In this document: positions 1 to 64,000 of the stretch, in pieces
How the letters are laid out: every line of letters begins with the position of its first letter
How positions within the stretch are numbered: position 1 is the stretch's first letter
NCBI GenBank assembly: GCA_026192395.1
Contig: WACF01000001.1
Location: forward strand, 186,001 to 250,000
Source of the DNA: Proteobacteria bacterium 005FR1
Lineage (GTDB): Bacteria; Pseudomonadota; Gammaproteobacteria; Pseudomonadales; Cellvibrionaceae
Direction: 5' to 3'
DNA length: 64,000 nucleotides
The notes under the pieces: model-generated
What the model was told of the DNA's origin: nothing
The model's database searches: none
What the model saw: the letters and a program-made list of their open reading frames with translations, nothing else
Program-made: the position numbers and the translations under genes

Positions 1-1
1 G

Positions 2-799
2 TCGGCCTGGCGTCCTCTGCTGATCAAGAGGTTATATCCCTACCTCAACTTGTCGCAGGGCAATGCGGGAGATTATCTGGCGCGGTTTTTCGGCGGTGGA
101 GTGGAGCAGGCCGCACATCCGCTGTTTTCTCATCAGCCGCGCATGAATTCAACCGCGATGATTCGGCAGTTCATGTCCGATGACTTCCGGCGGGGCAGCA
201 AAGTCGGTCCCGAGCAGAGCCTTCTCGATAGCCTGCCAGCCGCGTTTGGCAGCTGGTCCTGGTTTGGTCAGGCCCAGTATCTGGAAATGAAGACGCTGAT
301 GTCCGGTTACTTGCTTAGCGCTCAGGGAGACCGGATGTTGATGGAAAATTCGGTGGAAGGGCGATTTCCGTTCTTGGATCACCGGTTGATTGAATACGTC
401 AATCGTCTGGATCCGCGTTTGAAAATGCGTGTGCTGAATGAAAAGTTCATCCTCAAGCGCAGCCTGGGCAATCTGGTCCCCCCGTCTATTCTGAAGCGCT
501 ACAAACAACCTTATCGTGCCCCGATGGGCCAGGCTTTCGTCGGCGGGCGAGAGCCGGACTATCTGCGCTATCTTCTCAGCGAAGAACAGCTGAGCCAGTA
601 CGGTTACTTCGACAGCAGGAAAGTAGCGCTGCTACTGAAGAAGCTTCGTGCGGGCAGGGCATTGGGCTACAAGGACAATATGGCGCTCATTGTCATTCTC
701 TCCACCCAGAGTTGGCACCAGCAATTCGTCGAAGAATTTCCCAGCCGTTTTGCGGTCAGACAGCCGAGCCGGCAGGCGGGTCTGCAGTTGGTCGCCTGA
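2..799 (+). CDS. Asparagine synthetase (glutamine-hydrolysing), C-terminal part; 5' end outside window
   Basis: The reading frame is already open at base 2, so the gene begins before the window; about 266 C-terminal residues are visible. They match the synthetase half of AsnB-type enzymes, which adenylate aspartate and transfer ammonia from glutamine to form asparagine. The family block EGRFPFLDHR (around nt 355-385) and the following D-P-x-L-K-M segment are present, as is the Lys/Arg-rich ILKRYKQPYRAPMG stretch typical of this ATP-pyrophosphatase domain. The glutaminase half (N-terminal Cys nucleophile) cannot be seen. AsnB paralogues also work in capsule and exopolysaccharide clusters, and without the upstream genes that cannot be excluded. 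The next gene starts 160 bp on; no terminator is evident between them. Confidence 0.85.
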   Translation, partial: SAWRPLLIKRLYPYLNLSQGNAGDYLARFFGGGVEQAAHPLFSHQPRMNSTAMIRQFMSDDFRRGSKVGPEQSLLDSLPAAFGSWSWFGQAQYLEMKTLMSGYLLSAQGDRMLMENSVEGRFPFLDHRLIEYVNRLDPRLKMRVLNEKFILKRSLGNLVPPSILKRYKQPYRAPMGQAFVGGREPDYLRYLLSEEQLSQYGYFDSRKVALLLKKLRAGRALGYKDNMALIVILSTQSWHQQFVEEFPSRFAVRQPSRQAGLQLVA

Positions 800-961
800 C
801 GCGGCTCGCTTCCAAGCAAAAATTCATTCTCCGCCCCGCCTCGTAATACCTGACTACCATGGTAGAATATTCGGATCGTTCGGCTCATAGCCTTATGATG
901 TGTAAGTGTTTTCTCATCGTTGCTTCGCAGCGATATCTTTCAGCAGGCAGGTTTCAGTTTG

Positions 962-1549
962 ATGGTTAACGTAAAAATCAGCGATTCAGCTCAGAGCTAT
1001 CTCAAGGAGTTGCTTGAGAAGCAGAATTGCGAAGGCATTGGCATTCGAATGTTCGTTTCCAATCCCGGTACGCCGAAGGCCGAAACGTGCATTGCCTACT
1101 GTCGCCCCGGCGAAGAGCAGAGCGACGACGAGGTCATGGAGCTGAACGGATTTGACGCCTATTTCGAGGCGCGTAGCGTGCCCTTTCTCGAGGAAGCGTC
1201 GGTGGACTACTCACCGGATCGAATGGGCGGCCAGCTGACCATTCGCGCGCCCAACTCGAAGATGGTGAAGGTCACAGACGACAGTCCCATCGAGGACCGC
1301 ATCAACTACGTTCTGTACAACGAAATCAATCCCGGTTTGGCGGCCCATGGCGGGCAGGTGAGTCTGGTGGAAGTTACTGGCGAAGGCGTAGCCGTCCTTG
1401 AATTCGGCGGCGGTTGTCAGGGCTGTAGTGCCGTGGATATCACCCTGAAAAACGGCGTCGAAAAAACGCTGATGGAACAGATCCCCGGTCTCGCCGGCAT
1501 TCGCGACGTCACCGATCACAGCGACACGGCCAACGCTTACTATCGGTAA
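962..1549 (+). CDS. nfuA: Fe-S biogenesis protein NfuA
   Basis: A 195-residue protein matching the usual NfuA length. It has the degenerate A-type scaffold domain in the first 100 or so residues (its catalytic cysteines are lost, as usual in NfuA) followed by an Nfu domain with the CxxC pair C152-x-x-C155 in the block GGGCQGCS. In the family the CxxC of two subunits holds a [4Fe-4S] cluster that is passed to apo-proteins under oxidative stress or iron limitation. The ATG at 962 (MVNVKIS) is chosen over an in-frame TTG/CTG region 42 nt upstream because the homologous domain starts there. It stands alone and converges with the MgtC-like gene; an inverted repeat lies between the two stops. Confidence 0.95.
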
Positions 1550-1559
1550 TCTCCGGCCT

Positions 1560-1593
1560 CCAGTCTCCAGTCGCAGCAGTGGCTGGAGACTGG
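1560..1593. repeat. Heptamer-derived inverted repeat between convergent genes
   Basis: CCAGTCTCCAG at 1560-1570 is repeated in inverse as CTGGAGACTGG at 1583-1593 (11-bp perfect arms, 12-nt loop). The arms are built of the same AGTCNCC heptamer seen at several other gene ends in the window. There is no T-run, so although it sits between the stops of nfuA and the MgtC-like gene it is not a classical intrinsic terminator. Confidence 0.75.
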
Positions 1594-1597
1594 CGCA

Positions 1598-2290
1598 TTA
1601 CACATCTCCGGGCAGCAGCCTGAAACTCAACAGATAGTCCTGTTCCAGCAGCATCTTCTGCAGCGTGCTGAACTTGCGCGGGTTGAAGGTGCTGATGGTC
1701 GTTTGAAGCTCCTGGTATTCGCGCGAGCGGGAGGCTATGAAAGCATAGCGTCCCATCTTCAGACCTTTGTCTTTCATTAGCTCCCTGAGTCTTCCATCCA
1801 GATCGGCTATCTCGAGTGGCGCTTTTACCACCAAGCGGGCGTAGTGTCGGGAGGGGATGTGGGATTCTACCCAGCGAAACAGCGACAGCGTTCCCAGCGC
1901 CAGTGCTCCGGCCATAAGGCCGATCATGTAAAAGCCTGACCCCAGAATTATGCCGATCGCCGAGGTCACCCAGATCGATGCGGCGGTGGTGAGGCCTCTG
2001 ACGGCTTGGCGGTCATGCAGGATCACGCCGGCACCCAGAAAGCCGATACCTGTCATGATGCCTTGTGCCATCCGGGTGGGGTCGACGCGAATGGTCGCCA
2101 GCTGTTCGGCAGGTACCGCCAGCCACTGGTGCTGCATCAACAGCATGAGCAGCGCAGAAGCCACACATACCAGGATATGCGTTCTGAAACCCGCGGCACG
2201 TCCGTTGTAAGCGCGTTCGGCGCCGATGATGCCGCCAGCCAGTGTAGCGGCAAGCAGCCGCAGACCAGCCTCGATCAATTCCGAATCCAT
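1598..2290 (-). CDS. MgtC/SapB family inner-membrane protein
   Basis: 230 residues. The N-terminal ~150 residues carry four to five hydrophobic segments with the family signature G-G-x-I-G-x-E-R (near residue 20), the TGIGFLGAG loop and GLTTAASIW, all characteristic of the MgtC/SapB domain; the C-terminal ~75 residues are soluble and resemble a small ACT-like tail. MgtC proteins modulate membrane ATP synthase or Mg2+-related adaptation in pathogens, but most environmental members are uncharacterised, so only family membership is claimed. Convergent with nfuA; its start lies about 150 bp from the cold-shock gene terminator on the same strand. Confidence 0.88.
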   Translation of the reverse strand: MDSELIEAGLRLLAATLAGGIIGAERAYNGRAAGFRTHILVCVASALLMLLMQHQWLAVPAEQLATIRVDPTRMAQGIMTGIGFLGAGVILHDRQAVRGLTTAASIWVTSAIGIILGSGFYMIGLMAGALALGTLSLFRWVESHIPSRHYARLVVKAPLEIADLDGRLRELMKDKGLKMGRYAFIASRSREYQELQTTISTFNPRKFSTLQKMLLEQDYLLSFRLLPGDV

Positions 2291-2407
2291 CCTTCACTGA
2301 CTCCCCGCCTTTTTTGTTGAGACAGAGAATACGGGCAGACGTTGCCTGGATTCGGCGCAATCGAGCGGAGGTAAAATGCGGGAGAGAGGGAAAAGAGAGG
2401 AGTGGAA

Positions 2408-2433
2408 ATGAAAACGGCGGCCGAAGCCGCCGT
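2408..2433 (-). terminator. Intrinsic terminator of the cold-shock gene
   Basis: Read on the minus strand: ACGGCGGC, a TTCG tetraloop, GCCGCCGT (stem 2414-2433) followed directly by TTTTC. A perfect 8-bp GC-rich stem with a stable UUCG loop, nine bases past the csp stop codon. Confidence 0.9.
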
Positions 2434-2441
2434 ATCTTGAT

Positions 2442-2651
2442 TTAGGCTGGCTCTACGTTCTCAGCCTGAGGACCTTTCTGGCCCTGACCTTCAGTGAAGC
2501 TGACCTGCTGACCTTCCTGAAGGGTCCGGAACCCGTCGCCTACGATATTGCTAAAATGAACAAAAAGATCAGGACCTCCCTCGCGGGTAATAAATCCATA
2601 ACCTTTGCTTTCGTTGAACCACTTGACGGTTCCGGTGAGTTTATCTGACAT
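2442..2651 (-). CDS. Cold-shock domain protein (CspA family)
   Basis: 69 residues, the standard size for a single cold-shock domain. It carries the RNA/DNA-binding motifs KGYGFI (RNP1) and DLFVHFS (RNP2) and the typical start GTVKWFN. These proteins bind single-stranded nucleic acid and melt RNA secondary structure. The ATG at 2651 is chosen although the frame stays open upstream to 2816: the extra 55 residues match nothing and the domain begins at [13 protein letters not shown] long leader precedes it and a strong terminator follows, so it is a single-gene unit. Whether it is cold-induced cannot be told from the sequence. Confidence 0.96.
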
Positions 2652-2812
2652 TACTTTAACCTTAGTTCTGTAAGCTGCCTTGCAGCGTGTTATTACAAGC
2701 GGTAGGGAGTCAGGTAGGAGCTGTTCGATAAACGAGGTCAGTTCGGAGCTGAGGGTTATTCCCAACGCACTCGAACGCAGTTTAGAGTGCGCTCGGGGGC
2801 TTGGCAATAGTT

Positions 2813-2840
2813 TCAATAGACTAAAAACCGGGATTTACAA
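2813..2840 (-). promoter_or_regulatory. Possible sigma-70 promoter giving the csp gene a long leader
   Basis: Minus strand TTGTAA (2840-2835), 16-bp spacer, TATTGA (2818-2813). It would give a leader of about 155 nt before the csp ATG, similar in length to the well-known cspA leader. The leader contains a 7-bp stem CGCACTC/GAGTGCG. The match to consensus is only moderate. Confidence 0.35.
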
Positions 2841-2934
2841 TCGAAACGGGCGCATTTCGTCGCCGAACGGGGCTTTTTTGCGTCATTTTCTTGATTTCGC
2901 CTGGTCAGCGCACCGGCAAACGAGTGCCCGGCGT

Positions 2935-3702
2935 TCAGGAGCGTCCCAGTGAGTAGAAGGCCAAAATTCCGGCCGTAACAGCCACGTTCAGAGATTCCAC
3001 CTTGTTACGCATGGGGATATGGATCATCTGATTACAGCGTCCGCGCACCTTCGGCGAAAGGCCTTCGGTCTCATTGCCCAGCACGAGAATATTCGGCCGG
3101 ACAAGGGTGGTGTTCTGGATCGGAGTGCTGTTCTCGGTGCTGAGTCCGTAAACTGTAACCCCTCTATCCGTGGCCGATTGCAGTGCTTCAGCCAGCTCAT
3201 CGCAAAACAGAATTCGCGCCTTGAAAAGCGTGCCGGCACTGGCTTTTATCACCAGTGAATCGATCCGCGCGCAGCCCTTTCGAGGCAAAAGCAAACCGTC
3301 GACCAGTCCGGCGCAGGCCGAGCGGATGATCATCCCCAGGTTCTGCGGGTTTGTCACCTGATCGACCGCCAGCAGGGAAAAGCCCTCCGGGGCGGGCTGG
3401 GTCAGAAACTCACTGAACTCGCCGAAACCCTTGCCGACGATATCGGCGGCCACACCCTGGTCCTGTTTGCGGTTCTTGGAGATGCGTGAAAGTGCCATGC
3501 GGTCGTGGTACTGGAGCTCGATGCCACGCCGTTCACATTGCCGGACGATGTCGTCGATAATGGCGTTGGGCTTGTTCGAATCGGCGAGGTGCACCCGGAA
3601 AAAGTCGATTGCCGGGTCGTGCAGAGCTTCCTGCACCGGTTTGCGACCGTAAATGGTCAGCAGATTGGCGGGCTTGACGAAAAAGTTTCGATCGGCGGGC
3701 AT
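2935..3702 (-). CDS. TrmH (SpoU)-family RNA 2'-O-methyltransferase
   Basis: 255 residues: an N-terminal SpoU substrate-binding domain (IYGRKPVQEAL onward, residues ~17-95) and a C-terminal SPOUT methyltransferase domain with the three family motifs: motif 1 in QVTNPQNLGMIIRSA, motif 2 LGNETEGLS and motif 3 IPM...VESLNVAVTAGI, which together form the knotted SAM site. Such enzymes 2'-O-methylate rRNA or tRNA riboses. It resembles RlmB (23S G2251) in layout, but motif details differ from E. coli RlmB, so the target is left open. It follows pdxJ by 11 nt on the same strand and is probably co-transcribed with it. Confidence 0.88.
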   Translation of the reverse strand: MPADRNFFVKPANLLTIYGRKPVQEALHDPAIDFFRVHLADSNKPNAIIDDIVRQCERRGIELQYHDRMALSRISKNRKQDQGVAADIVGKGFGEFSEFLTQPAPEGFSLLAVDQVTNPQNLGMIIRSACAGLVDGLLLPRKGCARIDSLVIKASAGTLFKARILFCDELAEALQSATDRGVTVYGLSTENSTPIQNTTLVRPNILVLGNETEGLSPKVRGRCNQMIHIPMRNKVESLNVAVTAGILAFYSLGRS

Positions 3703-3713
3703 AGGTGTTCGGA

Positions 3714-4514
3714 TTAGCCTGGGTTCGGCGGCGTGTTGCCGTTTTCCGACGGGGCGGCAGCCCGGCAGACGTCCAAATAGGCCGCGACTGTGCTGGCCAT
3801 CCCGTGGCGGAGCGAATCCACCGTGAGCGCATGGCCGATGGATACTTCCAGCAGTCCGGGAATGGTGCCGAAGCGGGGCAGATTGTCCAGATTGAGGTCG
3901 TGCCCGGCATTAACGCCCAGGCCAATCTGAGTGGCATGGACCGCTGCGTCGTGGAACTGCCGATGCAATTCGTCCAGATCAGGATGGCGCGTCTGGAAGG
4001 CATGAGCGTACGGCCCGGTATAGAGTTCGATTCGGTCCGCCCCCACCTGCAAGGCCAGATCGATCTGTGCGAGGTCCGGATCCATGAACAGACTGACCCG
4101 GATCCCCATCGCCTTCAACTCTGTGATGATCGGCTCCAAACGCGCCCCGTCCTGGCGGAGGTCGAAGCCGTGATCCGAAGTGAGCTGGGCTGTTGTATCC
4201 GGCACCAATGTGCACTGATGAGGCGGGTTGGCTTTCACCAGTTCGAGAAAACCTGGATAGGTCCCCACGGACTCGGCAAAGGGATTGCCCTCGACATTGA
4301 ATTCCCGGTCGGGATACTCGCTGACGAGCTGCCGTAGCTGCGCCACATCCTCAGGACGGATATGGCGCTGGTCGGGGCGGGGGTGCACGGTCAGGCCGTC
4401 CGCACCCGTGTCCAGGCAAAGCTTGCCGAACTCCCGCACATCGGGGTAGTTGCCTTCGCGCGAATTGCGGATCAGGGCGACTTTGTTCAGGTTGACACTG
4501 AGCGCAATGGCCAT
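3714..4514 (-). CDS. pdxJ: Pyridoxine 5'-phosphate synthase PdxJ
   Basis: 266 residues, slightly longer than E. coli PdxJ (243). It condenses 1-deoxy-D-xylulose 5-phosphate with 3-amino-2-oxopropyl phosphate, the last ring-forming step of the DXP-dependent vitamin B6 route. Family landmarks are the start SVNLNKVALIRNSR, the block GADGLTVHPRPDQRHI with the catalytic/phosphate-binding His and Arg residues, and the C-terminal LEVSIGHAL phosphate loop. The C-terminal tail of ~20 residues is extra. It heads a two-gene unit with the downstream TrmH-type gene. Confidence 0.96.
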   Translation of the reverse strand: MAIALSVNLNKVALIRNSREGNYPDVREFGKLCLDTGADGLTVHPRPDQRHIRPEDVAQLRQLVSEYPDREFNVEGNPFAESVGTYPGFLELVKANPPHQCTLVPDTTAQLTSDHGFDLRQDGARLEPIITELKAMGIRVSLFMDPDLAQIDLALQVGADRIELYTGPYAHAFQTRHPDLDELHRQFHDAAVHATQIGLGVNAGHDLNLDNLPRFGTIPGLLEVSIGHALTVDSLRHGMASTVAAYLDVCRAAAPSENGNTPPNPG

Positions 4515-4545
4515 GGCGAGAGCTTCCCCGGCAGTTTGAAAGAGA

Positions 4546-4566
4546 CTCCTGCCGTGACGGCAGGAG
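4546..4566 (-). terminator. Probable terminator of the cyclophilin gene
   Basis: Perfect 9-bp inverted repeat CTCCTGCCG/CGGCAGGAG with a 3-nt loop, located 9 bp past the cyclophilin stop and followed on the minus strand by TCTCTTTC. The U-rich tract is imperfect, hence moderate confidence. Confidence 0.6.
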
Positions 4567-4574
4567 GCGGGACT

Positions 4575-5123
4575 CTACTCTTCGACTACCTTCGCTTCAA
4601 GTATTCGCACCATCTGGTTTGGCGCGTGGGGGAATTCGCTGTACTGACCTCGGGGTTGAGCGAGGATCTCGTCGATGACTTCCCAGCCGTCGATCACTTC
4701 ACCGAATACGGCGTAGCCGGCGTCATCCAGGTGAGTGTTGTCAGCGACGTTGATATAGAACTGCGCGGTTGCGCTGTTGGGATCGGCGGTGCGCGCCATG
4801 GCGATCGTGCCCGCCTTGTTGGGAATGCCGTTGTCCGACTCGTTGATGATCGGATCGCGGGTTTCCTTCTCAACGAAGTCAAAGGTGAGCCCACCCCCCT
4901 GGATCATGAAACCGGGAATGACCCGGTGAAAAAGGGTGCCGTTATAAAAACCGTCTTTGACATAGGTGAGGAAGTTGTCCACCGTCACCGGCGCTTCCTT
5001 CTCGTAGAGTTCTACCTTGATCGGGCCAAGGTCAGTTTCCAACTCGACGACCGGATTGGCCAAAGCGGCACTCGCCACGATAGCCAGCACAAACCCGCTC
5101 AGCAAGGTTGCGATCTTGCACAT
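4575..5123 (-). CDS. Periplasmic peptidyl-prolyl cis-trans isomerase (cyclophilin type)
   Basis: 182 residues from the ATG at 5123. The start MCKIATLLSGFVLAIVASAA is a clear Sec signal peptide with cleavage expected near ALA-NP; 15 further in-frame residues upstream are charged and not signal-like, so they are excluded. The mature part is a cyclophilin: FHRVIPGFMIQGG holds the catalytic Arg, then AMART...NSATAQFYIN and YAVFGEVIDGWEVID. This matches E. coli PpiA, which speeds proline isomerisation during folding of exported proteins. An SH3-type envelope protein is encoded just upstream on the same strand. Confidence 0.93.
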   Translation of the reverse strand: MCKIATLLSGFVLAIVASAALANPVVELETDLGPIKVELYEKEAPVTVDNFLTYVKDGFYNGTLFHRVIPGFMIQGGGLTFDFVEKETRDPIINESDNGIPNKAGTIAMARTADPNSATAQFYINVADNTHLDDAGYAVFGEVIDGWEVIDEILAQPRGQYSEFPHAPNQMVRILEAKVVEE

Positions 5124-5186
5124 TTCCGTTGATCCCTTTTTCAGTTTGCCAATCAGAACCGCCGCCAAACTACGTCCGATATGATA

Positions 5187-5852
5187 TCAAGCCCACTCAG
5201 AATAGCGTCGGCGTGAACGCATGCCCTGCAGCAGTAGCGTGAGAATGACGCCGATCACCACAGCGATAGCGCCGTAAAGGAACCAGGTCTGCCTGGCGTC
5301 GTCGGCCAGACGTTCGTTTTCCGCCTGCAGTACGTCGATTTCTGTTTCCAGCAGCTGGCGTTCTTCCATCAACTGCTGATTGGTTTGGTTGAGATTGACG
5401 GCATTGGCGGAAACGCGCTTGAGTTCGTCCAGCTCGGTGCTGAGCCGCTGCACTTCCACCTGCGCGGTCTGCAGTTCGCTGCTCAGACGCTGGTTTTCCT
5501 CGCGCAAAGTGCTGGTTTCTCCGCCCAGATTGCGCTGCTGGTTGGTCAGCTCGGCGATCCGCGCCTGGGCTTGGGCCAGGCGGTCCCGGGCCACGGGCTC
5601 GCTTTGCAGGTACTGCTTGCGTACCCAGCCCTCATCGCCGCTCTGGGTGCGAACTCGTGCCCATTCGCCTTCGGGCTGTTCCAGAACCGTCAGGCGGGTA
5701 CCGCTGGAAAGGATTTTGGTGATCCGGTACTGGTCGCCCTGGCCGGTGCGCATATTGATTTGCAGATCATCCGAGACGAACTGAGTCTGGGCGAGGGCGC
5801 CGGCACTGAAGGACAGGACCAGGAACAATGTAATCAGTGCAGGTTTGATCAT
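5187..5852 (-). CDS. SH3-domain envelope protein (YgiM / TIGR04211-like)
   Basis: 221 residues: signal peptide (1-21, cleavage after ALA), a bacterial SH3 domain at ~25-85 with LNMRTGxG-like INMRTGQGDQYRI and GDEGWVRKQYL, a coiled coil at ~95-185 rich in Leu, Gln and Glu, then one transmembrane helix (~190-210) and a short basic tail RSRRRYSEWA. This order is that of the YgiM/TIGR04211 family, which is anchored in the inner membrane with the SH3 domain in the periplasm; function is poorly known. 63 bp separate it from the cyclophilin gene, so joint transcription is possible. Confidence 0.85.
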   Translation of the reverse strand: MIKPALITLFLVLSFSAGALAQTQFVSDDLQINMRTGQGDQYRITKILSSGTRLTVLEQPEGEWARVRTQSGDEGWVRKQYLQSEPVARDRLAQAQARIAELTNQQRNLGGETSTLREENQRLSSELQTAQVEVQRLSTELDELKRVSANAVNLNQTNQQLMEERQLLETEIDVLQAENERLADDARQTWFLYGAIAVVIGVILTLLLQGMRSRRRYSEWA

Positions 5853-6010
5853 GTAACTACCTAGCTTGCGTTTGAACTCTGTGGATTTTCTTGGCGGTTG
5901 AGAGGGCGTCCATCACCGGAGAGCGCCGCAATAATAGCCGATGCGCTGGCGAGCCTCTAAGGTCAATGGCTGGAATGTCAACTCGCTCACAATTGATTTG
6001 AGCTGCAGGG

Positions 6011-6310
6011 TCAGGGCAGAACCTGTTTGAACGGCTTGACGGTAACCTGCTTGTAAACCCCGGCGCTGACATAGGGATCCGCATCGGCCCACGCGCGCGC
6101 GGTTTCGAGATCCGGAAATTCGGCGATGATCAAGCTGCCGGTGAAACCGGCCTCACCGGGATCGTTGCTGTCGATGGCGGGGTGGGGGCCGGCAATGATC
6201 AGCCTTCCTTCGTTTTGCAAAGCGTGGACTCTTTCGAGGTGCTGGCTGCGCACCGTTTTGCGAATCGGCAGGCTATTCTCGACGTCTTCACTGATGATGG
6301 CGTAAAGCAA
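6011..6310 (-). CDS. yciI: YciI-family protein
   Basis: 99 residues beginning at a TTG (6310) preceded by GGAG at good distance. It has the YciI fold pattern: MLYAII start, the conserved His in the R-x-x-H-L-x-x-V-x-x-L block, [11 protein letters not shown] and the closing [12 protein letters not shown] with the conserved Asp-Pro-Tyr. YciI proteins are small dimeric ferredoxin-like enzymes of uncertain reaction. It follows the VC0807-type gene by 46 bp on the same strand, the usual partner of yciI near intracellular-septation-type membrane genes. Confidence 0.9.
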
Positions 6311-6355
6311 TGGGTTAACTCCGCAGTGCGTTTATTGTTTTGATATTGTTGAGAT

Positions 6356-7075
6356 TCAGCGCTGAGACTCGGCGCCGTTGAAGATTTCTTCCATGCTGAG
6401 GTTGGTGTACTTGCGGATGCTGCGGAACAAATAGAACACCGCAAACAGCATCACGATCATGGCCGGCACCACGTTCACAGGGTAGCTCAATGCCATCATC
6501 CTCGCGAGTTCGACATTGAATGCTTCCGTGCCCGGTGGCGAGACCAGCACTACCTTGGCCAGCGCGTAATTGGTGGCGGAAGCAACGAAGAACGAGCAGG
6601 CGAGCAAAATGGATGAGGTCGCGAGACTCTTCTCAAAGTCCTGCACCGCATCGTGGTCCTGAAGCGCGCGATCGATCTTGTCCACCTGCAAAAGCTTGTC
6701 GTTGTAGATGAAGGTCTTCACCAGCGGGTAGCGGGTTTTCAAGGAGAGCAAGGTCATCAGGCCGATGAGGCCGGGGATCGCCGCTTCCTTGATGGCGATG
6801 TATTTGGGATCGATCTCCAGTAGCCCCATGCCCCCGGTCAGGGCGACCGTAATCACGCCGAGGACGGAGAAGAAGTTCACCCGATGCGCACCAATGAGGT
6901 CCTTACAGCCATAGGCAATGGGGAAGGCGAGGGCAACGATCAAAGCGAGCTTGGTGCCGAGATACTGTTCCTTGCTGAGATAGCTCAGGATCAGTGTCGG
7001 GATCACGACATTGATGAAGATCTCGAGGAAGGGACTGCTCTTCTTCTCGGGGTGGGTAGAATTGCTTTCAGACAT
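6356..7075 (-). CDS. VC0807-type multi-pass inner-membrane protein
   Basis: 239 residues with about six hydrophobic segments (near 17-33, 45-58, 68-85, 98-112, 150-175, 198-218). Features that recall the VC0807 family are LALIVALAFPIAYGCKD, a VNFFSVLG segment, GLLEIDPKYIAIKEAAIP, SLKTRYPLVKT and a late SPPGTEAFNVELARM loop. Function is unknown; the arrangement beside yciI resembles the yciA-yciB(septation)-yciI neighbourhood. Assignment rests on remembered family features and no active site is visible. Confidence 0.75.
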   Translation of the reverse strand: MSESNSTHPEKKSSPFLEIFINVVIPTLILSYLSKEQYLGTKLALIVALAFPIAYGCKDLIGAHRVNFFSVLGVITVALTGGMGLLEIDPKYIAIKEAAIPGLIGLMTLLSLKTRYPLVKTFIYNDKLLQVDKIDRALQDHDAVQDFEKSLATSSILLACSFFVASATNYALAKVVLVSPPGTEAFNVELARMMALSYPVNVVPAMIVMLFAVFYLFRSIRKYTNLSMEEIFNGAESQR

Positions 7076-7364
7076 AGATACGGGTATTGCCTCGTGAAAA
7101 GGCTGAAGAGCCTGCCGGCTGCACAGCTAGCTAGTCTGACAGCTGACTCCCGGAAAAGCTCAACGCGCTATGGCCTGCTTTTTACCGGTTGAAGCTGCAA
7201 CGGGCGCTATTCTAACCACAAGATCCCGAATTGCGACAAGAAAGCACCTCGTTAGCGGATTTTCGCGGCTGCCGGTCGGAACTGCCGGCTCATGCAGTCT
7301 GGCCAAGGTCCAGCATTTTTGGCACACTTGGCGGCAAATCCGGGTCGCAGTAGGGAGAAGTGAG

Positions 7365-7982
7365 TTGGCGCAGTTTTTTCAGATCCATCCGGAAAACCCC
7401 CAGCCGCGGCTCATTCGCCAGGCTGTGGAAATTCTTCGCCAGGGCGGGTTGATCGCCTATCCCACTGATTCCGCTTATGCCCTGGGTTGCCAGATCGGCG
7501 ATCGCATGGCCCTGGACCGCATCCGTGCGATACGGAGCCTGGACAAGGACCACAATTTCACACTCATGTGCCGGGATTTATCGGAGCTGGCCACCTACGC
7601 CAAGGTGGACAACCTCATGTTCCGGCTGATCAAAAAACACGTCCCTGGTCCCTTCACTTTCATTCTCGAAGCCACGTCTGAGGTCCCGCGTCGTCTCAAG
7701 CACCCCAAGCGAAAGACCATCGGCATGCGCGTCCCGGACAACAAGATTGCCCTGGCCCTGCTCGAAGAGCTTGGAGAACCGATCATGAGCAGCACACTGC
7801 TGCTGCCAGGCGAAGAAGTCCCTCTCACCGACCCCTACGACATTCGCCAGACGCTGGAGCACGAGCTGGAGCTGGTCATCGACGGCGGCTTCTGCGGCAT
7901 GGAGCCCACCACGGTGGTGGATCTGACCAGTGGCTCACCAGAGATTGTGCGACAGGGCTGTGGAGAGCTGTCGGCTCCTTAG
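7365..7982 (+). CDS. yciO: YciO/Sua5/YrdC-family protein (threonylcarbamoyl-AMP synthase-like)
   Basis: 205 residues from the TTG at 7365, which has AGGGAG at 7353-7358; this gives almost exactly the length of E. coli YciO (206). The longer open frame back to 7170 adds 65 residues with no family match. The protein has the YrdC dsRNA-binding fold: GGLIAYPTDSAYALGC, then K-x-R-x-x-x... variants RSLDKDHNFTLMCRDLSEL, PGPFTFIL and KTIGMRVPDN. True TsaC/Sua5 enzymes make threonylcarbamoyl-AMP for tRNA t6A37; YciO is a close relative whose in vivo role is less certain. The pair of genes on its left are on the other strand. Confidence 0.9.
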   Translation: MAQFFQIHPENPQPRLIRQAVEILRQGGLIAYPTDSAYALGCQIGDRMALDRIRAIRSLDKDHNFTLMCRDLSELATYAKVDNLMFRLIKKHVPGPFTFILEATSEVPRRLKHPKRKTIGMRVPDNKIALALLEELGEPIMSSTLLLPGEEVPLTDPYDIRQTLEHELELVIDGGFCGMEPTTVVDLTSGSPEIVRQGCGELSAP

Positions 7983-8141
7983 CCTGAAAATATCCCAAGC
8001 GGAGGGTTGCGAGATGCCGGCACCGGGTCCAAGCTCAAGCTGCTCCCCATCTTGTCGGTTTTCCGAGTTTTGCCTTGCAAGTCACTGAAAAGTGGGCTTT
8101 ATTTTGATTATCTGGGGCTTCTGTGCAGGCGTCGAAAGCTG

Positions 8142-8168
8142 TTGCAAACGACGGTGACGAAGTATAAT
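8142..8168 (+). promoter_or_regulatory. Probable promoter of the scpA-scpB-rluB operon
   Basis: TTGCAA at 8142-8147 and a perfect TATAAT at 8163-8168; spacer 15 bp (16 if GTTGCA is taken). Expected start near 8175, leaving a leader of about 100 nt before the scpA GTG. Nothing else is evident in the 296-bp gap 7983-8278. Confidence 0.55.
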
Positions 8169-8278
8169 CTGCCGCACTTCATGGCTCTGAGAAGGGTCTC
8201 TTTATTTGGCGCATCCAGTGACTGTCTGAGCAGCGTCCCACCCTGGCGTCCGGGCAAGAAAATAAGCAAGGTAACTGC

Positions 8279-9217
8279 GTGATCAGCGAGAGTGACGAAA
8301 TAACGATTGTCGATCAGCAGGAAAGTGATCAGCAGGACAGTGATCAGCAGGATACGGATCAGCAGGCTCTCAGCCAGGAACACACTTCCGACACTTCCCA
8401 GCCCTCCGACGCGGAATCCGCCGAGCACCACCCTCAGCAGGGCGAAATGCCTTTCGCCATTGTTCACGGGCAGGCCTATACCGAGCTCCCCAAGGATCTT
8501 TATATCCCGCCGGATGCCCTGGAGGTCTTCCTCGAGGCTTTCGAAGGGCCGCTGGACCTGCTTCTTTATCTGATCCGCCGTCAGAACCTCGACATTCTTG
8601 AAATCCACGTTGCAGAGATTACCCGCCAGTACATGGCCTACGTGGAGATGATGAGCGCCATGCAGTTCGAGCTGGCGGCCGAGTATCTGGTGATGGCCGC
8701 CATGCTGGCGGAGATCAAGTCGCGGATGCTGTTGCCCCGAAGCAAGGAGGAGGAAGAAGAGGAAGAGGATCCGCGGGCGCAGCTGATCCGGCGCTTGCAG
8801 GAGTACGAGCGATTCAAGCAGGCCGCAGAGGACATCGACGAGATGCCGCGCATGGGCCGCGAAGTCTGGTCCGCCTCGGCCAAGCCGCCGGAGACTTCGT
8901 CCACCCGTCCTGAACCGGACGTGGATATGAAGGAGCTTCTCATCATCCTTGCCGAAGTGCTGCGCAGGGCCGACATGTTCGAAAGCCATCATGTGGAAAA
9001 GGAAAAGCTTTCCACCCGGGAGCGAATGGGCCAGATACTCGATCGCCTCAAAGGCAACAGCTTCGTTCCTTTTGTCAGCCTGTTCCGGGTTGAAGAAGGG
9101 CGCCTCGGGGTGGTGGTGAGCTTTCTCGCCATCATGGAGCTGATCAAGGAGTCGCTGGTGGAAATCGTTCAAAGCGAGTCCTTCGGACCGATCCACGTCA
9201 AGGCGCGCGCTCAATAA
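8279..9217 (+). CDS. scpA: Segregation and condensation protein A
   Basis: 312 residues from a GTG. ScpA is the kleisin that bridges the SMC ATPase heads and, with ScpB, forms the bacterial condensin that organises the chromosome. The kleisin core runs from ~residue 80: FEGPLDLLLYLIRRQNLDIL, then EYLVMAAMLAEIKSRMLLP, an EEEEEEE linker and a C-terminal winged-helix with LRRADMF and VVSFLAIMELIKE. The first ~75 residues are an acidic, Gln/Ser/Asp-rich extension absent from shorter ScpA proteins and contain four 15-bp tandem repeats. Start assignment is uncertain because of this low-complexity head; internal starts are possible. Leads the scpA-scpB-rluB operon. Confidence 0.93.
   Translation: MISESDEITIVDQQESDQQDSDQQDTDQQALSQEHTSDTSQPSDAESAEHHPQQGEMPFAIVHGQAYTELPKDLYIPPDALEVFLEAFEGPLDLLLYLIRRQNLDILEIHVAEITRQYMAYVEMMSAMQFELAAEYLVMAAMLAEIKSRMLLPRSKEEEEEEEDPRAQLIRRLQEYERFKQAAEDIDEMPRMGREVWSASAKPPETSSTRPEPDVDMKELLIILAEVLRRADMFESHHVEKEKLSTRERMGQILDRLKGNSFVPFVSLFRVEEGRLGVVVSFLAIMELIKESLVEIVQSESFGPIHVKARAQ
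8312..8368 (+). repeat. 15-bp tandem repeats inside the 5' end of scpA
   Basis: Units GATCAGCAGGAAAGT (8312), GATCAGCAGGACAGT (8327), GATCAGCAGGATACG (8342) and a 12-nt partial GATCAGCAGGCT (8357). They encode D-Q-Q-[E/D]-[S/T] repeats in the disordered N-terminal head of ScpA. Units are in frame, so copy-number change would keep the reading frame. Confidence 0.9.
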
Positions 9218-9268
9218 GCGCACCGCCAATGCCAATAACCCATTCCTAATAAGCAAAAATTAGCGACG

Positions 9269-10276
9269 ATGAAGATCGACGACAAATTACTACGGAAAAT
9301 CATTGAGGGCGCTCTGCTCGCCGCCGGCGGACCGCTCAATATTGCCAAGATCGCCAGCCTCTTCGAGCCCCCGGAAGGGGTGGAACGGGACGCTGACGTG
9401 GATCCGGACGAAAAGCCGACCAAGGAAGAGATCCTTGCGGCACTCGAAGACATCCAGGCGGACTGCAAGGGCCGCGGCTACGAGTTGAAGGAAGTGGGCA
9501 GCGGCTGGCGCTTTCAGGTGGTGCAGGAAACGGCACCCTGGATTTCCCGCTTATGGGAGGAAAAGCCACAGAAGTACTCCCGGGCCCTGCTGGAAACCCT
9601 GGCGTTGATTGCCTACCGGCAGCCCATCACTCGTGGCGACATCGAATCCATCCGCGGTGTGGCAGTGAGCTCGACCATTATCAAGACCCTCACCGAGCGC
9701 GAATGGGTGAAGGTCGTTGGCCATCGGGATGTCCCCGGACGCCCGGCACTCTATGCCACTACCCGGCAGTTCCTCGATTATTTCAATTTGAAGAGTCTCG
9801 ACGAACTGCCCAGCCTGAAAGAGATTCAGGATATCGATCAACTCGACGCCAACATGAGCCTCAAGGAAATGCTTGGGGAAGCTGCAGGCGCCGAGGACCC
9901 GGCCGACGATCAGAGTGGAGATGAAGCCGGAGCGGAATCGCTGCAGGGTAATTCCGACAGCGGGGAATCCGAAGCGCATTCTTCTGTCGACGAAGCATTG
10001 GTTGACGAGAAATTGGTCGACGAGGAGCTGGCCTCCGAAGACGAAGAGGCGCCCGAGGCAAACAGCGATTCCGGATCCGACGATTATGCCCAGGATTTGC
10101 CGCCCGAGGACTTCGATCAATCGGTTTCGGACGGTGACGACGCCTATCCCGAGCGGGAAGCGAACGACGAATATTCCAGTGAGATCCTCGAGGATGATGA
10201 GGAGCGCATTGATGAGCGCCACGAGTTCGAAGATTCCGAGCCCGAGTCTGCCGAGGCGGACGACCCGAATACCTGA
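9269..10276 (+). CDS. scpB: Segregation and condensation protein B
   Basis: 335 residues. Two winged-helix domains occupy ~1-200: ALLAAGGPLNIAKIASLF at the start, then WISRLWEEKPQKYSRALLET, LALIAYRQPITRGDIE, IRGVAVSS and HRDVPGRPALYATT, all typical of ScpB, the partner that dimerises and binds ScpA/SMC. Residues ~205-335 form a very acidic tail (Asp/Glu/Ser-rich) without predicted fold, longer than in compact ScpB proteins. Separated from scpA by 51 bp and from rluB by 65 bp; same operon. Confidence 0.94.
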   Translation: MKIDDKLLRKIIEGALLAAGGPLNIAKIASLFEPPEGVERDADVDPDEKPTKEEILAALEDIQADCKGRGYELKEVGSGWRFQVVQETAPWISRLWEEKPQKYSRALLETLALIAYRQPITRGDIESIRGVAVSSTIIKTLTEREWVKVVGHRDVPGRPALYATTRQFLDYFNLKSLDELPSLKEIQDIDQLDANMSLKEMLGEAAGAEDPADDQSGDEAGAESLQGNSDSGESEAHSSVDEALVDEKLVDEELASEDEEAPEANSDSGSDDYAQDLPPEDFDQSVSDGDDAYPEREANDEYSSEILEDDEERIDERHEFEDSEPESAEADDPNT

Positions 10277-10341
10277 TCGCCGGATCGGTGGCCCTGTGCC
10301 ACCGATGTCCCATTTCCCACCATCCACAAGTCAGCAACAGC

Positions 10342-11172
10342 ATGAATGACGAAAAGCTCCACAAGGTATTGGCGAGAGCGGGCCTTGGCTCGCGCCGGGA
10401 AATGGAAGCCGCAATTGCCCAGGGCAGGGTCACCATCAACGGTCGGACCGCGACCGTCGGTGACCGGGTAACGGCGACCGATAAAATCTTTATCGACGGG
10501 CATCCGGTCAAAGCTGCCGCCCCTGGCAAGCAACGGCTTCGCGTCATCCTCTATAACAAGCCGGAAGGCGAGATCTGCTCCCGCTCGGACCCTGAAGGCC
10601 GCCCGACCGTGTTCAATCGCTTGCCGAATTTGCGCGAAGGCCGCTGGATTTCAGTAGGTCGATTGGATATCAACACCAGTGGCGCGCTGCTGTTTACCAA
10701 CGATGGCGATTTTGCTCACAAGTTGATGCATCCGTCCTCGGTGATCGACCGGGAGTACCTGGTGCGCGTCTTCGGTGAGGTGGACAAGGACATGCTCCAG
10801 CGTCTGCGAGAAGGCGTTCTGCTGGAAGACGGGATCGCTCGGTTCACCGACATTGTCGAGCGCGAGACTGAGGGTAGCAGTCACTGGTTCTACTGCGTGG
10901 TGATGGAAGGCCGCAACCGGGAAGTGCGGCGTCTTTGGGAATCTCAGGGAGTGAAGGTAAACCGGCTCAAGCGGGTGCGCTTCGGCAACATCTTCATCCC
11001 GAGCCATGTCCGCGCTGGCCAGTGGGTGGAGCTGAATCACCGGGAAATCGCCGAACTGGCTCTCACCGCCGGCTTCCAGATCCCGCGCAACACCGAACCA
11101 TTCACGGTTCAGGAAAAGCGCAATCAGGACCGTCATCAGCGTCGGCTGCGGAAAGGGCCGAAGCGCACATAG
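10342..11172 (+). CDS. rluB: 23S rRNA pseudouridine(2605) synthase RluB
   Basis: 276 residues from ATG 10342. An S4 RNA-binding domain (KLHKVLARAGLGSRREME, ~4-60) precedes a RsuA/RluB/E/F pseudouridine synthase domain with the catalytic block GRLDINTSGALLFTNDG, in which the Asp is the nucleophile, and EGRNREVRRLWESQG. The enzyme isomerises U2605 in 23S rRNA. A short basic tail (KRNQDRHQRRLRKGPKR) ends the protein. The scpA-scpB-rluB order is common in Pseudomonas-like genomes. The longer upstream in-frame piece (from 10288) matches nothing and is left out. Confidence 0.93.
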   Translation: MNDEKLHKVLARAGLGSRREMEAAIAQGRVTINGRTATVGDRVTATDKIFIDGHPVKAAAPGKQRLRVILYNKPEGEICSRSDPEGRPTVFNRLPNLREGRWISVGRLDINTSGALLFTNDGDFAHKLMHPSSVIDREYLVRVFGEVDKDMLQRLREGVLLEDGIARFTDIVERETEGSSHWFYCVVMEGRNREVRRLWESQGVKVNRLKRVRFGNIFIPSHVRAGQWVELNHREIAELALTAGFQIPRNTEPFTVQEKRNQDRHQRRLRKGPKRT

Positions 11173-11197
11173 TCGCTTGCTGGACGGCTGAGTCAGA

Positions 11198-12625
11198 TCA
11201 GGCGGACTTGGCGGGTATGTAGTCTTCGTGGGCGAAGGAACCGAAGTCGCCCATCGGCAAGCGAACTTCCACCACTAATCCACCCTGAGGGTGGTTGTGA
11301 GCCATGATCGTGCCCCCATGGAGCTGCACGGTGCGCTGGGCGATACTGAGACCCAGGCCATAACCGCCGCTCGCACGATCGCGCGCCTCGTCGGTACGAT
11401 AGAAGGGTTCGAAGATATCCTTCAACTGCTCGTCTTTCACTCCCGGCCCCTGATCGCGAACCGCAATCAGATAGTAGTCACCTTCCGTTTGCACGGACAT
11501 GGCCACTGTGGTGTTTGGGTGAGTGTAGTGAAGCGCATTACCCAGGATGTTTTCGAAGACCCCGACCAGGGTATTGCTATAGGTCGCCACCAGTGCGTCC
11601 GGCACACTGCTGTCAAACGTGATCCTCACATCCTTTTGCTCCGCCTGATCGGTCAGGTCACGGCAGAGCGACTCCAGCATTGAATTGATATCCACGACAT
11701 CGTCGAGATCCCAGACTTCCGTGTCGTTAGTGGGGAAGGACAGAATGGTGGTGATGATGTCATTCAGGTAGTCGGCGGCATTACGGGCTTTTTCCAGCTC
11801 CGCCTGGGCGCTTTCATTGCTGCGCTGCTGGGCAATCCCGAGGGCAAACTGCAGGCGCGCCAGGGGCGAGCGCAGCTCATGGCTCACGTCCTTGATCAGC
11901 CGTTTCTGCTCGCGCATGGACTTGTCCAGCCGCGCCGTCATGTTGTCGAAATCACGGCTGAGCTCGGCGATTTCGTCCTTGCGATCAGCAAAGCGCGGCG
12001 CAACACGGACACTGAGATCGCCCTTGGCAATGTCTTTGGTGGCCTGCTGGAGCGCGTGGAAATCGCGGGACATGTGCCGGGCGAAGATCAGGCAAGCGGT
12101 ACCGGAGATCAGTAGCGAGATCAAATAGAGCACCCAGTTGGAGCGCAGATACAAACGCCATTGAACATAGCGCCCGTGGAAAGGAGTGGAGAATGAAACG
12201 ATTCTAAGGCCGTTGCCATCCGGTAGCAGGATATACCGGGCGGCGTAGCTCTGACCCTGTTCACTGGTAATGTAGTAAGGATTGTTGGGTCCGATCATGC
12301 CCAGGATTTCGCTGATGATCGGAGAGATTTCGCGACCGCGCAGATCATTGCCCAGCTCGTCAACGATGAAGACCCGGCGGAAAATCCATTCATCCACCTG
12401 CGGGATACTGCGACGCAGGCCCGACAGGTTGTAGTGCATCACTGTGTCGATTGTCTTGTTGAGGCCGCGCACGGCGAAGCGGTCGTAAGGGCTGTCCTCG
12501 TACTGGGCCAACAGCCGACTTTCGGCATCTGGATTGACCCAATGAACGTAGGCGTTGTGGCCCAGAACTGTCATGATATTTATCGCCCAAAAGCCGATAA
12601 ATATCTTGATGTAAATTTTAGTCAT
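11198..12625 (-). CDS. cpxA: CpxA-like sensor histidine kinase
   Basis: 475 residues: TM helix 1 (~7-27), periplasmic sensor region (~28-160), TM helix 2 (~163-183), HAMP (~185-240), dimerisation/phosphoacceptor box DVSHELRSPLARLQ (His near residue 250), then the ATPase with NILGNALHYT (N box), DQGPGVKDEQ (G1) and GGYGLGLSIA (G2). Organisation and the RLQFALG phosphoacceptor context resemble CpxA, which senses envelope stress. Its start overlaps the regulator gene by 8 nt, so the two are translationally coupled. It faces rluB tail-to-tail. The signal sensed is inferred from family only. Confidence 0.85.
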   Translation of the reverse strand: MTKIYIKIFIGFWAINIMTVLGHNAYVHWVNPDAESRLLAQYEDSPYDRFAVRGLNKTIDTVMHYNLSGLRRSIPQVDEWIFRRVFIVDELGNDLRGREISPIISEILGMIGPNNPYYITSEQGQSYAARYILLPDGNGLRIVSFSTPFHGRYVQWRLYLRSNWVLYLISLLISGTACLIFARHMSRDFHALQQATKDIAKGDLSVRVAPRFADRKDEIAELSRDFDNMTARLDKSMREQKRLIKDVSHELRSPLARLQFALGIAQQRSNESAQAELEKARNAADYLNDIITTILSFPTNDTEVWDLDDVVDINSMLESLCRDLTDQAEQKDVRITFDSSVPDALVATYSNTLVGVFENILGNALHYTHPNTTVAMSVQTEGDYYLIAVRDQGPGVKDEQLKDIFEPFYRTDEARDRASGGYGLGLSIAQRTVQLHGGTIMAHNHPQGGLVVEVRLPMGDFGSFAHEDYIPAKSA

Positions 12626-13316
12626 TTTCGCTCGTGGTGAGCATGTAGCCAGCTCCGCGGATATTGATGATCAGGTCCTTGCTGGCGTTCTTCGCTGCCA
12701 GTTTTTTGCGGATATTGCTGATATGCACATCGATACTGCGGTCGTAGGGGGTCAGCTTTCGGCCCAGTGCTTCTTCGGTGAGGATGTCCTTGCTGATCAC
12801 CTGACCCGGTGAACGCATTAGCCACTCCAGCACGGCAAATTCAGCACCGGTGAGGGTCACGGGCTCTCCGTGATAGTAGACGGTACGACTGCCCAGATGG
12901 ATCTTGAGTTCATCCACCGTGATGGTGTCGTCATTGCGGGGGGCATTTTCGCGGGAGCTGATCCGGCGCAGAATCGCCCGCAGCCTCGCCACAAGCTCCC
13001 GCGGATTGCAGGGCTTGGCCAGGTAATCATCGGCCCCGAGCTCCAGACCAACGATGCGGTCCACAGTGTCGCCCTTGGCGGTAAGCATCAGCACCGGCGT
13101 CTTGTAGTTATCGCGCAGCTTGCGCAAAACCTCAAAACCGTTGAGTCCCGGAATCATCACGTCCAGCACAATCACGTCGAAGGTGGTTTTGCTGACCTGG
13201 TCCAGTACATGACTGCCGTCGTGGACCATCTCCACCTCGAAACCCTCCCCGAGGAGGTAATCGCGGAGCAATTCACAAAGTTCAAGATCGTCGTCGACTA
13301 GTAATATCTTAGGCAT
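12618..13316 (-). CDS. cpxR: CpxR-like OmpR-family response regulator
   Basis: 232 residues: receiver domain (1-~120) with the acidic pair DDD (8-10), phosphoacceptor Asp in DVIVLDVMIPG (~residue 53), Thr in MLTAKG and Lys in ADDYLAKP, then an OmpR/PhoB winged helix ending IRGAGYML. The sequence LLVDDDLELCELL and GADDYLAKPCNPRELVARLRAILRR are close to CpxR. It precedes and overlaps the kinase gene. A TACAAT -10-like box lies 12 bp upstream on the minus strand (13333-13328) with no good -35, as expected for an activator-dependent, possibly self-regulated promoter. Confidence 0.88.
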   Translation of the reverse strand: MPKILLVDDDLELCELLRDYLLGEGFEVEMVHDGSHVLDQVSKTTFDVIVLDVMIPGLNGFEVLRKLRDNYKTPVLMLTAKGDTVDRIVGLELGADDYLAKPCNPRELVARLRAILRRISSRENAPRNDDTITVDELKIHLGSRTVYYHGEPVTLTGAEFAVLEWLMRSPGQVISKDILTEEALGRKLTPYDRSIDVHISNIRKKLAAKNASKDLIINIRGAGYMLTTSEND

Positions 13317-13508
13317 AACAGCAGATCATTGTAGTTAAAATTATGGGTTTGCACCGTCCGGGGTGGCGTGCAGGCACAGGGGGGTACAGCGTGCCAGACC
13401 AAGGCCAAGTGTACGTGCAATTCACGGGTTTGAGAAGCGAGGAGGGGGCAGGCGGCGGGCTGCGAAAAGCTGACGATGCCCAAAGCTGGAAGACGGGAGC
13501 ACTGTCGG

Positions 13509-13535
13509 GGCGGGAACGGCATTGCCGTTCCCGCC
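13509..13535. terminator. GC-rich hairpin after the DAHP synthase gene
   Basis: Perfect 12-bp inverted repeat GGCGGGAACGGC / GCCGTTCCCGCC with a 3-nt loop, 11 bp past the aroF stop. No T-run follows on either strand, so it may slow or protect transcripts rather than terminate by itself. Confidence 0.5.
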
Positions 13536-13546
13536 TCCTGCCGCGC

Positions 13547-14611
13547 TTAGCGCTTGGGCAGAATGTCTTTCAGCTTGTCGCGGGCACTGCGCAGGGTCCG
13601 CTCGGTGTTGTCCCAGCCGATGCAGGCATCGGTGACGGAGACGCCGTACTGAAGATCGGCAAGATTGTCGGTGATGTTCTGCTTGCCCTCGTTGAGGTTG
13701 CTTTCCACCATCAGGCCGATGATGGACTTGTTGCCCTCGAGGATCTGGTTGACCACGTTGTCCATCACCAGCGGCTGAAGCTCATGGTTCTTGTTGGAGT
13801 TCGCGTGGCTGCAGTCCACCATGATGTTGGTGGAAATGCCGGCGCTCTTCAGTTCCTGCTCGGCCATGGCGACGCTCACCGAGTCGTAGTTGGGCTTCTC
13901 GCTGCCGCCGCGCAGTACGATGTGGCCGTATCGATTGCCGGTGGTGTGAATGATCGAAACCCGGCCATCGAAATTGATACCCAGGAAGCGGTGCGGATTG
14001 GAAACCGACTGCAGCGCGTTGATGGCTACTGTCAGACCGCCGTCGGTGCCGTTCTTGAAGCCCACTGCGGAAGACAGACCACTGGCCAGTTCCCGGTGAG
14101 TCTGGGATTCCGTGGTGCGCGCCCCAATTGCGGACCAGGACACCAGATCCTGCAGGTATTGCGGAGAGATGGGGTCCAGCGCTTCGGTGGCGGTGGGCAG
14201 GCCCAGCTCGGCGATATCGATGAGCAGCTTGCGGCCGATCTGCAGACCTTCCTCGATCTTGAAGGAATCGTTCAGATAGGGATCGTTGATCAGACCCTTC
14301 CAGCCGACGGTCGTCCGCGGCTTTTCGAAGTAGACGCGCATCACCACATAGAGCGTATCGGAAACTTCATCCGCCAGCTTTTTCAAGCGGCGGGCGTATT
14401 CCAGGGCTTCGTCCACGTTGTGAATGGAACAGGGACCGATCACTACGATCAGTCGATGGTCCTTGCGATCGAGAATGTCCCGGATGGTCTGCCGGCCCAT
14501 CAGCACGGACTCGCGAGCGCGGTCGCTCAGGGGCAGGGCTTCTTTAATGTCGGCAGGGGTAATCAGGACTTCCTGCGAAACGACATTAATGTTTTCGATA
14601 TTCTGGTTCAT
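13547..14611 (-). CDS. aroF: 3-deoxy-7-phosphoheptulonate synthase, tyrosine-type
   Basis: 354 residues of the class I (AroFGH) DAHP synthase family, which joins phosphoenolpyruvate and erythrose 4-phosphate at the entry to the shikimate pathway. Family blocks are VVIGPCSIH, MRVYFEKPRTTVGWKGL, IGARTTESQTHRE, GFKNGTDG and SHANSNK. Of the E. coli isozymes, AroF is closest: the N-terminal EVLITPxxIKEALPLS, the VSDTLYVVMRV stretch, TEALDP, HRFLGIN and MVDCSH agree with AroF rather than AroG or AroH, so feedback by tyrosine is the best guess. Single gene, divergent to none nearby; a GC-rich hairpin follows it. Confidence 0.93.
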   Translation of the reverse strand: MNQNIENINVVSQEVLITPADIKEALPLSDRARESVLMGRQTIRDILDRKDHRLIVVIGPCSIHNVDEALEYARRLKKLADEVSDTLYVVMRVYFEKPRTTVGWKGLINDPYLNDSFKIEEGLQIGRKLLIDIAELGLPTATEALDPISPQYLQDLVSWSAIGARTTESQTHRELASGLSSAVGFKNGTDGGLTVAINALQSVSNPHRFLGINFDGRVSIIHTTGNRYGHIVLRGGSEKPNYDSVSVAMAEQELKSAGISTNIMVDCSHANSNKNHELQPLVMDNVVNQILEGNKSIIGLMVESNLNEGKQNITDNLADLQYGVSVTDACIGWDNTERTLRSARDKLKDILPKR

Positions 14612-14764
14612 GATGCGCAGCTACTTTTGTTTGTTCGTGCGTTTCTATTCCTTTCGCCCGGTTCCAGCATACTGAACGGCCGGAACCCCGCGATCCGGGG
14701 GTATTCTACCCAAGCCGCAGCGCCTTGTGGGCGGATTCTCCTCAATTGCCGTCATTTGCGATGG

Positions 14765-17700
14765 CTATAACGCGATTTCGTGAAATAAGCGGGGCAGCGG
14801 AAAGTAGAGTGCGGTTTTCACCGGCAGTGATCGGCCCTGCGCCCGGTCCAGTTTACCCATGAGTTCGGCGTAGCGCTGTAGTTGTGCTGCATATTCCTGC
14901 TCCGCCGCTTGCAGAAATTCGCTCTGGCTCTGCTCTGGCGCCGGAGCGCCGGCTTTGTAGTCCACGATCCAGCGCGTTCCCTGGTCGATGAAAGTGCGGT
15001 CGATCACAGCTTCCCGGTAGCCGACCGCAGCGGTCAGCAAGGACAGTTCGCAGTGGCTGTCTTCGTGTCGGTTGTCGAGCAGCCAGCGGCCGATCGGATC
15101 CTGCAATGCGCTCTGCACGGCACCGGCAATCTGGCTCGCGCCCTCTGCCGCGTCATGCGCGGACATACCGAGCTGACGAAGCTGTCGGTTCCACAGGGGC
15201 TGCTGCCGGATGATCCGCGATTCGTTCCAGGCGACTGAACCTTCCTCTGTAAGCTGTTGCAGGGCGCTGTGCAGCACCGTTCCCAGATAACGCTGGTGGC
15301 GGTTGAGCAGAAAAGACGGGTCCGGGCGGTTGTCGTCGTCCTCGGCTGGCTGTTGGCCGCGATAGCGCGCGAGAGTGTGATCGGAAGGCCACTCGGGCGC
15401 TTTCCATTCCGGCGGCAGGCGCAGCAAATGGGAGAGGCTCAGCTGAGTACCGGGTGCGGCGGTCTCCGATTCGCCCGAGTCTTCCATCAGCACGATTTCA
15501 TTTTTCACGTAGGGCCAGAGATGCCCCGCCAGCGTGCCCTTGCCGGGCGCCTTGAGCTCACCCGACTTCTCGTCCCGCTGCAAATCCATCATCAGGTAAA
15601 GTTGGGAGATCGCCCGGGTGCAGCCCACGTACAGAAGGCGAGCCGCCTCGTGCTCCTGGCGAATGCCGCGCTCGCGCTTGAGGTAGCTGTAGAGGCCATC
15701 GGCCTTTTCGCCCACCGCGCCCAACGGACTGATCAGCAGGTGGGTTTCTCCCTGTCGGTCGGTGTATTCCTGCCACAGCAGCAGTGGGCTGTCGTCACCG
15801 CGGGTGCCCTTGTCGAGACGCGGGATGATCACCGTATCGAATTCCAGGCCCTTGGATTTGTGAATGGTCATCACCTGGAGGCGTGAACTGCTTTCGGACT
15901 TGTCGTAGAGGCTCGCCAGCGCATTCTCGAAATCCTCCCAGTCCTCGATGTCGCCACCGCTTGCGTGGCCGTCCAGCAAATCGAAGAAGCGAGCGGGGCT
16001 ATGCAATTCCGCCGGATTCGCCACTGCCGCCGGTCCGCCAAGGGCCAGCCAGACGCCTTCGATCCACTGCCGCAGCGATTTGCGACCCTTCTCCGCAAGA
16101 GCCGGTTTGAGCACCGTTCGCAGGCGCTGAATCAAGGCCAGTCCTTCAGTGGACAAGTCCAGGGACTCGCAATGAAGAATCTGCCCCCAGACCAGGGGGT
16201 AGTTCGAAGCCAGCGGTGGGTTTTCCGCAATGCTCTGGTTCGCCAGCGTATGCAGATCGTGAAGATCGAGACCGCACCAGGGAGCACGCAGTAGTGAGAG
16301 CCAGGCAATTCGGTCGGAGACGTTCAGCAGCGCGCGGGTGAGCGAGAGCAGATCCACCACCGCCATTCGGTTGCGCAGCGCATCGATGTCTTTCGCCTGC
16401 CAGGGAATTTCCGCAGCGCGCAGCTCCCGCAAAATGTCCTGCAGGTGTGGTCGGCTGCGGGCCAGGATCGCCACGGTTTCGTTTTCGCCGGTATCGGCCA
16501 ACGCCTCTTCAACCAGCTGCACCAGATAGCGCGTCTGCGCTTGCTGGCCGACGTCCACAAAGCCGCGCACTTCGATCTTTCCAGCATCGTGGTTGGCGCA
16601 GGGCTGGGCGAGGCTGTAACGAACCGCGCCTCGGTTGATGTCGTTGCGGGGCGGAAAGATGCCGCGAAAACAGCGGTTGACCCAGCTCACCAGCTTGCTA
16701 TCGGAGCGGAAGTTTACGGTGAGATTCAGCGGGGTCAGCGGCACCGTACCGATGCCCTGATCCCGCGCCTGAATGAAGATTCCCACGTTGGCGTCGCGAA
16801 AGCCGTAGCAGGATTGCATCGCATCGCCGACGATGAACAGCGTGCGTCCATCCTCCGGCTGCCATCCGGCAGTGAGTTTTTGCAGCAACTGCAGCTGCGG
16901 CAGAGAAGTATCCTGAAATTCGTCCACCAGGATGTGCTTGATCTGATAATCCAGCTTCAGGGCCAGATCTGACGGCTTGTCCTCCTCACCAAGAGCGCGC
17001 GAGGCAGCAATGGCCATTTCCGCAAAATCCGCTTCGCCCACCTTCTGACAGTGCAGATGGAAAAAAGCCGCGAGGCTGGGCAGCAGAAGACTCAGGCTTT
17101 CCAGCAGCTCCCATTGGTTTTTATCGACTCCCAAATTGGGCAATGCGCGAAGGTCGTTGAACAGCGAAAGCAGCTCCGGCTGATCACCGAAGGCGCCCAG
17201 CAGAGCACTGTGTCGCGTTTTCATCTCGGTAAACAGCGCCTTTTCTTCGGCGTTTTTGCTGGAAGAGGGCGCGGGGAAGCCGCCGCGCTTGTCGATGCTC
17301 TTACGCCAGTCGCCGGCCTGGGTCAGACAGATATCCACCACCGCCTGCCAGACCGAGAGCGCCAGCTGCGAATCCAAAGCGAGCTCCGCAAAATCGATGT
17401 GCTCTTCACTAAAGGGCAGCTCGTGACCATCACTCAAGCGGTTCGCAGTCGAAAAGCGCAGCAGCTCCTGTACATCGTCCAGGCAGTGCGCAAGCTTTTC
17501 GGTCACCGCCGAGAGCGCATCGTCAACGATCGCCTGCACCGTGGCTTCGAAGTAATGGCGGTTACCCCCAGACTGATAGAGAGGCGCCAGCCATTGGGTG
17601 CGCTGATCGAGCAACTGCATCAGCAGGCTTTCCACTTTGTCCAGGTTGTTGTCCATGTGCCGCAGCAGCACGGTTAGCGCGTCTGCCAGTGGGCCGTCCG

Positions 17701-18187
17701 TGCGCAATTCGCGAAACAGCTCCTGAACCGCGGCGCGGTACAGCCCGCTGGCGTTTTCGCGGGTTTCCAGATAGGCGCTGGCGCCTGCGGCAATGGGTAG
17801 TTTCCGGGTCAAAGACTGGCAGAAGGCGTCGATGGTCTGGATGCGCAGCCGGCTGGGACTGAGCAGCAGACGCCAGTTCATCTCCTCATCGCGGGCCAGC
17901 ACCTGGCGGGCGAGCTCGAAGGTGAGGCGATCATGGTCCGAGTTGCCTTCGACACCGGCCGCCGCCTGTTGTAGTGCGGTGATGATCCGGTGCGCCATTT
18001 CCTGGGCGGCCTTGCGGGTGAAGGTGATCCCGAGCACCTCTTCGGGATAGTCGCAGCGGGCCAATAGAGTCAGCACTCGCTGAGTCAGCAGTCCCGTTTT
18101 CCCGGAGCCCGCCGGGGCGGACACGGCGAAGGAGCGGGTCGGGTCCAGCGCGTCGCGGCGCGCGTCGTGATCGAGAGGCAGGCTCAT
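14765..18187 (-). CDS. AddA-like UvrD-family helicase with C-terminal RecB-type nuclease domain
   Basis: 1140 residues. Superfamily 1A helicase motifs are all present: Walker A SAPAGSGKTGLLTQR (~23-37), motif Ia LGITFTRKAAQEM, motif II VDEFQDTS, motif III GDAMQSCYGFRDA, motif IV NFRSD, motif V TIHKSKGLEFDTVI and motif VI LLYVGCTRA. The C-terminal ~150 residues hold a PD-(D/E)XK nuclease core with D...IVDYKAG. This is the layout of AddA in AddAB, which resects double-strand breaks for RecA. The ATG overlaps the AddB-like stop by 4 nt (18184-18187). RecBCD may also exist elsewhere in the genome, so the division of labour is unknown. Confidence 0.9.
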   Translation of the reverse strand: MSLPLDHDARRDALDPTRSFAVSAPAGSGKTGLLTQRVLTLLARCDYPEEVLGITFTRKAAQEMAHRIITALQQAAAGVEGNSDHDRLTFELARQVLARDEEMNWRLLLSPSRLRIQTIDAFCQSLTRKLPIAAGASAYLETRENASGLYRAAVQELFRELRTDGPLADALTVLLRHMDNNLDKVESLLMQLLDQRTQWLAPLYQSGGNRHYFEATVQAIVDDALSAVTEKLAHCLDDVQELLRFSTANRLSDGHELPFSEEHIDFAELALDSQLALSVWQAVVDICLTQAGDWRKSIDKRGGFPAPSSSKNAEEKALFTEMKTRHSALLGAFGDQPELLSLFNDLRALPNLGVDKNQWELLESLSLLLPSLAAFFHLHCQKVGEADFAEMAIAASRALGEEDKPSDLALKLDYQIKHILVDEFQDTSLPQLQLLQKLTAGWQPEDGRTLFIVGDAMQSCYGFRDANVGIFIQARDQGIGTVPLTPLNLTVNFRSDSKLVSWVNRCFRGIFPPRNDINRGAVRYSLAQPCANHDAGKIEVRGFVDVGQQAQTRYLVQLVEEALADTGENETVAILARSRPHLQDILRELRAAEIPWQAKDIDALRNRMAVVDLLSLTRALLNVSDRIAWLSLLRAPWCGLDLHDLHTLANQSIAENPPLASNYPLVWGQILHCESLDLSTEGLALIQRLRTVLKPALAEKGRKSLRQWIEGVWLALGGPAAVANPAELHSPARFFDLLDGHASGGDIEDWEDFENALASLYDKSESSSRLQVMTIHKSKGLEFDTVIIPRLDKGTRGDDSPLLLWQEYTDRQGETHLLISPLGAVGEKADGLYSYLKRERGIRQEHEAARLLYVGCTRAISQLYLMMDLQRDEKSGELKAPGKGTLAGHLWPYVKNEIVLMEDSGESETAAPGTQLSLSHLLRLPPEWKAPEWPSDHTLARYRGQQPAEDDDNRPDPSFLLNRHQRYLGTVLHSALQQLTEEGSVAWNESRIIRQQPLWNRQLRQLGMSAHDAAEGASQIAGAVQSALQDPIGRWLLDNRHEDSHCELSLLTAAVGYREAVIDRTFIDQGTRWIVDYKAGAPAPEQSQSEFLQAAEQEYAAQLQRYAELMGKLDRAQGRSLPVKTALYFPLPRLFHEIAL

Positions 18188-20922
18188 GAGGCAAGGTGCT
18201 GGTCGAGATAAAAAGTAATGAAGTCCGCTTCACCGAGCCGGTTCAGCGGCAGCAGGTGGGTGCTATAGCGAACTGCCGTGGGGCTTTTCGGCGCGACAGC
18301 GGCATAGCCCTCGCGGTATTCCGTGGCGAGTGCGGTAAGGTTTCTTTTGAAAGTGGCCATCAGCGTGGGCCAGTCAGTGCAATCGGGGTCTTTCAGTTGT
18401 TCCGGCGTCTTGATGCGCTTGTCCCAGCCTGCAACCTCATCGGCCACGATGCCGCAGTAGCCGGGCTCGGCGGTGCGCACGCAGGCGAAGCTGATTCCGG
18501 AAATCGGTTCGGGATAGCACAAGGCATAAAGCGGCAGTTGCGGCTCGTCGGGCCGTTCGCCAAGCCATTGATTCACGTTCACCGAGTTACCGGTTTTGTA
18601 ATCGATCATCAGCCAGTGGCCGGCGGCGGTCTGGTCGATGCGGTCCATGCGAAGCCGGAAGGTCAGCCCGGCGAACTCTGCCTGCAGCCCCTCCTCGATG
18701 CCGGGCACCCGGAATGGCTCTCGTTTCAGGTCCCTGCGCAACATTTCGGTGGCGAGTTGATTGACGCGGGCTTTCTCGAGTTGCAGATAGCGGTCCCCAA
18801 GTTCCAGGGCAGCATTGCTCAAGTCCGCGAACACCGCATCAACCGCCTTTTCGACAAGGCTCTCGATGTTGGCGGCCTCCCGTGTGAGGGTCTCCTGGTC
18901 CTTCAAGATTTCCCAGATTTTCGCCATCACGCCATGAACGGCGCTGCCCTTGTCGGCGGGCGAAAGACCGAGGGTGGCTTCGATTGGCTGGCGCGCACCC
19001 AGCCGATAGGTGGCAAAAGCGTCGAAGGGACAGCGCGCCTGCTGTTGCAGAATGCCGGTGCCGCCGCGCACGGGAGTACCCGGTTCGGCCTCGAATGCAG
19101 GGCCATGGCTGCACTCAATAAGTTGCAAATGGCGTTGCGATTCGAGCCGCGAGTAAAGCGAAGGCAAGCCAACGGCAGCCACATCCGGTGCGTCGAGAAT
19201 CTCGGTCCTGGTGGCCGGGGGCAGGTCTGCAATCAGCGAACTGGGCAGCATCTGCGCTTCATCCATCTGTACGGCGTGACTGAAGATCACGCTATCCGCG
19301 CAGCACTTGTAGTGCTCGGTCAGGGCGCTGGCGAATTTCACCTCGCGTTCCACCGAGGATCGGGGCATTCGGTATTGACGCTGCAAAGGAATCGGCAGCA
19401 GTGGATTGGGTTCAGGGTTCGGTGGCCAGGCCTGGCTGGTCATGCCGATGACCCAGCAAGCGTCGAACTGCAGACCATCTGCTTCCAGTGACCCCAGAAT
19501 CTGAACCGGTGAATGCCTCACTTCAGCCTGGAAGGGCGTCGCATGGGCAAGTTGGGCCAGCAGGCTGGTGGCTTCGCCCGCGGGCAGGTTTTTTTGCAAT
19601 GCATCCAGCGAGGCAAACTGTTCCAGCAGGGAATAGAACTGCCGTACCTGCTGATATTCAACGCTGTCCAGCGTGCGACCGCCCGGCCAGCCATAGCCGT
19701 CGAGAATGGTCAGGATGCGTTCCACCCAGATCCCCGGTGTTGCTGCGCCCGATAGCCGTCGCCGTTCGCTGCCGACAGTTTGCAGGCGTCGCGAGAACGC
19801 CCGAGCGGCATCGCCATTGTCCTGCTCCGCAAGCTTCTGAGCAGTGCTGCGCAGTTGTGCAGCGCTAAAACGCAGCTGCCCTTTTTTCTCGAGCGTTTCG
19901 AGTAGAGCCGCGCGAATCGGCAGCTCTTCATCAGACTCGCTCCAGAAGGGCGAATTGAGGATTTTGCGAAGCTGTTTGGCCTCGAGGCCGGATTCGCCCA
20001 GCTGCAGCAGTTGCAGGGCGGCGGCAATTACCGGCGCCTGAGCCAGCGGTGTACCTGTGGAGATGTTGAAGGGCAGAGTGTAGCGAGGCTGATCGGGCGA
20101 ATAGAACCCCGCCTCAAAGGTTTCGCAGAACAGCCGCTCCACCAGATCGCGGCGGGTGCCAAGGTCGGGGACGATGATGCCGACGGTGGCCTGTGAGTTC
20201 TGCTGCAAGTGCCGATGGGCCCAACATGCGGCAGTGCGGATTTCCTCCTCGAAGGAATCCGCCGCAAAGCGCAGCCCCCGTGACTTACGGGCTGGCGACT
20301 CGACGACGTGCAGCTGATCGCTGGCGGTTTCGAGCAAGGATTGGATTAGCGGCGGTAATTCGCCAAGTCGCTCGGTGTGAATGACCGGAAGGCGGGGGAG
20401 TGCGCCGGTCTCGAATGCGGCCAGCAATCGTCGATAGCTTTGCTCGCGACTGATCAGCCCAAGAGCTTCCAGGCGAGATTCAACACTGCGGGCCCAGCCG
20501 GGCAGGGGATAATCCTCAACACCACCGAAGGCGGTCACCCGCTCCAGCGGCAGCTGCCACAGGTCGAGATTGCGGCGCGCCTCCATGGCCTGCTGAACCA
20601 GCCTTTTGCTGACGAACAGTGGCTGCTCGCCCCCGTCACTTTCGATTGTCTGCTTCCAGATCAACTGCATCTGCAGTTCATTGGCCACCACCGGACCGGC
20701 ATTTACCGGATCCGTCTCGGCCTCGCAGACCTGCAGGCGATTCCAGCTTTGCTCCAGCCATTCGGCCAGTGAATACACCGGGGGTGTACGAGAAACCGCA
20801 CCCTGCGTCGCCGCGAAGGCCTCGCGAATGCGATTGCGCAGTCGCTGGTTGGGGGTGAGGACCACCTCGCCCCGCTCCAGGGCGGCTTGCAAGCTCGTGA
20901 TGTCGTAAAGTGGGGTGCTCAT
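18184..20922 (-). CDS. AddB-like PD-(D/E)XK nuclease, DNA repair (TIGR03623-like)
   Basis: 912 residues from the ATG at 20922, which overlaps the murI stop by 4 nt (ATGA); an in-frame extension to 21126 lies wholly inside murI and is excluded. The N-terminal half is a degenerate helicase-like region without a good Walker A; the C-terminal domain shows FDAFATYRLGARQP, a FRLRMDRID block, the nuclease core LMIDYKTGN and QLPLYAL. This matches a family of ~900-residue AddB relatives described as probable repair proteins. Only one cysteine (ARCPFDA) is visible where AddB has its four-Cys Fe-S site, so that cluster seems to be missing. Works presumably with the AddA-like partner encoded next. Confidence 0.85.
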   Translation of the reverse strand: MSTPLYDITSLQAALERGEVVLTPNQRLRNRIREAFAATQGAVSRTPPVYSLAEWLEQSWNRLQVCEAETDPVNAGPVVANELQMQLIWKQTIESDGGEQPLFVSKRLVQQAMEARRNLDLWQLPLERVTAFGGVEDYPLPGWARSVESRLEALGLISREQSYRRLLAAFETGALPRLPVIHTERLGELPPLIQSLLETASDQLHVVESPARKSRGLRFAADSFEEEIRTAACWAHRHLQQNSQATVGIIVPDLGTRRDLVERLFCETFEAGFYSPDQPRYTLPFNISTGTPLAQAPVIAAALQLLQLGESGLEAKQLRKILNSPFWSESDEELPIRAALLETLEKKGQLRFSAAQLRSTAQKLAEQDNGDAARAFSRRLQTVGSERRRLSGAATPGIWVERILTILDGYGWPGGRTLDSVEYQQVRQFYSLLEQFASLDALQKNLPAGEATSLLAQLAHATPFQAEVRHSPVQILGSLEADGLQFDACWVIGMTSQAWPPNPEPNPLLPIPLQRQYRMPRSSVEREVKFASALTEHYKCCADSVIFSHAVQMDEAQMLPSSLIADLPPATRTEILDAPDVAAVGLPSLYSRLESQRHLQLIECSHGPAFEAEPGTPVRGGTGILQQQARCPFDAFATYRLGARQPIEATLGLSPADKGSAVHGVMAKIWEILKDQETLTREAANIESLVEKAVDAVFADLSNAALELGDRYLQLEKARVNQLATEMLRRDLKREPFRVPGIEEGLQAEFAGLTFRLRMDRIDQTAAGHWLMIDYKTGNSVNVNQWLGERPDEPQLPLYALCYPEPISGISFACVRTAEPGYCGIVADEVAGWDKRIKTPEQLKDPDCTDWPTLMATFKRNLTALATEYREGYAAVAPKSPTAVRYSTHLLPLNRLGEADFITFYLDQHLAS

Positions 20923-21749
20923 ATCTCCGCTTGCCTGTCTGCCAGCCGGGCGAAATTGATCGGCCCCGGAAGGTGATCGGCGAGCTGGGGCTTCAGCGCT
21001 TCCACTTCCGCACAATCCAGTGTGAATACACTTCGATGCTCGTTGGGGCGCTGGCGTTCGGGCAGAGGACTCTGCTGCAAGAGGTGTATGACTCTTCGTG
21101 CAATTGCCTCGCCCGAGTCCACCCAATGCAGCGGGCGTTCGAGAGCCTGTGCCAGTTCCGGGCGAATCAGGGGAAAGTGAGTGCAGGCCAGAACCACCGT
21201 ATCCACCCGCTCATAAGCCGGCGACTGGAGCAGCGGCGTCAGCGCCTCGCGCACGGCGAGCGGATCCACGGTCTTGCCGCGCAACTTACGCTCTGCCAGT
21301 TCCACCAGCTCCCGTGAGCCCACCATGACCACCTCGCAGTCGGCCGCAAAATCGCGAATCAGCTGATGCGTATAGGGCCGGCGCACCGTGCCCGGTGTGC
21401 CCAGCAGCGCGATGACCTTGCTGCTGGACAACTGAGCTGCCGGTTTGATGGCGGGCACCACACCAACGATGGGAATGGAGAAGTTTGCCCGCACACTGGG
21501 CAGCGCAACGGTACTGGCGGTATTGCAGGCGACCACGATGATGTCCGGATGTGATTCCGCCACCAGCGCACGCAGAACCAGATCGACGCGCGCAATCAGT
21601 TCTTCTTCGGTTTTGGTGCCGTAAGGGAAGAAGCCGTTGTCAGAAGCGTAGGTGATGATTGAAGTGGGAATCGCCCGGCGGATTTCGCCGATAATGCTCA
21701 GCGCGCCGACTCCGGAGTCGAAAACAAGGATGTGGGGGGAAATGGACAT
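20919..21749 (-). CDS. murI: Glutamate racemase MurI
   Basis: 276 residues. It supplies D-glutamate for peptidoglycan. The two catalytic cysteines are in VVACNTAST (C75) and VVLACTHFPL (C189), with Asp11 in FDSGVG and His191 beside the second cysteine, as in all cofactor-independent racemases. FFPYGTK and GVVPAIKPA are also family blocks. Located between a TPR gene (3-nt gap upstream) and the AddB-like gene (4-nt overlap downstream), an unusual coupling of wall synthesis with DNA repair genes. Confidence 0.97.
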   Translation of the reverse strand: MSISPHILVFDSGVGALSIIGEIRRAIPTSIITYASDNGFFPYGTKTEEELIARVDLVLRALVAESHPDIIVVACNTASTVALPSVRANFSIPIVGVVPAIKPAAQLSSSKVIALLGTPGTVRRPYTHQLIRDFAADCEVVMVGSRELVELAERKLRGKTVDPLAVREALTPLLQSPAYERVDTVVLACTHFPLIRPELAQALERPLHWVDSGEAIARRVIHLLQQSPLPERQRPNEHRSVFTLDCAEVEALKPQLADHLPGPINFARLADRQAEI

Positions 21750-21752
21750 GGT

Positions 21753-22241
21753 TCAGAACAGCGGCTGTTGTGAGTCGGCGTCGCTTGCTTGTGCCGGTTG
21801 GTCGTCCACCAACATGCGGTACTTCACATGCTCTCGCGCAAAGACGTCGGGACCGCCCAATTTTTTCGCCAAGCGCAGATGTTGGAGGGCTTCACTCTCC
21901 TCGCCGAGTTCGTAAAGGCCCTGACCCAGTCGCAGGTGAACGAAGGGGCTCTGGTCTGCGACCGGACACACCAGCGCGGAGCGAAGTGCTTCACAGGACT
22001 GACTATACTGGCGGGTCCGAAAGTAGGTATCGCCGATTGCAGTGAGGGCCCAGCCGGCTTCCCGCCATTGCGTCTGCGGCTTGGGCAGCAGTAACCACGC
22101 CTGATAGAATGCCCGCAATGCCTGCTGATAATCGCCCGCGTCGTAGCGTTGATAACCCTGGTAGCAAAGCTGCTTCACTTTTGCCGAGAGATTGTCGGCC
22201 AGAATCGGGATATCGGTCATCGGTCTTGCCAGGACGCACAT
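21753..22241 (-). CDS. Tetratricopeptide-repeat protein
   Basis: 162 residues. Three TPR-like helical repeats can be read between ~25 and 135: YQGYQRYDAGDYQQALRAFY, ALTAIGDTYFRTRQYSQSCE and HLRLGQGLYELGEESEALQH. No signal peptide or catalytic residues; a protein-interaction scaffold is likely. The start at 22241 (ATG, GGAAG 8 nt upstream) is used; an internal ATG at 22220 (MTDIPILADN) is equally possible and would drop seven residues. First gene of the TPR-murI-AddB/AddA-like operon. Confidence 0.8.
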   Translation of the reverse strand: MCVLARPMTDIPILADNLSAKVKQLCYQGYQRYDAGDYQQALRAFYQAWLLLPKPQTQWREAGWALTAIGDTYFRTRQYSQSCEALRSALVCPVADQSPFVHLRLGQGLYELGEESEALQHLRLAKKLGGPDVFAREHVKYRMLVDDQPAQASDADSQQPLF

Positions 22242-22312
22242 AAATGGACTTCCATCATAGACCAGCGGCCGCCAAAAATCAGCGCCCCCGTTTCACTCGA
22301 ACCGGTTGACAG

Positions 22313-23773
22313 ATGCTAGCACTCCCTCCCGATCTTCCCCTTGAAGCCCTCTACGGATTGGCCGGCGCTGCCGGGCTGTTTTCGGGCTGCTTGTTGACCG
22401 GTCTGTTCTGGTTTCTCAGCCGCCGCAAACAGCGGCGGCTGGCCGAAGCGGCTGCGGAAAATGCCGCGAGTGAAATCACAAAGCTGCAGGCCCAGATCAC
22501 CACCATGCACGGCCAGATCACCACCCTGGAACGAGAGCTGGCGGTCGCCGACTCGCAGCGGGCTCACCTGGGGGAAATGCGCAGCAGTCTCCAGCAAACG
22601 CTCGCGGAAAAGGACAGCCACTTGCTGGCGAGCCAGCGGGAAAATGCCAGCCTCAAGGCGCGGCTGGAAGCCGAACAGGGTCACTATGAGCAGCAGATAA
22701 AACTGCTCAAGGACGCGCGGGAGAACCTCAACCGCGAATTCGAAAATCTCGCCAACAAGATTTTCGAAAGTAAGCAACAGCAGTTCGCCCAATCCAGTAA
22801 ATCCTCTCTCGAAGGCACCCTGAATCCGCTGCGCGAACAGCTGAAGGACTTCCGCAAGCAGGTGGAAGACGTCTATCACAAGGAAGCGGCGGAGCGAAAC
22901 AAGCTGGTTGGGCAGATTACCGAGCTGCAGAAGCAGACCCAGCAAATTGGCCAGGACGCGGTCAATCTCGCCGCCGCCCTGAAGGGCAGCAACAAGGCGC
23001 AGGGCAACTGGGGCGAAGTTATTCTCGAACGACTGCTGGAAGAATCGGGCCTTCAGAAAGGCCGCGAGTACGAGACGCAGGTAAATCTCAAAGACGAGGA
23101 TGGCAAGCGTCGCAAGCCGGACGTCATCGTGCGGCTGCCGGAGAACAAGGACATTGTGATCGATGCAAAGGTCTCACTGGTCAGCTACGAGGCCTACTGC
23201 GGTGCCGATGATGACGAGGAAAGGGCCCGCGCACTGCGCAACCATATCAGCTCGATGCGGGGCCATATCGACGAGCTGAGCAAGAAAAATTACGAAAAGC
23301 TGGACAACATTCGGACCCTGGATTTCGTCTTTATCTTCGTGCCCATAGAAGCCGCCTTCATGCTCGCGATGCAACACGAACCAGGGTTGTTCAACTACGC
23401 CTATAGCAAGCACATTGTACTGGTCAGTCCCACGACCCTGTTGGCGACCTTGCGCACCGTGGAAAACATCTGGCGCTATGAAAAGCAGAACAAGAATGCC
23501 GAGCGAATCGCCGAAATGGCGGGCAAGCTGCACGACCAGTTCGCACTGGTAGTGGAATCCCTCGCGGAGCTGGGTGGCAACATCGAACGAACCCAGAAAG
23601 CCTTCGAAACCACTCAGAAGCGCCTGCACACCGGCCACGGCAATCTGTTCAACCGTATCAAAAAGCTGGAAACCCTGGGCGCGAAAACCAAGCGCTCACT
23701 GCCGGCTCCTGCGGACGGCTACTTGCTCGAAGACGAAGACGAGCTGGAAGAAGCCCTCGAGCACGAAGAATAA
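22313..23773 (+). CDS. rmuC: DNA recombination protein RmuC
   Basis: 486 residues: an N-terminal membrane anchor (~12-32, LYGLAGAAGLFSGCLLTGLF), a long coiled coil (~35-210) and the RmuC domain (~220-430) with QGNWGEVILERLLEESGL, the nuclease-like DVIVRLPENKDIVIDAKVSL and FVPIEAAF. The VIDAK stretch is the expected PD-(D/E)XK core. RmuC limits inversions at short repeats and DNA rearrangement. The acidic tail EDEDELEEALEHEE is species-specific. Divergent from the TPR-murI operon, with a 71-bp gap. Confidence 0.94.
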   Translation: MLALPPDLPLEALYGLAGAAGLFSGCLLTGLFWFLSRRKQRRLAEAAAENAASEITKLQAQITTMHGQITTLERELAVADSQRAHLGEMRSSLQQTLAEKDSHLLASQRENASLKARLEAEQGHYEQQIKLLKDARENLNREFENLANKIFESKQQQFAQSSKSSLEGTLNPLREQLKDFRKQVEDVYHKEAAERNKLVGQITELQKQTQQIGQDAVNLAAALKGSNKAQGNWGEVILERLLEESGLQKGREYETQVNLKDEDGKRRKPDVIVRLPENKDIVIDAKVSLVSYEAYCGADDDEERARALRNHISSMRGHIDELSKKNYEKLDNIRTLDFVFIFVPIEAAFMLAMQHEPGLFNYAYSKHIVLVSPTTLLATLRTVENIWRYEKQNKNAERIAEMAGKLHDQFALVVESLAELGGNIERTQKAFETTQKRLHTGHGNLFNRIKKLETLGAKTKRSLPAPADGYLLEDEDELEEALEHEE

Positions 23774-23831
23774 GGAGTGGACGCGAACAACAGTTCACGC
23801 CGCCAAACGTGAGCAGCTCCCTGCGCGAGAT

Positions 23832-24920
23832 TTACCTGCGGCGCAAATAAACGCCGCACTCGAGATGGTCGGTGTAGGGAAACTGGTCGAACAGCGCCAG
23901 GCGCTCGATGCGGTGGCTTTTGCCAAGCGTCTTCAGGTTCTCCGCCAGCGTGTGGGGGTTGCAGGAAACATACAGGATGTTGTCGAAGCCCTGAACCATC
24001 GCCAAGGTCTTCTGGTCCAGTCCCGCGCGGGGCGGATCGACGAACACTGTCGAGAAATCGTAGTCCGACAGATTCACATGTTCCAGCCGACGGAAGGGAC
24101 GCACGCCCGCAATCGCCTCCGAGACTTCCTCCGCTGACATGCGGGCAAAAGCGATATTGTTGATATCGTTCACTTCACAATTGTGTTCGGCTGCGCGGGT
24201 CAGCGGCTTGGAAATCTCCGTCGCAAGCACCCGATCGAAATGCGCCGATAGAGGCAACGTAAAATTGCCGTTGCCGCAATAAAGCTCCAGCAGACTCCCA
24301 CCGCTGTCTGTTGCCGCTGCACTGGCCCAATTGAGCATCTGCTCGCAAACGCGGCCGTTGGGCTGGGAAAAGCAGCCCTCCAGTTGGCGGTAGACGAAGG
24401 TCCTGCCGCCCACCTCGAAGCGCTCCGTTACGTAGTCGCGGCTAAGCACTTCTTTCTGTTTACGACTGCGGCCGATGATTGCGGCACCCAGCGTTTTTTC
24501 GAGAGCCGCCGCTTTTTGCAGCCATTCACCGTCGAGTTTTTTGTGGTAAACGAGCGTTATCAGCAGATCGCCGTCGAGGGTAGAAAGAAACTCAACCTGG
24601 AAAAGCTTGCGACGCAACACCGGGTCCGACTCGATGGCCTGCTGCAGCAATGGCATTGCCGCGTTGATCAGCGTCGACGCGACCGGAAATTGCTCGACGA
24701 AGTCCGGGGCCTCGCCGCGGCCGCCGGCGAAAACCGCAAAATGCGAGCGCTCGTCCTGATGCCAGATCTTGAATTCCGCGCGCTGGCGGAAGTGCAGGGG
24801 TGGCGAAGCGAAAACTTCCGCCGCAGGCGGCTGGAAGGGCGCCATCAGCGCGGTAAATCGCGCTTCTTTCTCGGCGAGTTGTTCGGCATAGCGCGTGGGA
24901 TCAGGATTGATGGCGATCAT
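23832..24920 (-). CDS. trmA: tRNA (uracil-5-)-methyltransferase TrmA
   Basis: 362 residues, matching E. coli TrmA (366). It makes m5U54 in the T loop of tRNAs. Class I SAM-binding motif LLELYCGNGNFTLPL, the DPPRAGLD block, catalytic Cys in LYVSCNPHTL and the C-terminal general base in DHLECGVYL are visible. The N-terminal part carries FRQRAEFKIWH, typical of TrmA and not of RlmC/RlmD, and no Fe-S cysteine quartet is present, consistent with TrmA. Lies 26 bp downstream of the PAS kinase gene on the same strand. Confidence 0.96.
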   Translation of the reverse strand: MIAINPDPTRYAEQLAEKEARFTALMAPFQPPAAEVFASPPLHFRQRAEFKIWHQDERSHFAVFAGGRGEAPDFVEQFPVASTLINAAMPLLQQAIESDPVLRRKLFQVEFLSTLDGDLLITLVYHKKLDGEWLQKAAALEKTLGAAIIGRSRKQKEVLSRDYVTERFEVGGRTFVYRQLEGCFSQPNGRVCEQMLNWASAAATDSGGSLLELYCGNGNFTLPLSAHFDRVLATEISKPLTRAAEHNCEVNDINNIAFARMSAEEVSEAIAGVRPFRRLEHVNLSDYDFSTVFVDPPRAGLDQKTLAMVQGFDNILYVSCNPHTLAENLKTLGKSHRIERLALFDQFPYTDHLECGVYLRRR

Positions 24921-24946
24921 GAGTACTACAGAATAAATAAGAAGAA

Positions 24947-26533
24947 TCAGGCGAGCCGGGTGGGGGAGGCGGTGCCCAGGGCAGTTTCGCTATCCACCAG
25001 CGGCAGACTGATGGTGAAGGTAGTCCCCCGACCGGGCGCGGATTCTACCTCAATCTGACCGTTGTGGTGCTCGGTGATGATGAAGTAGGACACCGACAGG
25101 CCCAGTCCGGTGCCTTTGCCCACTTCCTTCGTGGTGAAAAAGGGCTCGAAGATGTGGCGGCGGGTGGCTTCAGGCATACCAGGGCCATTGTCTTCGATTT
25201 GAATCCGCAGCACATGATCTTCGCTGAAGGCGCGGATCGTGATCGTCGGCTCAGGTCCTTGTTCGGTTTTGACGAAGGCCTGGGCCGCATTGCGCAAGAT
25301 GTTGAGAATGACCTGCTGAATCTCCGCCGGGGCGCAGGGCACCAGCGGCAGATCCCGCTGGAACTCCTTGTGAATCTTCACCGGTTTGCCGCTCTGCGAA
25401 GTGCGCAGGTCGAAACTGTTGTGGGACAGTTCGAGGCTGTGCTCCAGCAGATCAACCAAGTTGACCCGTTCGTGCCGGCGGCTGCCGCTGCGGGAGAATT
25501 CCAGCATATTGCTGACAATCCTCGCCGCCCTTTCTCCCGCCTCCTTGATGCTGTCGACAAAGGTGTAGATACCTCTTGCCTCCAGATAGCCTTGAACCTG
25601 CTGGATCTCCAGACCGAGTTTTTGCGCCGCGTCCTTGTTGGCGGGCAGCGTGGAGGAGGTGCGTCGGTGGATGTTCTGCACCGCATGCAGAATGGCACTG
25701 AGCGGATTATTGATTTCGTGGGCCATGCCGGCGGCCAGCTCCCCCAGCGACATCATCTTCTCGTTCTGGATCATCATGGTCTCGAAGCGGATCCGCATGG
25801 TGACATCGTCGATGCGGATCACCGCGCCCGGGACGTCACCCGAGATCAGCGGATAGATAATCAGGTCGGTATAACCCACCTGTCCTTCGAATTCATGGCG
25901 AATCCCTTCCTTGGCCTGAGTGATCCCCTGATCGATGGCGTTGCGGATCATTTCGACATCCACGTTCAGCCCCGGTGACACCTGATTGAGGTGCTTGCCC
26001 ACGGCGTCTTCGGCGCGGATGTCGGTTGCCTGCTCCGCTGCGAGGTTCCAGTGGGTGATCAGCCCTTCGCGGGTAACCCCGATCAGCACCGAGGGCATGG
26101 AGTCGATCATGCTCTGAAGATAACCCTGCGTTTCCTGCAGCCGCTCTTCGGTGATCTCGTGCTTGGCGATTTCGTCGTACAGCTGGTCGTTGATGGCGCG
26201 GAGCTTATTGGTGCGTTCGATGACCCGCTGCTCCAGGGCGTGCTGCGAGCGCTTGAGGTTATCCTTGGCGTGCTTGTATTTGACCCGGCTCCGCTGGAGG
26301 CCAATGATCAGCCCGGTCTGGAACAATATCAGGATGACGATGACGGCGACCAAAGTGCCGCGGCCGTCCTGGCCGGCTGGCTGTGCCTGAGCGAAGGTCG
26401 AAGTCGCCGCCAGCAGGGTCGAGCTGGTTAGCCAGCAGCGTGTGATTCGACCGGGCCGGAGGGCTGAAACGGCGGTGAAGGGTAGAGCACGGGGCATCGC
26501 GCGTCCAATGGTCGGTTTCAGTTTGCGGGACAT
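24947..26533 (-). CDS. Orphan membrane histidine kinase with PAS domain (NtrB-like core)
   Basis: 528 residues: N-terminal hydrophobic/export-like region with an AQA site near 50, one TM helix (~60-80, [19 protein letters not shown]), a coiled coil (~85-145), a PAS domain (~146-260), then the phosphoacceptor box [17 protein letters not shown] (~285), N box [11 protein letters not shown]1 DNGPGMPEA and G2 [10 protein letters not shown]. The [10 protein letters not shown] context is that of NtrB/DctB-type kinases that often pair with sigma-54 activators. No response regulator lies nearby, so its partner is elsewhere. The position just before trmA is probably incidental. The N-terminal start is uncertain. 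Confidence 0.85.
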
Positions 26534-26665
26534 GTAAGACCCATTGTAGCGCCTCGGGTCGGTCGGCTATCAACTGGTTTTCGCCATCGACAGGGAATCC
26601 CAGCACGGTGGCTGGTCAGAGAATCTACATCCAAAAAGAATCCTGATTCTCGGCAGCAAAAACGT

Positions 26666-26693
26666 TTGACATGCCTAAAGATTTCCGTAGAAT
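26666..26693 (+). promoter_or_regulatory. Promoter of the tRNA-Val/tRNA-Asp unit
   Basis: Perfect -35 TTGACA (26666-26671), 16-bp spacer, -10 TAGAAT (26688-26693), followed by a GC-rich GCGCAGC discriminator expected for stringently controlled stable RNA. The first tRNA begins 17 bp past the -10. Confidence 0.85.
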
Positions 26694-26710
26694 GCGCAGC
26701 TCTTCAGCCG

Positions 26711-26786
26711 GGGTGGTTAGCTCAGTTGGGAGAGCGACGGCCTTACAAGCCGTAGGTCGCAGGTTCGATCCCTGCACCACCCACCA
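26711..26786 (+). tRNA. tRNA-Val (anticodon TAC)
   Basis: 76 nt including an encoded CCA. The acceptor GGGTGGT pairs with ACCACCC, the D arm is TTAGCTCAGTTGGGAGAGC, the anticodon loop CTTACAA gives TAC and the T arm has GGTTCGATCC. No odd base was seen. Read from the promoter at 26666 together with tRNA-Asp. Confidence 0.97.
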
Positions 26787-26823
26787 AAAATTGCTGTCGA
26801 GATTTCGACAAGCAATTTATCGC

Positions 26824-26900
26824 GGACCGGTAGTTCAGCTGGTTAGAATGCCGGCCTGTCACGCCGGAGGTCGCGGGTTCGAGTCCCGTCCGGTCCGCCA
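26824..26900 (+). tRNA. tRNA-Asp (anticodon GTC)
   Basis: 77 nt including an encoded CCA. Acceptor GGACCGG pairs with CCGGTCC; anticodon loop CTGTCAC gives GTC; T arm GGGTTCGAGTCCC. Very like E. coli tRNA-Asp. A 37-nt spacer separates it from tRNA-Val, and a terminator follows 8 bp on. Confidence 0.97.
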
Positions 26901-26907
26901 CTATTCG

Positions 26908-26938
26908 AAAAAAAAGCGCTTACGAGCGCTTTTTTTTT
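26908..26938 (+). terminator. Intrinsic terminator of the tRNA unit
   Basis: AGCGCT, TACG loop, AGCGCT, flanked by an A-run before (26908-26915) and a T8 run after (26931-26938), so the stem extends to 13 bp or more. Also able to act on the other strand. Confidence 0.93.
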
Positions 26939-27105
26939 GCCTCCGGTTCTTCGCCTGAGCCCTGATCGCTTTCAGCCAGCCTCCTTACGAAAGATAGTCC
27001 CGGCGCATTGTTCCGTATGCGCAAGAGCGGGAACAAGCCGCCCGGCAATGCCAGATTTGAACTGGAGCCCGGGAGGGCTCCCACTTCTTACCAGAGGCAC
27101 ATCGG

Positions 27106-29418
27106 TCAGCCCTCCAGGTTTTTAGGGCGCCCCTGATCGGGCTTGCTGTAGTCGCATACCCCTTGGGGAAAGATCCTTTTCAAACGCGTGATTTCCGCGG
27201 CGCTGGGTGTCCAGGGTGCGTAGGTGCCGTCACTGAGAGCCAGATCCACCGGTTTCAAGGCGCATTTGAAGATGCTGCCCTCGATAGGTCCGCCAGCGAT
27301 CATCCGGGAAGTGGAATAGATCGGGAATTTTTCCGTGCAGACGCCCGGTTCCCGGTCATCCAGGATGCCGGCCCACACATCTGCACCGGATGCAATCAGG
27401 CTGCCATCGGTCGCGAAACAGCTGTCCACCGCTGCAGCCGGACGGTTTTCTGCCAGACTGCGATTCGGATTCGCTCGGATATTCATCAGCCATTCATGCA
27501 GCACCTCGAGCGCTTGGGGCGTCTGGTCGAAGGACCGTTCCGGGCGTGCATCCGTAAACCAGATTACCTGACCATCCGCATGGCCCATGGTGTTCAACAG
27601 GCGCTGGCGGGTGGAGAAGGACTGATGGGTGTTGTGCATGTCCAGCTCGTCCTCCAGGTAATGTCGCCAGTCAATCAAAGGAATATCAAGCTGGCCCCGA
27701 AAAACCATACCTGACTCGTACACGGATTGAATCGCTTGCAGATCCCCCTCGGTGCGAGGTGCCGGTGCCGAGTCATTTTTCGCCAGGTTCATATTGCGGC
27801 GACTCCAGGGATCGAAATTTTCCGGGCTCATTTCGCCCAGGTAGGGGTAGCCTTCCTGAACCATTTCCGCCGGCTTTTTCCAGCCGCCGATTTTTTCGTT
27901 CAGGTGCAGGAATTCCTCGGGGGTGATGTGCCCGTCGACCATCGACCGCAGCCCATACTGTACGCCCACGTTATCCCAGCCCACCCGGGGCCAACCCTCG
28001 GCATCCAGGCCATATATGTTGCGAAGGTCGTCATAGTGGGTCCAGTTCACGTTCTGCATGACTTCGGCGGGAACCATCTTTTCCTGCTCCCGGGCTCGGC
28101 CGTAATGGGGGTTCATCGTGAGCTGACTGAGTCCGCGCCAACCGGGGATGCATTCGGTGGAGCCGGGCGCAGTGCTATAGCCCAGCTGGCGTTTGGCGTC
28201 GGCCAGCGGATCCGGATGATCATCCGTTGCATTCAGTCCCACCAGGAGAGAGCGGTTCTTCGTTGTTTGCCAGCGGGGGTTTTCCCTGTCTGTCACGTCC
28301 ATGTAGTGCTCCAGCAGCTCGCAATCACCCACATGGATGCTCTGCGTAACCTGATCCGGATACGAGTATTGGGGGACACCGGCGTCGATGAGACCGGGGT
28401 GATTCTGAGAGTAGACATACTGCTGGATGGCGCCGCCGGAACCGCCGACACCGACGGTGTACAGGGGTTGGCCGAAACGCTCGATGAAACGTTCCTTGAC
28501 CATCAGCGCGGTTTCGCCGCCAACCTGCAGATTGTAGTGGGTGCTGGTGCGGGTACCCGTAGAGTAGGCCACTGCGTAGCCCTGACCCAGAGGGCCGGCG
28601 GTCAGTGCCCGACCTGGATCCATTCGGCCCTGGGAGTGACCGATACCCACGCCGCCCTGAAAGTAGTAGAGCAGGCGTCCATTCCAGTTGCGGGTGCCAG
28701 GTTCTTCCGGCACGTCACCGAGTTCGGCCAGGCTTGCGATGCTGTAGAGGAATCGGTTGAGGGTGCCGCGCTCCCAGCGGACAATGAAGTCCACTTCCCG
28801 GCCGTCGGTGAGGGTCGTGGTGACCATGTCTTCCGGTCGGGAACCGTCGTCCGGCAGCTTTTTGTATTCGCCATCTTCGCTCATGTAATGGAATTCGACG
28901 AAGGGCTCGACCGTGCAGTCCTTGCTGTATCCAATGACTTCCCCGGCTTCATTCCTCACCGGAAAACCAGCTTCCTTGCTGTCCACCACAGGCTGTACAT
29001 CCCACTCCAGCACCGATGTGCAGACAAAGGGGTATTGTTGAGGGCCCGAGAATATCGGCCCGGTAGTCGGGTGATTGATAAGCTTCAGGACTCGCAGTTC
29101 CTTGCCGTCGGCGCTCGCCAGAGCAAGCGTGTTGGCGCCAGTATCGAGGCCTTCCAGCAGAAATTCCGAACGGCCGTGGCGCGACCAGCTGGCTTTGGGT
29201 TGCACGGGTCGTCCGTTCAGGAGGAAACCTGGCGGCCTTCGGTCGTCCAGGCCTCTGACCGCCACCAGCACATCGCCGCCGGTAACTTGGTCCGGCGCAC
29301 TCGAAATCACATTAAATTGAATATCGGCTGTCGCGGGTTGTGCCTCGGCGGTCTGCTTGCATCCACCAAGAAGCACTCCTGCGGCAAAAATTACCAGAGC
29401 TCGGCTAAGGTAAGTCAC
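27106..29418 (-). CDS. DUF6351-like lipoprotein with an alpha/beta-hydrolase nucleophile motif
   Basis: 770 residues from a GTG with a GAGGGGG ribosome site. The head ends in LLGGC-K, a lipobox, so the protein is probably lipid-anchored in the periplasm or outer membrane. The rest resembles the DUF6351 family: FSGPQQYPFVC, YYFQGGVGIGHSQG and, at S327, GVGGSGGAIQQ, which has the small-x-Ser-x-small form of a hydrolase nucleophile elbow and is followed by PGLIDAGVPQYSYPD. Two later blocks, THYDDLRNIYG and GHADGQVIWFTDARP, hold candidate Asp and His. A secreted ester or polyester hydrolase is plausible, but substrate is unknown. It sits next to a lone PHA-system gene on the same strand, 159 bp away. 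Confidence 0.78.
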   Translation of the reverse strand: MTYLSRALVIFAAGVLLGGCKQTAEAQPATADIQFNVISSAPDQVTGGDVLVAVRGLDDRRPPGFLLNGRPVQPKASWSRHGRSEFLLEGLDTGANTLALASADGKELRVLKLINHPTTGPIFSGPQQYPFVCTSVLEWDVQPVVDSKEAGFPVRNEAGEVIGYSKDCTVEPFVEFHYMSEDGEYKKLPDDGSRPEDMVTTTLTDGREVDFIVRWERGTLNRFLYSIASLAELGDVPEEPGTRNWNGRLLYYFQGGVGIGHSQGRMDPGRALTAGPLGQGYAVAYSTGTRTSTHYNLQVGGETALMVKERFIERFGQPLYTVGVGGSGGAIQQYVYSQNHPGLIDAGVPQYSYPDQVTQSIHVGDCELLEHYMDVTDRENPRWQTTKNRSLLVGLNATDDHPDPLADAKRQLGYSTAPGSTECIPGWRGLSQLTMNPHYGRAREQEKMVPAEVMQNVNWTHYDDLRNIYGLDAEGWPRVGWDNVGVQYGLRSMVDGHITPEEFLHLNEKIGGWKKPAEMVQEGYPYLGEMSPENFDPWSRRNMNLAKNDSAPAPRTEGDLQAIQSVYESGMVFRGQLDIPLIDWRHYLEDELDMHNTHQSFSTRQRLLNTMGHADGQVIWFTDARPERSFDQTPQALEVLHEWLMNIRANPNRSLAENRPAAAVDSCFATDGSLIASGADVWAGILDDREPGVCTEKFPIYSTSRMIAGGPIEGSIFKCALKPVDLALSDGTYAPWTPSAAEITRLKRIFPQGVCDYSKPDQGRPKNLEG

Positions 29419-29577
29419 GGCATCCCCCTCTTATATATAGTTATTGGGTCAGATCGGTGAGAAATTGCTTTTGCGCGACAGCGCGATGCAAGCTCTAGGC
29501 CATCAAAGCCTGGCGGGCGACTGAAAATCAGACGTTAATCGTCAGGTTAGTTTATTGCTGCTTTTCTTGCTTTGAGA

Positions 29578-29856
29578 TCAGGCAAGCGTCCGGTCCAGAT
29601 AGTCGTTGATGATACGCTCCGCGCTGCCCTTCAACGGTGAGAGAAAAGCGTTGAGCTCCAGGTGGACTTCCAGTTCTCCTTTCTTCTGCTCGAGGTAACC
29701 TTTCGCGCCGCGTCGTTTGAATGCCAGGCGATTCTCGTTCTCCCAGTGGTATTGCGCCGACAGGCGTTCCGAAAGTTGCTGCGCCAGCTCTTCGATGTGC
29801 TGGCGCACAAAGGATTCGTCACGCTGATGTTCCCGGTTGATGTGAACGACTGCCAT
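29578..29856 (-). CDS. Polyhydroxyalkanoic acid system family protein
   Basis: 92 residues matching the small PHA_gran_rgn-type family often found near PHA synthase genes: an R-x-x-x-L start with HINREHQRDESFVRQHIEEL, YHWENENRLAFKRRGAKGYL and an amphipathic LNAFLSPLKGSAERIINDYL end. Its role in PHA granules is unproven. No phaC, phaA or phasin gene is in the window, so it stands apart from the usual cluster. Confidence 0.8.
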   Translation of the reverse strand: MAVVHINREHQRDESFVRQHIEELAQQLSERLSAQYHWENENRLAFKRRGAKGYLEQKKGELEVHLELNAFLSPLKGSAERIINDYLDRTLA

Positions 29857-30086
29857 ATCACCTCTCGCTTCCCGTGCTCGTTATCTGCCCCGCAACCATC
29901 CGTCAAGCAACTGGCGTCCGGCAACTGTCTCCGGACTGATTGCCCCCATTTTATGCAACCCCGGTTCCACCGCTTCCCATTCTCTTGTGGCAAGGTGATT
30001 GAATGTCAAAGCAGGGCCCGACTAATCCGCCGACGGCGATCAACGTTTGCCCGGGGCGAACTGGTCATTCATTTGCCGGGTAAGCT

Positions 30087-31577
30087 ATGAAGCTGAGAAC
30101 CGCTGTCGGCATTTTCATCGCAATTTCCTTCGCACTATTCCTCGCGTTGGCGGCATCGCTATTTCGCGTATCTGAGTTGCTGGATCGCAGTGCGCGAGAC
30201 GTGGCCCTTGCGGGCGAGGGCATCCGAATCGGAGAAGAACTCAAATCCACTCTTCTGACCCACAATCGGAATGCCTTCCTGTACTCCCTTCGCGGCGAGC
30301 CCTGGCGCGTGGATACCCGGCGGGAGCAGCGCCGTGAAATTATCAACATTCTTGCCAACCTGCGCTTGGTGACTGCCAGTCCGGAAGAGGAACGGATCGT
30401 TACCGAGTTGCGGGATCAGGTCCAGATCTACTTCGACCAACGACGTGCGCTGGCCGAAGCTGGCGTTTCGCCTCTTGCAGAGTACCTTCAGATCAGCGAT
30501 TACGTGAATGGCGTAGTCGTGGAGGTGGACCGGTTAACCGCGCTGAACAGCGCCCGGATGAACCTGGTGATGGCTGAAATTGACGAACGCAACGCGCTAG
30601 CCAACGACCTTGCCATACTGCTTCTGTCACTGAGCGCGGGCCTGTTGTTGGCACTCATGGCGGCAGCCTATTTTTTTGCGGCCCGACCGCTATCACGTCT
30701 CGCCGCATCGGTGGAAAGCTACGGGAAGGGTGAAAGTGGGGCTCGTGTCCGTCCGACTGGCCTGACGGAGCTCAAGGAAATAGGAGCCAGCTTCAATGCG
30801 ATGGCGGAGCGCCTCGAGCAGCGCCGTCAGGACCAGTTACGGTTCGTGGCGTCCATCGCCCATGACTTACGCAATCCCCTGCATTCGATTCGCCTCGCCG
30901 CGGAAGTTCTGACACACAAGATTGGTGCATCCGGCGACGGGGGAGGGGAGCGGGAGCTTTCCGAAATGCTGCGTCGCCAGATCAGGAGCCTGGACCTGAT
31001 GCTCCAGGATCTGCTCGACACGAGCCGAATCGAAGCCGGCCATCTGGACCTGATTCGAACAGTGCGCGACATTCGCCCGCTGGTCCAGGACGCAGTCGAT
31101 TTGCACCGGAGCAGTGCTGAGCTTCACGAATTGATCCTCGATTTACCTGATGCACCGGTACTGTGCCATTGCGACCCACTCAGATGCTCACAGGTGATGA
31201 ACAATCTCTTGTCCAATGCGATCAAGTACTCCCCAAATGGCGGGGTGATTACGGTCCGGGTCGAGTCCGGGGGAGACAACGTCGAGATTTCGGTACACGA
31301 CCAGGGGATCGGCATCGATCCCGCCGACCTGAGTAGTATCTTCAAGCCCTTCCAGCGTAGCGCGGCCACCCGGGAAACCATCCCAGGCATCGGATTGGGG
31401 CTTTCAGTCAGCCGCCGCATCGTCGAGGCGCACGGTGGCAGGCTGGAAGTGATCAGCGTCCCTGGAGAAGGATCGACCTTCACTATCCAACTCCCCCGCG
31501 CTCAGGCCGAGGCGCAGATGCCGCCCCTGCGAGAACCCTTGCAGCGCCCGGGCTCCGAGCGGGATGTGCGGCACTGA
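30087..31577 (+). CDS. Orphan HAMP-domain sensor histidine kinase
   Basis: 496 residues: TM1 (~5-28), a mostly helical periplasmic part (~29-168), TM2 (~172-197, long and Leu/Ala-rich), HAMP (~198-250), phosphoacceptor ASIAHDLRNPLHSIRLA, N box MNNLLSNAIKYSPNGG, G1 DQGIGIDPADL and G2 GIGLGLSVSRRIVEAHGG. Cytoplasmic part ends with an unstructured Pro-rich tail. No response regulator is adjacent. Directly downstream lie a sigma-54-type promoter and an acidic microprotein gene, raising the possibility that they form one circuit, though nothing in the sequence proves it. Confidence 0.88.
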   Translation: MKLRTAVGIFIAISFALFLALAASLFRVSELLDRSARDVALAGEGIRIGEELKSTLLTHNRNAFLYSLRGEPWRVDTRREQRREIINILANLRLVTASPEEERIVTELRDQVQIYFDQRRALAEAGVSPLAEYLQISDYVNGVVVEVDRLTALNSARMNLVMAEIDERNALANDLAILLLSLSAGLLLALMAAAYFFAARPLSRLAASVESYGKGESGARVRPTGLTELKEIGASFNAMAERLEQRRQDQLRFVASIAHDLRNPLHSIRLAAEVLTHKIGASGDGGGERELSEMLRRQIRSLDLMLQDLLDTSRIEAGHLDLIRTVRDIRPLVQDAVDLHRSSAELHELILDLPDAPVLCHCDPLRCSQVMNNLLSNAIKYSPNGGVITVRVESGGDNVEISVHDQGIGIDPADLSSIFKPFQRSAATRETIPGIGLGLSVSRRIVEAHGGRLEVISVPGEGSTFTIQLPRAQAEAQMPPLREPLQRPGSERDVRH

Positions 31578-31640
31578 GCGGCGGCGACGGTAATGCCGCT
31601 GTCATATCCGCTCTGCAAACTGGCTGGCAAGGGTATTTGC

Positions 31641-31656
31641 TGGCACGGGAGTTGCT
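31641..31656 (+). promoter_or_regulatory. Sigma-54 (RpoN) promoter
   Basis: TGGCACGGGAGTTGCT matches the RpoN consensus TGGCACG-N4-TTGCW at every defined base, and the invariant GG (31642-31643) and GC (31654-31655) are exactly 10 nt apart. Transcription should begin near 31667. No enhancer-binding protein gene is in the window. Downstream sequence is the 28-codon acidic ORF. Confidence 0.8.
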
Positions 31657-31799
31657 CTAGGTCGGCCGTGTCAATCGACCCAGCGCCGGGCTGGACAGAT
31701 TGCCAGCCAGCCTGGCTTCAAGAGAACTGAGGGATCGGGGCCGTCCCGACGAACGTCCCGGTTCACCCAACAGGCACAATAGGATAGGAGATCGTAACG

Positions 31800-31886
31800 A
31801 TGCAGGACTACCTTGAGGAAGTGCTCGACTCCCAGGAGCTGGAGTATGAGGATGATCAAGAGCTCGATGAGTGGCTGGAAGTCTGA
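31800..31886 (+). CDS. Putative 28-residue acidic microprotein
   Basis: ATG with AGGAG nine nt upstream. The product starts MQDYLEEVLDS and ends DEWLEV; 13 of 28 residues are Asp or Glu and there is no Lys, Arg, His or Cys. A heptad-like spacing of Leu/Val/Trp suggests an amphipathic acidic helix. It is flanked by a sigma-54 promoter 144 bp upstream and a hairpin-T5 terminator 49 bp downstream, so it would be the only ORF of a ~290-nt transcript. I do not recognise a family. The alternative is that the transcript is an sRNA and the ORF is chance, but a good ribosome site and the skewed composition favour translation. Confidence 0.5.
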   Translation: MQDYLEEVLDSQELEYEDDQELDEWLEV

Positions 31887-31934
31887 CCGCTTCAGCACCC
31901 GAAGGAGAAAGACAAAAGCCCGGGCGACGAGCTC

Positions 31935-31959
31935 GGGTGTTCGAATCCGAACCCTTTTT
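31935..31959 (+). terminator. Terminator after the microprotein ORF
   Basis: GGG-T-GTTCG, loop AATC, CGAAC-CC, then TTTTT (31955-31959). Five continuous pairs plus three outer pairs past a single bulged T. Weaker than the tRNA terminator but well placed. Confidence 0.6.
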
Positions 31960-32152
31960 ACAACCGGCCCGAGTCCAGAAACTGGCGACCTGATCACGGT
32001 GGCCGACCCTGCTGCTGATCGATAATATCCCCCAAAACAAACCCCGGAACACGCGTTTCCAAAAGCGGACGCTCTCGATAACAATCATTCTCAATCAGGA
32101 GAGTGCCGGGACAGGTAACGGAGCCAGACTCGCGGCTCGAGGGTAGACATTC

Positions 32153-33601
32153 ATGGTCAGCACAGACGCGGAGCTTTCCGAGGCGGTATTGTTCATTGAG
32201 CACGGCCGCGTTACCCGCGAAATGCTCTATTCCGAGTTTGAGGCGATTCTGGACGGAGTCGTCCCGATGGTCGATTTTGCCGGCGGTTCGGCAAAGGCCG
32301 TATATCTGCGCATCGACGAGCAACTCTGCATCGGTGCGGCGGTATTCTTTCGGATCAGCTTCGACGCCCAGGGCAACGCCGACAAGCGCTGGAATGTCCC
32401 GCTGGTTCAGTTCGCAGAAAACTCCGCTCGCGGACCCGACCTCGGCGCAGGCCCGATCCGGCTCGCCTGTCACAGTCAGTGCTCGATCGCGTGGCATCAG
32501 CACAACCTCTGGGACCCGGACATGACGCCGGGCGCCAATGATTTCATTCTTCTGAAGAAAGCGATCAAGGCAAACCGCCTCGGGCTGCGCTATCGCCCCA
32601 GGTCGGAGCAGCATGCAGGCGTGCCTCCGCGCGTTGAAGCCAAGTCAGCTGCGCAGTCGGTCCAGCCCCCTGAGCCGCTTACCAGCGCATTCTCAACAGG
32701 AGCGCAGCCCAGCGAGTTGCAGACCCGGGAAATCGAGCACCGAGTATCGCAACAGCTGCGCCGCAAATTTGAGCAGGAATTTCGCGATCACATGGCGCGT
32801 CTGCTGAAAGAGCAGCGTTTGCGTATTCTCACGCTCAATAGCAAGCGCAAGCAGGAAATCCAGCAGCAGCAGCTCGTTCATCAGCAGCGTTTGCAAGAGT
32901 ACCGGCATCAGCTGGACAAGCGGCAGCAGGAACTGGAACTCCAGACGCAACGCAACGAAGCGCTGAAAGAAACCATCGAAGGGCAGGCCAAAAAGATCGA
33001 GGGTCTGCGAGAATATTTTGAGCACAAGCTCAAATCAGCGCAGCTGGATGAAAATGCACAGGTCAGCGCGCTGAAGCAAAACTACGAAGCGGAAGTGTCG
33101 GCCAAGGTGGAGGCCGCCACCCTTGAGCTGAAAGAGAAACTGCAGTTGCGGGAAATCGAGTTGATGTATCGCCGCGAGCAGGAAAGCAGTCTCGAAGAAG
33201 AAGTGCGACGCCTGCGCGAGCAAAACCAGGCGATGCTGAACAACACCAGCGAGCAGCTGCTCGAGAAGCTGGAGAAGGCCGGGCTTAACTTCGTTGCCTA
33301 CCACCCCGGTGCGGGTCATCTCACCATCCCGCTCGCGGACATGAGCTGCTATATGGACAACCCGACCGCCTATGCGGCTGAAAAATGCGGTGTCAGCCTG
33401 AATCAATACCGGGACTGGCTCGCCCACTACAAACAACCCGTGTGTCAGGCACTGGGTGCCCGCGGCGACGTTTGCGGCGGGGCGATCGAGCGTGTCCCGA
33501 CACCGAGTCAGTTCCACACGGGTGAGCACGACCGTTGCGATCACCATCGCACATCCCCCACCCGGACTTTCGCGGCAGTGGGCAAGAATGCGGTCGTTTG
33601 A
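32153..33601 (+). CDS. Large coiled-coil protein with N-terminal globular part and Cys/His tail, function unknown
   Basis: 482 residues. The first ~150 form a folded domain (EAVLFIEHGRVTREMLYSEF, then AVYLRIDEQL and a WHQHNLWDPD motif). Residues ~180-385 are a continuous coiled coil rich in Gln, Glu, Lys and Arg. The last ~85 residues hold five cysteines (399, 412, 431, 441, 462) and clustered histidines (455, 459, 464, 465), with CGGAIERVPTPSQFHTGEH ending in DRCDHH, which looks like a metal-binding site. I do not recognise a named family. It follows the sigma-54 microprotein unit by 266 bp and may use its own promoter. No signal peptide or TM helix, so cytoplasmic. Confidence 0.75.
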   Translation: MVSTDAELSEAVLFIEHGRVTREMLYSEFEAILDGVVPMVDFAGGSAKAVYLRIDEQLCIGAAVFFRISFDAQGNADKRWNVPLVQFAENSARGPDLGAGPIRLACHSQCSIAWHQHNLWDPDMTPGANDFILLKKAIKANRLGLRYRPRSEQHAGVPPRVEAKSAAQSVQPPEPLTSAFSTGAQPSELQTREIEHRVSQQLRRKFEQEFRDHMARLLKEQRLRILTLNSKRKQEIQQQQLVHQQRLQEYRHQLDKRQQELELQTQRNEALKETIEGQAKKIEGLREYFEHKLKSAQLDENAQVSALKQNYEAEVSAKVEAATLELKEKLQLREIELMYRREQESSLEEEVRRLREQNQAMLNNTSEQLLEKLEKAGLNFVAYHPGAGHLTIPLADMSCYMDNPTAYAAEKCGVSLNQYRDWLAHYKQPVCQALGARGDVCGGAIERVPTPSQFHTGEHDRCDHHRTSPTRTFAAVGKNAVV

Positions 33602-33987
33602 TCAAGCCGGAAAGATCAATTGCTGCATGATCAGGCGAGTGGGCGGAAGGGCAGCGAGAGTAATTCCAGCGTAAATAATCATCATTTCTGTCGGAAGCGA
33701 AGCGACGTGATCACGCTCGTTCTGCACCTGCGTGCGTTCCGTCGCGGATGCAATTCATAATGGACGACGTTGTGGCATCAAATCTGCAATTCTTCCGAAA
33801 AAATGCAGAGGGCAGCACCGAAAAAGGACGGCGATCGGGGCGCAGGCCCCGGCTACCGGCGAAAACAAGGACCCGGAGCAGATAACAGAACTAACCATTT
33901 TGGGCGAAGAGCTGACAGTTTTCGTCACAAAGCAAGATGATGCAGGTTCGGCGGACTGGCCGGACAGGGGCTTAGGGCATTGGGGCA
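33602..33987. other. 386-bp gap, no supported gene; possible structured leader
   Basis: A short ORF at 33732-33998 has no family features and is out of frame with the next gene. Near 33803-33865 the sequence can fold into adjacent hairpins (CGGGGC-GCAG-GCCCCG and CCGG-CTAC-CGG) after a GGGCAGCACC-GAAAA-AGGACG segment. This might be a structured 5' leader of the cNMP-rhodanese gene. Confidence 0.4.
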
Positions 33988-35250
33988 ATGCGCAATAAAG
34001 ATAACGATTCAGTAATTATGAAGGACACTGCGCTGCAGGAAAGTTACAGCCGTCTGGGGGTGTCAACTGCCTATGACGGCCGTGGTCGGCGCAGCGTGCT
34101 AGGTGATCAGGCGCTGCTGGAGGCCTCGCAGAACGATGCAGAGCTGAGCGCGGATATGCGCCTGGCGCAAACCCTGGTCCCCCTCAACACACTCACCGAA
34201 GACCACCTCGCTGAATTGATCCGCAACAGCAAGCTCGAAATCGTTTTCCGCGGTCAGACTATCTTCGAGCCCGGCAGCTATGATCGGGAACACGTCTATC
34301 TGCTGCACGGGGATGTCGAATTACTCTGTTCCGGTGGCGAACGCTCGACCATACGCGCGGCAAACAGCCTCGGACCGCTGATGCACGAACAGCCTCGGCC
34401 CTGCCTGGCCACCGCGAGCACTGATTGCCGGTTGCTGCGAGTGGATTCCGAATATCTCGACAAGATTCTCACCTGGAGCCAGGTGGCGGAATACATGCTG
34501 CTTGATATCGCCTACCAGCGGGATCTGGACAAGGACGCGGAATGGATGATGACCATTCTGAAATCCAACCTGTTCTACAAAGTGCCTCCCATCAACGCGC
34601 ACGTCATTTTCGATCGTCTCAAGACCATGACCGTGAGTGCCGGCGAGGCGGTGTTGCGCCAGGGCGAGATCGGCAACAACTGCTATTTCATCAAGAGCGG
34701 CGAAGCGGAAGTGCGCCAGTCTCCCGATGGCATGACGCCGCCGGTGAAGGTCGCCGAGATCGGCCCCGGCCGTTGTTTTGGCGAGGACGCGCTGGTCTAT
34801 GAAACCGTTCGAAACGCCTCGGTGATCATGACTATCGACGGCGAGCTTGCCTACATTTCCAAGCGCGACTTCCTGAAGCTGCTCAGAGAGCCGGAGGTTG
34901 CCATCGCCGATCCCGATCAGGTTCGCGATCTGATCGACCAGGGTGCCATTTGCATCGACGTGCGCACCCAGGAGGAATACGAGGCCGGCCATCTGGCCCA
35001 GGCCATCAACCTGCCGCTGCACCTGCTGCGAATCAAGACACGGCTCCTCAACCGGGATACCGAATACGTCATCTACTGCGATACAGGCCGACGCAGCCGT
35101 GCGGCCGCCCACCTGCTGAACAAGGCGGGCTACCGGGTAGTCGCCCTGAACGCCGGCCTGCGCGGCCTGCGCCCGGCCCAGGGCGTCAATCTGCCGGTGG
35201 ACAATGCCGAATTCCTGCTCAAGGATGGTCGCGTCATAGAAGGAGCATAA
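33988..35250 (+). CDS. Two cyclic-nucleotide-binding domains fused to a rhodanese domain
   Basis: 420 residues. Residues ~55-170 resemble a first, degenerate cNMP-binding (CRP-like) beta-roll (FRGQTIFEPGSYDREHVYLLHGDVEL); ~190-305 form a second, better one (VSAGEAVLRQGEIGNNCYFIKSGEAEV, GPGRCFGEDALVY, VRNASVIMT), whose phosphate-cassette positions include F-G-E-D-A-L. Residues ~315-405 are a rhodanese domain with ICIDVRTQEEYEAGHL and the active-site loop YCDTGRRSRAA, C364 being the persulfide-bearing residue. No DNA-binding helix-turn-helix or other output domain is present, so rhodanese activity may itself be gated by nucleotide binding. Partner and ligand unknown. Ends in a gap with heptamer arrays. 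Confidence 0.85.
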   Translation: MRNKDNDSVIMKDTALQESYSRLGVSTAYDGRGRRSVLGDQALLEASQNDAELSADMRLAQTLVPLNTLTEDHLAELIRNSKLEIVFRGQTIFEPGSYDREHVYLLHGDVELLCSGGERSTIRAANSLGPLMHEQPRPCLATASTDCRLLRVDSEYLDKILTWSQVAEYMLLDIAYQRDLDKDAEWMMTILKSNLFYKVPPINAHVIFDRLKTMTVSAGEAVLRQGEIGNNCYFIKSGEAEVRQSPDGMTPPVKVAEIGPGRCFGEDALVYETVRNASVIMTIDGELAYISKRDFLKLLREPEVAIADPDQVRDLIDQGAICIDVRTQEEYEAGHLAQAINLPLHLLRIKTRLLNRDTEYVIYCDTGRRSRAAAHLLNKAGYRVVALNAGLRGLRPAQGVNLPVDNAEFLLKDGRVIEGA

Positions 35251-35257
35251 GGCCAGG

Positions 35258-35285
35258 CTCCAGTCACGAGTTTGCAGTCGCCAGA
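35258..35285 (+). repeat. Heptamer array (four degenerate units)
   Basis: CTCCAGT, CACGAGT, TTGCAGT and CGCCAGA in tandem, starting 8 bp after the cNMP-rhodanese stop. Orientation is opposite to the array at 35372-35427, so the two frame the gap as inverse copies. Confidence 0.6.
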
Positions 35286-35371
35286 CCAAGGCAAATAACG
35301 GCCCGACCGCGGGAGATTGGTTCCTGCGCGAATCCTTCCTTTGATTATCACAGCCTTACGACTGCCAAACT

Positions 35372-35427
35372 GACTGGTGACTGGTGACTGGTGACTGGTG
35401 ACTGGTGACTGGCGATTAGCGACTGGC
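35372..35427 (+). repeat. Heptamer array (eight units) upstream of nadK
   Basis: Five GACTGGT units (35372-35406), then GACTGGC, GATTAGC and GACTGGC, all in exact 7-bp register. It ends 15 bp before the TATAAT box of nadK, thus overlapping the expected -35 position. This is the longest and most regular copy of the family in the window. Confidence 0.95.
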
Positions 35428-35442
35428 GGCGGTTATGGCTGC

Positions 35443-35448
35443 TATAAT
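35443..35448 (+). promoter_or_regulatory. -10 box of the nadK promoter
   Basis: Perfect TATAAT 37 bp before the nadK ATG, with start expected near 35455. No good -35 is seen; the position where it should lie is within the last heptamer unit. Confidence 0.55.
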
Positions 35449-35484
35449 GCCGCCCCTTTGGCAACCGGCAGTGGGGCCGCTTCG

Positions 35485-36369
35485 ATGGCGCAGTTCAACT
35501 CCATAGGCATCATCGGCCGTCTGGACAGCAACAAGGCCGTATACAGTCTTCAGCGGCTTATCGGCTACCTGGAATCCCGCCAGATCAGTCTCTATATCGA
35601 AGAGGGCACCGCCAGCGTCTTGCCCGACAGCAGCCATACGGTGGTGCGCAAGGACGCCCTGGGTAAGAACTGCGATCTGGTGATTGTGGTGGGGGGCGAC
35701 GGCAGCATGCTCTGGGCGGCCGCGGCACTGGCGCGCTACAACGTTCCGCTGTTGGGCGTGAACCAGGGGCGGCTGGGCTTTCTCACCGACATCACTCCCG
35801 AGGAAATCGAGCATCTGGTTGGCGAGGTGCTCGGTGGCAAATACCTGATGGAAACCCGCTTCATGCTAGGCATGGCGGTGATCCGCAAGGGCAAAACCAT
35901 CGGCAGCGGCGAAGCGCTGAACGACGTGGTCATGCACCCGGGGCAATTCATCCGGATGATCGAATTTGAGCTGTACATCGACGACCAGTTCGTCTATTCC
36001 CAGCGCTCCGACGGCCTGATCGTTTCCACACCCACCGGCTCCACGGCATACGCCCTCAGCGCGGGCGGTCCCCTGGTACATCCGCGAATGGACGCTATTG
36101 TGCTGGTGCCGATGAATCCTCACACCCTGAGTAGCCGCTCGATCGTCGTGGACGGCAGCAGCGAGATCAAATTGTTGATCGGCGAGCGCAACACCGCCTT
36201 CCCCCATATCACCTGCGATGGTCACCATCACGTGGTCACTGAACCCGGCGATGAGATCCATGTCCATAAGCATCCCTGGAAGCTCAATTTGATCCACCCG
36301 CTGAACCACAACTTCTACGAAACCTGCCGCTCCAAGCTGGGCTGGCAAAGCCACATCACCAATCAATGA
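35485..36369 (+). CDS. nadK: NAD kinase
   Basis: 294 residues from ATG 35485 (E. coli NadK has 292). It phosphorylates NAD to NADP. The nucleotide-binding GGDGSMLWAA motif and the diagnostic NE-like GEALNDVVMH, SDGLIVSTPTGSTAYALSAGGPL and the C-terminal AHP-like PMNPHTLSSRSIVV blocks are all present. The open frame reaches back to 35398 through the heptamer array; those residues are an artefact. The stop overlaps the next ATG by 4 nt (ATGA, 36366-36369). Confidence 0.97.
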   Translation: MAQFNSIGIIGRLDSNKAVYSLQRLIGYLESRQISLYIEEGTASVLPDSSHTVVRKDALGKNCDLVIVVGGDGSMLWAAAALARYNVPLLGVNQGRLGFLTDITPEEIEHLVGEVLGGKYLMETRFMLGMAVIRKGKTIGSGEALNDVVMHPGQFIRMIEFELYIDDQFVYSQRSDGLIVSTPTGSTAYALSAGGPLVHPRMDAIVLVPMNPHTLSSRSIVVDGSSEIKLLIGERNTAFPHITCDGHHHVVTEPGDEIHVHKHPWKLNLIHPLNHNFYETCRSKLGWQSHITNQ

Positions 36370-37268
36370 CAGAATTTCGCGATCCCTACGGACAGCAGTG
36401 GCAGGAGGTGGAACGCCTTCCGCAGAACGTGGATCTCTCGCCCGTCGCCCGTGCGCTGAGTCAGTACCGCGTACCGCATCGAATCACGGAAGAGGCGGGC
36501 AGTCAGGTGGTCTGGGTGGCGCGGGAGCAGGACCGCGAACAGGTCGCCAAATTCATCGACGACTGGCGCCGTGGCGACATCGAGATCGTGCAACAGCCCG
36601 CCAGTGCCAGAGCGGATGAGGAGCCGCACTACGGCAACCAGCTCCGCCTCATGCTGCGCATGTTGCCAGTCACCTGTGGGCTGCTGTTGCTCAGCCTGCT
36701 GGGCTACCTGGTGGTGATTACCGACAATCAGCTGATGATTGGCCACTGGTTTACCATCGTGGATATCTCCCAGTACCGCTTTGCCGACCTGAATGACCTG
36801 GATCTGACGGAATTCTGGCGTCTGTGGACTCCCATGTTCCTCCACTTCGATCTCATCCATATCGCCTTCAACGCCCTGTTCGTGTGGGTATTCGGCGCGC
36901 GAATGGAACGGGTGATGGGCAGCGGCCATTTTCTGCTGTTTGTGGCGGCTACGGGGCTGATCGCCAACCTGGGGCAGCTGGGCTGGGAAAGCAATCCGCG
37001 CTTTGGTGGCATGTCGGGCGTCAACTATGGGTTTATCGGCTACATCTGGCTGCGCCAGCTACTGGCGCCGCATCCGATGCTGGCCTTCCCCAAGGGGCTG
37101 ATTCCGCTGATGTTGTTGATGCTGATCCTGGGGACCTTCGGATTTTTCAACTTCTTCATGGAAGGCCGGGTGGCCAATGCCGCGCATATCACCGGACTGC
37201 TGGTGGGGATGACCTGGGGCCTGGTCGCCGGCTTATCCCACAGTCGGGGCGGCGTTGCCCGGCCGTGA
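36366..37268 (+). CDS. glpG: Rhomboid intramembrane serine protease (GlpG type)
   Basis: 300 residues: a soluble N-terminal domain (~1-90) as in GlpG, then six TM helices. The catalytic Ser is in GGMSGVNYGFIGY (GxSG) and the His in NAAHITGLLVGMTWGL; the L1 loop FTPMFLHFDLIHIAFNALFVWVFG-type HxxxHxxxN pattern is visible as LHFDLIHIAFN. It cleaves TM segments in the inner membrane; targets are unknown. Overlaps nadK by 4 nt, so translation is coupled, an arrangement whose functional logic is unclear. The symbol follows the E. coli protein of the same architecture. Confidence 0.93.
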   Translation: MTEFRDPYGQQWQEVERLPQNVDLSPVARALSQYRVPHRITEEAGSQVVWVAREQDREQVAKFIDDWRRGDIEIVQQPASARADEEPHYGNQLRLMLRMLPVTCGLLLLSLLGYLVVITDNQLMIGHWFTIVDISQYRFADLNDLDLTEFWRLWTPMFLHFDLIHIAFNALFVWVFGARMERVMGSGHFLLFVAATGLIANLGQLGWESNPRFGGMSGVNYGFIGYIWLRQLLAPHPMLAFPKGLIPLMLLMLILGTFGFFNFFMEGRVANAAHITGLLVGMTWGLVAGLSHSRGGVARP

Positions 37269-37306
37269 AGCATTCGAGCAACTGATTTGAGACCTGAGAG
37301 CAAACC

Positions 37307-37567
37307 GTGAATTTTGAGCAACTAATCGCCAGCATCGATGCCGATACCTACCAGCGCCTGAAAACCGCTGTCGAGCTCGGCAAATGGCCCAATGGCCAGT
37401 CCCTTACCCGCGAGCAGAAGGAGCTGAGCCTGCAAGCGGTTATCGCCTTCGAGACCCGGAATCTGCCTCCCGAGCAGCGCACCGGCTACATCGAGCGAAA
37501 CAAGCCCACCGCCTGTGGTCACAGCGACGACGAAGTGGAAGAAGAAGTGCCGCTCCGCTGGGAGTAG
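37307..37567 (+). CDS. DUF1315 protein (YeaC-like)
   Basis: 86 residues, matching the YeaC family: FEQLIASIDADTYQRLKTAVELGKWPNG-type opening (short form IDADTYQRLKTAVELG), LSLQAVIAFE and a GYIERNKPTACGH ending with acidic tail. Function unknown. Lies between the rhomboid gene (38 bp) and pepN (24 bp) in the same direction. Confidence 0.88.
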   Translation: MNFEQLIASIDADTYQRLKTAVELGKWPNGQSLTREQKELSLQAVIAFETRNLPPEQRTGYIERNKPTACGHSDDEVEEEVPLRWE

Positions 37568-37591
37568 CGACAATCAACCTGAGGTGATTCG

Positions 37592-40249
37592 ATGAAAGAA
37601 GCCACGCCAAAAGCGATCCGCCTGCAGGACTATTGCGTTCCGGATTATCTGATCGATAAGACCGACCTGCGCATCGACCTGCGGGAAGACTTCACTACCG
37701 TTACCGCCACGCTGGCCATGCGCCGCAATCCCGAGTCCACCAGCGCGTCCGCTGAGCTGGTGCTCGAGGGTGCCGATCTCGATCTTCAGCAGATCGCTAT
37801 CGACGACCGGCCACTGGCCAAGAACGATTACGAGGTTGGCGAAGAGTCCCTGCGGATCCGCCAAGTGCCCGAGTCTTTTCACCTGACCACCGTCTGTCGG
37901 ATCAAGCCGCAGGAAAACACCACTCTGGAAGGCCTCTACAAGTCCCGCAACATGTATTGCACGCAGTGCGAGGCGGAGGGTTTCCGGCACATTACCTACT
38001 ATCTTGATCGCCCGGACGTGATGAGTGAGTTCACCACCACGCTGATCGCGGACAAGCAGCGTTATCCGATCCTGCTGTCCAACGGCAATCCGGTGGACCG
38101 TGGTGATGTGGAAGAGGGCAGGCATTTCGTGACCTGGCACGACCCCTTCAAGAAACCGGCCTATCTATTCGCCGCGGTCGCAGGCGATCTGGCGGTGGTG
38201 GAAGACAGCTTCCGCACCTGCAGCGGTCGCGATGTGCAGATCAAGATCTACGTGGAGCCAAAGGATCTCGACAAGTGCGACCACGCCCTGAACTCTCTGA
38301 AAAGGTCCATGAAGTGGGACGAAGAGGTTTACGGTCGCGAATACGATCTGGATATCTTCATGATCGTTGCCGTGGACGACTTCAACATGGGGGCCATGGA
38401 GAACAAAGGCCTCAACATCTTCAACACCTCCTGCGTGCTCGCCAAGCCCGAGATCACCACCGATGCCGCCTTTCAGCGGGTCGAAGGCGTCGTGGCTCAC
38501 GAGTATTTCCATAACTGGTCCGGCAACCGGGTCACCTGTCGGGACTGGTTTCAGTTGAGCCTGAAAGAAGGCTTTACGGTGTTTCGGGACGCCCAGTTTT
38601 CCGCCGACATGGGCTCGCCCACCGTCAAGCGTGTTGAAGACGTCAGCCTGTTGCGGACCATGCAGTTCGCTGAAGATGCCGGCCCCATGGCGCATCCTGT
38701 CCAGCCCAGCTCCTACATCGAAATCTCCAACTTCTACACGCTGACAATCTACGAGAAGGGCGCCGAAGTCGTTCGCATGATCTACAACCTGCTCGGGCCG
38801 ACGCAGTTCCGCGAGGGCAGCGACCTGTACTTCGAGCGCCATGACGGCTGTGCGGTGACAATCAATGAATTCGTCAAGGCGATGGAAGATGTATCCGGGC
38901 GCGACCTCGGTCAGTTCAAACGCTGGTACACCCAGGCGGGCACGCCCCGTCTCTCGGTCACCGATCACTACGATGCGGTTCAGCAAACCTATACGCTGAC
39001 CATTCGCCAGTGTTCGCCCGAGACGCCGGACAAGCAGGAAAAACTGCCGCTGCATATACCCGTCAAGGTGGGGCTGATCGGCAGCGCAGGGGAAATGCCG
39101 CTGTTCATGGAGGGCGAAACCGAAGTGCCGGGCACCGAGCGGGTGCTGGAGTTGCGTGAGCCGGAACAGAGCTTCACCTTCATCAATATTACCGAGAAAC
39201 CGGTTCCGTCTCTGTTGCGCGCTTTCTCTGCCCCTGTGCGCCTGGACTACAACTACTCCCGCGATGACCTGCTGACCCTGATGCGCCACGACGGCGACGG
39301 CTTTTCCCGCTGGGATGCGAGCCAGTCTCTGGGCATCCGCGTGATTGAAGATGTGATGAAAGCCTATCCGGATGCCGAGTCGGCGAAGGTGGACCCGCGC
39401 CTTGCGGAAGCCTATCGCGACTTGCTGGAGAACACCGGGCTCGATGCGGCCATGGTGGCTCTGATGCTCCGCCTGCCGAGCGAAGCCTATCTCAGTGAGA
39501 TCAGCGACTGCGTCAGACCGGATGCCATTCACGCCAGCCGCGACAGAGTCCGTGAACATCTCGCGCGGGAACTGCGCGAGCAGCTCACTGCCGTCTACGA
39601 GCGGCTGAACGTGGACGAAGAGTACGAGCCAAGCGCGGAACAGATCGCCCGTCGCAGTTTGAAGAATGCCGCGCTGGGCTATCTGTCGCTGCTTGAAGGA
39701 GAAGAGGCGCTCGCGCGCTGCGTCCGGCAGTACCAGTCGGCCAACAACATGACGGACCGGCTCGCTGCTCTCGCTGCCGTGATCAACAGCGAACACCCCG
39801 AAGCCAACGCGCGGGCGCGCGAATGCCTTGAAGATTTCTACCGGCAGTTCAAAGACGAACCCCTGGCGATTGACCAGTGGCTCGCGGTGCAGGCCACTTG
39901 CCAGAAGTCAGATGCGCTCGATCGCGTCTACTCGCTGCTCAAGCATCCATGCTTCCACCTTACCAATCCCAACAAGGTGCGCTCGCTGATCGGCGCTTTC
40001 TGCAATCAGAATCTGGTGAACTTCCACCGCGAAGACGGCGCCGGCTACGCCTTCCTGGGGGAGCAGATCCGCCTGCTCAATTCCATCAACCCACAAATGG
40101 CCGCACGCCTGCTGACACCGCTCACGCGCTGGCGCAAGTACGACCCGGCACGGCAGGAGCTGATGAAGGCGGAGCTGGTGCGGATCAGGGATTTGAAGGA
40201 TCTTTCGAAGGATGTCTACGAGGTGGTGAGCAAGAGTCTCGCCGAATAA
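37592..40249 (+). CDS. pepN: Aminopeptidase N (M1 zinc metallopeptidase)
   Basis: 885 residues, close to E. coli PepN (870). It removes N-terminal residues from peptides in the cytoplasm. The M1 motifs are NMGAMENKGL (substrate N-terminus recognition) and H303-E-Y-F-H307 with E326 as third zinc ligand (LSLKEGF). The C-terminal helical domain typical of the bacterial subfamily (PepN DUF3458 and helical cap) follows. It is probably transcribed with the upstream DUF1315 gene. A heptamer inverted repeat and then a bidirectional terminator separate it from convergent mltD. Confidence 0.96.
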   Translation: MKEATPKAIRLQDYCVPDYLIDKTDLRIDLREDFTTVTATLAMRRNPESTSASAELVLEGADLDLQQIAIDDRPLAKNDYEVGEESLRIRQVPESFHLTTVCRIKPQENTTLEGLYKSRNMYCTQCEAEGFRHITYYLDRPDVMSEFTTTLIADKQRYPILLSNGNPVDRGDVEEGRHFVTWHDPFKKPAYLFAAVAGDLAVVEDSFRTCSGRDVQIKIYVEPKDLDKCDHALNSLKRSMKWDEEVYGREYDLDIFMIVAVDDFNMGAMENKGLNIFNTSCVLAKPEITTDAAFQRVEGVVAHEYFHNWSGNRVTCRDWFQLSLKEGFTVFRDAQFSADMGSPTVKRVEDVSLLRTMQFAEDAGPMAHPVQPSSYIEISNFYTLTIYEKGAEVVRMIYNLLGPTQFREGSDLYFERHDGCAVTINEFVKAMEDVSGRDLGQFKRWYTQAGTPRLSVTDHYDAVQQTYTLTIRQCSPETPDKQEKLPLHIPVKVGLIGSAGEMPLFMEGETEVPGTERVLELREPEQSFTFINITEKPVPSLLRAFSAPVRLDYNYSRDDLLTLMRHDGDGFSRWDASQSLGIRVIEDVMKAYPDAESAKVDPRLAEAYRDLLENTGLDAAMVALMLRLPSEAYLSEISDCVRPDAIHASRDRVREHLARELREQLTAVYERLNVDEEYEPSAEQIARRSLKNAALGYLSLLEGEEALARCVRQYQSANNMTDRLAALAAVINSEHPEANARARECLEDFYRQFKDEPLAIDQWLAVQATCQKSDALDRVYSLLKHPCFHLTNPNKVRSLIGAFCNQNLVNFHREDGAGYAFLGEQIRLLNSINPQMAARLLTPLTRWRKYDPARQELMKAELVRIRDLKDLSKDVYEVVSKSLAE

Positions 40250-40258
40250 AAGTCCTCC

Positions 40259-40312
40259 AGTCTCCAGTCTCCAGTTGCCAGTCGCTAATCCCTTCGATGA
40301 TTAGCGACTGGC
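40259..40312. repeat. Heptamer array that folds into a 14-bp hairpin
   Basis: AGTCTCC, AGTCTCC, AGTTGCC and AGTCGCT in tandem from 40259. GCCAGTCGCTAATC at 40277-40290 is repeated exactly in inverse as GATTAGCGACTGGC at 40299-40312 with an 8-nt loop. Located 10 bp past the pepN stop. The GATTAGC-GACTGGC order also occurs upstream of nadK. Confidence 0.9.
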
Positions 40313-40337
40313 AAAGCTGACGTGCAGCGTAATCGCA

Positions 40338-40378
40338 AAAGGGCCGGAACCCGATCACGGATTCCGGCCCTTTCTTTT
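40338..40378. terminator. Bidirectional terminator between pepN and mltD
   Basis: 12-bp inverted repeat AAAGGGCCGGAA (40338-40349) / TTCCGGCCCTTT (40362-40373) with a 12-nt loop. T-rich on the plus side (TTTCTTTTT) and TTTT on the minus side, serving both convergent genes. Confidence 0.88.
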
Positions 40379-40386
40379 TGGCTAGA

Positions 40387-40407
40387 GACTAGCGACTAGC
40401 GACTAGT
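40387..40407. repeat. Heptamer array overlapping the mltD stop codon
   Basis: GACTAGC, GACTAGC, GACTAGT. The third unit contains the mltD stop (40403-40405 on the minus strand), so the array lies immediately after, and partly in, the gene end. Confidence 0.85.
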
Positions 40408-42043
40408 GGGTGTTGGTGATATCAACGATCAGCTTCAGCTGCTGACCGGGATGGATGTAATCCTTCATCTCCAACGAATTCCAGGCTGCGATATCTTGTA
40501 CTGACAGGTTGAACTTGTTGGCAATCAGCGCCAGCGAGTCGCCGTGACGCACACGGTAGGCGAGCTCGCGCACCAGCCGGCCGCCGCGATCAGATGCTGG
40601 GGTGGCCTTGGCAGTTACTGTGGTGGGCTTGCCGGACCAGACAACCAGCTTCTGACCGACCCGCAGTGGATCCTTCGGCGCCATGCCATTCCACTTGGCC
40701 AGCTGATTCACGCTGACGTTGTAGCGTCGGGAGATCCCCCAGAAGCTGTCGCCGCGCTTGACGGTATAACTGACTTTCTCAGCACCTTCGTTGCCGCCGC
40801 GATCTTGCTTTTTCGCCAGACGCTGGTCGGCGCTAAGCGCATAGGCATTCGGATCGCTGGTGGCGGTCGGAATCAGCAGTTGCTCGCCTTGACGGATCAG
40901 GGTTCCGCGAATCTGGTTAACATCCTGCAGGGTGTCGATGGTGGTATTGAAGCGTCGCGCGATCGCCGCCAATGAGTCGCCCCGTCGTACGGTGTAGGTT
41001 TCCCAGGCGAGGCGCTGCTCGAGCGGATAGGCTTTCAGGTTTTCAATGAATGTAGCCGTGTTGTCCACCGGAATCAGCAGACGGTGCGGTCCGCTCGGAT
41101 CGGTGGCCCAGCGATTGAAAGCCGGGTTCAACAGATAAAGATCTTCGATCTCCATTTGCGCCATTTCTGCCGCCTTGGCCAGATCGATCTGCGAATCGAT
41201 GTCCACGACATCATAGAAAGGCCGGTTCGGAATTGGATTCAGCGCGATGTTGTATTTATCGGGCTCGGCTACTAACTGCGAGAGCGCAAGCAGCTGCGGG
41301 ACATAGGCCCGAGTCTCGCGGGGCAGGTCCAGTGACCAGAAATCGGTGGGCTTGCCCGCCTGCTCGTTGCGGCGAATGGCCCGTCGAAGGTTGCCCTGCC
41401 CGGTGTTGTAGGCCGCCAGTGCCAGCAGCCAGTCACCATCGAAGTAGCCGTGCAGTGTGCTCAGATAGTCGAGCGCTGCATCGGTGGAGGCTTCGATGTC
41501 CCGGCGTCCGTCGTACCACCAGTTTTGTTTCAGGCCATAGTGCTCGCCGGTACTCGGAATGAACTGCCACATGCCGGATGCGCGGCCATGGGAGTAAGCG
41601 AAGGGGTCGAAGGCGCTTTCCACGATGGGCAGTAAAGCCAGTTCCATCGGCAGGCCGCGTTCTTCGATCTTCTCGGCGATCGCGTACATATAGCGCTCGG
41701 CCCGCTCAGACACGCGAGCCATGTAGGTAGGATTGCGCGCGTACCAGTCACGGTGGGTGGCGATACGTGGGTGATTTACGTATTGAAGCCTGAAGCCGGC
41801 GCGCAATCGGTTCCACACATTCTGGAAATCCGGTTGCGGATAGGCCGCATAGACTTCGGGTTCGATGAAGCAGTTGGGGTCGTAGGACGGATCCATCAGC
41901 ACATCCAGATCATCATCCCGGTAATCGGGCAGTGGATGCGCATCGACCAAGGGCACTGGGTCGCTTTGGGTCAAACTAGTCAGTTGACTGCAGCCATAAA
42001 GTGGCAGCGTGACGATGAAAGCTATTACCGCGTTTTTCAGCAT
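40403..42043 (-). CDS. mltD: Membrane-bound lytic murein transglycosylase D with LysM repeats
   Basis: 546 residues. Lipoprotein signal with lipobox LPLYGC (Cys18). An SLT/GEWL-like domain (~100-260) with the catalytic Glu in LALLPIVESAFDP, GRASGMWQFIPSTG and YDGRRDIEASTDAALDYL; then three LysM modules (~345-395, ~425-470, ~490-540), each with Y-x-V-R-x-G-D-S. It cleaves peptidoglycan glycan strands to give anhydro-muropeptides from the outer membrane's inner face. Gene order mltD-gloB on the same strand is typical of gammaproteobacteria, although here 418 bp separate them. Confidence 0.95.
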   Translation of the reverse strand: MLKNAVIAFIVTLPLYGCSQLTSLTQSDPVPLVDAHPLPDYRDDDLDVLMDPSYDPNCFIEPEVYAAYPQPDFQNVWNRLRAGFRLQYVNHPRIATHRDWYARNPTYMARVSERAERYMYAIAEKIEERGLPMELALLPIVESAFDPFAYSHGRASGMWQFIPSTGEHYGLKQNWWYDGRRDIEASTDAALDYLSTLHGYFDGDWLLALAAYNTGQGNLRRAIRRNEQAGKPTDFWSLDLPRETRAYVPQLLALSQLVAEPDKYNIALNPIPNRPFYDVVDIDSQIDLAKAAEMAQMEIEDLYLLNPAFNRWATDPSGPHRLLIPVDNTATFIENLKAYPLEQRLAWETYTVRRGDSLAAIARRFNTTIDTLQDVNQIRGTLIRQGEQLLIPTATSDPNAYALSADQRLAKKQDRGGNEGAEKVSYTVKRGDSFWGISRRYNVSVNQLAKWNGMAPKDPLRVGQKLVVWSGKPTTVTAKATPASDRGGRLVRELAYRVRHGDSLALIANKFNLSVQDIAAWNSLEMKDYIHPGQQLKLIVDITNTH

Positions 42044-42461
42044 GATTTAGTCGCTTTGTTACAGGTCCAAGTCACGGGTCACGTTGTCACCGGTTTGGCC
42101 AAAACTCCGGGATTTTAGGTTCGCCTTGTATAGACGGTCAACTGAAACTCAGCGGAGCCGTTCCCGAATGTAGCCCGATTGTAGACAGGGTCACTAATCC
42201 GTGTTGAGCGATGGCCAAAAACAAGAAAGTTGTCCTGATCCCCGAAGGGCCGGCGATGTTGGGAGTAGCAGGGTTTGGTGCGGGTGAGTGATGAGAACGC
42301 GTCCCTGGCTCCCCTGGTTCGGAGTTTGTGCTTAAGGTGCTCGAGGCTTCTTCTACTTCTACTACCAGCCTCGACTTTCCCTCCGGGCAAGAGTACAGCA
42401 AAGAACAGACCAGCTTGAGGTTGCTTGAACAGGCGCCCCGGGGCGGGGCGCCCCCACAGGT
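42044..42461. other. 418-bp gap between gloB and mltD, no supported gene
   Basis: Two overlapping minus-strand frames (42115-42390, 42138-42401) stay open for ~90 codons but have no start with ribosome site, no family features and a composition unlike the neighbours (Ser/Pro/Thr-rich or Arg-rich). It may be a non-coding dispersed element. A GC-rich hairpin follows gloB at 42432. Confidence 0.4.
42432..42452 (-). terminator. GC-rich hairpin after gloB
   Basis: GGCGCCCC / GGGGCGCC 8-bp arms around a 5-nt loop, 9 bp past the gloB stop on the minus strand. No U-run follows, so termination strength is uncertain. Confidence 0.45.
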
Positions 42462-43253
42462 TTAGAAATTGTCTTTCCAGCTGCGGACCGCGGCCAGCAC
42501 CTCCTCCCCGGAAGAGAGTGCTTCACCGCTGTGGGCCTGCGCGGCTTTTTTTACGGATTCCAGGTCACAACGCAGAAAGGGATTGGTAGATTTTTCCAAT
42601 CCGATTGTGGAAGGTACAGTGGGCTGTTGACGGTCGCGCTTTGCCTGTTCCCTTGTTATCCGGTCGGCAAGCGCCGAGTTGTCGCCTTCCACCGCCCGGG
42701 CGAAGGCCAGGTTCGCCATCGTGTACTCGTGTGCGCAGTAAACTTCGGTGTCGTCGGGGAGAGCGGCGAGTCTGCTCAGGGATCGATACATCTGGGCCGG
42801 TTTGCCTTCAAACAGGCGTCCGCAGCCGCCGGCGAAGAGCGTATCGCCGCAAAACAGCACGGGCACCGGGGACTGGTCACAAAAATAGGCGAGGTGGTCC
42901 AGCGTGTGCCCGGGAACCGCAATTACCGTGAAGGATGCGCCATTGTCCAGCGTGAGGGTGTCGCCATCGTTCACCGGATCGCTGACCTGGGGCACGCTGC
43001 CGCCGCTGGGGCCGTAAACAGGGACCTGATGACGCGACAGCAGCCGATCGATTCCGCCGATGTGGTCCGGATGGTGGTGGGTGACCAGAATGCCCGCTAG
43101 ACTGAGCCCTCGTTCCGCCAGCGCCTTTTCCACCGGCTCCGCATCGCCCGGGTCGACCACATAGGCACGCTTATCGCCCGTCTGATGAAACAGCCACAGG
43201 TAATTGTCGCGGAAGGCGGGAACCGGGATGACGTTGAGGGTAATCGTGCTCAT
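42462..43253 (-). CDS. gloB: Hydroxyacylglutathione hydrolase (glyoxalase II)
   Basis: 263 residues. It splits S-lactoylglutathione, finishing methylglyoxal detoxification. A metallo-beta-lactamase fold with the metal motif TH59-H-H61-P-D63-H64, later VPGHTLDHLAYF and CGDTLFAGGCGRLFEG, and the C-terminal glutathione-binding helices ending R-x-x-KDNF, all typical of GloB. Divergent from the methyltransferase gene, as in E. coli gloB/yafS. Confidence 0.96.
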   Translation of the reverse strand: MSTITLNVIPVPAFRDNYLWLFHQTGDKRAYVVDPGDAEPVEKALAERGLSLAGILVTHHHPDHIGGIDRLLSRHQVPVYGPSGGSVPQVSDPVNDGDTLTLDNGASFTVIAVPGHTLDHLAYFCDQSPVPVLFCGDTLFAGGCGRLFEGKPAQMYRSLSRLAALPDDTEVYCAHEYTMANLAFARAVEGDNSALADRITREQAKRDRQQPTVPSTIGLEKSTNPFLRCDLESVKKAAQAHSGEALSSGEEVLAAVRSWKDNF

Positions 43254-43290
43254 GGCGCTGTCCTTTTTGATGATTGAATGCGGTGCGCGG

Positions 43291-43320
43291 TTGCAGTCGT
43301 TGCGAATCAGTCATGATAAT
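43291..43320 (+). promoter_or_regulatory. Probable promoter of the methyltransferase-rnhA unit
   Basis: TTGCAG (43291-43296), 18-bp spacer, GATAAT (43315-43320). Start expected near 43327, 29 bp before the TTG start codon. Confidence 0.5.
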
Positions 43321-43355
43321 GGCGTGACTACGCCCTATCCAGTGAGGCAGCTCGT

Positions 43356-44222
43356 TTGATCAAGGAATCCCTGACAAATATCCGCGACGCAGCCCACCAG
43401 CGCTTCGGCGTCAGACCGCTGGCGGAGTCGGTGGAGTCACTGGAGCAGTGGTGGGAGGGACCGGTCGGTCGCGCACTGCTTGCAGAAGAGCAGCCACTGA
43501 TCGACCGCAGTCTGCGCGACATCTACGGTTTTCATCTGATGCAGCTGGCGGTAAGTCGCAAGCTCGACCTCACCACCGCAAGTACCATCAATCACCGCTT
43601 TGCCCTCTCCCCGGTACTGGTCCCGCAGGGTGAACAGAACGGGCTCTATACGGGACAGGCGGATCTGGAGCGGATTCCGCTGGGTTCGGAAACCATTGAC
43701 CTGGCGGTGCTGCATCACGTCCTCGAATTCACCCAGCACCCTCATCAACTGCTGCGGGAAACCGCCCGAGTGCTGATTCCTCGCGGTTATGTGGCGATCG
43801 TCGGTTTCAATCCCTATAGCTGGTTCGGACTGTTCAAGCGATTCGGTCAATTGTTTGCCAGCAGCGCGCAATGGCGGCATCATTCGCTGCGCCTGGGGCG
43901 GGTGATCGACTGGCTGCGATTACTGGATTTCGAGCCGGTCGCGATTAGCCATGGTTTTTACCGCTGGCCCATTGCGCACCCACGGCTGATGGCGCAAACG
44001 CGCTGGATCGAACGAATGGCGCAGCGCACGCAGCTGCCGGTTGGTGGCTTCTATTTTATTCTCGCGCGCAAGGACGTCGTGGGGGTGACGCCCATCAAGC
44101 CGGGCTGGAAAAAATTCAATCCCATCGAGGGGCTCGTGGGTGTTCGGCCCAGCACCCGGGTGGTGGAACCTCTGCACACCAGCGCTCAGTCTCGCGAGCA
44201 AAAAGACAGGTCTTCACATTGA
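43356..44222 (+). CDS. SAM-dependent methyltransferase (YafS-like)
   Basis: 288 residues from TTG 43356. Class I methyltransferase fold (Methyltransf_11 type): the central [22 protein letters not shown] block and the following [16 protein letters not shown] are clear, whereas the first SAM-binding Gly loop is degenerate. YafS-family genes always sit between gloB and rnhA; substrate is unknown. Its stop TGA overlaps the rnhA TTG by 4 nt (44219-44222). Confidence 0.88.
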
Positions 44223-44653
44223 AGCAAGTAGAAATCTTCACCGACGGTGCCTGCCGCGGCAACCCGGGTCCCGGCGGCTGGGGCGCGCTGCTGCGCTATG
44301 GTGGTGTGGAAAAGGAACTCTTCGGCGGCGAGGAGCAGACAACCAACAACCGCATGGAGATGACCGCGGCCATCAAGGCGCTGGCCGCTCTGAAGGAACC
44401 TTGCCAGGTCATTCTTACAACCGACTCGGAGTATCTGCGCAAGGGCATCACCGAGTGGCTGGCCAACTGGAAGCGCAACGGCTGGCGCACCGCCGCGAAA
44501 AAACCCGTGAAGAATGCCGATCTCTGGCAGGCACTGGACGCTGAGACCAAGCGCCATCAGATCGAATGGCACTGGGTGAAAGGGCACGGCGGTCACCGGG
44601 AGAACGAAATCGCCGATCAGCTGGCCAATCGCGGAGCCGATTTGGTGCGCTAA
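44219..44653 (+). CDS. rnhA: Ribonuclease HI
   Basis: 144 residues from a TTG that overlaps the previous stop. It removes RNA from RNA-DNA hybrids. The four metal-binding acids are D9 (FTDGAC), E47 (NRMEM), D69 (TTDSEY) and D133 (EIADQLA), and the basic handle [16 protein letters not shown] is present. Gene order gloB/yafS/rnhA/dnaQ is conserved in gammaproteobacteria, but here rnhA and dnaQ point the same way while in E. coli they are divergent. Confidence 0.97.
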
Positions 44654-44676
44654 ACTGATGAACGCCGAAGTTGGTC

Positions 44677-44774
44677 TGGATTCCGGCCTGCGCCGGAATG
44701 ACGAGGAGCTGCGAAGTTTTCTGCTCTAAACCCGCCAAACTCGCCAGCGTCATTCCGGCGCAAGCCGGAATCCA
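44677..44774. repeat. Pair of 27-bp palindromic elements (REP-like) between rnhA and dnaQ
   Basis: Copy 1 at 44677-44703 and copy 2 at 44748-44774 are near-perfect inverse copies. Each is itself a palindrome with arms ATTCCGGC and GCCGGAAT and a short variable loop (CTGC or GCAA). Order is TGGATT...GACG then CGTCATT...ATCCA with 44 nt between. They may form a cruciform or long hairpin and lie 54 bp before dnaQ. Confidence 0.92.
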
Positions 44775-44827
44775 TGGTCGGTTCTTTCGCCAACCAACAA
44801 AATTTTAACAACTCCCACGGAGCTTAC

Positions 44828-45583
44828 GTGCGTCAAATCGTACTGGATACGGAAACAACGGGCCTTGAGCCCAGCCAGGGGCATCGGATCATCGAAATCG
44901 GCTGCGTCGAGATTGTCGATCGCAAACTGACCGGCAATCACTATCACCAATACATCCGCCCTGACCGCGAAATCGATGAAGGAGCCATCGAAGTTCACGG
45001 CATCACCAACGAATTCCTCGCGGACAAGCCCAGCTTCCATCAAATCGTCGACGATTTTCTGGAATTCGTCAGCGGTGCGGAACTGGTCATTCACAATGCG
45101 CCCTTCGACGTGGGCTTCATTGATGCGGAACTGTCCAAGCTGACGCCTAAGCGCGGCGTGATCACTCAAGTCTGCAAAGTGTTGGATACGCTCGTAATGG
45201 CCCGGGAAAAACACCCGGGACAGAAGAACAGCCTGGATGCTCTGTGCAAGCGCTATGGGGTGGATAACTCCCAACGCGATCTGCACGGCGCATTGTTGGA
45301 TGCGGAGATTCTTGCCGACGTCTACCTGCTGATGACTGGCGGCCAGACTGCGCTCAGCCTGGGTAGCGCATCAACAGGCACGTCCACTGGCGGCAGCGCC
45401 ATCCGCCGGCTGAGCGCCTCGCGAGCGCCTTTACCGGTAATCAAGGCGAGCGAGGATGAACTCGCGGCGCACCGGGAGAAGCTGAAAGCGATCGAGAAAG
45501 CCAGCGGCGGGGCGAGCCTGTGGCAGCAGTTGGAAACGCAAGGAAGTGCGCGGGCGGAGGAGCTTGCCGAAGCGCTGGACTGA
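44828..45583 (+). CDS. dnaQ: DNA polymerase III epsilon subunit (proofreading exonuclease)
   Basis: 251 residues from the GTG at 44828 (E. coli 243); extension to 44774 runs into the palindromic element and is excluded. DEDDh exonuclease motifs: D7-x-E9 in VLDTETTG, VIHNAPFDVGF with the second Asp, and the last motif in HGALLDAEIL. The C-terminal ~60 residues bind the polymerase alpha subunit. It removes misinserted bases in the replisome. The linker (ALSLGSASTGTSTGGSA) is longer and Ser/Thr/Gly-rich. Confidence 0.96.
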   Translation: MRQIVLDTETTGLEPSQGHRIIEIGCVEIVDRKLTGNHYHQYIRPDREIDEGAIEVHGITNEFLADKPSFHQIVDDFLEFVSGAELVIHNAPFDVGFIDAELSKLTPKRGVITQVCKVLDTLVMAREKHPGQKNSLDALCKRYGVDNSQRDLHGALLDAEILADVYLLMTGGQTALSLGSASTGTSTGGSAIRRLSASRAPLPVIKASEDELAAHREKLKAIEKASGGASLWQQLETQGSARAEELAEALD

Positions 45584-45609
45584 GTCCAGCGCGGGTCTGT
45601 ATCGCGGGG

Positions 45610-45957
45610 TTATTGCTGGTCGCTGACGTCGTCGGTGGTGGCCACCGGCAGGTTGGGCTGAGTCAGCACCGTATGGATGACGTGGTCGTATTCGAAATAG
45701 ACCACAAAGTTCTGGTAGATCCAGCTGGAAATGGGCGGATCGCCAACCGCCTTGCGCCAGTCCACCGGCTTGCCGAACAGCGCCTCCACCTGCGACTGCT
45801 TCATGCCAGTGATCGGCCGATCCATCGTCCACTTCTGCTTGGCCTGTTGTCCGACCGGAACCTCGATGGTTTCCGCTGCGGCGATGCCTGGCGCCGCGAC
45901 GGCAGCCAGTAGCAGAGCTGCCTGACTGAGAGTCGGGATGATGCGCGTTCTTGCCAT
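45610..45957 (-). CDS. Small periplasmic protein with SmpA/OmlA-like motif
   Basis: 115 residues from ATG 45957, preceded by GGGGAG. Signal peptide 1-~28 ends AAPGIAAAE. The mature part has MTKSQVE-type MKQSQVEALFGKPVDW, then VGDPPISSWIYQNFVVYFEYD, which recalls the BamE/OmlA fold in which a turn-Gly-x-Pro loop joins the helices to the sheet. Related short proteins sit near dnaQ in Pseudomonas-like genomes. Function unknown. Convergent with dnaQ (26-bp gap). Confidence 0.8.
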   Translation of the reverse strand: MARTRIIPTLSQAALLLAAVAAPGIAAAETIEVPVGQQAKQKWTMDRPITGMKQSQVEALFGKPVDWRKAVGDPPISSWIYQNFVVYFEYDHVIHTVLTQPNLPVATTDDVSDQQ

Positions 45958-46282
45958 TGTTTTCTCCCCGAAAAAGCTGTTCCTGGTAGCCGTTATGAGT
46001 GTTTCGGCCGTTTCCCTCAATCATCGCCTATCCGGCACAGGTTTGTCGCGTCAATTGCCGGCCCTGTGATCTGAATCACTTTGCCGTTTGCATGGCCGAC
46101 GCAGGTTTGACTGGTCTGAAGAAGATTAACACGCCGCAAATTGCAGATAAAAGAGTCGCGCCGGCGGTCACCTCAGTACCCCCGAACCCGCAGCGGTTCT
46201 GTTTTCTTGTATAGTAGCCGCTGTTTTTTGCCCGCAAACGCGTGGATTTGCCATTGGCCTTCTCGGTAAGAGTAATCGATTG

Positions 46283-47524
46283 ATGTTCCGATCCGTTCCC
46301 TTCTTTATCGGTCTGCGCTACACCCGGGCAAAGCGTCGCAATCAATTCATCTCCTTCGTCTCGGGCTTTTCACTGCTCGGTATGATGCTGGGCGTTACCG
46401 CGCTGATCGTGGTGCTTTCCGTGCTCAACGGTTTCGATCGAGAGCTGAAAGGCCGCATCCTCAGCGTCATCCCTCATGGCTTCGTGACTGCGGATCGGCC
46501 CATCGATGACTGGCCCGCGCTGGCGGCACAGGTGGAACAGCAGCCCGGGGTGGTCGCCACCGCCCCTTACATCGGCGGCTTCGGCATGGCCAGCTTCGAC
46601 GACAATAGCGAAATGGTGCAGATTCAAGGGATTCTGCCGGACGAGGAGCGTCAGGTCTCAGTGGTCGATCAGCACATGATCCGCGGCAGTCTCGACAACC
46701 TGCAGGAAGGGGAGTGGGGCATCGTCATCGGCCGCATCCTGGCCCGCTTCATCAATGCCCAGGTGGGCGATTACATTACCATTCTCACCCCTCGGGTCAG
46801 CACCACCCCGCTTGGCCCGGTGCTGATGCCTCGACAGTTCAAAGTGGTCGGCATCTTCGAGGTGGGCGCGGACGTGGACAAGAACCTCGCCATGATCCAC
46901 CTGGACAGCGCTCAGAAACTGTTTCGCTATCGAAACAGCGTTGAGGGCCTGCACGTAAAGGTCACTGACATTTATGAGGCTGGTAGCGTCATGCAATCGG
47001 TCGAAGCCGGGCTCGGCGATCGCTATGAAGTCAGAGACTGGAGCGAAACTCAGGGCAGTCTGTTCCAGGCGGTAAAGATGGAAAAAATCCTGATCATGCT
47101 GATGCTGCTGATCATCGTCGCCATCGCCGCTTTCAATATCGTCAGCAGTCTGGTGCTGATGGTGGCGGATAAGCGCAGCGACATCGCCGTGCTCCGCACC
47201 CTGGGCATGACCGCTCGGCAGGTAATGGGCATCTTCGTGGTTCAGGGCAGTACGGTCGGCCTGTTCGGCATCTTGCTGGGGGTGATCTTCGGCATCGCGG
47301 GTGCATTTTACGTGGGCGATATCGTCGCCTTCGTGGAAGGCCTGTTCGGCCAGAAAATCTTCGATCCGGGCGTCTACTACATCAGTGAACTGCCATCGCA
47401 CTGGTTGCTCAGCGATACGCTGATCGTGGTGAGTGTGGCGATAGTGATGAGTGTGCTGGCGACCTTACCTCCGGCTATAAGGGCTGCGCGAATCGCGCCG
47501 GCGGAGGCTTTGAGGTATGAGTGA
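46283..47524 (+). CDS. lolC: Lipoprotein-releasing ABC transporter permease LolC
   Basis: 413 residues from ATG 46283 (an in-frame TTG lies directly before it). LolC/E permease layout: TM1 (~25-50) after the positive start FIGLRYTRAKRRN, a large periplasmic domain (~50-260), then three TM helices (~270-300, ~315-350, ~375-400). The VSVLNGFDRELKGRIL segment is family-typical. With LolD and LolE it extracts lipoproteins from the inner membrane and hands them to LolA. A TATAGT -10-like box sits at 46210 and a CAGCGG/CCGCTG-T6 hairpin at 46191-46229 overlaps it, perhaps an attenuator. Confidence 0.93.
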   Translation: MFRSVPFFIGLRYTRAKRRNQFISFVSGFSLLGMMLGVTALIVVLSVLNGFDRELKGRILSVIPHGFVTADRPIDDWPALAAQVEQQPGVVATAPYIGGFGMASFDDNSEMVQIQGILPDEERQVSVVDQHMIRGSLDNLQEGEWGIVIGRILARFINAQVGDYITILTPRVSTTPLGPVLMPRQFKVVGIFEVGADVDKNLAMIHLDSAQKLFRYRNSVEGLHVKVTDIYEAGSVMQSVEAGLGDRYEVRDWSETQGSLFQAVKMEKILIMLMLLIIVAIAAFNIVSSLVLMVADKRSDIAVLRTLGMTARQVMGIFVVQGSTVGLFGILLGVIFGIAGAFYVGDIVAFVEGLFGQKIFDPGVYYISELPSHWLLSDTLIVVSVAIVMSVLATLPPAIRAARIAPAEALRYE

Positions 47525-47531
47525 CGAAGAC

Positions 47532-47566
47532 GTGAGACGTGAGACGTGAGATGTGAGATGTGAGAC
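47532..47566 (+). repeat. Heptamer array GTGAGAC between lolC and lolD
   Basis: Five units in exact 7-bp register (GTGAGAC, GTGAGAC, GTGAGAT, GTGAGAT, GTGAGAC), starting 8 bp after the lolC stop. Related to the GGAGACT heptamer by a TG to GT change. Confidence 0.9.
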
Positions 47567-47677
47567 GGGATGGTGCCACTGAAGCAGCTTTGCGCGCCCA
47601 TTGCGCATTGCGGCGGAAAACCACGAAAGCGTGAGTGCCGCCAGCGAAAAAACTAATTAGCAAACAAACGGAAAGCT

Positions 47678-48388
47678 ATGTCCGAAGCCAGCACAGCCTC
47701 ACCGGTACTCCATTGCGAAAACCTCTCGAAAACCTACGAGCAGGGACCACTTCGCGTGGAGGTTTTGAAGAGCGTCAATTTCTCCATACAACGAGGCGAA
47801 ACCATCGCCATCGTCGGTGCATCCGGTTCAGGCAAATCCACCTTGCTCAATCTGCTCGGCGGCCTGGATCTGCCCACAGAGGGCAGGGTGGTGCTCGACG
47901 GCGAAGACATGTTTTCACTCGGAGAAAACGATCGCGGACGCTTGCGCAATCGCAGCATGGGGTTCGTCTATCAGTTCCATCACCTGCTGCCCGAGTTTAC
48001 CGCGTTGGAAAACGTGGCCATGCCGCTGCTGATTGGCAAGGTAAAAAAGGCGGCTGCCTATGAGTCCGCCCGCGAAGCCCTGGCGAAAGTGGGCTTGGGG
48101 GCGCGGGTAGAGCACAAACCCTCGGAACTATCCGGCGGCGAACGTCAGCGAGTGGCCATCGCCCGCGCACTGGTAACCCGGCCGAGCTGTGTGCTGATGG
48201 ATGAGCCGACCGGCAATCTGGACAAGCACGCGGCGCAGGCCATCCAGGCGATGATGATGGAGCTGAATCAGCAGCTGCAGACAAGCTTTGTGATCGTCAC
48301 TCACGACGAACGTCTCGCCCAGAAAATGCAACGTGTGTTGTTGCTGGAAGACGGCGCGCTCAAACCCTACACCGTGGAAGCGGCCTGA
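47678..48388 (+). CDS. lolD: Lipoprotein-releasing ABC transporter ATPase LolD
   Basis: 236 residues. Walker [11 protein letters not shown], signature [15 protein letters not shown], Walker [13 protein letters not shown] and the H-loop VTHDERL are all present, with the [17 protein letters not shown]-loop region typical of LolD. Energises lipoprotein release by LolC/LolE. 153 bp separate it from lolC, an unusually long gap for this operon, and hold the heptamer array. Confidence 0.96.
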
Positions 48389-48390
48389 CC

Positions 48391-49626
48391 ATGCTCAGTT
48401 TCTTCATCGGTCTTCGCTATACCGGCTCACGGCGTCATAGCCAGCTGGTGTCATTTATTTCCAGCATCTCCATCGCCGGGCTGGTAATCAGTGTCGCGCT
48501 GCTGGTGCTGGTATTGTCGGTGATGAACGGCTTCGATAAGGAGCTGCGCGAGCGCATTCTCGCAATCCTTCCCCAGGCTTCCATTCAGCACATCAACAAT
48601 ATCGACGAATGGCGCAGTGTGCGCGAATACATCATTGAGCAACCCGGTGTGGTCAACGCGGCGCCCTACGTGCAGATTGCGGGCATGGCGGAGTACCGCC
48701 GCAACGTGGCGCCGGTTGTCATCAATGGGCTCGATCTGAGCATGGAGCGCGAAGTCTCCGCCATCGAAGACTTTCTCTCGCCCGAACAGCTGGAACTGAT
48801 GGCGAGCGAGGAAAACACCGGCAGCATCATTCTTGGCAGCGGGCTCGCCGAACAGCTGGAGATCGGGGTCGGCGATCCGGTGAAGATCATCGTTCCGCGC
48901 AGCGCCACCGGCGAGCTGAGCCCGACCGTCGAGGGGCTGCGGGTGGCCGGCATCGTTCACACCGGTACGGAAGTGGATCAGAGCATGGCCCTGACCAATC
49001 TGGCCACCGCTCAAGCCGTGGCGAATCTCGAGGATCGGGTGACCGGAATCAAGCTCAAGGTGACTGATCTCTTCGACGTGGAAGTGATCGTCTATCCCAT
49101 CGTCCGCTCGCTCCCATATGGCTTTACCTCCAGCACCTGGATTCGCAGTAAGGGCAACCTCTATCAGGCTATCCAGATGTCGAAAAACCTGGTGGGACTC
49201 CTGTTGTTTCTGATCATCGGGATTGCCGCCTTCAATCTGGTATCCACCTTGGTGATGGTAACAGTGGACAAGCAGAGCGACATCGCCATCCTGCGCACGC
49301 TGGGGGCCAGCACGCAAAGAATCACGGGCGTGTTCATGGTGCAGGGAAGTGTCATCGGATTGATCGGAACAGCGCTGGGGCTGGCTTTGGGGCTGGTGCT
49401 GGCGCTCACTGTACAGGACGTGGTGGCCTGGGTGGAGGCGGTGTTCGGTTTCCGCTTTCTGCAGTCGGATGTTTACCCGATCAGCTTTGTGCCTTCCGCG
49501 ATTCGGGTCTGGGATCTGCTCTCCATCGCCGCTGTGGCGCTGTTTCTGAGCTTCTTCGCGACCCTCTATCCCGCCTGGCGCGCCAGTCGCACCAAGCCGG
49601 CGGAAGCGCTGCGATTCGAGGTTTAA
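48391..49626 (+). CDS. lolE: Lipoprotein-releasing ABC transporter permease LolE
   Basis: 411 residues with the same topology as LolC: FFIGLRYTGSRRHS start, TM1, a periplasmic domain (~50-255) and three C-terminal TM helices, including LLLFLIIGIAAFNLVSTLVM and IAILRTLGAS. It starts 2 bp after the lolD stop, so it is translationally coupled. The choice LolC/LolE is by position; the two permeases share a fold. Confidence 0.93.
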   Translation: MLSFFIGLRYTGSRRHSQLVSFISSISIAGLVISVALLVLVLSVMNGFDKELRERILAILPQASIQHINNIDEWRSVREYIIEQPGVVNAAPYVQIAGMAEYRRNVAPVVINGLDLSMEREVSAIEDFLSPEQLELMASEENTGSIILGSGLAEQLEIGVGDPVKIIVPRSATGELSPTVEGLRVAGIVHTGTEVDQSMALTNLATAQAVANLEDRVTGIKLKVTDLFDVEVIVYPIVRSLPYGFTSSTWIRSKGNLYQAIQMSKNLVGLLLFLIIGIAAFNLVSTLVMVTVDKQSDIAILRTLGASTQRITGVFMVQGSVIGLIGTALGLALGLVLALTVQDVVAWVEAVFGFRFLQSDVYPISFVPSAIRVWDLLSIAAVALFLSFFATLYPAWRASRTKPAEALRFEV

Positions 49627-49681
49627 TATAGCCCCGAGGAAGGCTCGGATCGGCTTCAGCGATACTCGCGCCGGCGCATGC

Positions 49682-50227
49682 TCAGATCGTCTGCTGCCGT
49701 TCCTGTTCTCGCTTGCGGCGGTCGTTGCGCCGCTTTTCCCAGCTGCGCATCACTGTCCAGTACCAGAAGGCCTGCATGAACAGATAACCGAGCGCACCTA
49801 ACACCAGCCCGGAGAGCGCTGAACCGGTCAGCAGCGGCTTCCAGATGTGGTGAAACTCCTGATTGATCCACTCGAAGGACCACTCCGGACGGAGGTTCGC
49901 CCGGGGCATGTCCAGAATCCAGCGGCCCAATTCGTAGGTGGTAAAGAAAAGCGGGGCGTAGGTAAAAGGATTGCTGATCCAGCACAGCAACACCGCAATC
50001 GGTAGATTGCCGCGCAGCAGCAAGGCCAGACAGGCCGCCAGCGGCATCTGCCCGACGATCGGTAGAAAGGCGACAAACACACCAACGAAAACCGCCACCG
50101 AAACCGAGCGGCGGTTTAAATGAAAGAGATTGGGATCGTGCAGCAGGTCACCGAGGAACTGCAGCGCCGGATTGCTCTTTACTTTGCTGTGATCTGGAAG
50201 CCAGCGCTTGATCAGCTTTCTTGCCAT
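49682..50227 (-). CDS. DUF2062 inner-membrane protein
   Basis: 181 residues with three hydrophobic segments (~43-65, ~75-95, ~145-165). The DUF2062 features FHLNRRSVSVAVFVGVFVAF, PIVGQMPLAACLAL and CWISNPFTYAPLFF are clear. Conserved next to comEC in Pseudomonas-like genomes; role unknown, though in some bacteria the domain occurs with glycosyltransferases. Basic C-terminus. A minus-strand terminator lies 65 bp upstream of its start codon. Confidence 0.88.
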   Translation of the reverse strand: MARKLIKRWLPDHSKVKSNPALQFLGDLLHDPNLFHLNRRSVSVAVFVGVFVAFLPIVGQMPLAACLALLLRGNLPIAVLLCWISNPFTYAPLFFTTYELGRWILDMPRANLRPEWSFEWINQEFHHIWKPLLTGSALSGLVLGALGYLFMQAFWYWTVMRSWEKRRNDRRKREQERQQTI

Positions 50228-50291
50228 ACAACTACTACACGGATCTTCAGGACTTAACCCGGCAAAAGGACCCCCGAAACGGGGTAACCCG

Positions 50292-50317
50292 AAAAAAAGT
50301 AGCGCATTATGCGCTAC
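50292..50317 (-). terminator. Strong intrinsic terminator in the DUF2062/comEC gap
   Basis: Minus strand GTAGCGCA, loop TAA, TGCGCTAC (8-bp perfect stem, 50317-50299), followed by T7 (50298-50292). It lies upstream of the DUF2062 start and no minus-strand protein gene ends here, so it must end an RNA starting between it and comEC, or act as a leader attenuator. Confidence 0.9.
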
Positions 50318-50381
50318 CTTGGCTTCGATGGGCGAGCCTGTTAGTTTGAACCTGAGCAGCCCACGAGTTCAATGCAAAGCG
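50292..50381 (-). ncRNA. Candidate small RNA between comEC and the DUF2062 gene
   Basis: About 90 nt ending at the T7 terminator. A possible extended -10 TGGTATGTT on the minus strand (50396-50388) would start it near 50381; the -35 is weak (TGTTTT). The predicted RNA begins CGCTTTGC and has a TTGAAC/GTTCAA helix, then the terminator helix. No family (6S, tmRNA, RsmY/Z) was recognised. The alternative is an attenuated leader of DUF2062. Confidence 0.35.
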
Positions 50382-50456
50382 CGCGAGAACATACCAGCGC
50401 CTGATTGCAGAAAAACAACAGGAAGATCTCACGATCCCCCACGGAATGGACCCCCG

Positions 50457-52835
50457 ATGATCAACATATTCGCGGCCGCGCTGGGCATTTTAGCGGTGTC
50501 TCGGCTACCCGTGCTGCCCCATCCCAGCTGGCTTCCAGTGCCTGTATGGCTCACAAGTGTAGCTGTTTCGGTGGCAATCGCCTGCCTGCTCGCCCATCGC
50601 CTTACTCGTCCCGCCGCTTGCCTTGCTCTGGGCCTGTCGTGGGGCCTTGTGGCGGGCCATCTGACGCTGGCACGGCAGCTACCGGTGGCGCTGGAGGGCG
50701 AGGAGTTGCTGGTTAGCGGGATCGTCAGCGGTCTGCCAGAGGACCGGGGTCGTTATCAGCGCTTCCGTTTTCGAATCACCGAGTTCCACAACCTCAATCC
50801 CGCCTTCGCCCGCGAGCATTCCCTTCCCGAAAGTACCGTCCTGTCCTGGTACGGCGCAGCCAATCTCAAGGTGGCTCAGCGCTGGACCCTCAAGCTCAAA
50901 CTCAGCAGGCCGCGGGGCTTCGTCAACACCGGGGGTTTCGACTATCAGCGCTGGCTGCTGAGCAGCGGAATTCACGCCACCGGCTATGTGCGGGAATCCA
51001 CCTACAACCAGCTGCACGGAGAAGCGGCAGGTTATCCGGTGCAGAAGCTTCGTCAGCGCATTCGCGCCTGGATTGCGGACCGCTTTGATCACCCCAGCAC
51101 GCCTTTGTTGCTTGCACTCGCCATCGGCGATTCCGGCGCCATTACGCCCGGCCAGTGGGACTTGCTGCGGACTACCGGAACCAGCCACCTGATGGCGATC
51201 TCCGGTCTGCACATTGGTCTGCTGGCTCTTGTGGGTTACTGGCTCGGCCATCTGCTGCGCGCAGTGCTTTCGTTCTGGCACCGGGCGCCTCATTGGGTCT
51301 ACCGGCTGCCCGGGCTCTTCTCCTGTGCGGCGGCCGCCGTTTACGCGGCGCTGGCTGGCTTTGCGCTGCCAACGCAGCGGGCATTGACGATGGTGCTGCT
51401 GGTGAATCTGGCGATTCTCCTTTCCCGCACCGGCAGCTCCATGCGGGCGCTGGCCTGGGCCATGCTCCTGGTGCTGCTGATCGATCCGTTGGCCGGCTAC
51501 GACTTGGGCTTCTGGCTGTCTTTCGGCGCCGTGGCCTTTCTGCTCTTTCACTTTCAGCACCGCCTGCGCCGGGAGCCGTCGGACGAAGTGACGGGGAGCT
51601 CCCGCATGCTTCGGCAGTTGGGCCGCTTTGCGGTTTTCGGGCGGGCTCAGTGGGTGGTTTTCGTGGGTCTCAGCATCCCTTTGTTGGCGCTGAATCAGTC
51701 GGTGGGGCTGTTGAGCCCGATGGCCAACTTTTTCGCCATTCCGCTAGTGTCGTTCGCAGTCGTGGTGCCATTGCTTGCCGGCGTGGTGCTGCGGCCCTTG
51801 AGTGAAAGCATTGCCGCGACGCTGGTGCGGATGGCGGCTGAAGCCCTGGATTTCTGCATGCGTATGCTGCAAACACTCGCGGACACCGTGACCCAGGCCA
51901 GCTGGATCCCAGCCGGCGCCACGCCGGGTTACCTGGCGCTGGCGCTCGCGGCGGCGGGGGTGCTGCTCATCCTCGCCCCCCGCGGTGTGCCGGGCCGCTG
52001 GCTGGGCGCCTGTTTGCTGTTGCCGATGCTGCTACCCAGCCAAGTTCCGCGCCCGCCGCTCACGGTCACGCTGCTTGATGTGGGGCAGGGGCTTGCGGTG
52101 GTGGTGGCTACCGAGAGCCGGGTGCTGGTTTACGACACCGGCCCCGCCTTCAGCGAGCGCTTCAATGCGGCGGAAGCGGTGATTGCGCCCTATCTGCGCG
52201 CGAAAGGGATCCGTCGCATTGACTCTCTGGTGGTGAGCCACGGCGACGGTGATCACGCCGGCGGTGTGCGTGAGCTGCTGGCCAGCGTTCCCACTGGTGA
52301 CCTGCTGCTCGGCGAATTGCTGCCGGAGAGTGAAACGGGACGACGACCGGCCGAGGTTTGCGATCGCGACTCTCACTGGCAGTGGGATGAGGTCACTTTC
52401 CGGCTGATCGAGCCCCGGCTGCGGCCGGGCAACAGCAACGACAGCTCCTGCATTCTGCTCATCGAATTCGCCGGCAGCCGGGTCCTGCTCCCCGGTGACA
52501 TCGGCGCGGCGATCGAGACGAGCCTGATTCAGAATCAACAGCTGCCCGCCAGCGTTGAGGTGCTGGTAGCGCCTCATCACGGCAGCGCCAGCTCATCTTC
52601 AGAGGCCTTCGTCCAAGCGCTGCGACCGCAGCACGTGGTCTACAGTACAGAGTACCGCAGCCCCTACGGTCATCCACATCCGGCCGTCACCGCGCGCTAC
52701 CAGGCGGCCGGCAGCCGCGCCTGGAATCTGGGCTATACCGGCGAGCTGACCTTCACCTGGGACCGGCAGGGGCAGCTGGAGGTAAGGGCCCTGCGTGAGG
52801 CCCAAAGACGTTACTGGTACGCCGACGCTTTGTGA
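50457..52835 (+). CDS. comEC: ComEC/Rec2-type DNA-uptake channel
   Basis: 792 residues from ATG 50457. N-terminal DUF4131 region (~20-190) with hydrophobic helices, a Competence domain (~215-500) with ALAIGDSGAITPGQW, TSHLMAISGLHIGLLA and FALPTQRALTMV, then a metallo-beta-lactamase-like C-terminal domain (~530-790) with LDVGQGLAVVV and HGDGDHAGG, PHHGSASSSS. In competent bacteria the channel moves single-stranded DNA through the inner membrane. Divergent to DUF2062; no other competence gene is in the window. Confidence 0.94.
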   Translation: MINIFAAALGILAVSRLPVLPHPSWLPVPVWLTSVAVSVAIACLLAHRLTRPAACLALGLSWGLVAGHLTLARQLPVALEGEELLVSGIVSGLPEDRGRYQRFRFRITEFHNLNPAFAREHSLPESTVLSWYGAANLKVAQRWTLKLKLSRPRGFVNTGGFDYQRWLLSSGIHATGYVRESTYNQLHGEAAGYPVQKLRQRIRAWIADRFDHPSTPLLLALAIGDSGAITPGQWDLLRTTGTSHLMAISGLHIGLLALVGYWLGHLLRAVLSFWHRAPHWVYRLPGLFSCAAAAVYAALAGFALPTQRALTMVLLVNLAILLSRTGSSMRALAWAMLLVLLIDPLAGYDLGFWLSFGAVAFLLFHFQHRLRREPSDEVTGSSRMLRQLGRFAVFGRAQWVVFVGLSIPLLALNQSVGLLSPMANFFAIPLVSFAVVVPLLAGVVLRPLSESIAATLVRMAAEALDFCMRMLQTLADTVTQASWIPAGATPGYLALALAAAGVLLILAPRGVPGRWLGACLLLPMLLPSQVPRPPLTVTLLDVGQGLAVVVATESRVLVYDTGPAFSERFNAAEAVIAPYLRAKGIRRIDSLVVSHGDGDHAGGVRELLASVPTGDLLLGELLPESETGRRPAEVCDRDSHWQWDEVTFRLIEPRLRPGNSNDSSCILLIEFAGSRVLLPGDIGAAIETSLIQNQQLPASVEVLVAPHHGSASSSSEAFVQALRPQHVVYSTEYRSPYGHPHPAVTARYQAAGSRAWNLGYTGELTFTWDRQGQLEVRALREAQRRYWYADAL

Positions 52836-52902
52836 ATCAGGGCGGATAGAGCGCGTGGTTTTTTGTGATAAAGTGCGGCGGCTCGCGGCGCTGTCGCTGC
52901 GC

Positions 52903-52908
52903 TATAAT
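52903..52908 (+). promoter_or_regulatory. -10 box before exbB
   Basis: Perfect TATAAT 33 bp ahead of the exbB GTG. No good -35; a GCGGCGGCTCGCGG stretch fills that place. Confidence 0.45.
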
Positions 52909-52940
52909 TCCGCGGGTACGCTATTTGGAGGAGAGTACCA

Positions 52941-53570
52941 GTGCTAGAGATCGTTATCGCCGGTGGTTGGCTGATGGTGCCAATCATTCTCTGTTCCATT
53001 GCCGTTGTGGCGATCGCTGTCGAGCGCTACTGGACCCTCAATCCCACCCGCATCGCCCCCAAGCACTTGCTCGCCCAGGTCTGGGGCTGGATTAAGAACA
53101 ACCAGCTCGACGGCAATAAGATACGTGAGCTGAAGCGCTCCTCGGAACTGGGCAAGATTCTCGCCGCCGGCCTGAGCAATTCACGCAGCGGGCGCGACGT
53201 GATGAAGGACAGCATCGAAGAAGCCGCCAGCCAGGTCATCCATGATATGGAGCGCTACCTCGGGGCCATGGGCACCATCGCCGCCGTTGCACCACTGCTC
53301 GGCTTGCTGGGTACAGTGGTCGGTATGATCAAGGTGTTTACCGACATCATGCTCGAGGGTACCGGCAACGCGGGGGTTCTCGCCGGCGGTATCAGTGAAG
53401 CGCTGATCACCACCGCGGCCGGTCTGACCGTGGCCATCCCCGCAATGATTCTGCATCGCTTTTTCCAGCGCCGGGTAGACAGTCTGATCGTCACGATGGA
53501 GCAGGAAGCGGTGAAACTGGTCGATGCGCTGCACAGCGACAGACGTGTAGATATCAAGCAGTCCGCATAG
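52941..53570 (+). CDS. exbB: ExbB/TolQ/MotA-family proton-channel protein
   Basis: 209 residues from GTG 52941 with GGAGGAG upstream. TM1 (~9-28), then a cytoplasmic loop, TM2/TM3 (~112-190) with GAMGTIAAVAPLLGLLGTVVGMI and LITTAAGLTVAIPAMI. With ExbD it uses the proton gradient to drive TonB-type energy transfer or envelope functions. No tonB gene is nearby; in Pseudomonas-like genomes this pair precedes lpxK and its energised partner is unclear. Confidence 0.93.
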   Translation: MLEIVIAGGWLMVPIILCSIAVVAIAVERYWTLNPTRIAPKHLLAQVWGWIKNNQLDGNKIRELKRSSELGKILAAGLSNSRSGRDVMKDSIEEAASQVIHDMERYLGAMGTIAAVAPLLGLLGTVVGMIKVFTDIMLEGTGNAGVLAGGISEALITTAAGLTVAIPAMILHRFFQRRVDSLIVTMEQEAVKLVDALHSDRRVDIKQSA

Positions 53571-53598
53571 CCGTCGAGTAGCCATCGAGAGCCCAGTT

Positions 53599-54024
53599 TT
53601 GAAATTCCGCCGTAAAGTCCGCACCGAAGATAGCGTCAACCTCACGCCACTGATCGACGTGGTGTTTCTGCTGCTGATCTTCTTCATGGTGTCCACTACT
53701 TTCACCAAGGAAACGCACCTGGACGTGGATTTGCCAGAGGCGAGCGGTGAGCCCATGCCGCAGGAAAAACTGCAGGTGGAAGTTCTCATCAATGCCGAGG
53801 GCGGTTTCGCAGTCAACGGCAAAAGCCTGATCAACAAGCAGCTCAACACGCTTAAAGCGGCCATCGAAGAAACTGCCGAAGGCGACAACAAGGTGCCCCT
53901 GATCATCACCGCCGACGCCCAAACTCCTCACCAGGCCGTGGTCACCGCGATGGATGCGGCGGCGCAGCTGGGCTTCGCCCGCCTGAGTATTACCACCCGC
54001 AACCCCGTGCAGGAAGGGGAATAG
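53599..54024 (+). CDS. exbD: ExbD/TolR-family protein
   Basis: 141 residues from TTG 53599. One TM helix (~18-37) with the conserved proton-carrying Asp in VNLTPLIDVVFLLLIFFMV, and a periplasmic domain afterwards. Partner of ExbB, 28 bp downstream of it; the same transcript continues to lpxK. Confidence 0.94.
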   Translation: MKFRRKVRTEDSVNLTPLIDVVFLLLIFFMVSTTFTKETHLDVDLPEASGEPMPQEKLQVEVLINAEGGFAVNGKSLINKQLNTLKAAIEETAEGDNKVPLIITADAQTPHQAVVTAMDAAAQLGFARLSITTRNPVQEGE

Positions 54025-54048
54025 CTTCCCACCTAACAAGGACCCCTC

Positions 54049-55152
54049 GTGGCTCATTCAAGCACACTGCTGGACATGTGGTATCGCCATCGCCGGCCGT
54101 GGTTGTCTTTGCTGCTCTTGCCGTTGTCCTGGCTCTTCGCAGCACTGGTCAAAACCCGTCGTGCTTACTTGCTCAGGCAAGTGAAAACCGAGTCGAGCCA
54201 GCGGCGTCTGCCCGTACCCGTGATCGTGGTCGGCAACATCAATCTTGGCGGCAGTGGAAAGAGTCCACTGTTGATTGCCCTCGCCAGGCGTCTTCGCGAG
54301 GCAGGTTATTTTCCCGGTGTGATCAGCCGCGGCTATGGCAGTCGGGCGCCTTTCTACCCCTTCGAAGTCACCCCCGACACGCTGCCGTTGATTGCCGGTG
54401 ACGAGCCGGTGATGATCGCCCGGCGCAGCGGCTGCCCGGTGGTGATCGACAGCAATCGTCTGAACGCAGCGCGCAAATTGATCGAATCAAATCGCTGCGA
54501 CGTGATTCTGAGCGATGACGGGCTGCAGCATTATCGCTTGCCGCGCGATCTGGAGATCGTTGTCGTCGATGGACAGCGCGGGCTGGGCAATGGCCGTTTG
54601 CTGCCAGCCGGACCCTTGCGAGAACCGCGTTCGCGCCTGCTTGAAGCGGATTGGATAGTCATCAACGGCGCGGCGAACGGAACAGCCACGGAGCTGCAAA
54701 ACGTGCTCGCTGAAAAATGCCACTCCATGAGGCTCAAGCCTGCCGCCTGGCATCGTCTCGACACAGACGAAAACATTGTCGCTCCGCAAAAACCCTGGTC
54801 CGCCGGGACGCGAGTTCATGCGGTGGCCGGCATCGGCAATCCGCAGCGCTTTTTCGACACCTTGCGCGAGCTTGGACTCGAAGTAGTGCCTCACAGCTTC
54901 CCCGATCATCATGAGTTCGCGCGGGATGATTTCCACTTCGGCGATGACTTGCCGGTGGTGATGACCGAAAAGGACGCAGTGAAATGCAACGCGCTGCTCG
55001 AACCGGAGCAGGGCGCAAGCGATGTCTGGTATCTCAGTGTCGATAGCGAGCTCGACGATAGATTCTATGAATCGCTCATAGCGCGGCTCGCCAGTTTCCG
55101 CCCAGCAACAAACTCAATTCCAGATGCGGCAACGGTACAATCGAGCCGCTAA
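54049..55152 (+). CDS. lpxK: Tetraacyldisaccharide 4'-kinase LpxK
   Basis: 367 residues from GTG 54049. N-terminal TM anchor (~13-33), P-loop VVGNINLGGSGKSPLLIAL (~56-73), and RGYGSR, DDGLQHYRL and VMTEKDAVK blocks. Phosphorylates lipid A disaccharide at position 4', the sixth step of the Raetz pathway. Same gene context as PA2981 in Pseudomonas, but the small Trm112-like gene often found between lpxK and kdsB is absent here (82-bp gap). Confidence 0.95.
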   Translation: MAHSSTLLDMWYRHRRPWLSLLLLPLSWLFAALVKTRRAYLLRQVKTESSQRRLPVPVIVVGNINLGGSGKSPLLIALARRLREAGYFPGVISRGYGSRAPFYPFEVTPDTLPLIAGDEPVMIARRSGCPVVIDSNRLNAARKLIESNRCDVILSDDGLQHYRLPRDLEIVVVDGQRGLGNGRLLPAGPLREPRSRLLEADWIVINGAANGTATELQNVLAEKCHSMRLKPAAWHRLDTDENIVAPQKPWSAGTRVHAVAGIGNPQRFFDTLRELGLEVVPHSFPDHHEFARDDFHFGDDLPVVMTEKDAVKCNALLEPEQGASDVWYLSVDSELDDRFYESLIARLASFRPATNSIPDAATVQSSR

Positions 55153-55234
55153 GGATCGAGCTGTGCTACATTGAGCGCGGTTCCGGCGATAGGCCGGTCT
55201 GCCGATCCAGTCACCCGAGCAAAGCCAAAGAATC

Positions 55235-56017
55235 ATGTCACAATCCTTCTCCGTCATTATCCCCGCCCGTTATGCCTCCAGCCGATTGCCGGGCAAAATG
55301 CTCGCGTCCATCGGCGGTAAACCGATGATCCAGCACGTCTACGAACGGGCTGCGCAGAGCAGTGCGACGCAGGTGGTGATTGCCACCGACGATGAGCGGA
55401 TCATGGACGCAGTGCAGGGTTTCGGGGGCAAGGTGGTGATGACCGCGGTTGATCATCAGTCCGGCACGGATCGCCTGCAGGAGGCAGCCAGTCTGCTGAA
55501 GCTCGGCAACAACGAAATCATCGTCAACGTGCAGGGCGACGAGCCGCTGATTCCGCCGCAAGTGATCGATCAGGTTGCCGCCAACCTCGCGGCGGATACG
55601 CAGGCCAGTGTCGCGACCCTGTGTGAACGAATCACCGATGTACACGTTTTCCGCGATCCCAATGCGGTGAAGGTAGTGGCCGACCACAATGGTCGTGCGC
55701 TCTACTTCAGTCGTGCTCCTATTCCCTGGCCGCGGGATGACTTCGCTGATGAACTCCTGTCTCGCGAACAAAGGCAGAAGAATGCGGTCCTGGAATCCGC
55801 CTTTCGTCACATAGGTATCTACGCCTACCGGGTAAGCCTGCTGCACAAATTCATTGGTTGGCCAATGGCTCCGCTCGAGCGCATCGAAAAACTCGAGCAG
55901 CTGCGCGTGCTCTGGCAGGGAGAAAGCATTCATGTTGCAGAAGCCTGTCTGCCGGTCCCCGGCGGCGTGGATACGGCTCATGATCTCGCCAACGTACAGG
56001 CAATGATTGAACGCTAA
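55235..56017 (+). CDS. kdsB: CMP-KDO synthetase (3-deoxy-manno-octulosonate cytidylyltransferase)
   Basis: 260 residues (E. coli 248). Makes CMP-KDO, the donor for KDO transfer to lipid A. N-terminal nucleotide-binding [19 protein letters not shown], then QGDEPLIPP and [22 protein letters not shown] are family-specific. Located between lpxK and the phosphatase gene. Confidence 0.97.
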
Positions 56018-56042
56018 TCGACAAGGGAGCTAGACAGAACCG

Positions 56043-56513
56043 ATGATCAACGTCCTTTTCGTCTGCCTCGGCAACATCTGCCGTTCGCCAACCGCCCACG
56101 GTGTTTTCGAACATGTGGTGCGCGAGGCAAGCCTGACCGAAAAAATCTTCATCGACTCCGCCGGCACCGGTGACTGGCACATCGGCTGCGCGCCAGACAA
56201 GCGCGCCCAGGCGGCTGCCAAGCAGCGCGGCTATCCGCTCGACCATCTGGTGGCGAGACAGGTGACGCCGGAAGACTTTCAGCGCTTCGATTACGTGTTG
56301 GCGATGGACAAGCAGAACCTCAGCAATCTGAGCGTCATGAAGCCGCACAGCTACGATGGCCATCTGGGATTGCTCCTGGAATTCGCTCGTCATCACGAGC
56401 TGGAGGAAGTGCCGGATCCGTACTACGGCGGCGACCAGGGCTTCGAAGACGTGCTCGACATGGTCGAAGACGCCAGCCGTGGTTTGCTGGATCATATTCG
56501 CCAGCGACTTTGA
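56043..56513 (+). CDS. Low-molecular-weight protein-tyrosine phosphatase
   Basis: 156 residues. P-loop C8-LGNICR14-S at the N-terminus, general acid D125 in VPDPYYGG, STG-like SAGTGDWHIG. In Gram-negatives these enzymes reset tyrosine kinases of polysaccharide export; here it sits in the Pseudomonas-like lpxK-kdsB-PTP-murB order with no kinase, so its substrate is unknown. Its stop TGA overlaps the murB TTG. Confidence 0.94.
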   Translation: MINVLFVCLGNICRSPTAHGVFEHVVREASLTEKIFIDSAGTGDWHIGCAPDKRAQAAAKQRGYPLDHLVARQVTPEDFQRFDYVLAMDKQNLSNLSVMKPHSYDGHLGLLLEFARHHELEEVPDPYYGGDQGFEDVLDMVEDASRGLLDHIRQRL

Positions 56514-57550
56514 ACGACTTGCCCATGACCAGCGTCGATCTTTTTACCGGCCGTTCGCTCCAGGCCTTCAACACGCTGGCAGTGCCGTGCATGGCAGCGC
56601 ATTACCTGTGGGTCAGTAGCAGAGAGCAGTTGATTGTTGCGTTGCAGCGCGCCCAGCGCGAGCAACTGCAAGTGCTCGTGCTCGGCGGCGGCAGCAACGT
56701 GGTGCTGCCGGAAACTTTCGACGGTCTCGTCATCCACATCGGCATTCGCGGATTCGAAGTCGTTCGTGAGGATGATGATCACCTGTGGCTCCGCGCGGGC
56801 GCCGGAGAGATCTGGCAGGATCTTGTGGAGTACTGTCTTGAGCACAACTACTTCGGGCTGGAAAATCTCTCGTTGATTCCCGGCACCGTCGGCGCGGCAC
56901 CCATTCAAAACATCGGCGCCTACGGGGTGGAGTTGGAAAGCGTCTTTGCGGAACTCACTGCCGTCGATCGGCAGAGCCAACAAGAGGTAGTTTTCGATCG
57001 CGCCGCCTGTGAATTCAATTATCGTGACAGTGCGTTCAAACACCAGCTGAAAGATCGCTATGTCATCACCAGCGTGACGTTCAAGCTCGGTAAGTCACCG
57101 CAATTAAACATATCCTACGCGCCCCTGCAGGATGCATTAGAGCAAGCGCCGCGTGAGGAACTGACCGCACGCATGGTAAGCGAAGCCGTTTGCATGATTC
57201 GCCGTAGCAAGCTTCCCGATCCTACTCAGATTCCGAACGCAGGCAGCTTCTTTAAAAATCCGATCATATCCCGTGAGCAGTTCGATGCACTGGCCGCGCG
57301 TTATCCGGACATCGCCAGTTACCCAGTGGATGCGGCGCGGGTAAAAATCGCCGCCGCCTGGTTGCTGGACAAGGCCGGCTGGCGCGGCAAAAGCGAAGGC
57401 GGACTGGGCATGCACTCGAAGCAGGCACTTGTCCTGGTGAATCCCGGCCGATGCTGCGGCCAGCAGGTACTCGACTACGCCGCGAAAATTCAGCAGGACA
57501 TTCTGCACCGGTTTGGAATCGAACTGGAGCGGGAGCCCGTTGCGTATTAG
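56510..57550 (+). CDS. murB: UDP-N-acetylenolpyruvoylglucosamine reductase MurB
   Basis: 346 residues. A FAD-linked reductase of the type I class: LQAFNTLAVPCMA start, FAD-binding VLGGGSNVVLPETFDGLVI and the NLSLIPGTVGAAPIQNIGAYGVE block, SFFKNPI with the catalytic Ser, and Glu near the end. Reduces UDP-GlcNAc-enolpyruvate to UDP-MurNAc. Start at the overlapping TTG (56510) or at ATG 56525 (MTSVDLFTG); neither has a good ribosome site, and coupling to the phosphatase stop favours the TTG. Confidence 0.96.
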   Translation: MNDLPMTSVDLFTGRSLQAFNTLAVPCMAAHYLWVSSREQLIVALQRAQREQLQVLVLGGGSNVVLPETFDGLVIHIGIRGFEVVREDDDHLWLRAGAGEIWQDLVEYCLEHNYFGLENLSLIPGTVGAAPIQNIGAYGVELESVFAELTAVDRQSQQEVVFDRAACEFNYRDSAFKHQLKDRYVITSVTFKLGKSPQLNISYAPLQDALEQAPREELTARMVSEAVCMIRRSKLPDPTQIPNAGSFFKNPIISREQFDALAARYPDIASYPVDAARVKIAAAWLLDKAGWRGKSEGGLGMHSKQALVLVNPGRCCGQQVLDYAAKIQQDILHRFGIELEREPVAY

Positions 57551-57554
57551 GAAT

Positions 57555-57575
57555 AGTCTCCAATCTCCAGTCTCC
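57555..57575 (+). repeat. Heptamer array after murB
   Basis: AGTCTCC, AATCTCC, AGTCTCC in tandem, starting 5 bp after the murB stop and running up to 15 bp before a palindromic element pair. Confidence 0.85.
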
Positions 57576-57589
57576 AGTACACACTACTG

Positions 57590-57675
57590 CGTCATTCCGG
57601 CGAAGGCCGGAATCCACAGGGGGACAGATGAAGGTGCCGACAAGCATATGGATTCCGGCCTTCGCCGGAATGACG
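57590..57675. repeat. Pair of 27-bp palindromic elements between murB and the AlkB-like gene
   Basis: CGTCATTCCGGC...GCCGGAATCCA at 57590-57616 and its exact inverse at 57649-57675, with a 32-nt middle. The same element as at 44677-44774 but in the opposite order (there TGGATT first). Could fold into one long hairpin. Confidence 0.95.
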
Positions 57676-57718
57676 ATGGAAAGTACTGTCGATTTCTGGC
57701 TTTGTTTCTTCGCGCCCT

Positions 57719-58354
57719 ATGAATGACCTCTTTCAGACTAGCAGCCCCGAGCGCATCTCGCTGGACGCGGGCGAGCTCGTCCTCATCCGCGACTGGCTTT
57801 CGCCACTTGAAGCCGACAATTGCTTCCACCGCCTGCGCGGAACCACCGCCTGGGAGCAATCCACCATCACCATCGCTGGGAGAAAGGTTCTGATTCCGCG
57901 GCTCAATGCCTGGTACGGCGATCCTGGAATGAGTTACCGCTATTCAGGCACCCGTTTCGAGGCGTTCCCCTGGACTGGCGAGCTCGCTGAACTGCGCTCT
58001 AAAGTGCAGGGAACCGCCGATGAGTTTTGCGGACCGGTGCAATTTGCCATCAATAGCGCCTTGCTTAACCTCTATCGAGATGGAAACGACAGCGTCGGTT
58101 GGCATGCCGATAACGAGGCCGAACTCGGACCACAGCCGCAGATCGCTTCGCTTTCGCTCGGCGCAACCCGGCGATTTGTGCTCAAGCAGCGGCGCGATAA
58201 GGGGCGAAGGCTCGAGCTGGAACTCACTTCCGGATCACTGCTATTAATGCTTGGCGACCTGCAGCAGCACTGGTTGCACGCCGTCCCGAAGACGCGCAAA
58301 CCTGTCGGGGAGCGGATCAATCTTACTTTTCGCCAGGTTGCCCGTCCTGCCTGA
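57719..58354 (+). CDS. AlkB-like Fe(II)/2-oxoglutarate dioxygenase (ALKBH2/3 type)
   Basis: 211 residues. The iron triad H129-x-D131 (WHADNE) and H187 (HWLHAVP) plus the 2-oxoglutarate Arg residues R199 and R205 (RINLTFR) are in place, with the NxYxxGxDxxxxHxD pattern as LNLYRDGNDSVGWHAD. This type removes methyl groups from 1-meA or 3-meC in DNA or RNA by oxidation. Sequence is closer to the ALKBH2/3 kind than to E. coli AlkB. Preceded by the palindromic pair; no ada neighbour. Confidence 0.92.
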   Translation: MNDLFQTSSPERISLDAGELVLIRDWLSPLEADNCFHRLRGTTAWEQSTITIAGRKVLIPRLNAWYGDPGMSYRYSGTRFEAFPWTGELAELRSKVQGTADEFCGPVQFAINSALLNLYRDGNDSVGWHADNEAELGPQPQIASLSLGATRRFVLKQRRDKGRRLELELTSGSLLLMLGDLQQHWLHAVPKTRKPVGERINLTFRQVARPA

Positions 58355-58603
58355 GCTGCCGGCGAGCGCGAATCGTTTCCTTACAGCAGGAATGCCGCGC
58401 TATACCAATGAAATCAGTGCCAGCCGCAGGAGTTTGGGCTAGGCATTCCATGCCAGCGATGTTACATTTTCCGGCGCTCGCGCCCTCTTTTGCATCGGTC
58501 CTTGATGACGTTCCGCAAGAGCGGGGCGCGTAAGAAAAACAGCAATATCACACATCGTTTTCCCCGTGCATTGGCCGCTCACGGGGAAGCGGCGGGGAAG
58601 ACA

Positions 58604-59263
58604 ATGGCAATAAAGATTCTGGTTGTCGATGACCACGATTTGGTCCGGATGGGGATCGCCCGGATGCTGGAGGACGTCGACAATTTCGAAGTCGTCGGCG
58701 ATGCGAAAACCGGGGAGGAGGCCCTGCAGATTTGCCGCAAGCAACGGCCCGACGTTGTCTTGATGGACGTGAAGATGCCCGGCATCGGCGGTGTGGAAGC
58801 CACCCGCAAACTACTCGCTACCGACCCGGATATCAAAGTGGTGGCGGTCACCGCCTGTGATGATGACCTCTATCCCGAGCGTCTGATGAAAGCGGGCGCC
58901 CTCGGCTACATCACCAAGGGCGCGGAAGTGGACGAAATGATCACGGCGATCCATTCCGTCTGCAAGGGCAAGCCCTACATGAGCAGCTCCATCGCCCAGC
59001 AACTGGCGCTGAAGAAATTCGGGGCGAGTAACAAGGGCAGCAGCCCATTCGAGAGCCTGTCCGAGCGGGAGTTGCAAACCGCGGTAATGATTGTCAACGG
59101 CCGCAAGGTCCAGGAAATCGCGGACACCTTCCACGTCAGTCCCAAGACCGTCAATAGCTATCGCTACCGCATCTTCGAAAAGCTCACAATCAACTCCGAT
59201 GTGGAGCTTGCATTACTGGCGGTTCGCCACAATATCCTCGATCTCGAGCCAATCTCCGATTAG
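58604..59263 (+). CDS. uvrY: UvrY/GacA response regulator
   Basis: 219 residues from ATG 58604 with GGGGAAG upstream; an in-frame run to 58490 is excluded. NarL/FixJ type: receiver (1-~118) with DDHD, phosphoacceptor Asp in VVLMDVKMPGIGG, and a LuxR-type HTH (LSERELQTAVMIVNGRKVQEIA, HVSPKTVNSYRYRIFEKL). As in E. coli (uvrY-uvrC-pgsA) and Pseudomonas (gacA), it is followed by uvrC. It controls the small RNAs that titrate CsrA/RsmA; those RNAs and the sensor BarA/GacS are not in this window. Confidence 0.95.
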   Translation: MAIKILVVDDHDLVRMGIARMLEDVDNFEVVGDAKTGEEALQICRKQRPDVVLMDVKMPGIGGVEATRKLLATDPDIKVVAVTACDDDLYPERLMKAGALGYITKGAEVDEMITAIHSVCKGKPYMSSSIAQQLALKKFGASNKGSSPFESLSERELQTAVMIVNGRKVQEIADTFHVSPKTVNSYRYRIFEKLTINSDVELALLAVRHNILDLEPISD

Positions 59264-59264
59264 C

Positions 59265-59343
59265 AGTCGCTAGTCTCCAGATCCCAGTCGCCAGATTCTT
59301 CGCCCATTTTCTGGAGAGTGGCGACAGGGCTCTGGCGACTGGC
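59265..59343. repeat. Heptamer arrays forming a 12-bp inverted repeat between uvrY and uvrC
   Basis: AGTCGCT, AGTCTCC, AGATCCC, AGTCGCC in tandem (59265-59292), starting 2 bp after the uvrY stop. CCAGTCGCCAGA (59284-59295) recurs in inverse as TCTGGCGACTGG (59331-59342). The right arm ends 10 bp before a TATCAT -10-like box (59353) ahead of uvrC. Confidence 0.9.
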
Positions 59344-59405
59344 ATCCCGTGCTATCATCCTCGAACGCACATCTGCCCTGTAGTAACGCCGCGCCGTCCT
59401 ATCGC

Positions 59406-61238
59406 ATGTCCCCAGAATCAACTCAATTTGACTCCAAGCTCTTCCTCAAGCACCTGAGCTCCCAGCCCGGCGTCTACCAGATGTACGACGCCGAGGGCAA
59501 AGTGCTTTACGTCGGAAAGGCGAAGAACCTCAAGAATCGTGTCTCCAGCTACTTCCGCAGCTCAGGGCTCGCGCCGAAGACCGCTGCGCTGGTGAGCAAG
59601 ATCCACAACGTTCAGGTCACGGTCACCCAGAGCGAAATGGAAGCGCTCATCCTCGAGCAGAACCTGATCAAGGCACAGCGACCGCCCTACAACATTCTGC
59701 TGCGGGACGACAAATCCTATCCCTATATTTTCCTCAGCAGCAGTGAGGACTTTCCCCGCATCACCATGCACCGCGGCGCCAAAAACCGTACCGGTCAATA
59801 TTTCGGGCCCTATCCGGGCGTGGGCGCGGTGCGCGACAGCCTCAACTTTTTGCAGAAGACCTTCCGCGTGCGCCAGTGCGAGGACAGCGTCTTCCGCAAC
59901 CGAAGCCGGCCCTGCCTGCAGTATCAGATCAACCGCTGCACCGCACCCTGCGTCGGCCTGATCAGCCCCGAGGACTACGCCCAGGACGTACGCCATACCG
60001 CGATGTTTCTCAGTGGTCGTAGCGGGGAACTGACCCGCGAGCTGGCCGACCAGATGGAAGCCGCGGCCGAGGCCCAGGACTACGAAAAAGCTGCCGTGCT
60101 GCGCGACCAGATCGGCGCGCTGCGAGCCATTCAGGCCCAGCAGTTCGCTGAAGCCGATAGCGGCGAGCTGGATGTGGTGGCACTGGCGAGGGAAGGAGAC
60201 AGTATCTGCGTGCATGTCCTCTATGTGCGGCAGGGCCGCATTCTTGGCAGCCGCAGCTACTACTACCAGGAGAAACTGCCCCAGAGCGACGGCGAATTCC
60301 TGATGGAATTCATGCCCCAGTTCTATCTCGGCACCCGCACCCGGGAGATTCCGCCCCTGATCGTCACCAGCGCGGCGATCGACGACAAAGACCTGCTGGA
60401 AGCCGCGCTCAAGGAAGTCCGCAGCCGCAATGTGGCCATTGCCCATCAGGTGCGAGGCGCCCGCCAGAAGTGGCTGGAGCTCGCTCAACGGGCTGCGCGG
60501 GAAAACCTGATCGCCCACGCCCGCAGTCAGCAGAGCATGCAGCGGCGTTTCGAGGCGCTGCAGGAGGAGCTCGAGCTGGACGAGACCCCAAATCGCTTGG
60601 AGTGCTTCGACATCAGCCACAGCAGTGGCGAGGCGACGGTTGCCTCCTGTGTGGTGTTTGATCAGGACGGACCGGTCAGCTCTGACTACCGACGCTTTAA
60701 TATCAAGGACGTGACGGCGGGCGACGACTACGCGGCCATGGAGCAGGCCATCAGCCGTCGCTACACCCGCATTCAGAAGGGCGAGGGCGTACTGCCGGAC
60801 ATCCTCCTTATCGATGGCGGCAAGGGCCAACTCAATGCCGCCAGGAAGGTGCTGGCTGAGCTGGGCGTAAACGATCTGCGCCTGCTGGGCGTAGCCAAAG
60901 GCACCACTCGCAAAGCGGGCTTCGAAACCCTGTTCGTCGACGAGGCAGGCAACCCCAAGATCATTCCCGGTGACTCGCCGGCCCTGCACCTGATCCAGGC
61001 GGTGCGCGATGAAGCTCACCGCTTCGCCATCACCGGACACAAGAACAAGCGCGACAAGAAACGGCGCACTTCTGTGCTGGAAGACATCCCGGGGGTCGGC
61101 GCCAAGCGGCGCCGTGAACTGCTGCGCCACTTCGGTGGCATGCAGGAGGTCCGCAAGGCTAGTGTGGACGAATTGGCTAAAGTCCCGTCAATCAGCAAAA
61201 AGATCGCGGAAGATATTTACAGCAGCCTGCACAGTTAG
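59406..61238 (+). CDS. uvrC: Excinuclease ABC subunit C
   Basis: 610 residues, exactly the E. coli length, from ATG 59406. GIY-YIG nuclease (~15-95) with PGVYQMYDAEGKVLYVGKAKN, a UVR domain (~200-235), the RNase H-like endonuclease (~350-540) with ECFDISHSSGEATVASCVVF and LLIDGGKGQLNAA, and the C-terminal tandem HhH motif (EDIPGVGAKRRRELLRHFGG). It cuts both sides of lesions marked by UvrAB. Likely its own transcript plus read-through from uvrY. Confidence 0.97.
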   Translation: MSPESTQFDSKLFLKHLSSQPGVYQMYDAEGKVLYVGKAKNLKNRVSSYFRSSGLAPKTAALVSKIHNVQVTVTQSEMEALILEQNLIKAQRPPYNILLRDDKSYPYIFLSSSEDFPRITMHRGAKNRTGQYFGPYPGVGAVRDSLNFLQKTFRVRQCEDSVFRNRSRPCLQYQINRCTAPCVGLISPEDYAQDVRHTAMFLSGRSGELTRELADQMEAAAEAQDYEKAAVLRDQIGALRAIQAQQFAEADSGELDVVALAREGDSICVHVLYVRQGRILGSRSYYYQEKLPQSDGEFLMEFMPQFYLGTRTREIPPLIVTSAAIDDKDLLEAALKEVRSRNVAIAHQVRGARQKWLELAQRAARENLIAHARSQQSMQRRFEALQEELELDETPNRLECFDISHSSGEATVASCVVFDQDGPVSSDYRRFNIKDVTAGDDYAAMEQAISRRYTRIQKGEGVLPDILLIDGGKGQLNAARKVLAELGVNDLRLLGVAKGTTRKAGFETLFVDEAGNPKIIPGDSPALHLIQAVRDEAHRFAITGHKNKRDKKRRTSVLEDIPGVGAKRRRELLRHFGGMQEVRKASVDELAKVPSISKKIAEDIYSSLHS

Positions 61239-61409
61239 TAAGTTGCAGCGCTTTTCGAAACTCGAGCTCAGGCGAAGCATCCAACAGCAGGCAAGCCATA
61301 GCCCATCGCGAGGCAGCCAGTGCAAAGCGGGAATCGGCAGAAAAAGCGGAATTCACATGACAACGACTGAACACTTTGAGCCGACTTGCAAAAGCCTGCA
61401 GGTAGAAGT

Positions 61410-62012
61410 ATGAAGATACCGCCGATGACCATTGCCACGCAGCTCACGCTGCTGCGCATCGCCTTCATCCCGCTGCTGGTCGCGGTTTTTTACATTCCCT
61501 ACAAGTGGCACTACCTGGCCTCGGCCGCGGTATTCAGCCTCGCCGCCATTACCGACTGGCTGGACGGCTACATCGCTCGCAAATACGATCAGAGTACCGC
61601 CTTCGGCGCCTTCCTGGATCCGGTGGCGGATAAGCTGATGGTGGTGGTCGCCCTGGTGCTGCTGGTGGAATCCCACGCCTCGCCCTGGTTCGCCGTCCCG
61701 GCCGCTGTCATCGTCGGCCGGGAAATCGTCGTCTCCGCGCTCCGAGAGTGGATGGCCGAACTGGGTGCCCGCGCCTCAGTGGCGGTGTCCAACCTGGGCA
61801 AGGTCAAGACGACCTTTCAGATGACCGCCATCATTGTGTTGCTCATGTTCCCCCCAGTAAAAGGCTCATTTTTCACCGCCCTCGGCTACGTCTGCCTGTA
61901 CATTGCAGCTATCCTCACCCTCTGGTCGATGTTCATTTATCTCAAGGCTGCCTGGCCCTATCTGGCTCGGCATGAAAACCAGCCACCCGTCGACGCAGAG
62001 CAGGGCGAGTAA
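61410..62012 (+). CDS. pgsA: CDP-diacylglycerol-glycerol-3-phosphate 3-phosphatidyltransferase
   Basis: 200 residues from ATG 61410 (an in-frame 8-residue extension is possible). The CDP-alcohol phosphotransferase motif D-G-x2-A-R-x8-G-x3-D-x3-D is complete as DWLDGYIARK to FGAFLDPVADK. Four to five TM helices. Makes phosphatidylglycerophosphate for anionic phospholipids. Conserved partner of uvrC and followed by a tRNA, as often seen. Confidence 0.96.
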   Translation: MKIPPMTIATQLTLLRIAFIPLLVAVFYIPYKWHYLASAAVFSLAAITDWLDGYIARKYDQSTAFGAFLDPVADKLMVVVALVLLVESHASPWFAVPAAVIVGREIVVSALREWMAELGARASVAVSNLGKVKTTFQMTAIIVLLMFPPVKGSFFTALGYVCLYIAAILTLWSMFIYLKAAWPYLARHENQPPVDAEQGE

Positions 62013-62066
62013 CGAAGAGAGCTAAAGCCCTCGCAAAAATTAGCGGCGCAGCGCTCAAGCACACAC

Positions 62067-62072
62067 TATAAT
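62067..62072 (+). promoter_or_regulatory. -10 box of tRNA-Thr
   Basis: Perfect TATAAT, followed by a GC-rich TTGCGACCC discriminator typical of stringently controlled stable RNA; tRNA begins 11 bp later. The -35 is poor. Confidence 0.7.
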
Positions 62073-62083
62073 TGCGACCCTCA

Positions 62084-62159
62084 GCCGGCATAGCTCAGTT
62101 GGTAGAGCAGCGCATTCGTAATGCGAAGGTCGTAGGTTCGACTCCTATTGCCGGCACCA
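62084..62159 (+). tRNA. tRNA-Thr (anticodon CGT)
   Basis: 76 nt with an encoded CCA. Acceptor GCCGGCA pairs with TGCCGGC; anticodon loop TTCGTAA gives CGT; T arm AGGTTCGACTCCT. The gene sits between core pgsA and an accessory-looking lipase pair, so its 3' end is a natural place for island insertion. Confidence 0.97.
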
Positions 62160-62167
62160 CTTCACAG

Positions 62168-62194
62168 AAAATGGCCAGCTTCGACTGGCCATTT
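62168..62194 (+). terminator. Terminator after tRNA-Thr
   Basis: AAATGGCCAG, loop CTTCGA, CTGGCCATTT. The T tract is short and followed by ATCTATCT, so moderate strength. Confidence 0.65.
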
Positions 62195-62404
62195 ATCTAT
62201 CTGGCATTTGGATTTGCTAACATCCTTCCCCGGCTGACCCGTTCGATGGTCGGCAACTACAATCAAAAGGATCGGTTTTTCGGGGCAAGCGGACTGCTCA
62301 ATCCTCCTTTCTGTACCGTGCAGAGCTGATGTTCTCCCCATGCCCTCGCAGTCTCAGGGCCTACGCCTCGTTTTACCATCCTCCGAACTACGTCAGGTGA
62401 TCTG

Positions 62405-62905
62405 ATGAAGTGGACCAGAGCACTATCTGTACTCACGACTATCGTCATTTCAGGGACAGTTTGCGGAGCGGTTGCGATGACTTTGAAGGATTTGGGGAAG
62501 GTATGCCTGTTTTCGGGTATGTCCGGGACCATTGAGATGAACGGGAAGCCGCTCGCGAATGTCCGGCTTGTCCGGAAGGCTGAATCAAGCACCGATGAAA
62601 TCACAACCGACGAGAATGGTCATTTCGAATTTCCTCCGCTGTTTCGGCGGACGTTCGCGAAATACCTGCCGCAGGAATTCGTGGCGAGTCAGCAGATCAC
62701 GGCCTACCACGAGGGAAATGAATATGTGATTTGGAGTGGCGTCAAGCGAGAGCCGGAAGAGAACGCGGAATCACGAGGGAAGCCGCTCGTTGTTCGTTGC
62801 GAGCTCACATTGGAAGAAAAGAATCTGGTCATCGTCGATGGCTCGCCCATATTCAGCCGTTGTGCTTGGGACGTTGAGCCAGATCCACAAGAGGACATCT
62901 TTTAA
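62405..62905 (+). CDS. Secreted DUF6795-like protein
   Basis: 166 residues with a signal peptide (MKWTRALSVLTTIVISGTVC, cleavage near ~26). The mature part starts KVCLFSGMSGTIEMNGKPLANVRLVRK, a carboxypeptidase-regulatory-like beta-sandwich pattern (short forms FSGMSGTIEMNGKPLANV and TDENGHFEFPP), as in the DUF6795 family. Ends with an acidic tail. Family members often lie next to lipase-family genes; a periplasmic immunity or accessory role is a possibility, not shown. Spaced 11 bp from the lipase, with a shared operon likely. Confidence 0.72.
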   Translation: MKWTRALSVLTTIVISGTVCGAVAMTLKDLGKVCLFSGMSGTIEMNGKPLANVRLVRKAESSTDEITTDENGHFEFPPLFRRTFAKYLPQEFVASQQITAYHEGNEYVIWSGVKREPEENAESRGKPLVVRCELTLEEKNLVIVDGSPIFSRCAWDVEPDPQEDIF

Positions 62906-62916
62906 AGGACTTACTC

Positions 62917-64000
62917 ATGGCAGAGCTCAGACCTGTTCAGGCGGCCAGTCTTGCAAGTGATGTATACGCCCTGACGGCGGATTTGGCGATGGAAGATGCA
63001 CTGCAGTTGCTCAACCGCAAATACAACGATCAATTCACTTTCTCTGATAAGCAGTTGCTGAGGGGCAAGACAGGAGCCCCGTTCTTTATCCGCTGTCGTA
63101 CCGCTTTTGGTTTCACGCTGTTAGGTCAAAAGAAGCTCGGAGGGCATGGCTACATTCTCTTCCGTGGAACACAATATTTAGCTGATTGGATTACCAACGT
63201 CAGTGCAGCGGTATCTTCTACGTCCACGGGTATGCCAGTGCATTTTGGCTTTAACCAGACGTTTTGTAGTATGAAACCAGCTCTCGCGGAATTCATGGCG
63301 GAAGCGGCGAAAACTGGCGTCAGGGAACTACACTGCATTGGCCATAGCTTGGGGGGCGCCCTTGCTAATATTTGCGCCGATTGGGTTGCCGGAGCTTACA
63401 AAATGCGGCCGTACCTCTATACGTTCGGTAGCCCGCGAGTAGGTTTACAAGGATTCGCGGACAATTGCACCAAGGTAGTGGGGGCGCAAAGTATCTTTCG
63501 GGCCTACCATACGACCGACATTGTACCCTGCATGCCCATTTGGCCGTTTTTACACGCGCCCGTGTCAGGAGCAGACTATTATCTGCCTTCTCCGGGTGTT
63601 ATTCCGATGGTTGAGTACCACCGGATACAGCGATACAGGGATACCGTCCGCCGTTCCTCGTGGGAAGAACTGGCCGGCCTCAAACGAGAACAGAAAAATC
63701 GCGCGGGTATAGAAAACTGGCTAAAGCAATCCACCCCTGTGGGCCTGACGATCACCTCAATCGAGTGGCTGAGCGAAGCGCTTCTGTACGTCCTGGAGCG
63801 TTGTATGTCCAATGCAGCCAGGCTGATCTCAACAACTTTCAGCACCACCTTCACCCTCATGGACCAACTTGCCTTCATTCTCAGGAAGGGCATCGCCCTG
63901 TCCGAGAATGTTTCGTCCCTGATTCTGCTTTTGATCCGAAAAATCCTGCACATTCTCGGAATGACAAAAGCTCTGGAAGCGACCGATCTGACCCGCGAAT
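62917..64000 (+). CDS. Class 3 lipase-family protein; 3' end outside window
   Basis: Open from ATG 62917 (AAAGGAC upstream) to the window end: 361 codons. An alpha/beta hydrolase with nucleophile elbow CIGHSLGGALA (S144), the acid D201 in HTTDIVPC and H235 in MVEYHRIQR, and GYILFRGTQYLADWITN near 79-95, matching the lipase_3 group that also holds phospholipase effectors. No signal peptide, so if secreted it would need another route. The last ~60 visible residues contain two hydrophobic amphipathic stretches that may insert in membranes. GC content is visibly lower than in the core genes. Confidence 0.85.
   Translation, partial: MAELRPVQAASLASDVYALTADLAMEDALQLLNRKYNDQFTFSDKQLLRGKTGAPFFIRCRTAFGFTLLGQKKLGGHGYILFRGTQYLADWITNVSAAVSSTSTGMPVHFGFNQTFCSMKPALAEFMAEAAKTGVRELHCIGHSLGGALANICADWVAGAYKMRPYLYTFGSPRVGLQGFADNCTKVVGAQSIFRAYHTTDIVPCMPIWPFLHAPVSGADYYLPSPGVIPMVEYHRIQRYRDTVRRSSWEELAGLKREQKNRAGIENWLKQSTPVGLTITSIEWLSEALLYVLERCMSNAARLISTTFSTTFTLMDQLAFILRKGIALSENVSSLILLLIRKILHILGMTKALEATDLTRE

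Follow-up and report, generated by a model that had tools for sequence, protein, structure and literature searches.

A conserved acidic microprotein of the Pseudomonadales with predicted PhoB-type and sigma-54 promoters, a candidate small protein of starvation responses

MgrB, MgtS and SafA are membrane peptides that are induced by the sensing system to which they relate and that act by binding a partner. Short sigma-54-dependent units produce the non-coding RNAs CrcZ, NrsZ, Qrr and GlmY, DSS1/SEM1 binds the OB-fold, and the small DUF1127 proteins are basic. According to the excerpted text of one study, small DUF1127 proteins (YjiS and the SDPs of A. tumefaciens) contact PhoR and are linked to phosphate metabolism (PMC12501420).

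Here we describe a 28-residue microprotein encoded in the window, i.e. the whole stretch of 64,000 nucleotides that was analysed, and its relatives. Like the DUF1127 proteins, it is shorter than about 50 residues and has a tie to phosphate, in this case a predicted Pho box, but it belongs to another sequence family (no DUF1127 match for 25 members in Pfam at E<=0.1) and is acidic. It would share with MgrB, MgtS and SafA the character of a stress-induced small regulator, induction and partner binding being proposals on our part, yet unlike them it is without a hydrophobic stretch. Its unit resembles those of CrcZ, NrsZ, Qrr and GlmY in being short, monocistronic and placed behind a -24/-12 promoter, but differs from them in containing a reading frame under selection. 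With DSS1/SEM1 (PF05160) it has in common its short length, its acidity and the presence of aromatic residues. That family is, however, eukaryotic, and the resemblance concerns a single one of 25 members, with 18.5 bits against a Pfam cut-off of 32.2; on such evidence we do not regard the microprotein as a homologue.

The features of the locus are the following.

26711..26900, + strand: tRNA-Val(TAC) (26711-26786) and tRNA-Asp(GTC) (26824-26900), a pair found 5' of the microprotein gene in most relatives.
31588..31605, + strand: predicted Pho box CGGTAAT-GCCG-CTGTCAT, matching 12/14 positions of the direct-repeat consensus (motif scan and family conservation).
31616..31621, + strand: -10-like hexamer CAAACT, exactly 10 nt 3' of the Pho box; it follows the xAxxxT pattern seen across the family.
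31641..31656, + strand: predicted -24/-12 (sigma-54) promoter TGGCACGGGAGTTGCT, with a predicted start near 31666 (motif match).
31786..31790, + strand: ribosome-binding site AGGAG, 9 nt 5' of the ATG; the Shine-Dalgarno sequence is also conserved in family f38.
31800..31886, + strand: microprotein gene, MQDYLEEVLDSQELEYEDDQELDEWLEV, ATG start, 28 aa.
31933..31957, + strand: terminator-like hairpin followed by T5 (sequence and fold).

The first-pass annotation of this DNA had proposed a stand-alone acidic microprotein of a family unknown to it, preceded by a good ribosome site and followed by a T5 hairpin closing the unit. A recount gave the same composition, with 13 Asp or Glu among the 28 residues and no Lys, Arg, His or Cys, and both the ribosome site and the hairpin are present. 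It had also called the frame the only ORF of the unit; the frame is there, but same-strand ORFs of 38, 40, 45 and 70 aa overlap it, and among these overlapping ORFs the conservation tests reported below covered the 28-aa frame only. The stretch GTTCGAATCC inside the terminator hairpin resembles a tRNA T-loop, possibly by chance and possibly as the remnant of a tRNA.

When the 28 residues were searched against 97 relatives, 11 genomes matched at E<=1, the window's own included, and in 6 of these 11 the match precedes one and the same coiled-coil gene. Next, a 37-member profile recovered 67 of the 144 genomes of the window's family (f1) at E<=0.1, with one match per genome; this tally includes G134, a match that spans residues 1-9 only and is probably false. 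Matches were obtained in 154 of 198 genomes of f20, a Pseudomonas-like family, at E<=0.5 with profiles that included more distant members, and at E<=0.1 in 27/44 genomes of f38 and 5/5 of f34. An order-wide profile found 46 of 332 genomes at E<=0.01, distributed over f1, f19, f20, f28, f34, f37 and f38, with one doubtful match in f5. Relatives are thus present in seven families of the order Pseudomonadales; those with a genus name in f1 (7 loci) are from Aestuariicella, Pseudomaricurvus and Gilvimarinus. The conservation in related genomes for which the first-pass annotation had suggested looking was therefore found, the ORF being kept across the order. Two matches in f14 (L134 and L136) were rejected because only 13-16 codons precede a stop, as were G224 and G750, whose matches lie inside long frames. 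The tallies quoted include such false matches (f14, G134, G224, G750) where the underlying search counted them. Conversely, some members escape the profiles: at E<=0.01, A5 loses G018, G022 and G044, which A1 recovers at E<=0.1.

A class-wide profile search matched 2 of 274 genomes, both inside the order, and an earlier search of 369 genomes of the class returned the window's genome and one doubtful match, so that no credible relative outside the order was found in the class searches. Plasmids searched with one f20 peptide gave no match. We take f20 to be the Pseudomonadaceae, on the basis of a comparison of its loci with the gene order of P. aeruginosa (xcpZ, tRNAs, PA3094, a fadH-like gene); the order carrying the microprotein thus seems to include Pseudomonas.

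None of the families of NCBIfam and PHROGs was matched by members of the microprotein family, Pfam gave two weak single-member matches only (25 members, E<=0.1), and the PDB three weak ones (E 0.17-1.1). Among the matches listed for the main text of open papers, there was no paper on the microprotein, and the letters of the peptide taken together with 'PA3094.1' gave no match there. These findings, together with the relatives in seven families, bear out the idea of a stand-alone protein without a described family. They point to an undescribed family of the Pseudomonadales, of 26-42 aa, very acidic and, as judged by eye, without a membrane segment.

The comparison of synonymous and nonsynonymous sites, also suggested by the first-pass annotation, indicated coding selection. 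The pooled pN/pS was 0.195 in frame versus 2.455 and 1.342 in the shifted frames, and pN was lower than pS in 687 of 690 pairs (29/29 in f1, 486/489 in f20, 172/172 in f38), the pairs being of the same length, 75-98.5% identical in DNA and not independent of each other. Selection, as read from these substitution patterns, is acting on the microprotein reading frame, and comparative sequence shows this acidic ORF of 28 residues to be a genuine gene, from which we infer that it is translated. The members share the motif M-x-D-Y-x-E-E-L-L ... D-D-x-x-E-hydrophobic, in which the middle varies in length and the C-terminal end mostly reads D-D/E-x-x-[DE]-hydrophobic. M1, D3 and Y4 are invariant in five alignments, and E6 and L8 or L9 nearly so; the invariance of D3 and of Y/F4 is partly by construction, because the pattern used to pick members required Asp3 and Tyr/Phe4. 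Glu, Tyr and Leu positions are as well conserved as those of Asp. Three f28 members (L259-L261) read MEHYQDELLEKQEFEFDDEVDDAFEM and the like; they carry His3, and G327 carries Glu3, with Y4 kept in both cases.

For the analysis of promoters we used 140 distinct upstream regions, which leave out L259-L261 and G327. Entries had been collapsed to distinct 120-nt stretches before counting; since species remain related, the counts are not independent events. The matrices for the Pho box and the sigma-54 site were made by hand after the general consensus of each site. The Pho box, which the first-pass annotation had overlooked, was first spotted by eye on L139, L142, L144 and L145, loci that are among those later scored. 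The box of the window is the sole match with at most 2 mismatches in the 64 kb (0.40 expected), but by itself it proves little, because 32 of 100 shuffles also have at least one. Across the family, a score of at least 12 was reached by 64 of the 140 regions with the 4-nt spacer versus 1-11 with nine other spacers (0-9 nt). At a score of at least 10, the figures were 83/140 with spacer 4 versus 8-45 for the controls, or 8-27 when tRNA genes were masked. The highest control, spacer 9 (45 regions unmasked, mostly from f20), arose from the tRNA-Asp gene itself: in f20 it matched as often as the true spacer before masking of tRNA-Asp, which cut it from 29 to 5 of 47. Spacer 7 also stood above the other controls (27/140 at a score of at least 10, of which 18/59 in f1).

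Boxes scoring at least 10 were present in 37/59 regions of f1, 21/47 of f20, where the box is weaker, 22/25 of f38, 2/2 of f19, 1/2 of f37 and 0/5 of f34; 57 of the 140 regions scored below 10, including 26/47 in f20 and all 5 in f34. A hexamer xAxxxT begins exactly 10 nt after 75 of the 83 boxes, versus 0-13 for any other offset between 3 and 19. The CAAACT of the window fits this rule but is poor as a -10. Across the microprotein family, the predicted Pho box is the best supported control.

The predicted sigma-54 promoter, with which the first-pass annotation had started, is exact in the window: TGGCACGGGAGTTGCT matches TGGCAC-N5-TTGCW with GG and GC 10 nt apart, and begins 35 nt after the 3' end of the Pho box. 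This pattern has 6 matches in the 4.34-Mb genome (both strands), which corresponds to an expectation of about 1.5e-4 for the + strand of the gap at 31578-31799 (222 nt). In f38, 23/25 regions scored at least 12 with the true spacing versus 0-2 with other spacers. The five f34 regions all scored at least 10 (other spacers 0-1), and one of them at least 12. In an alignment of f38 regions, little apart from the Pho box, the -10, the sigma-54 site, the Shine-Dalgarno sequence and the ATG is conserved, and the length of the region varies. The site is supported by its conservation in f38 and f34, but within f1 it is not a common feature: the window alone scored at least 12 (1/59) and 3/59 at least 10, a number like that of the controls. 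It was found in none of the 4 entries of f19 and f37, nor in 8 further loci of these families. A first scan (at least 10/12 matches, coiled-coil loci) had led us to consider the site unique to the window and probably accidental, a view that f38 and f34 overturned.

Sigma-54-like sequences were also seen in 23/47 f20 regions at a score of at least 12 (controls 0-1); almost all of these read TTGTT at the position of TTGCW. At f20 loci (e.g. L144, L167, L178), TGGCATGGTCTTTGTT lies about 48-62 nt 5' of the ATG, at an almost constant position directly behind the Pho promoter; it may be a degenerate sigma-54 site or another element. Patterns for NtrC, for IHF and for one palindrome were not above shuffles in 31 upstream regions. 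Some f38 loci (L139, L157, L222-L224 and others) show GGGAACTY..., then a CGACTA/TTTA-like stretch, between the Pho box and the sigma-54 site, and this partly conserved stretch could be a candidate activator site.

The surroundings of the gene were compared as well. Upstream sequence of 1000 nt or more was covered for 130 distinct entries; in 94 of them a tRNA-Asp gene of the same strand stands no more than 1000 nt away (f1 35/51, f20 32/49, f38 16/17, f34 5/5, f19 6/6, f37 0/2), and in most entries tRNA-Val precedes it. In the window the pair is 4.9 kb upstream of the ORF, a link that the first-pass annotation had overlooked. There, genes for a DUF6351 (tannase-like) protein, PHA_gran_rgn and a histidine kinase (26900-31577) split the pair from the microprotein gene, probably as the result of an insertion or rearrangement. 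The microprotein gene is not just a continuation of the tRNA unit, because a hairpin and T-run, seen by eye in L144 and L145 after tRNA-Asp, separate the tRNA from the Pho box; it appears to be a separate transcription unit with its own predicted promoters.

The first-pass annotation had thought of a local circuit with the upstream histidine kinase and the downstream coiled-coil protein, and here the comparison gave no support. Matches to the window's kinase occur at ten loci, all at 26-39% identity and in the catalytic part only. Seven of these (L153, L159, L160, L162-L165) share one other kinase, in our own reading a PAS-like sensor kinase, which is 47-81% identical among them, 28-39% identical to the window's kinase in the catalytic part only, and encoded on the opposite strand further upstream, near the tRNA pair. 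Because these loci carry another kinase, that of the window belongs to this genome rather than to the gene order of the family in the loci covered, many of which had a flank of 1.5 kb only, so that a kinase further off would escape. In a large part of f1 the next gene after the ORF is the coiled-coil gene, which is not so at L148, L150, L151 and L152.

From these elements we infer dependence on PhoB and RpoN. We consider it likely that the gene encodes a microprotein of a new family which, from PhoB-type and sigma-54 promoters of its own, would be made in nutrient-limited cells, dock on a protein partner and tune a regulator. The PhoB-type promoter would consist of two 7-nt repeats with a 4-nt spacer, the -10 hexamer following 10 nt further on. 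A box at such a distance from the -10 lets PhoB take the place of the -35 contact, and given this arrangement it would do so here at low phosphate. The second promoter, in the window, f38 and f34, would be a sigma-54 promoter fired by an RpoN activator. Phosphate shortage, plus the RpoN-activator signal in some groups, would thus raise the level of the short acidic peptide. Its conserved N-terminus, M-x-D-Y-x-E-E-L-L, could judging by the sequence form a short helix and is probably the part that docks on a protein partner: Y4, L8 and L9 would be near one face, as is usual in docking helices. Charge or a second contact may come from the acidic linker, which varies, and from the C-terminus, whose acidic-hydrophobic character is conserved. 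The most likely target in starvation would be a cytoplasmic regulator or a basic, nucleic-acid-binding protein.

A short monocistronic unit with a hairpin terminator and a sigma-54 promoter is reminiscent of several known small RNAs, and the untranslated leader may reach about 200 nt. The locus might then specify a regulatory small RNA in which the short ORF plays a minor part or none, or an RNA with two functions. This is very unlikely: Rfam has no match at the locus, folding of the transcript is not above chance (z -0.86; 37/200 shuffles equally good), the in-frame pN/pS is low, and in f38 the upstream region varies strongly in length and sequence except for the promoters and the Shine-Dalgarno sequence while the ORF is kept. 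It is most improbable that the ORF encodes a leader peptide for the coiled-coil gene, a view favoured by the position of that gene in a large part of f1. At the f19, f20 and f38 loci for which neighbours were listed, a convergent gene comes next, and the coiled-coil gene is not adjacent at the four loci named above. The same low probability applies to a sensor of Asp codons serving the neighbouring tRNA-Asp, as an Asp-rich peptide behind a tRNA-Asp gene might suggest, since Glu, Tyr and Leu positions are conserved equally and in L144 and L145 the unit of the tRNAs seems to stop upstream of the Pho box.

The two other explanations concern the partner. Since small DUF1127 proteins bind PhoR in the excerpted text already cited (PMC12501420), it is a natural guess that the microprotein, induced by PhoB as the architecture of the Pho box would predict, acts on PhoR, PhoU or a transporter by binding it, so as to weaken or extend the response. 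We regard such feedback as unlikely, because the presence of sigma-54 sites speaks for a function in starvation more generally; in particular, f34 has this site without a Pho box, which suggests a role wider than phosphate. Alternatively, the acidic-aromatic peptide could mimic nucleic acid and occupy the basic groove of a DNA- or RNA-binding protein in starvation, as its many acidic and absent basic residues and the sub-threshold resemblance of one member to DSS1/SEM1 may suggest. This is quite unlikely in our opinion, as the latter match is most likely compositional and the conserved core seems to be amphipathic and not acidic throughout.

We therefore retain the reading of a docking microprotein of nutrient-limited cells. 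Because the upstream DNA carries switches typical of phosphate starvation and of RpoN, what annotation has missed is probably a small starvation-response protein. More tentatively, it is possible that this unannotated microprotein, induced by PhoB and RpoN throughout the order, is a common effector at the point where both starvation responses meet. If this reading holds, the order has a widely conserved Pho-box gene without a name or function. Regulon studies in Pseudomonas begin from annotated genes, so an unannotated gene of 28 codons would easily be passed over; one such study indeed speaks of genes in its excerpted text (PMC4513871). A guess made by eye in one genome, from a promoter and a tiny ORF, could be largely decided by comparative sequence alone.

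Some further observations were made on the flanking genes. Up to three tRNA-Val/tRNA-Asp pairs precede the microprotein gene at L123, L126-L129, L139 and L141, and at some f20 loci the anticodon of tRNA-Val is CAC or tRNA-Asp is doubled. The coiled-coil protein of the window (32153-33601, + strand, 482 aa), for which Pfam and NCBIfam gave no match, is present in 77 of the 97 genomes searched and shows a conserved block of some 150 aa at its N-terminus and another block at its C-terminus. In our own reading, its gene is followed in L147 and L153 by a D-cysteine-desulfhydrase-like gene, and the microprotein gene of L148, L150 (g10), L151 and L152 lies beside a cation antiporter, a fumarylacetoacetase-like or a GTP-cyclohydrolase-like gene.
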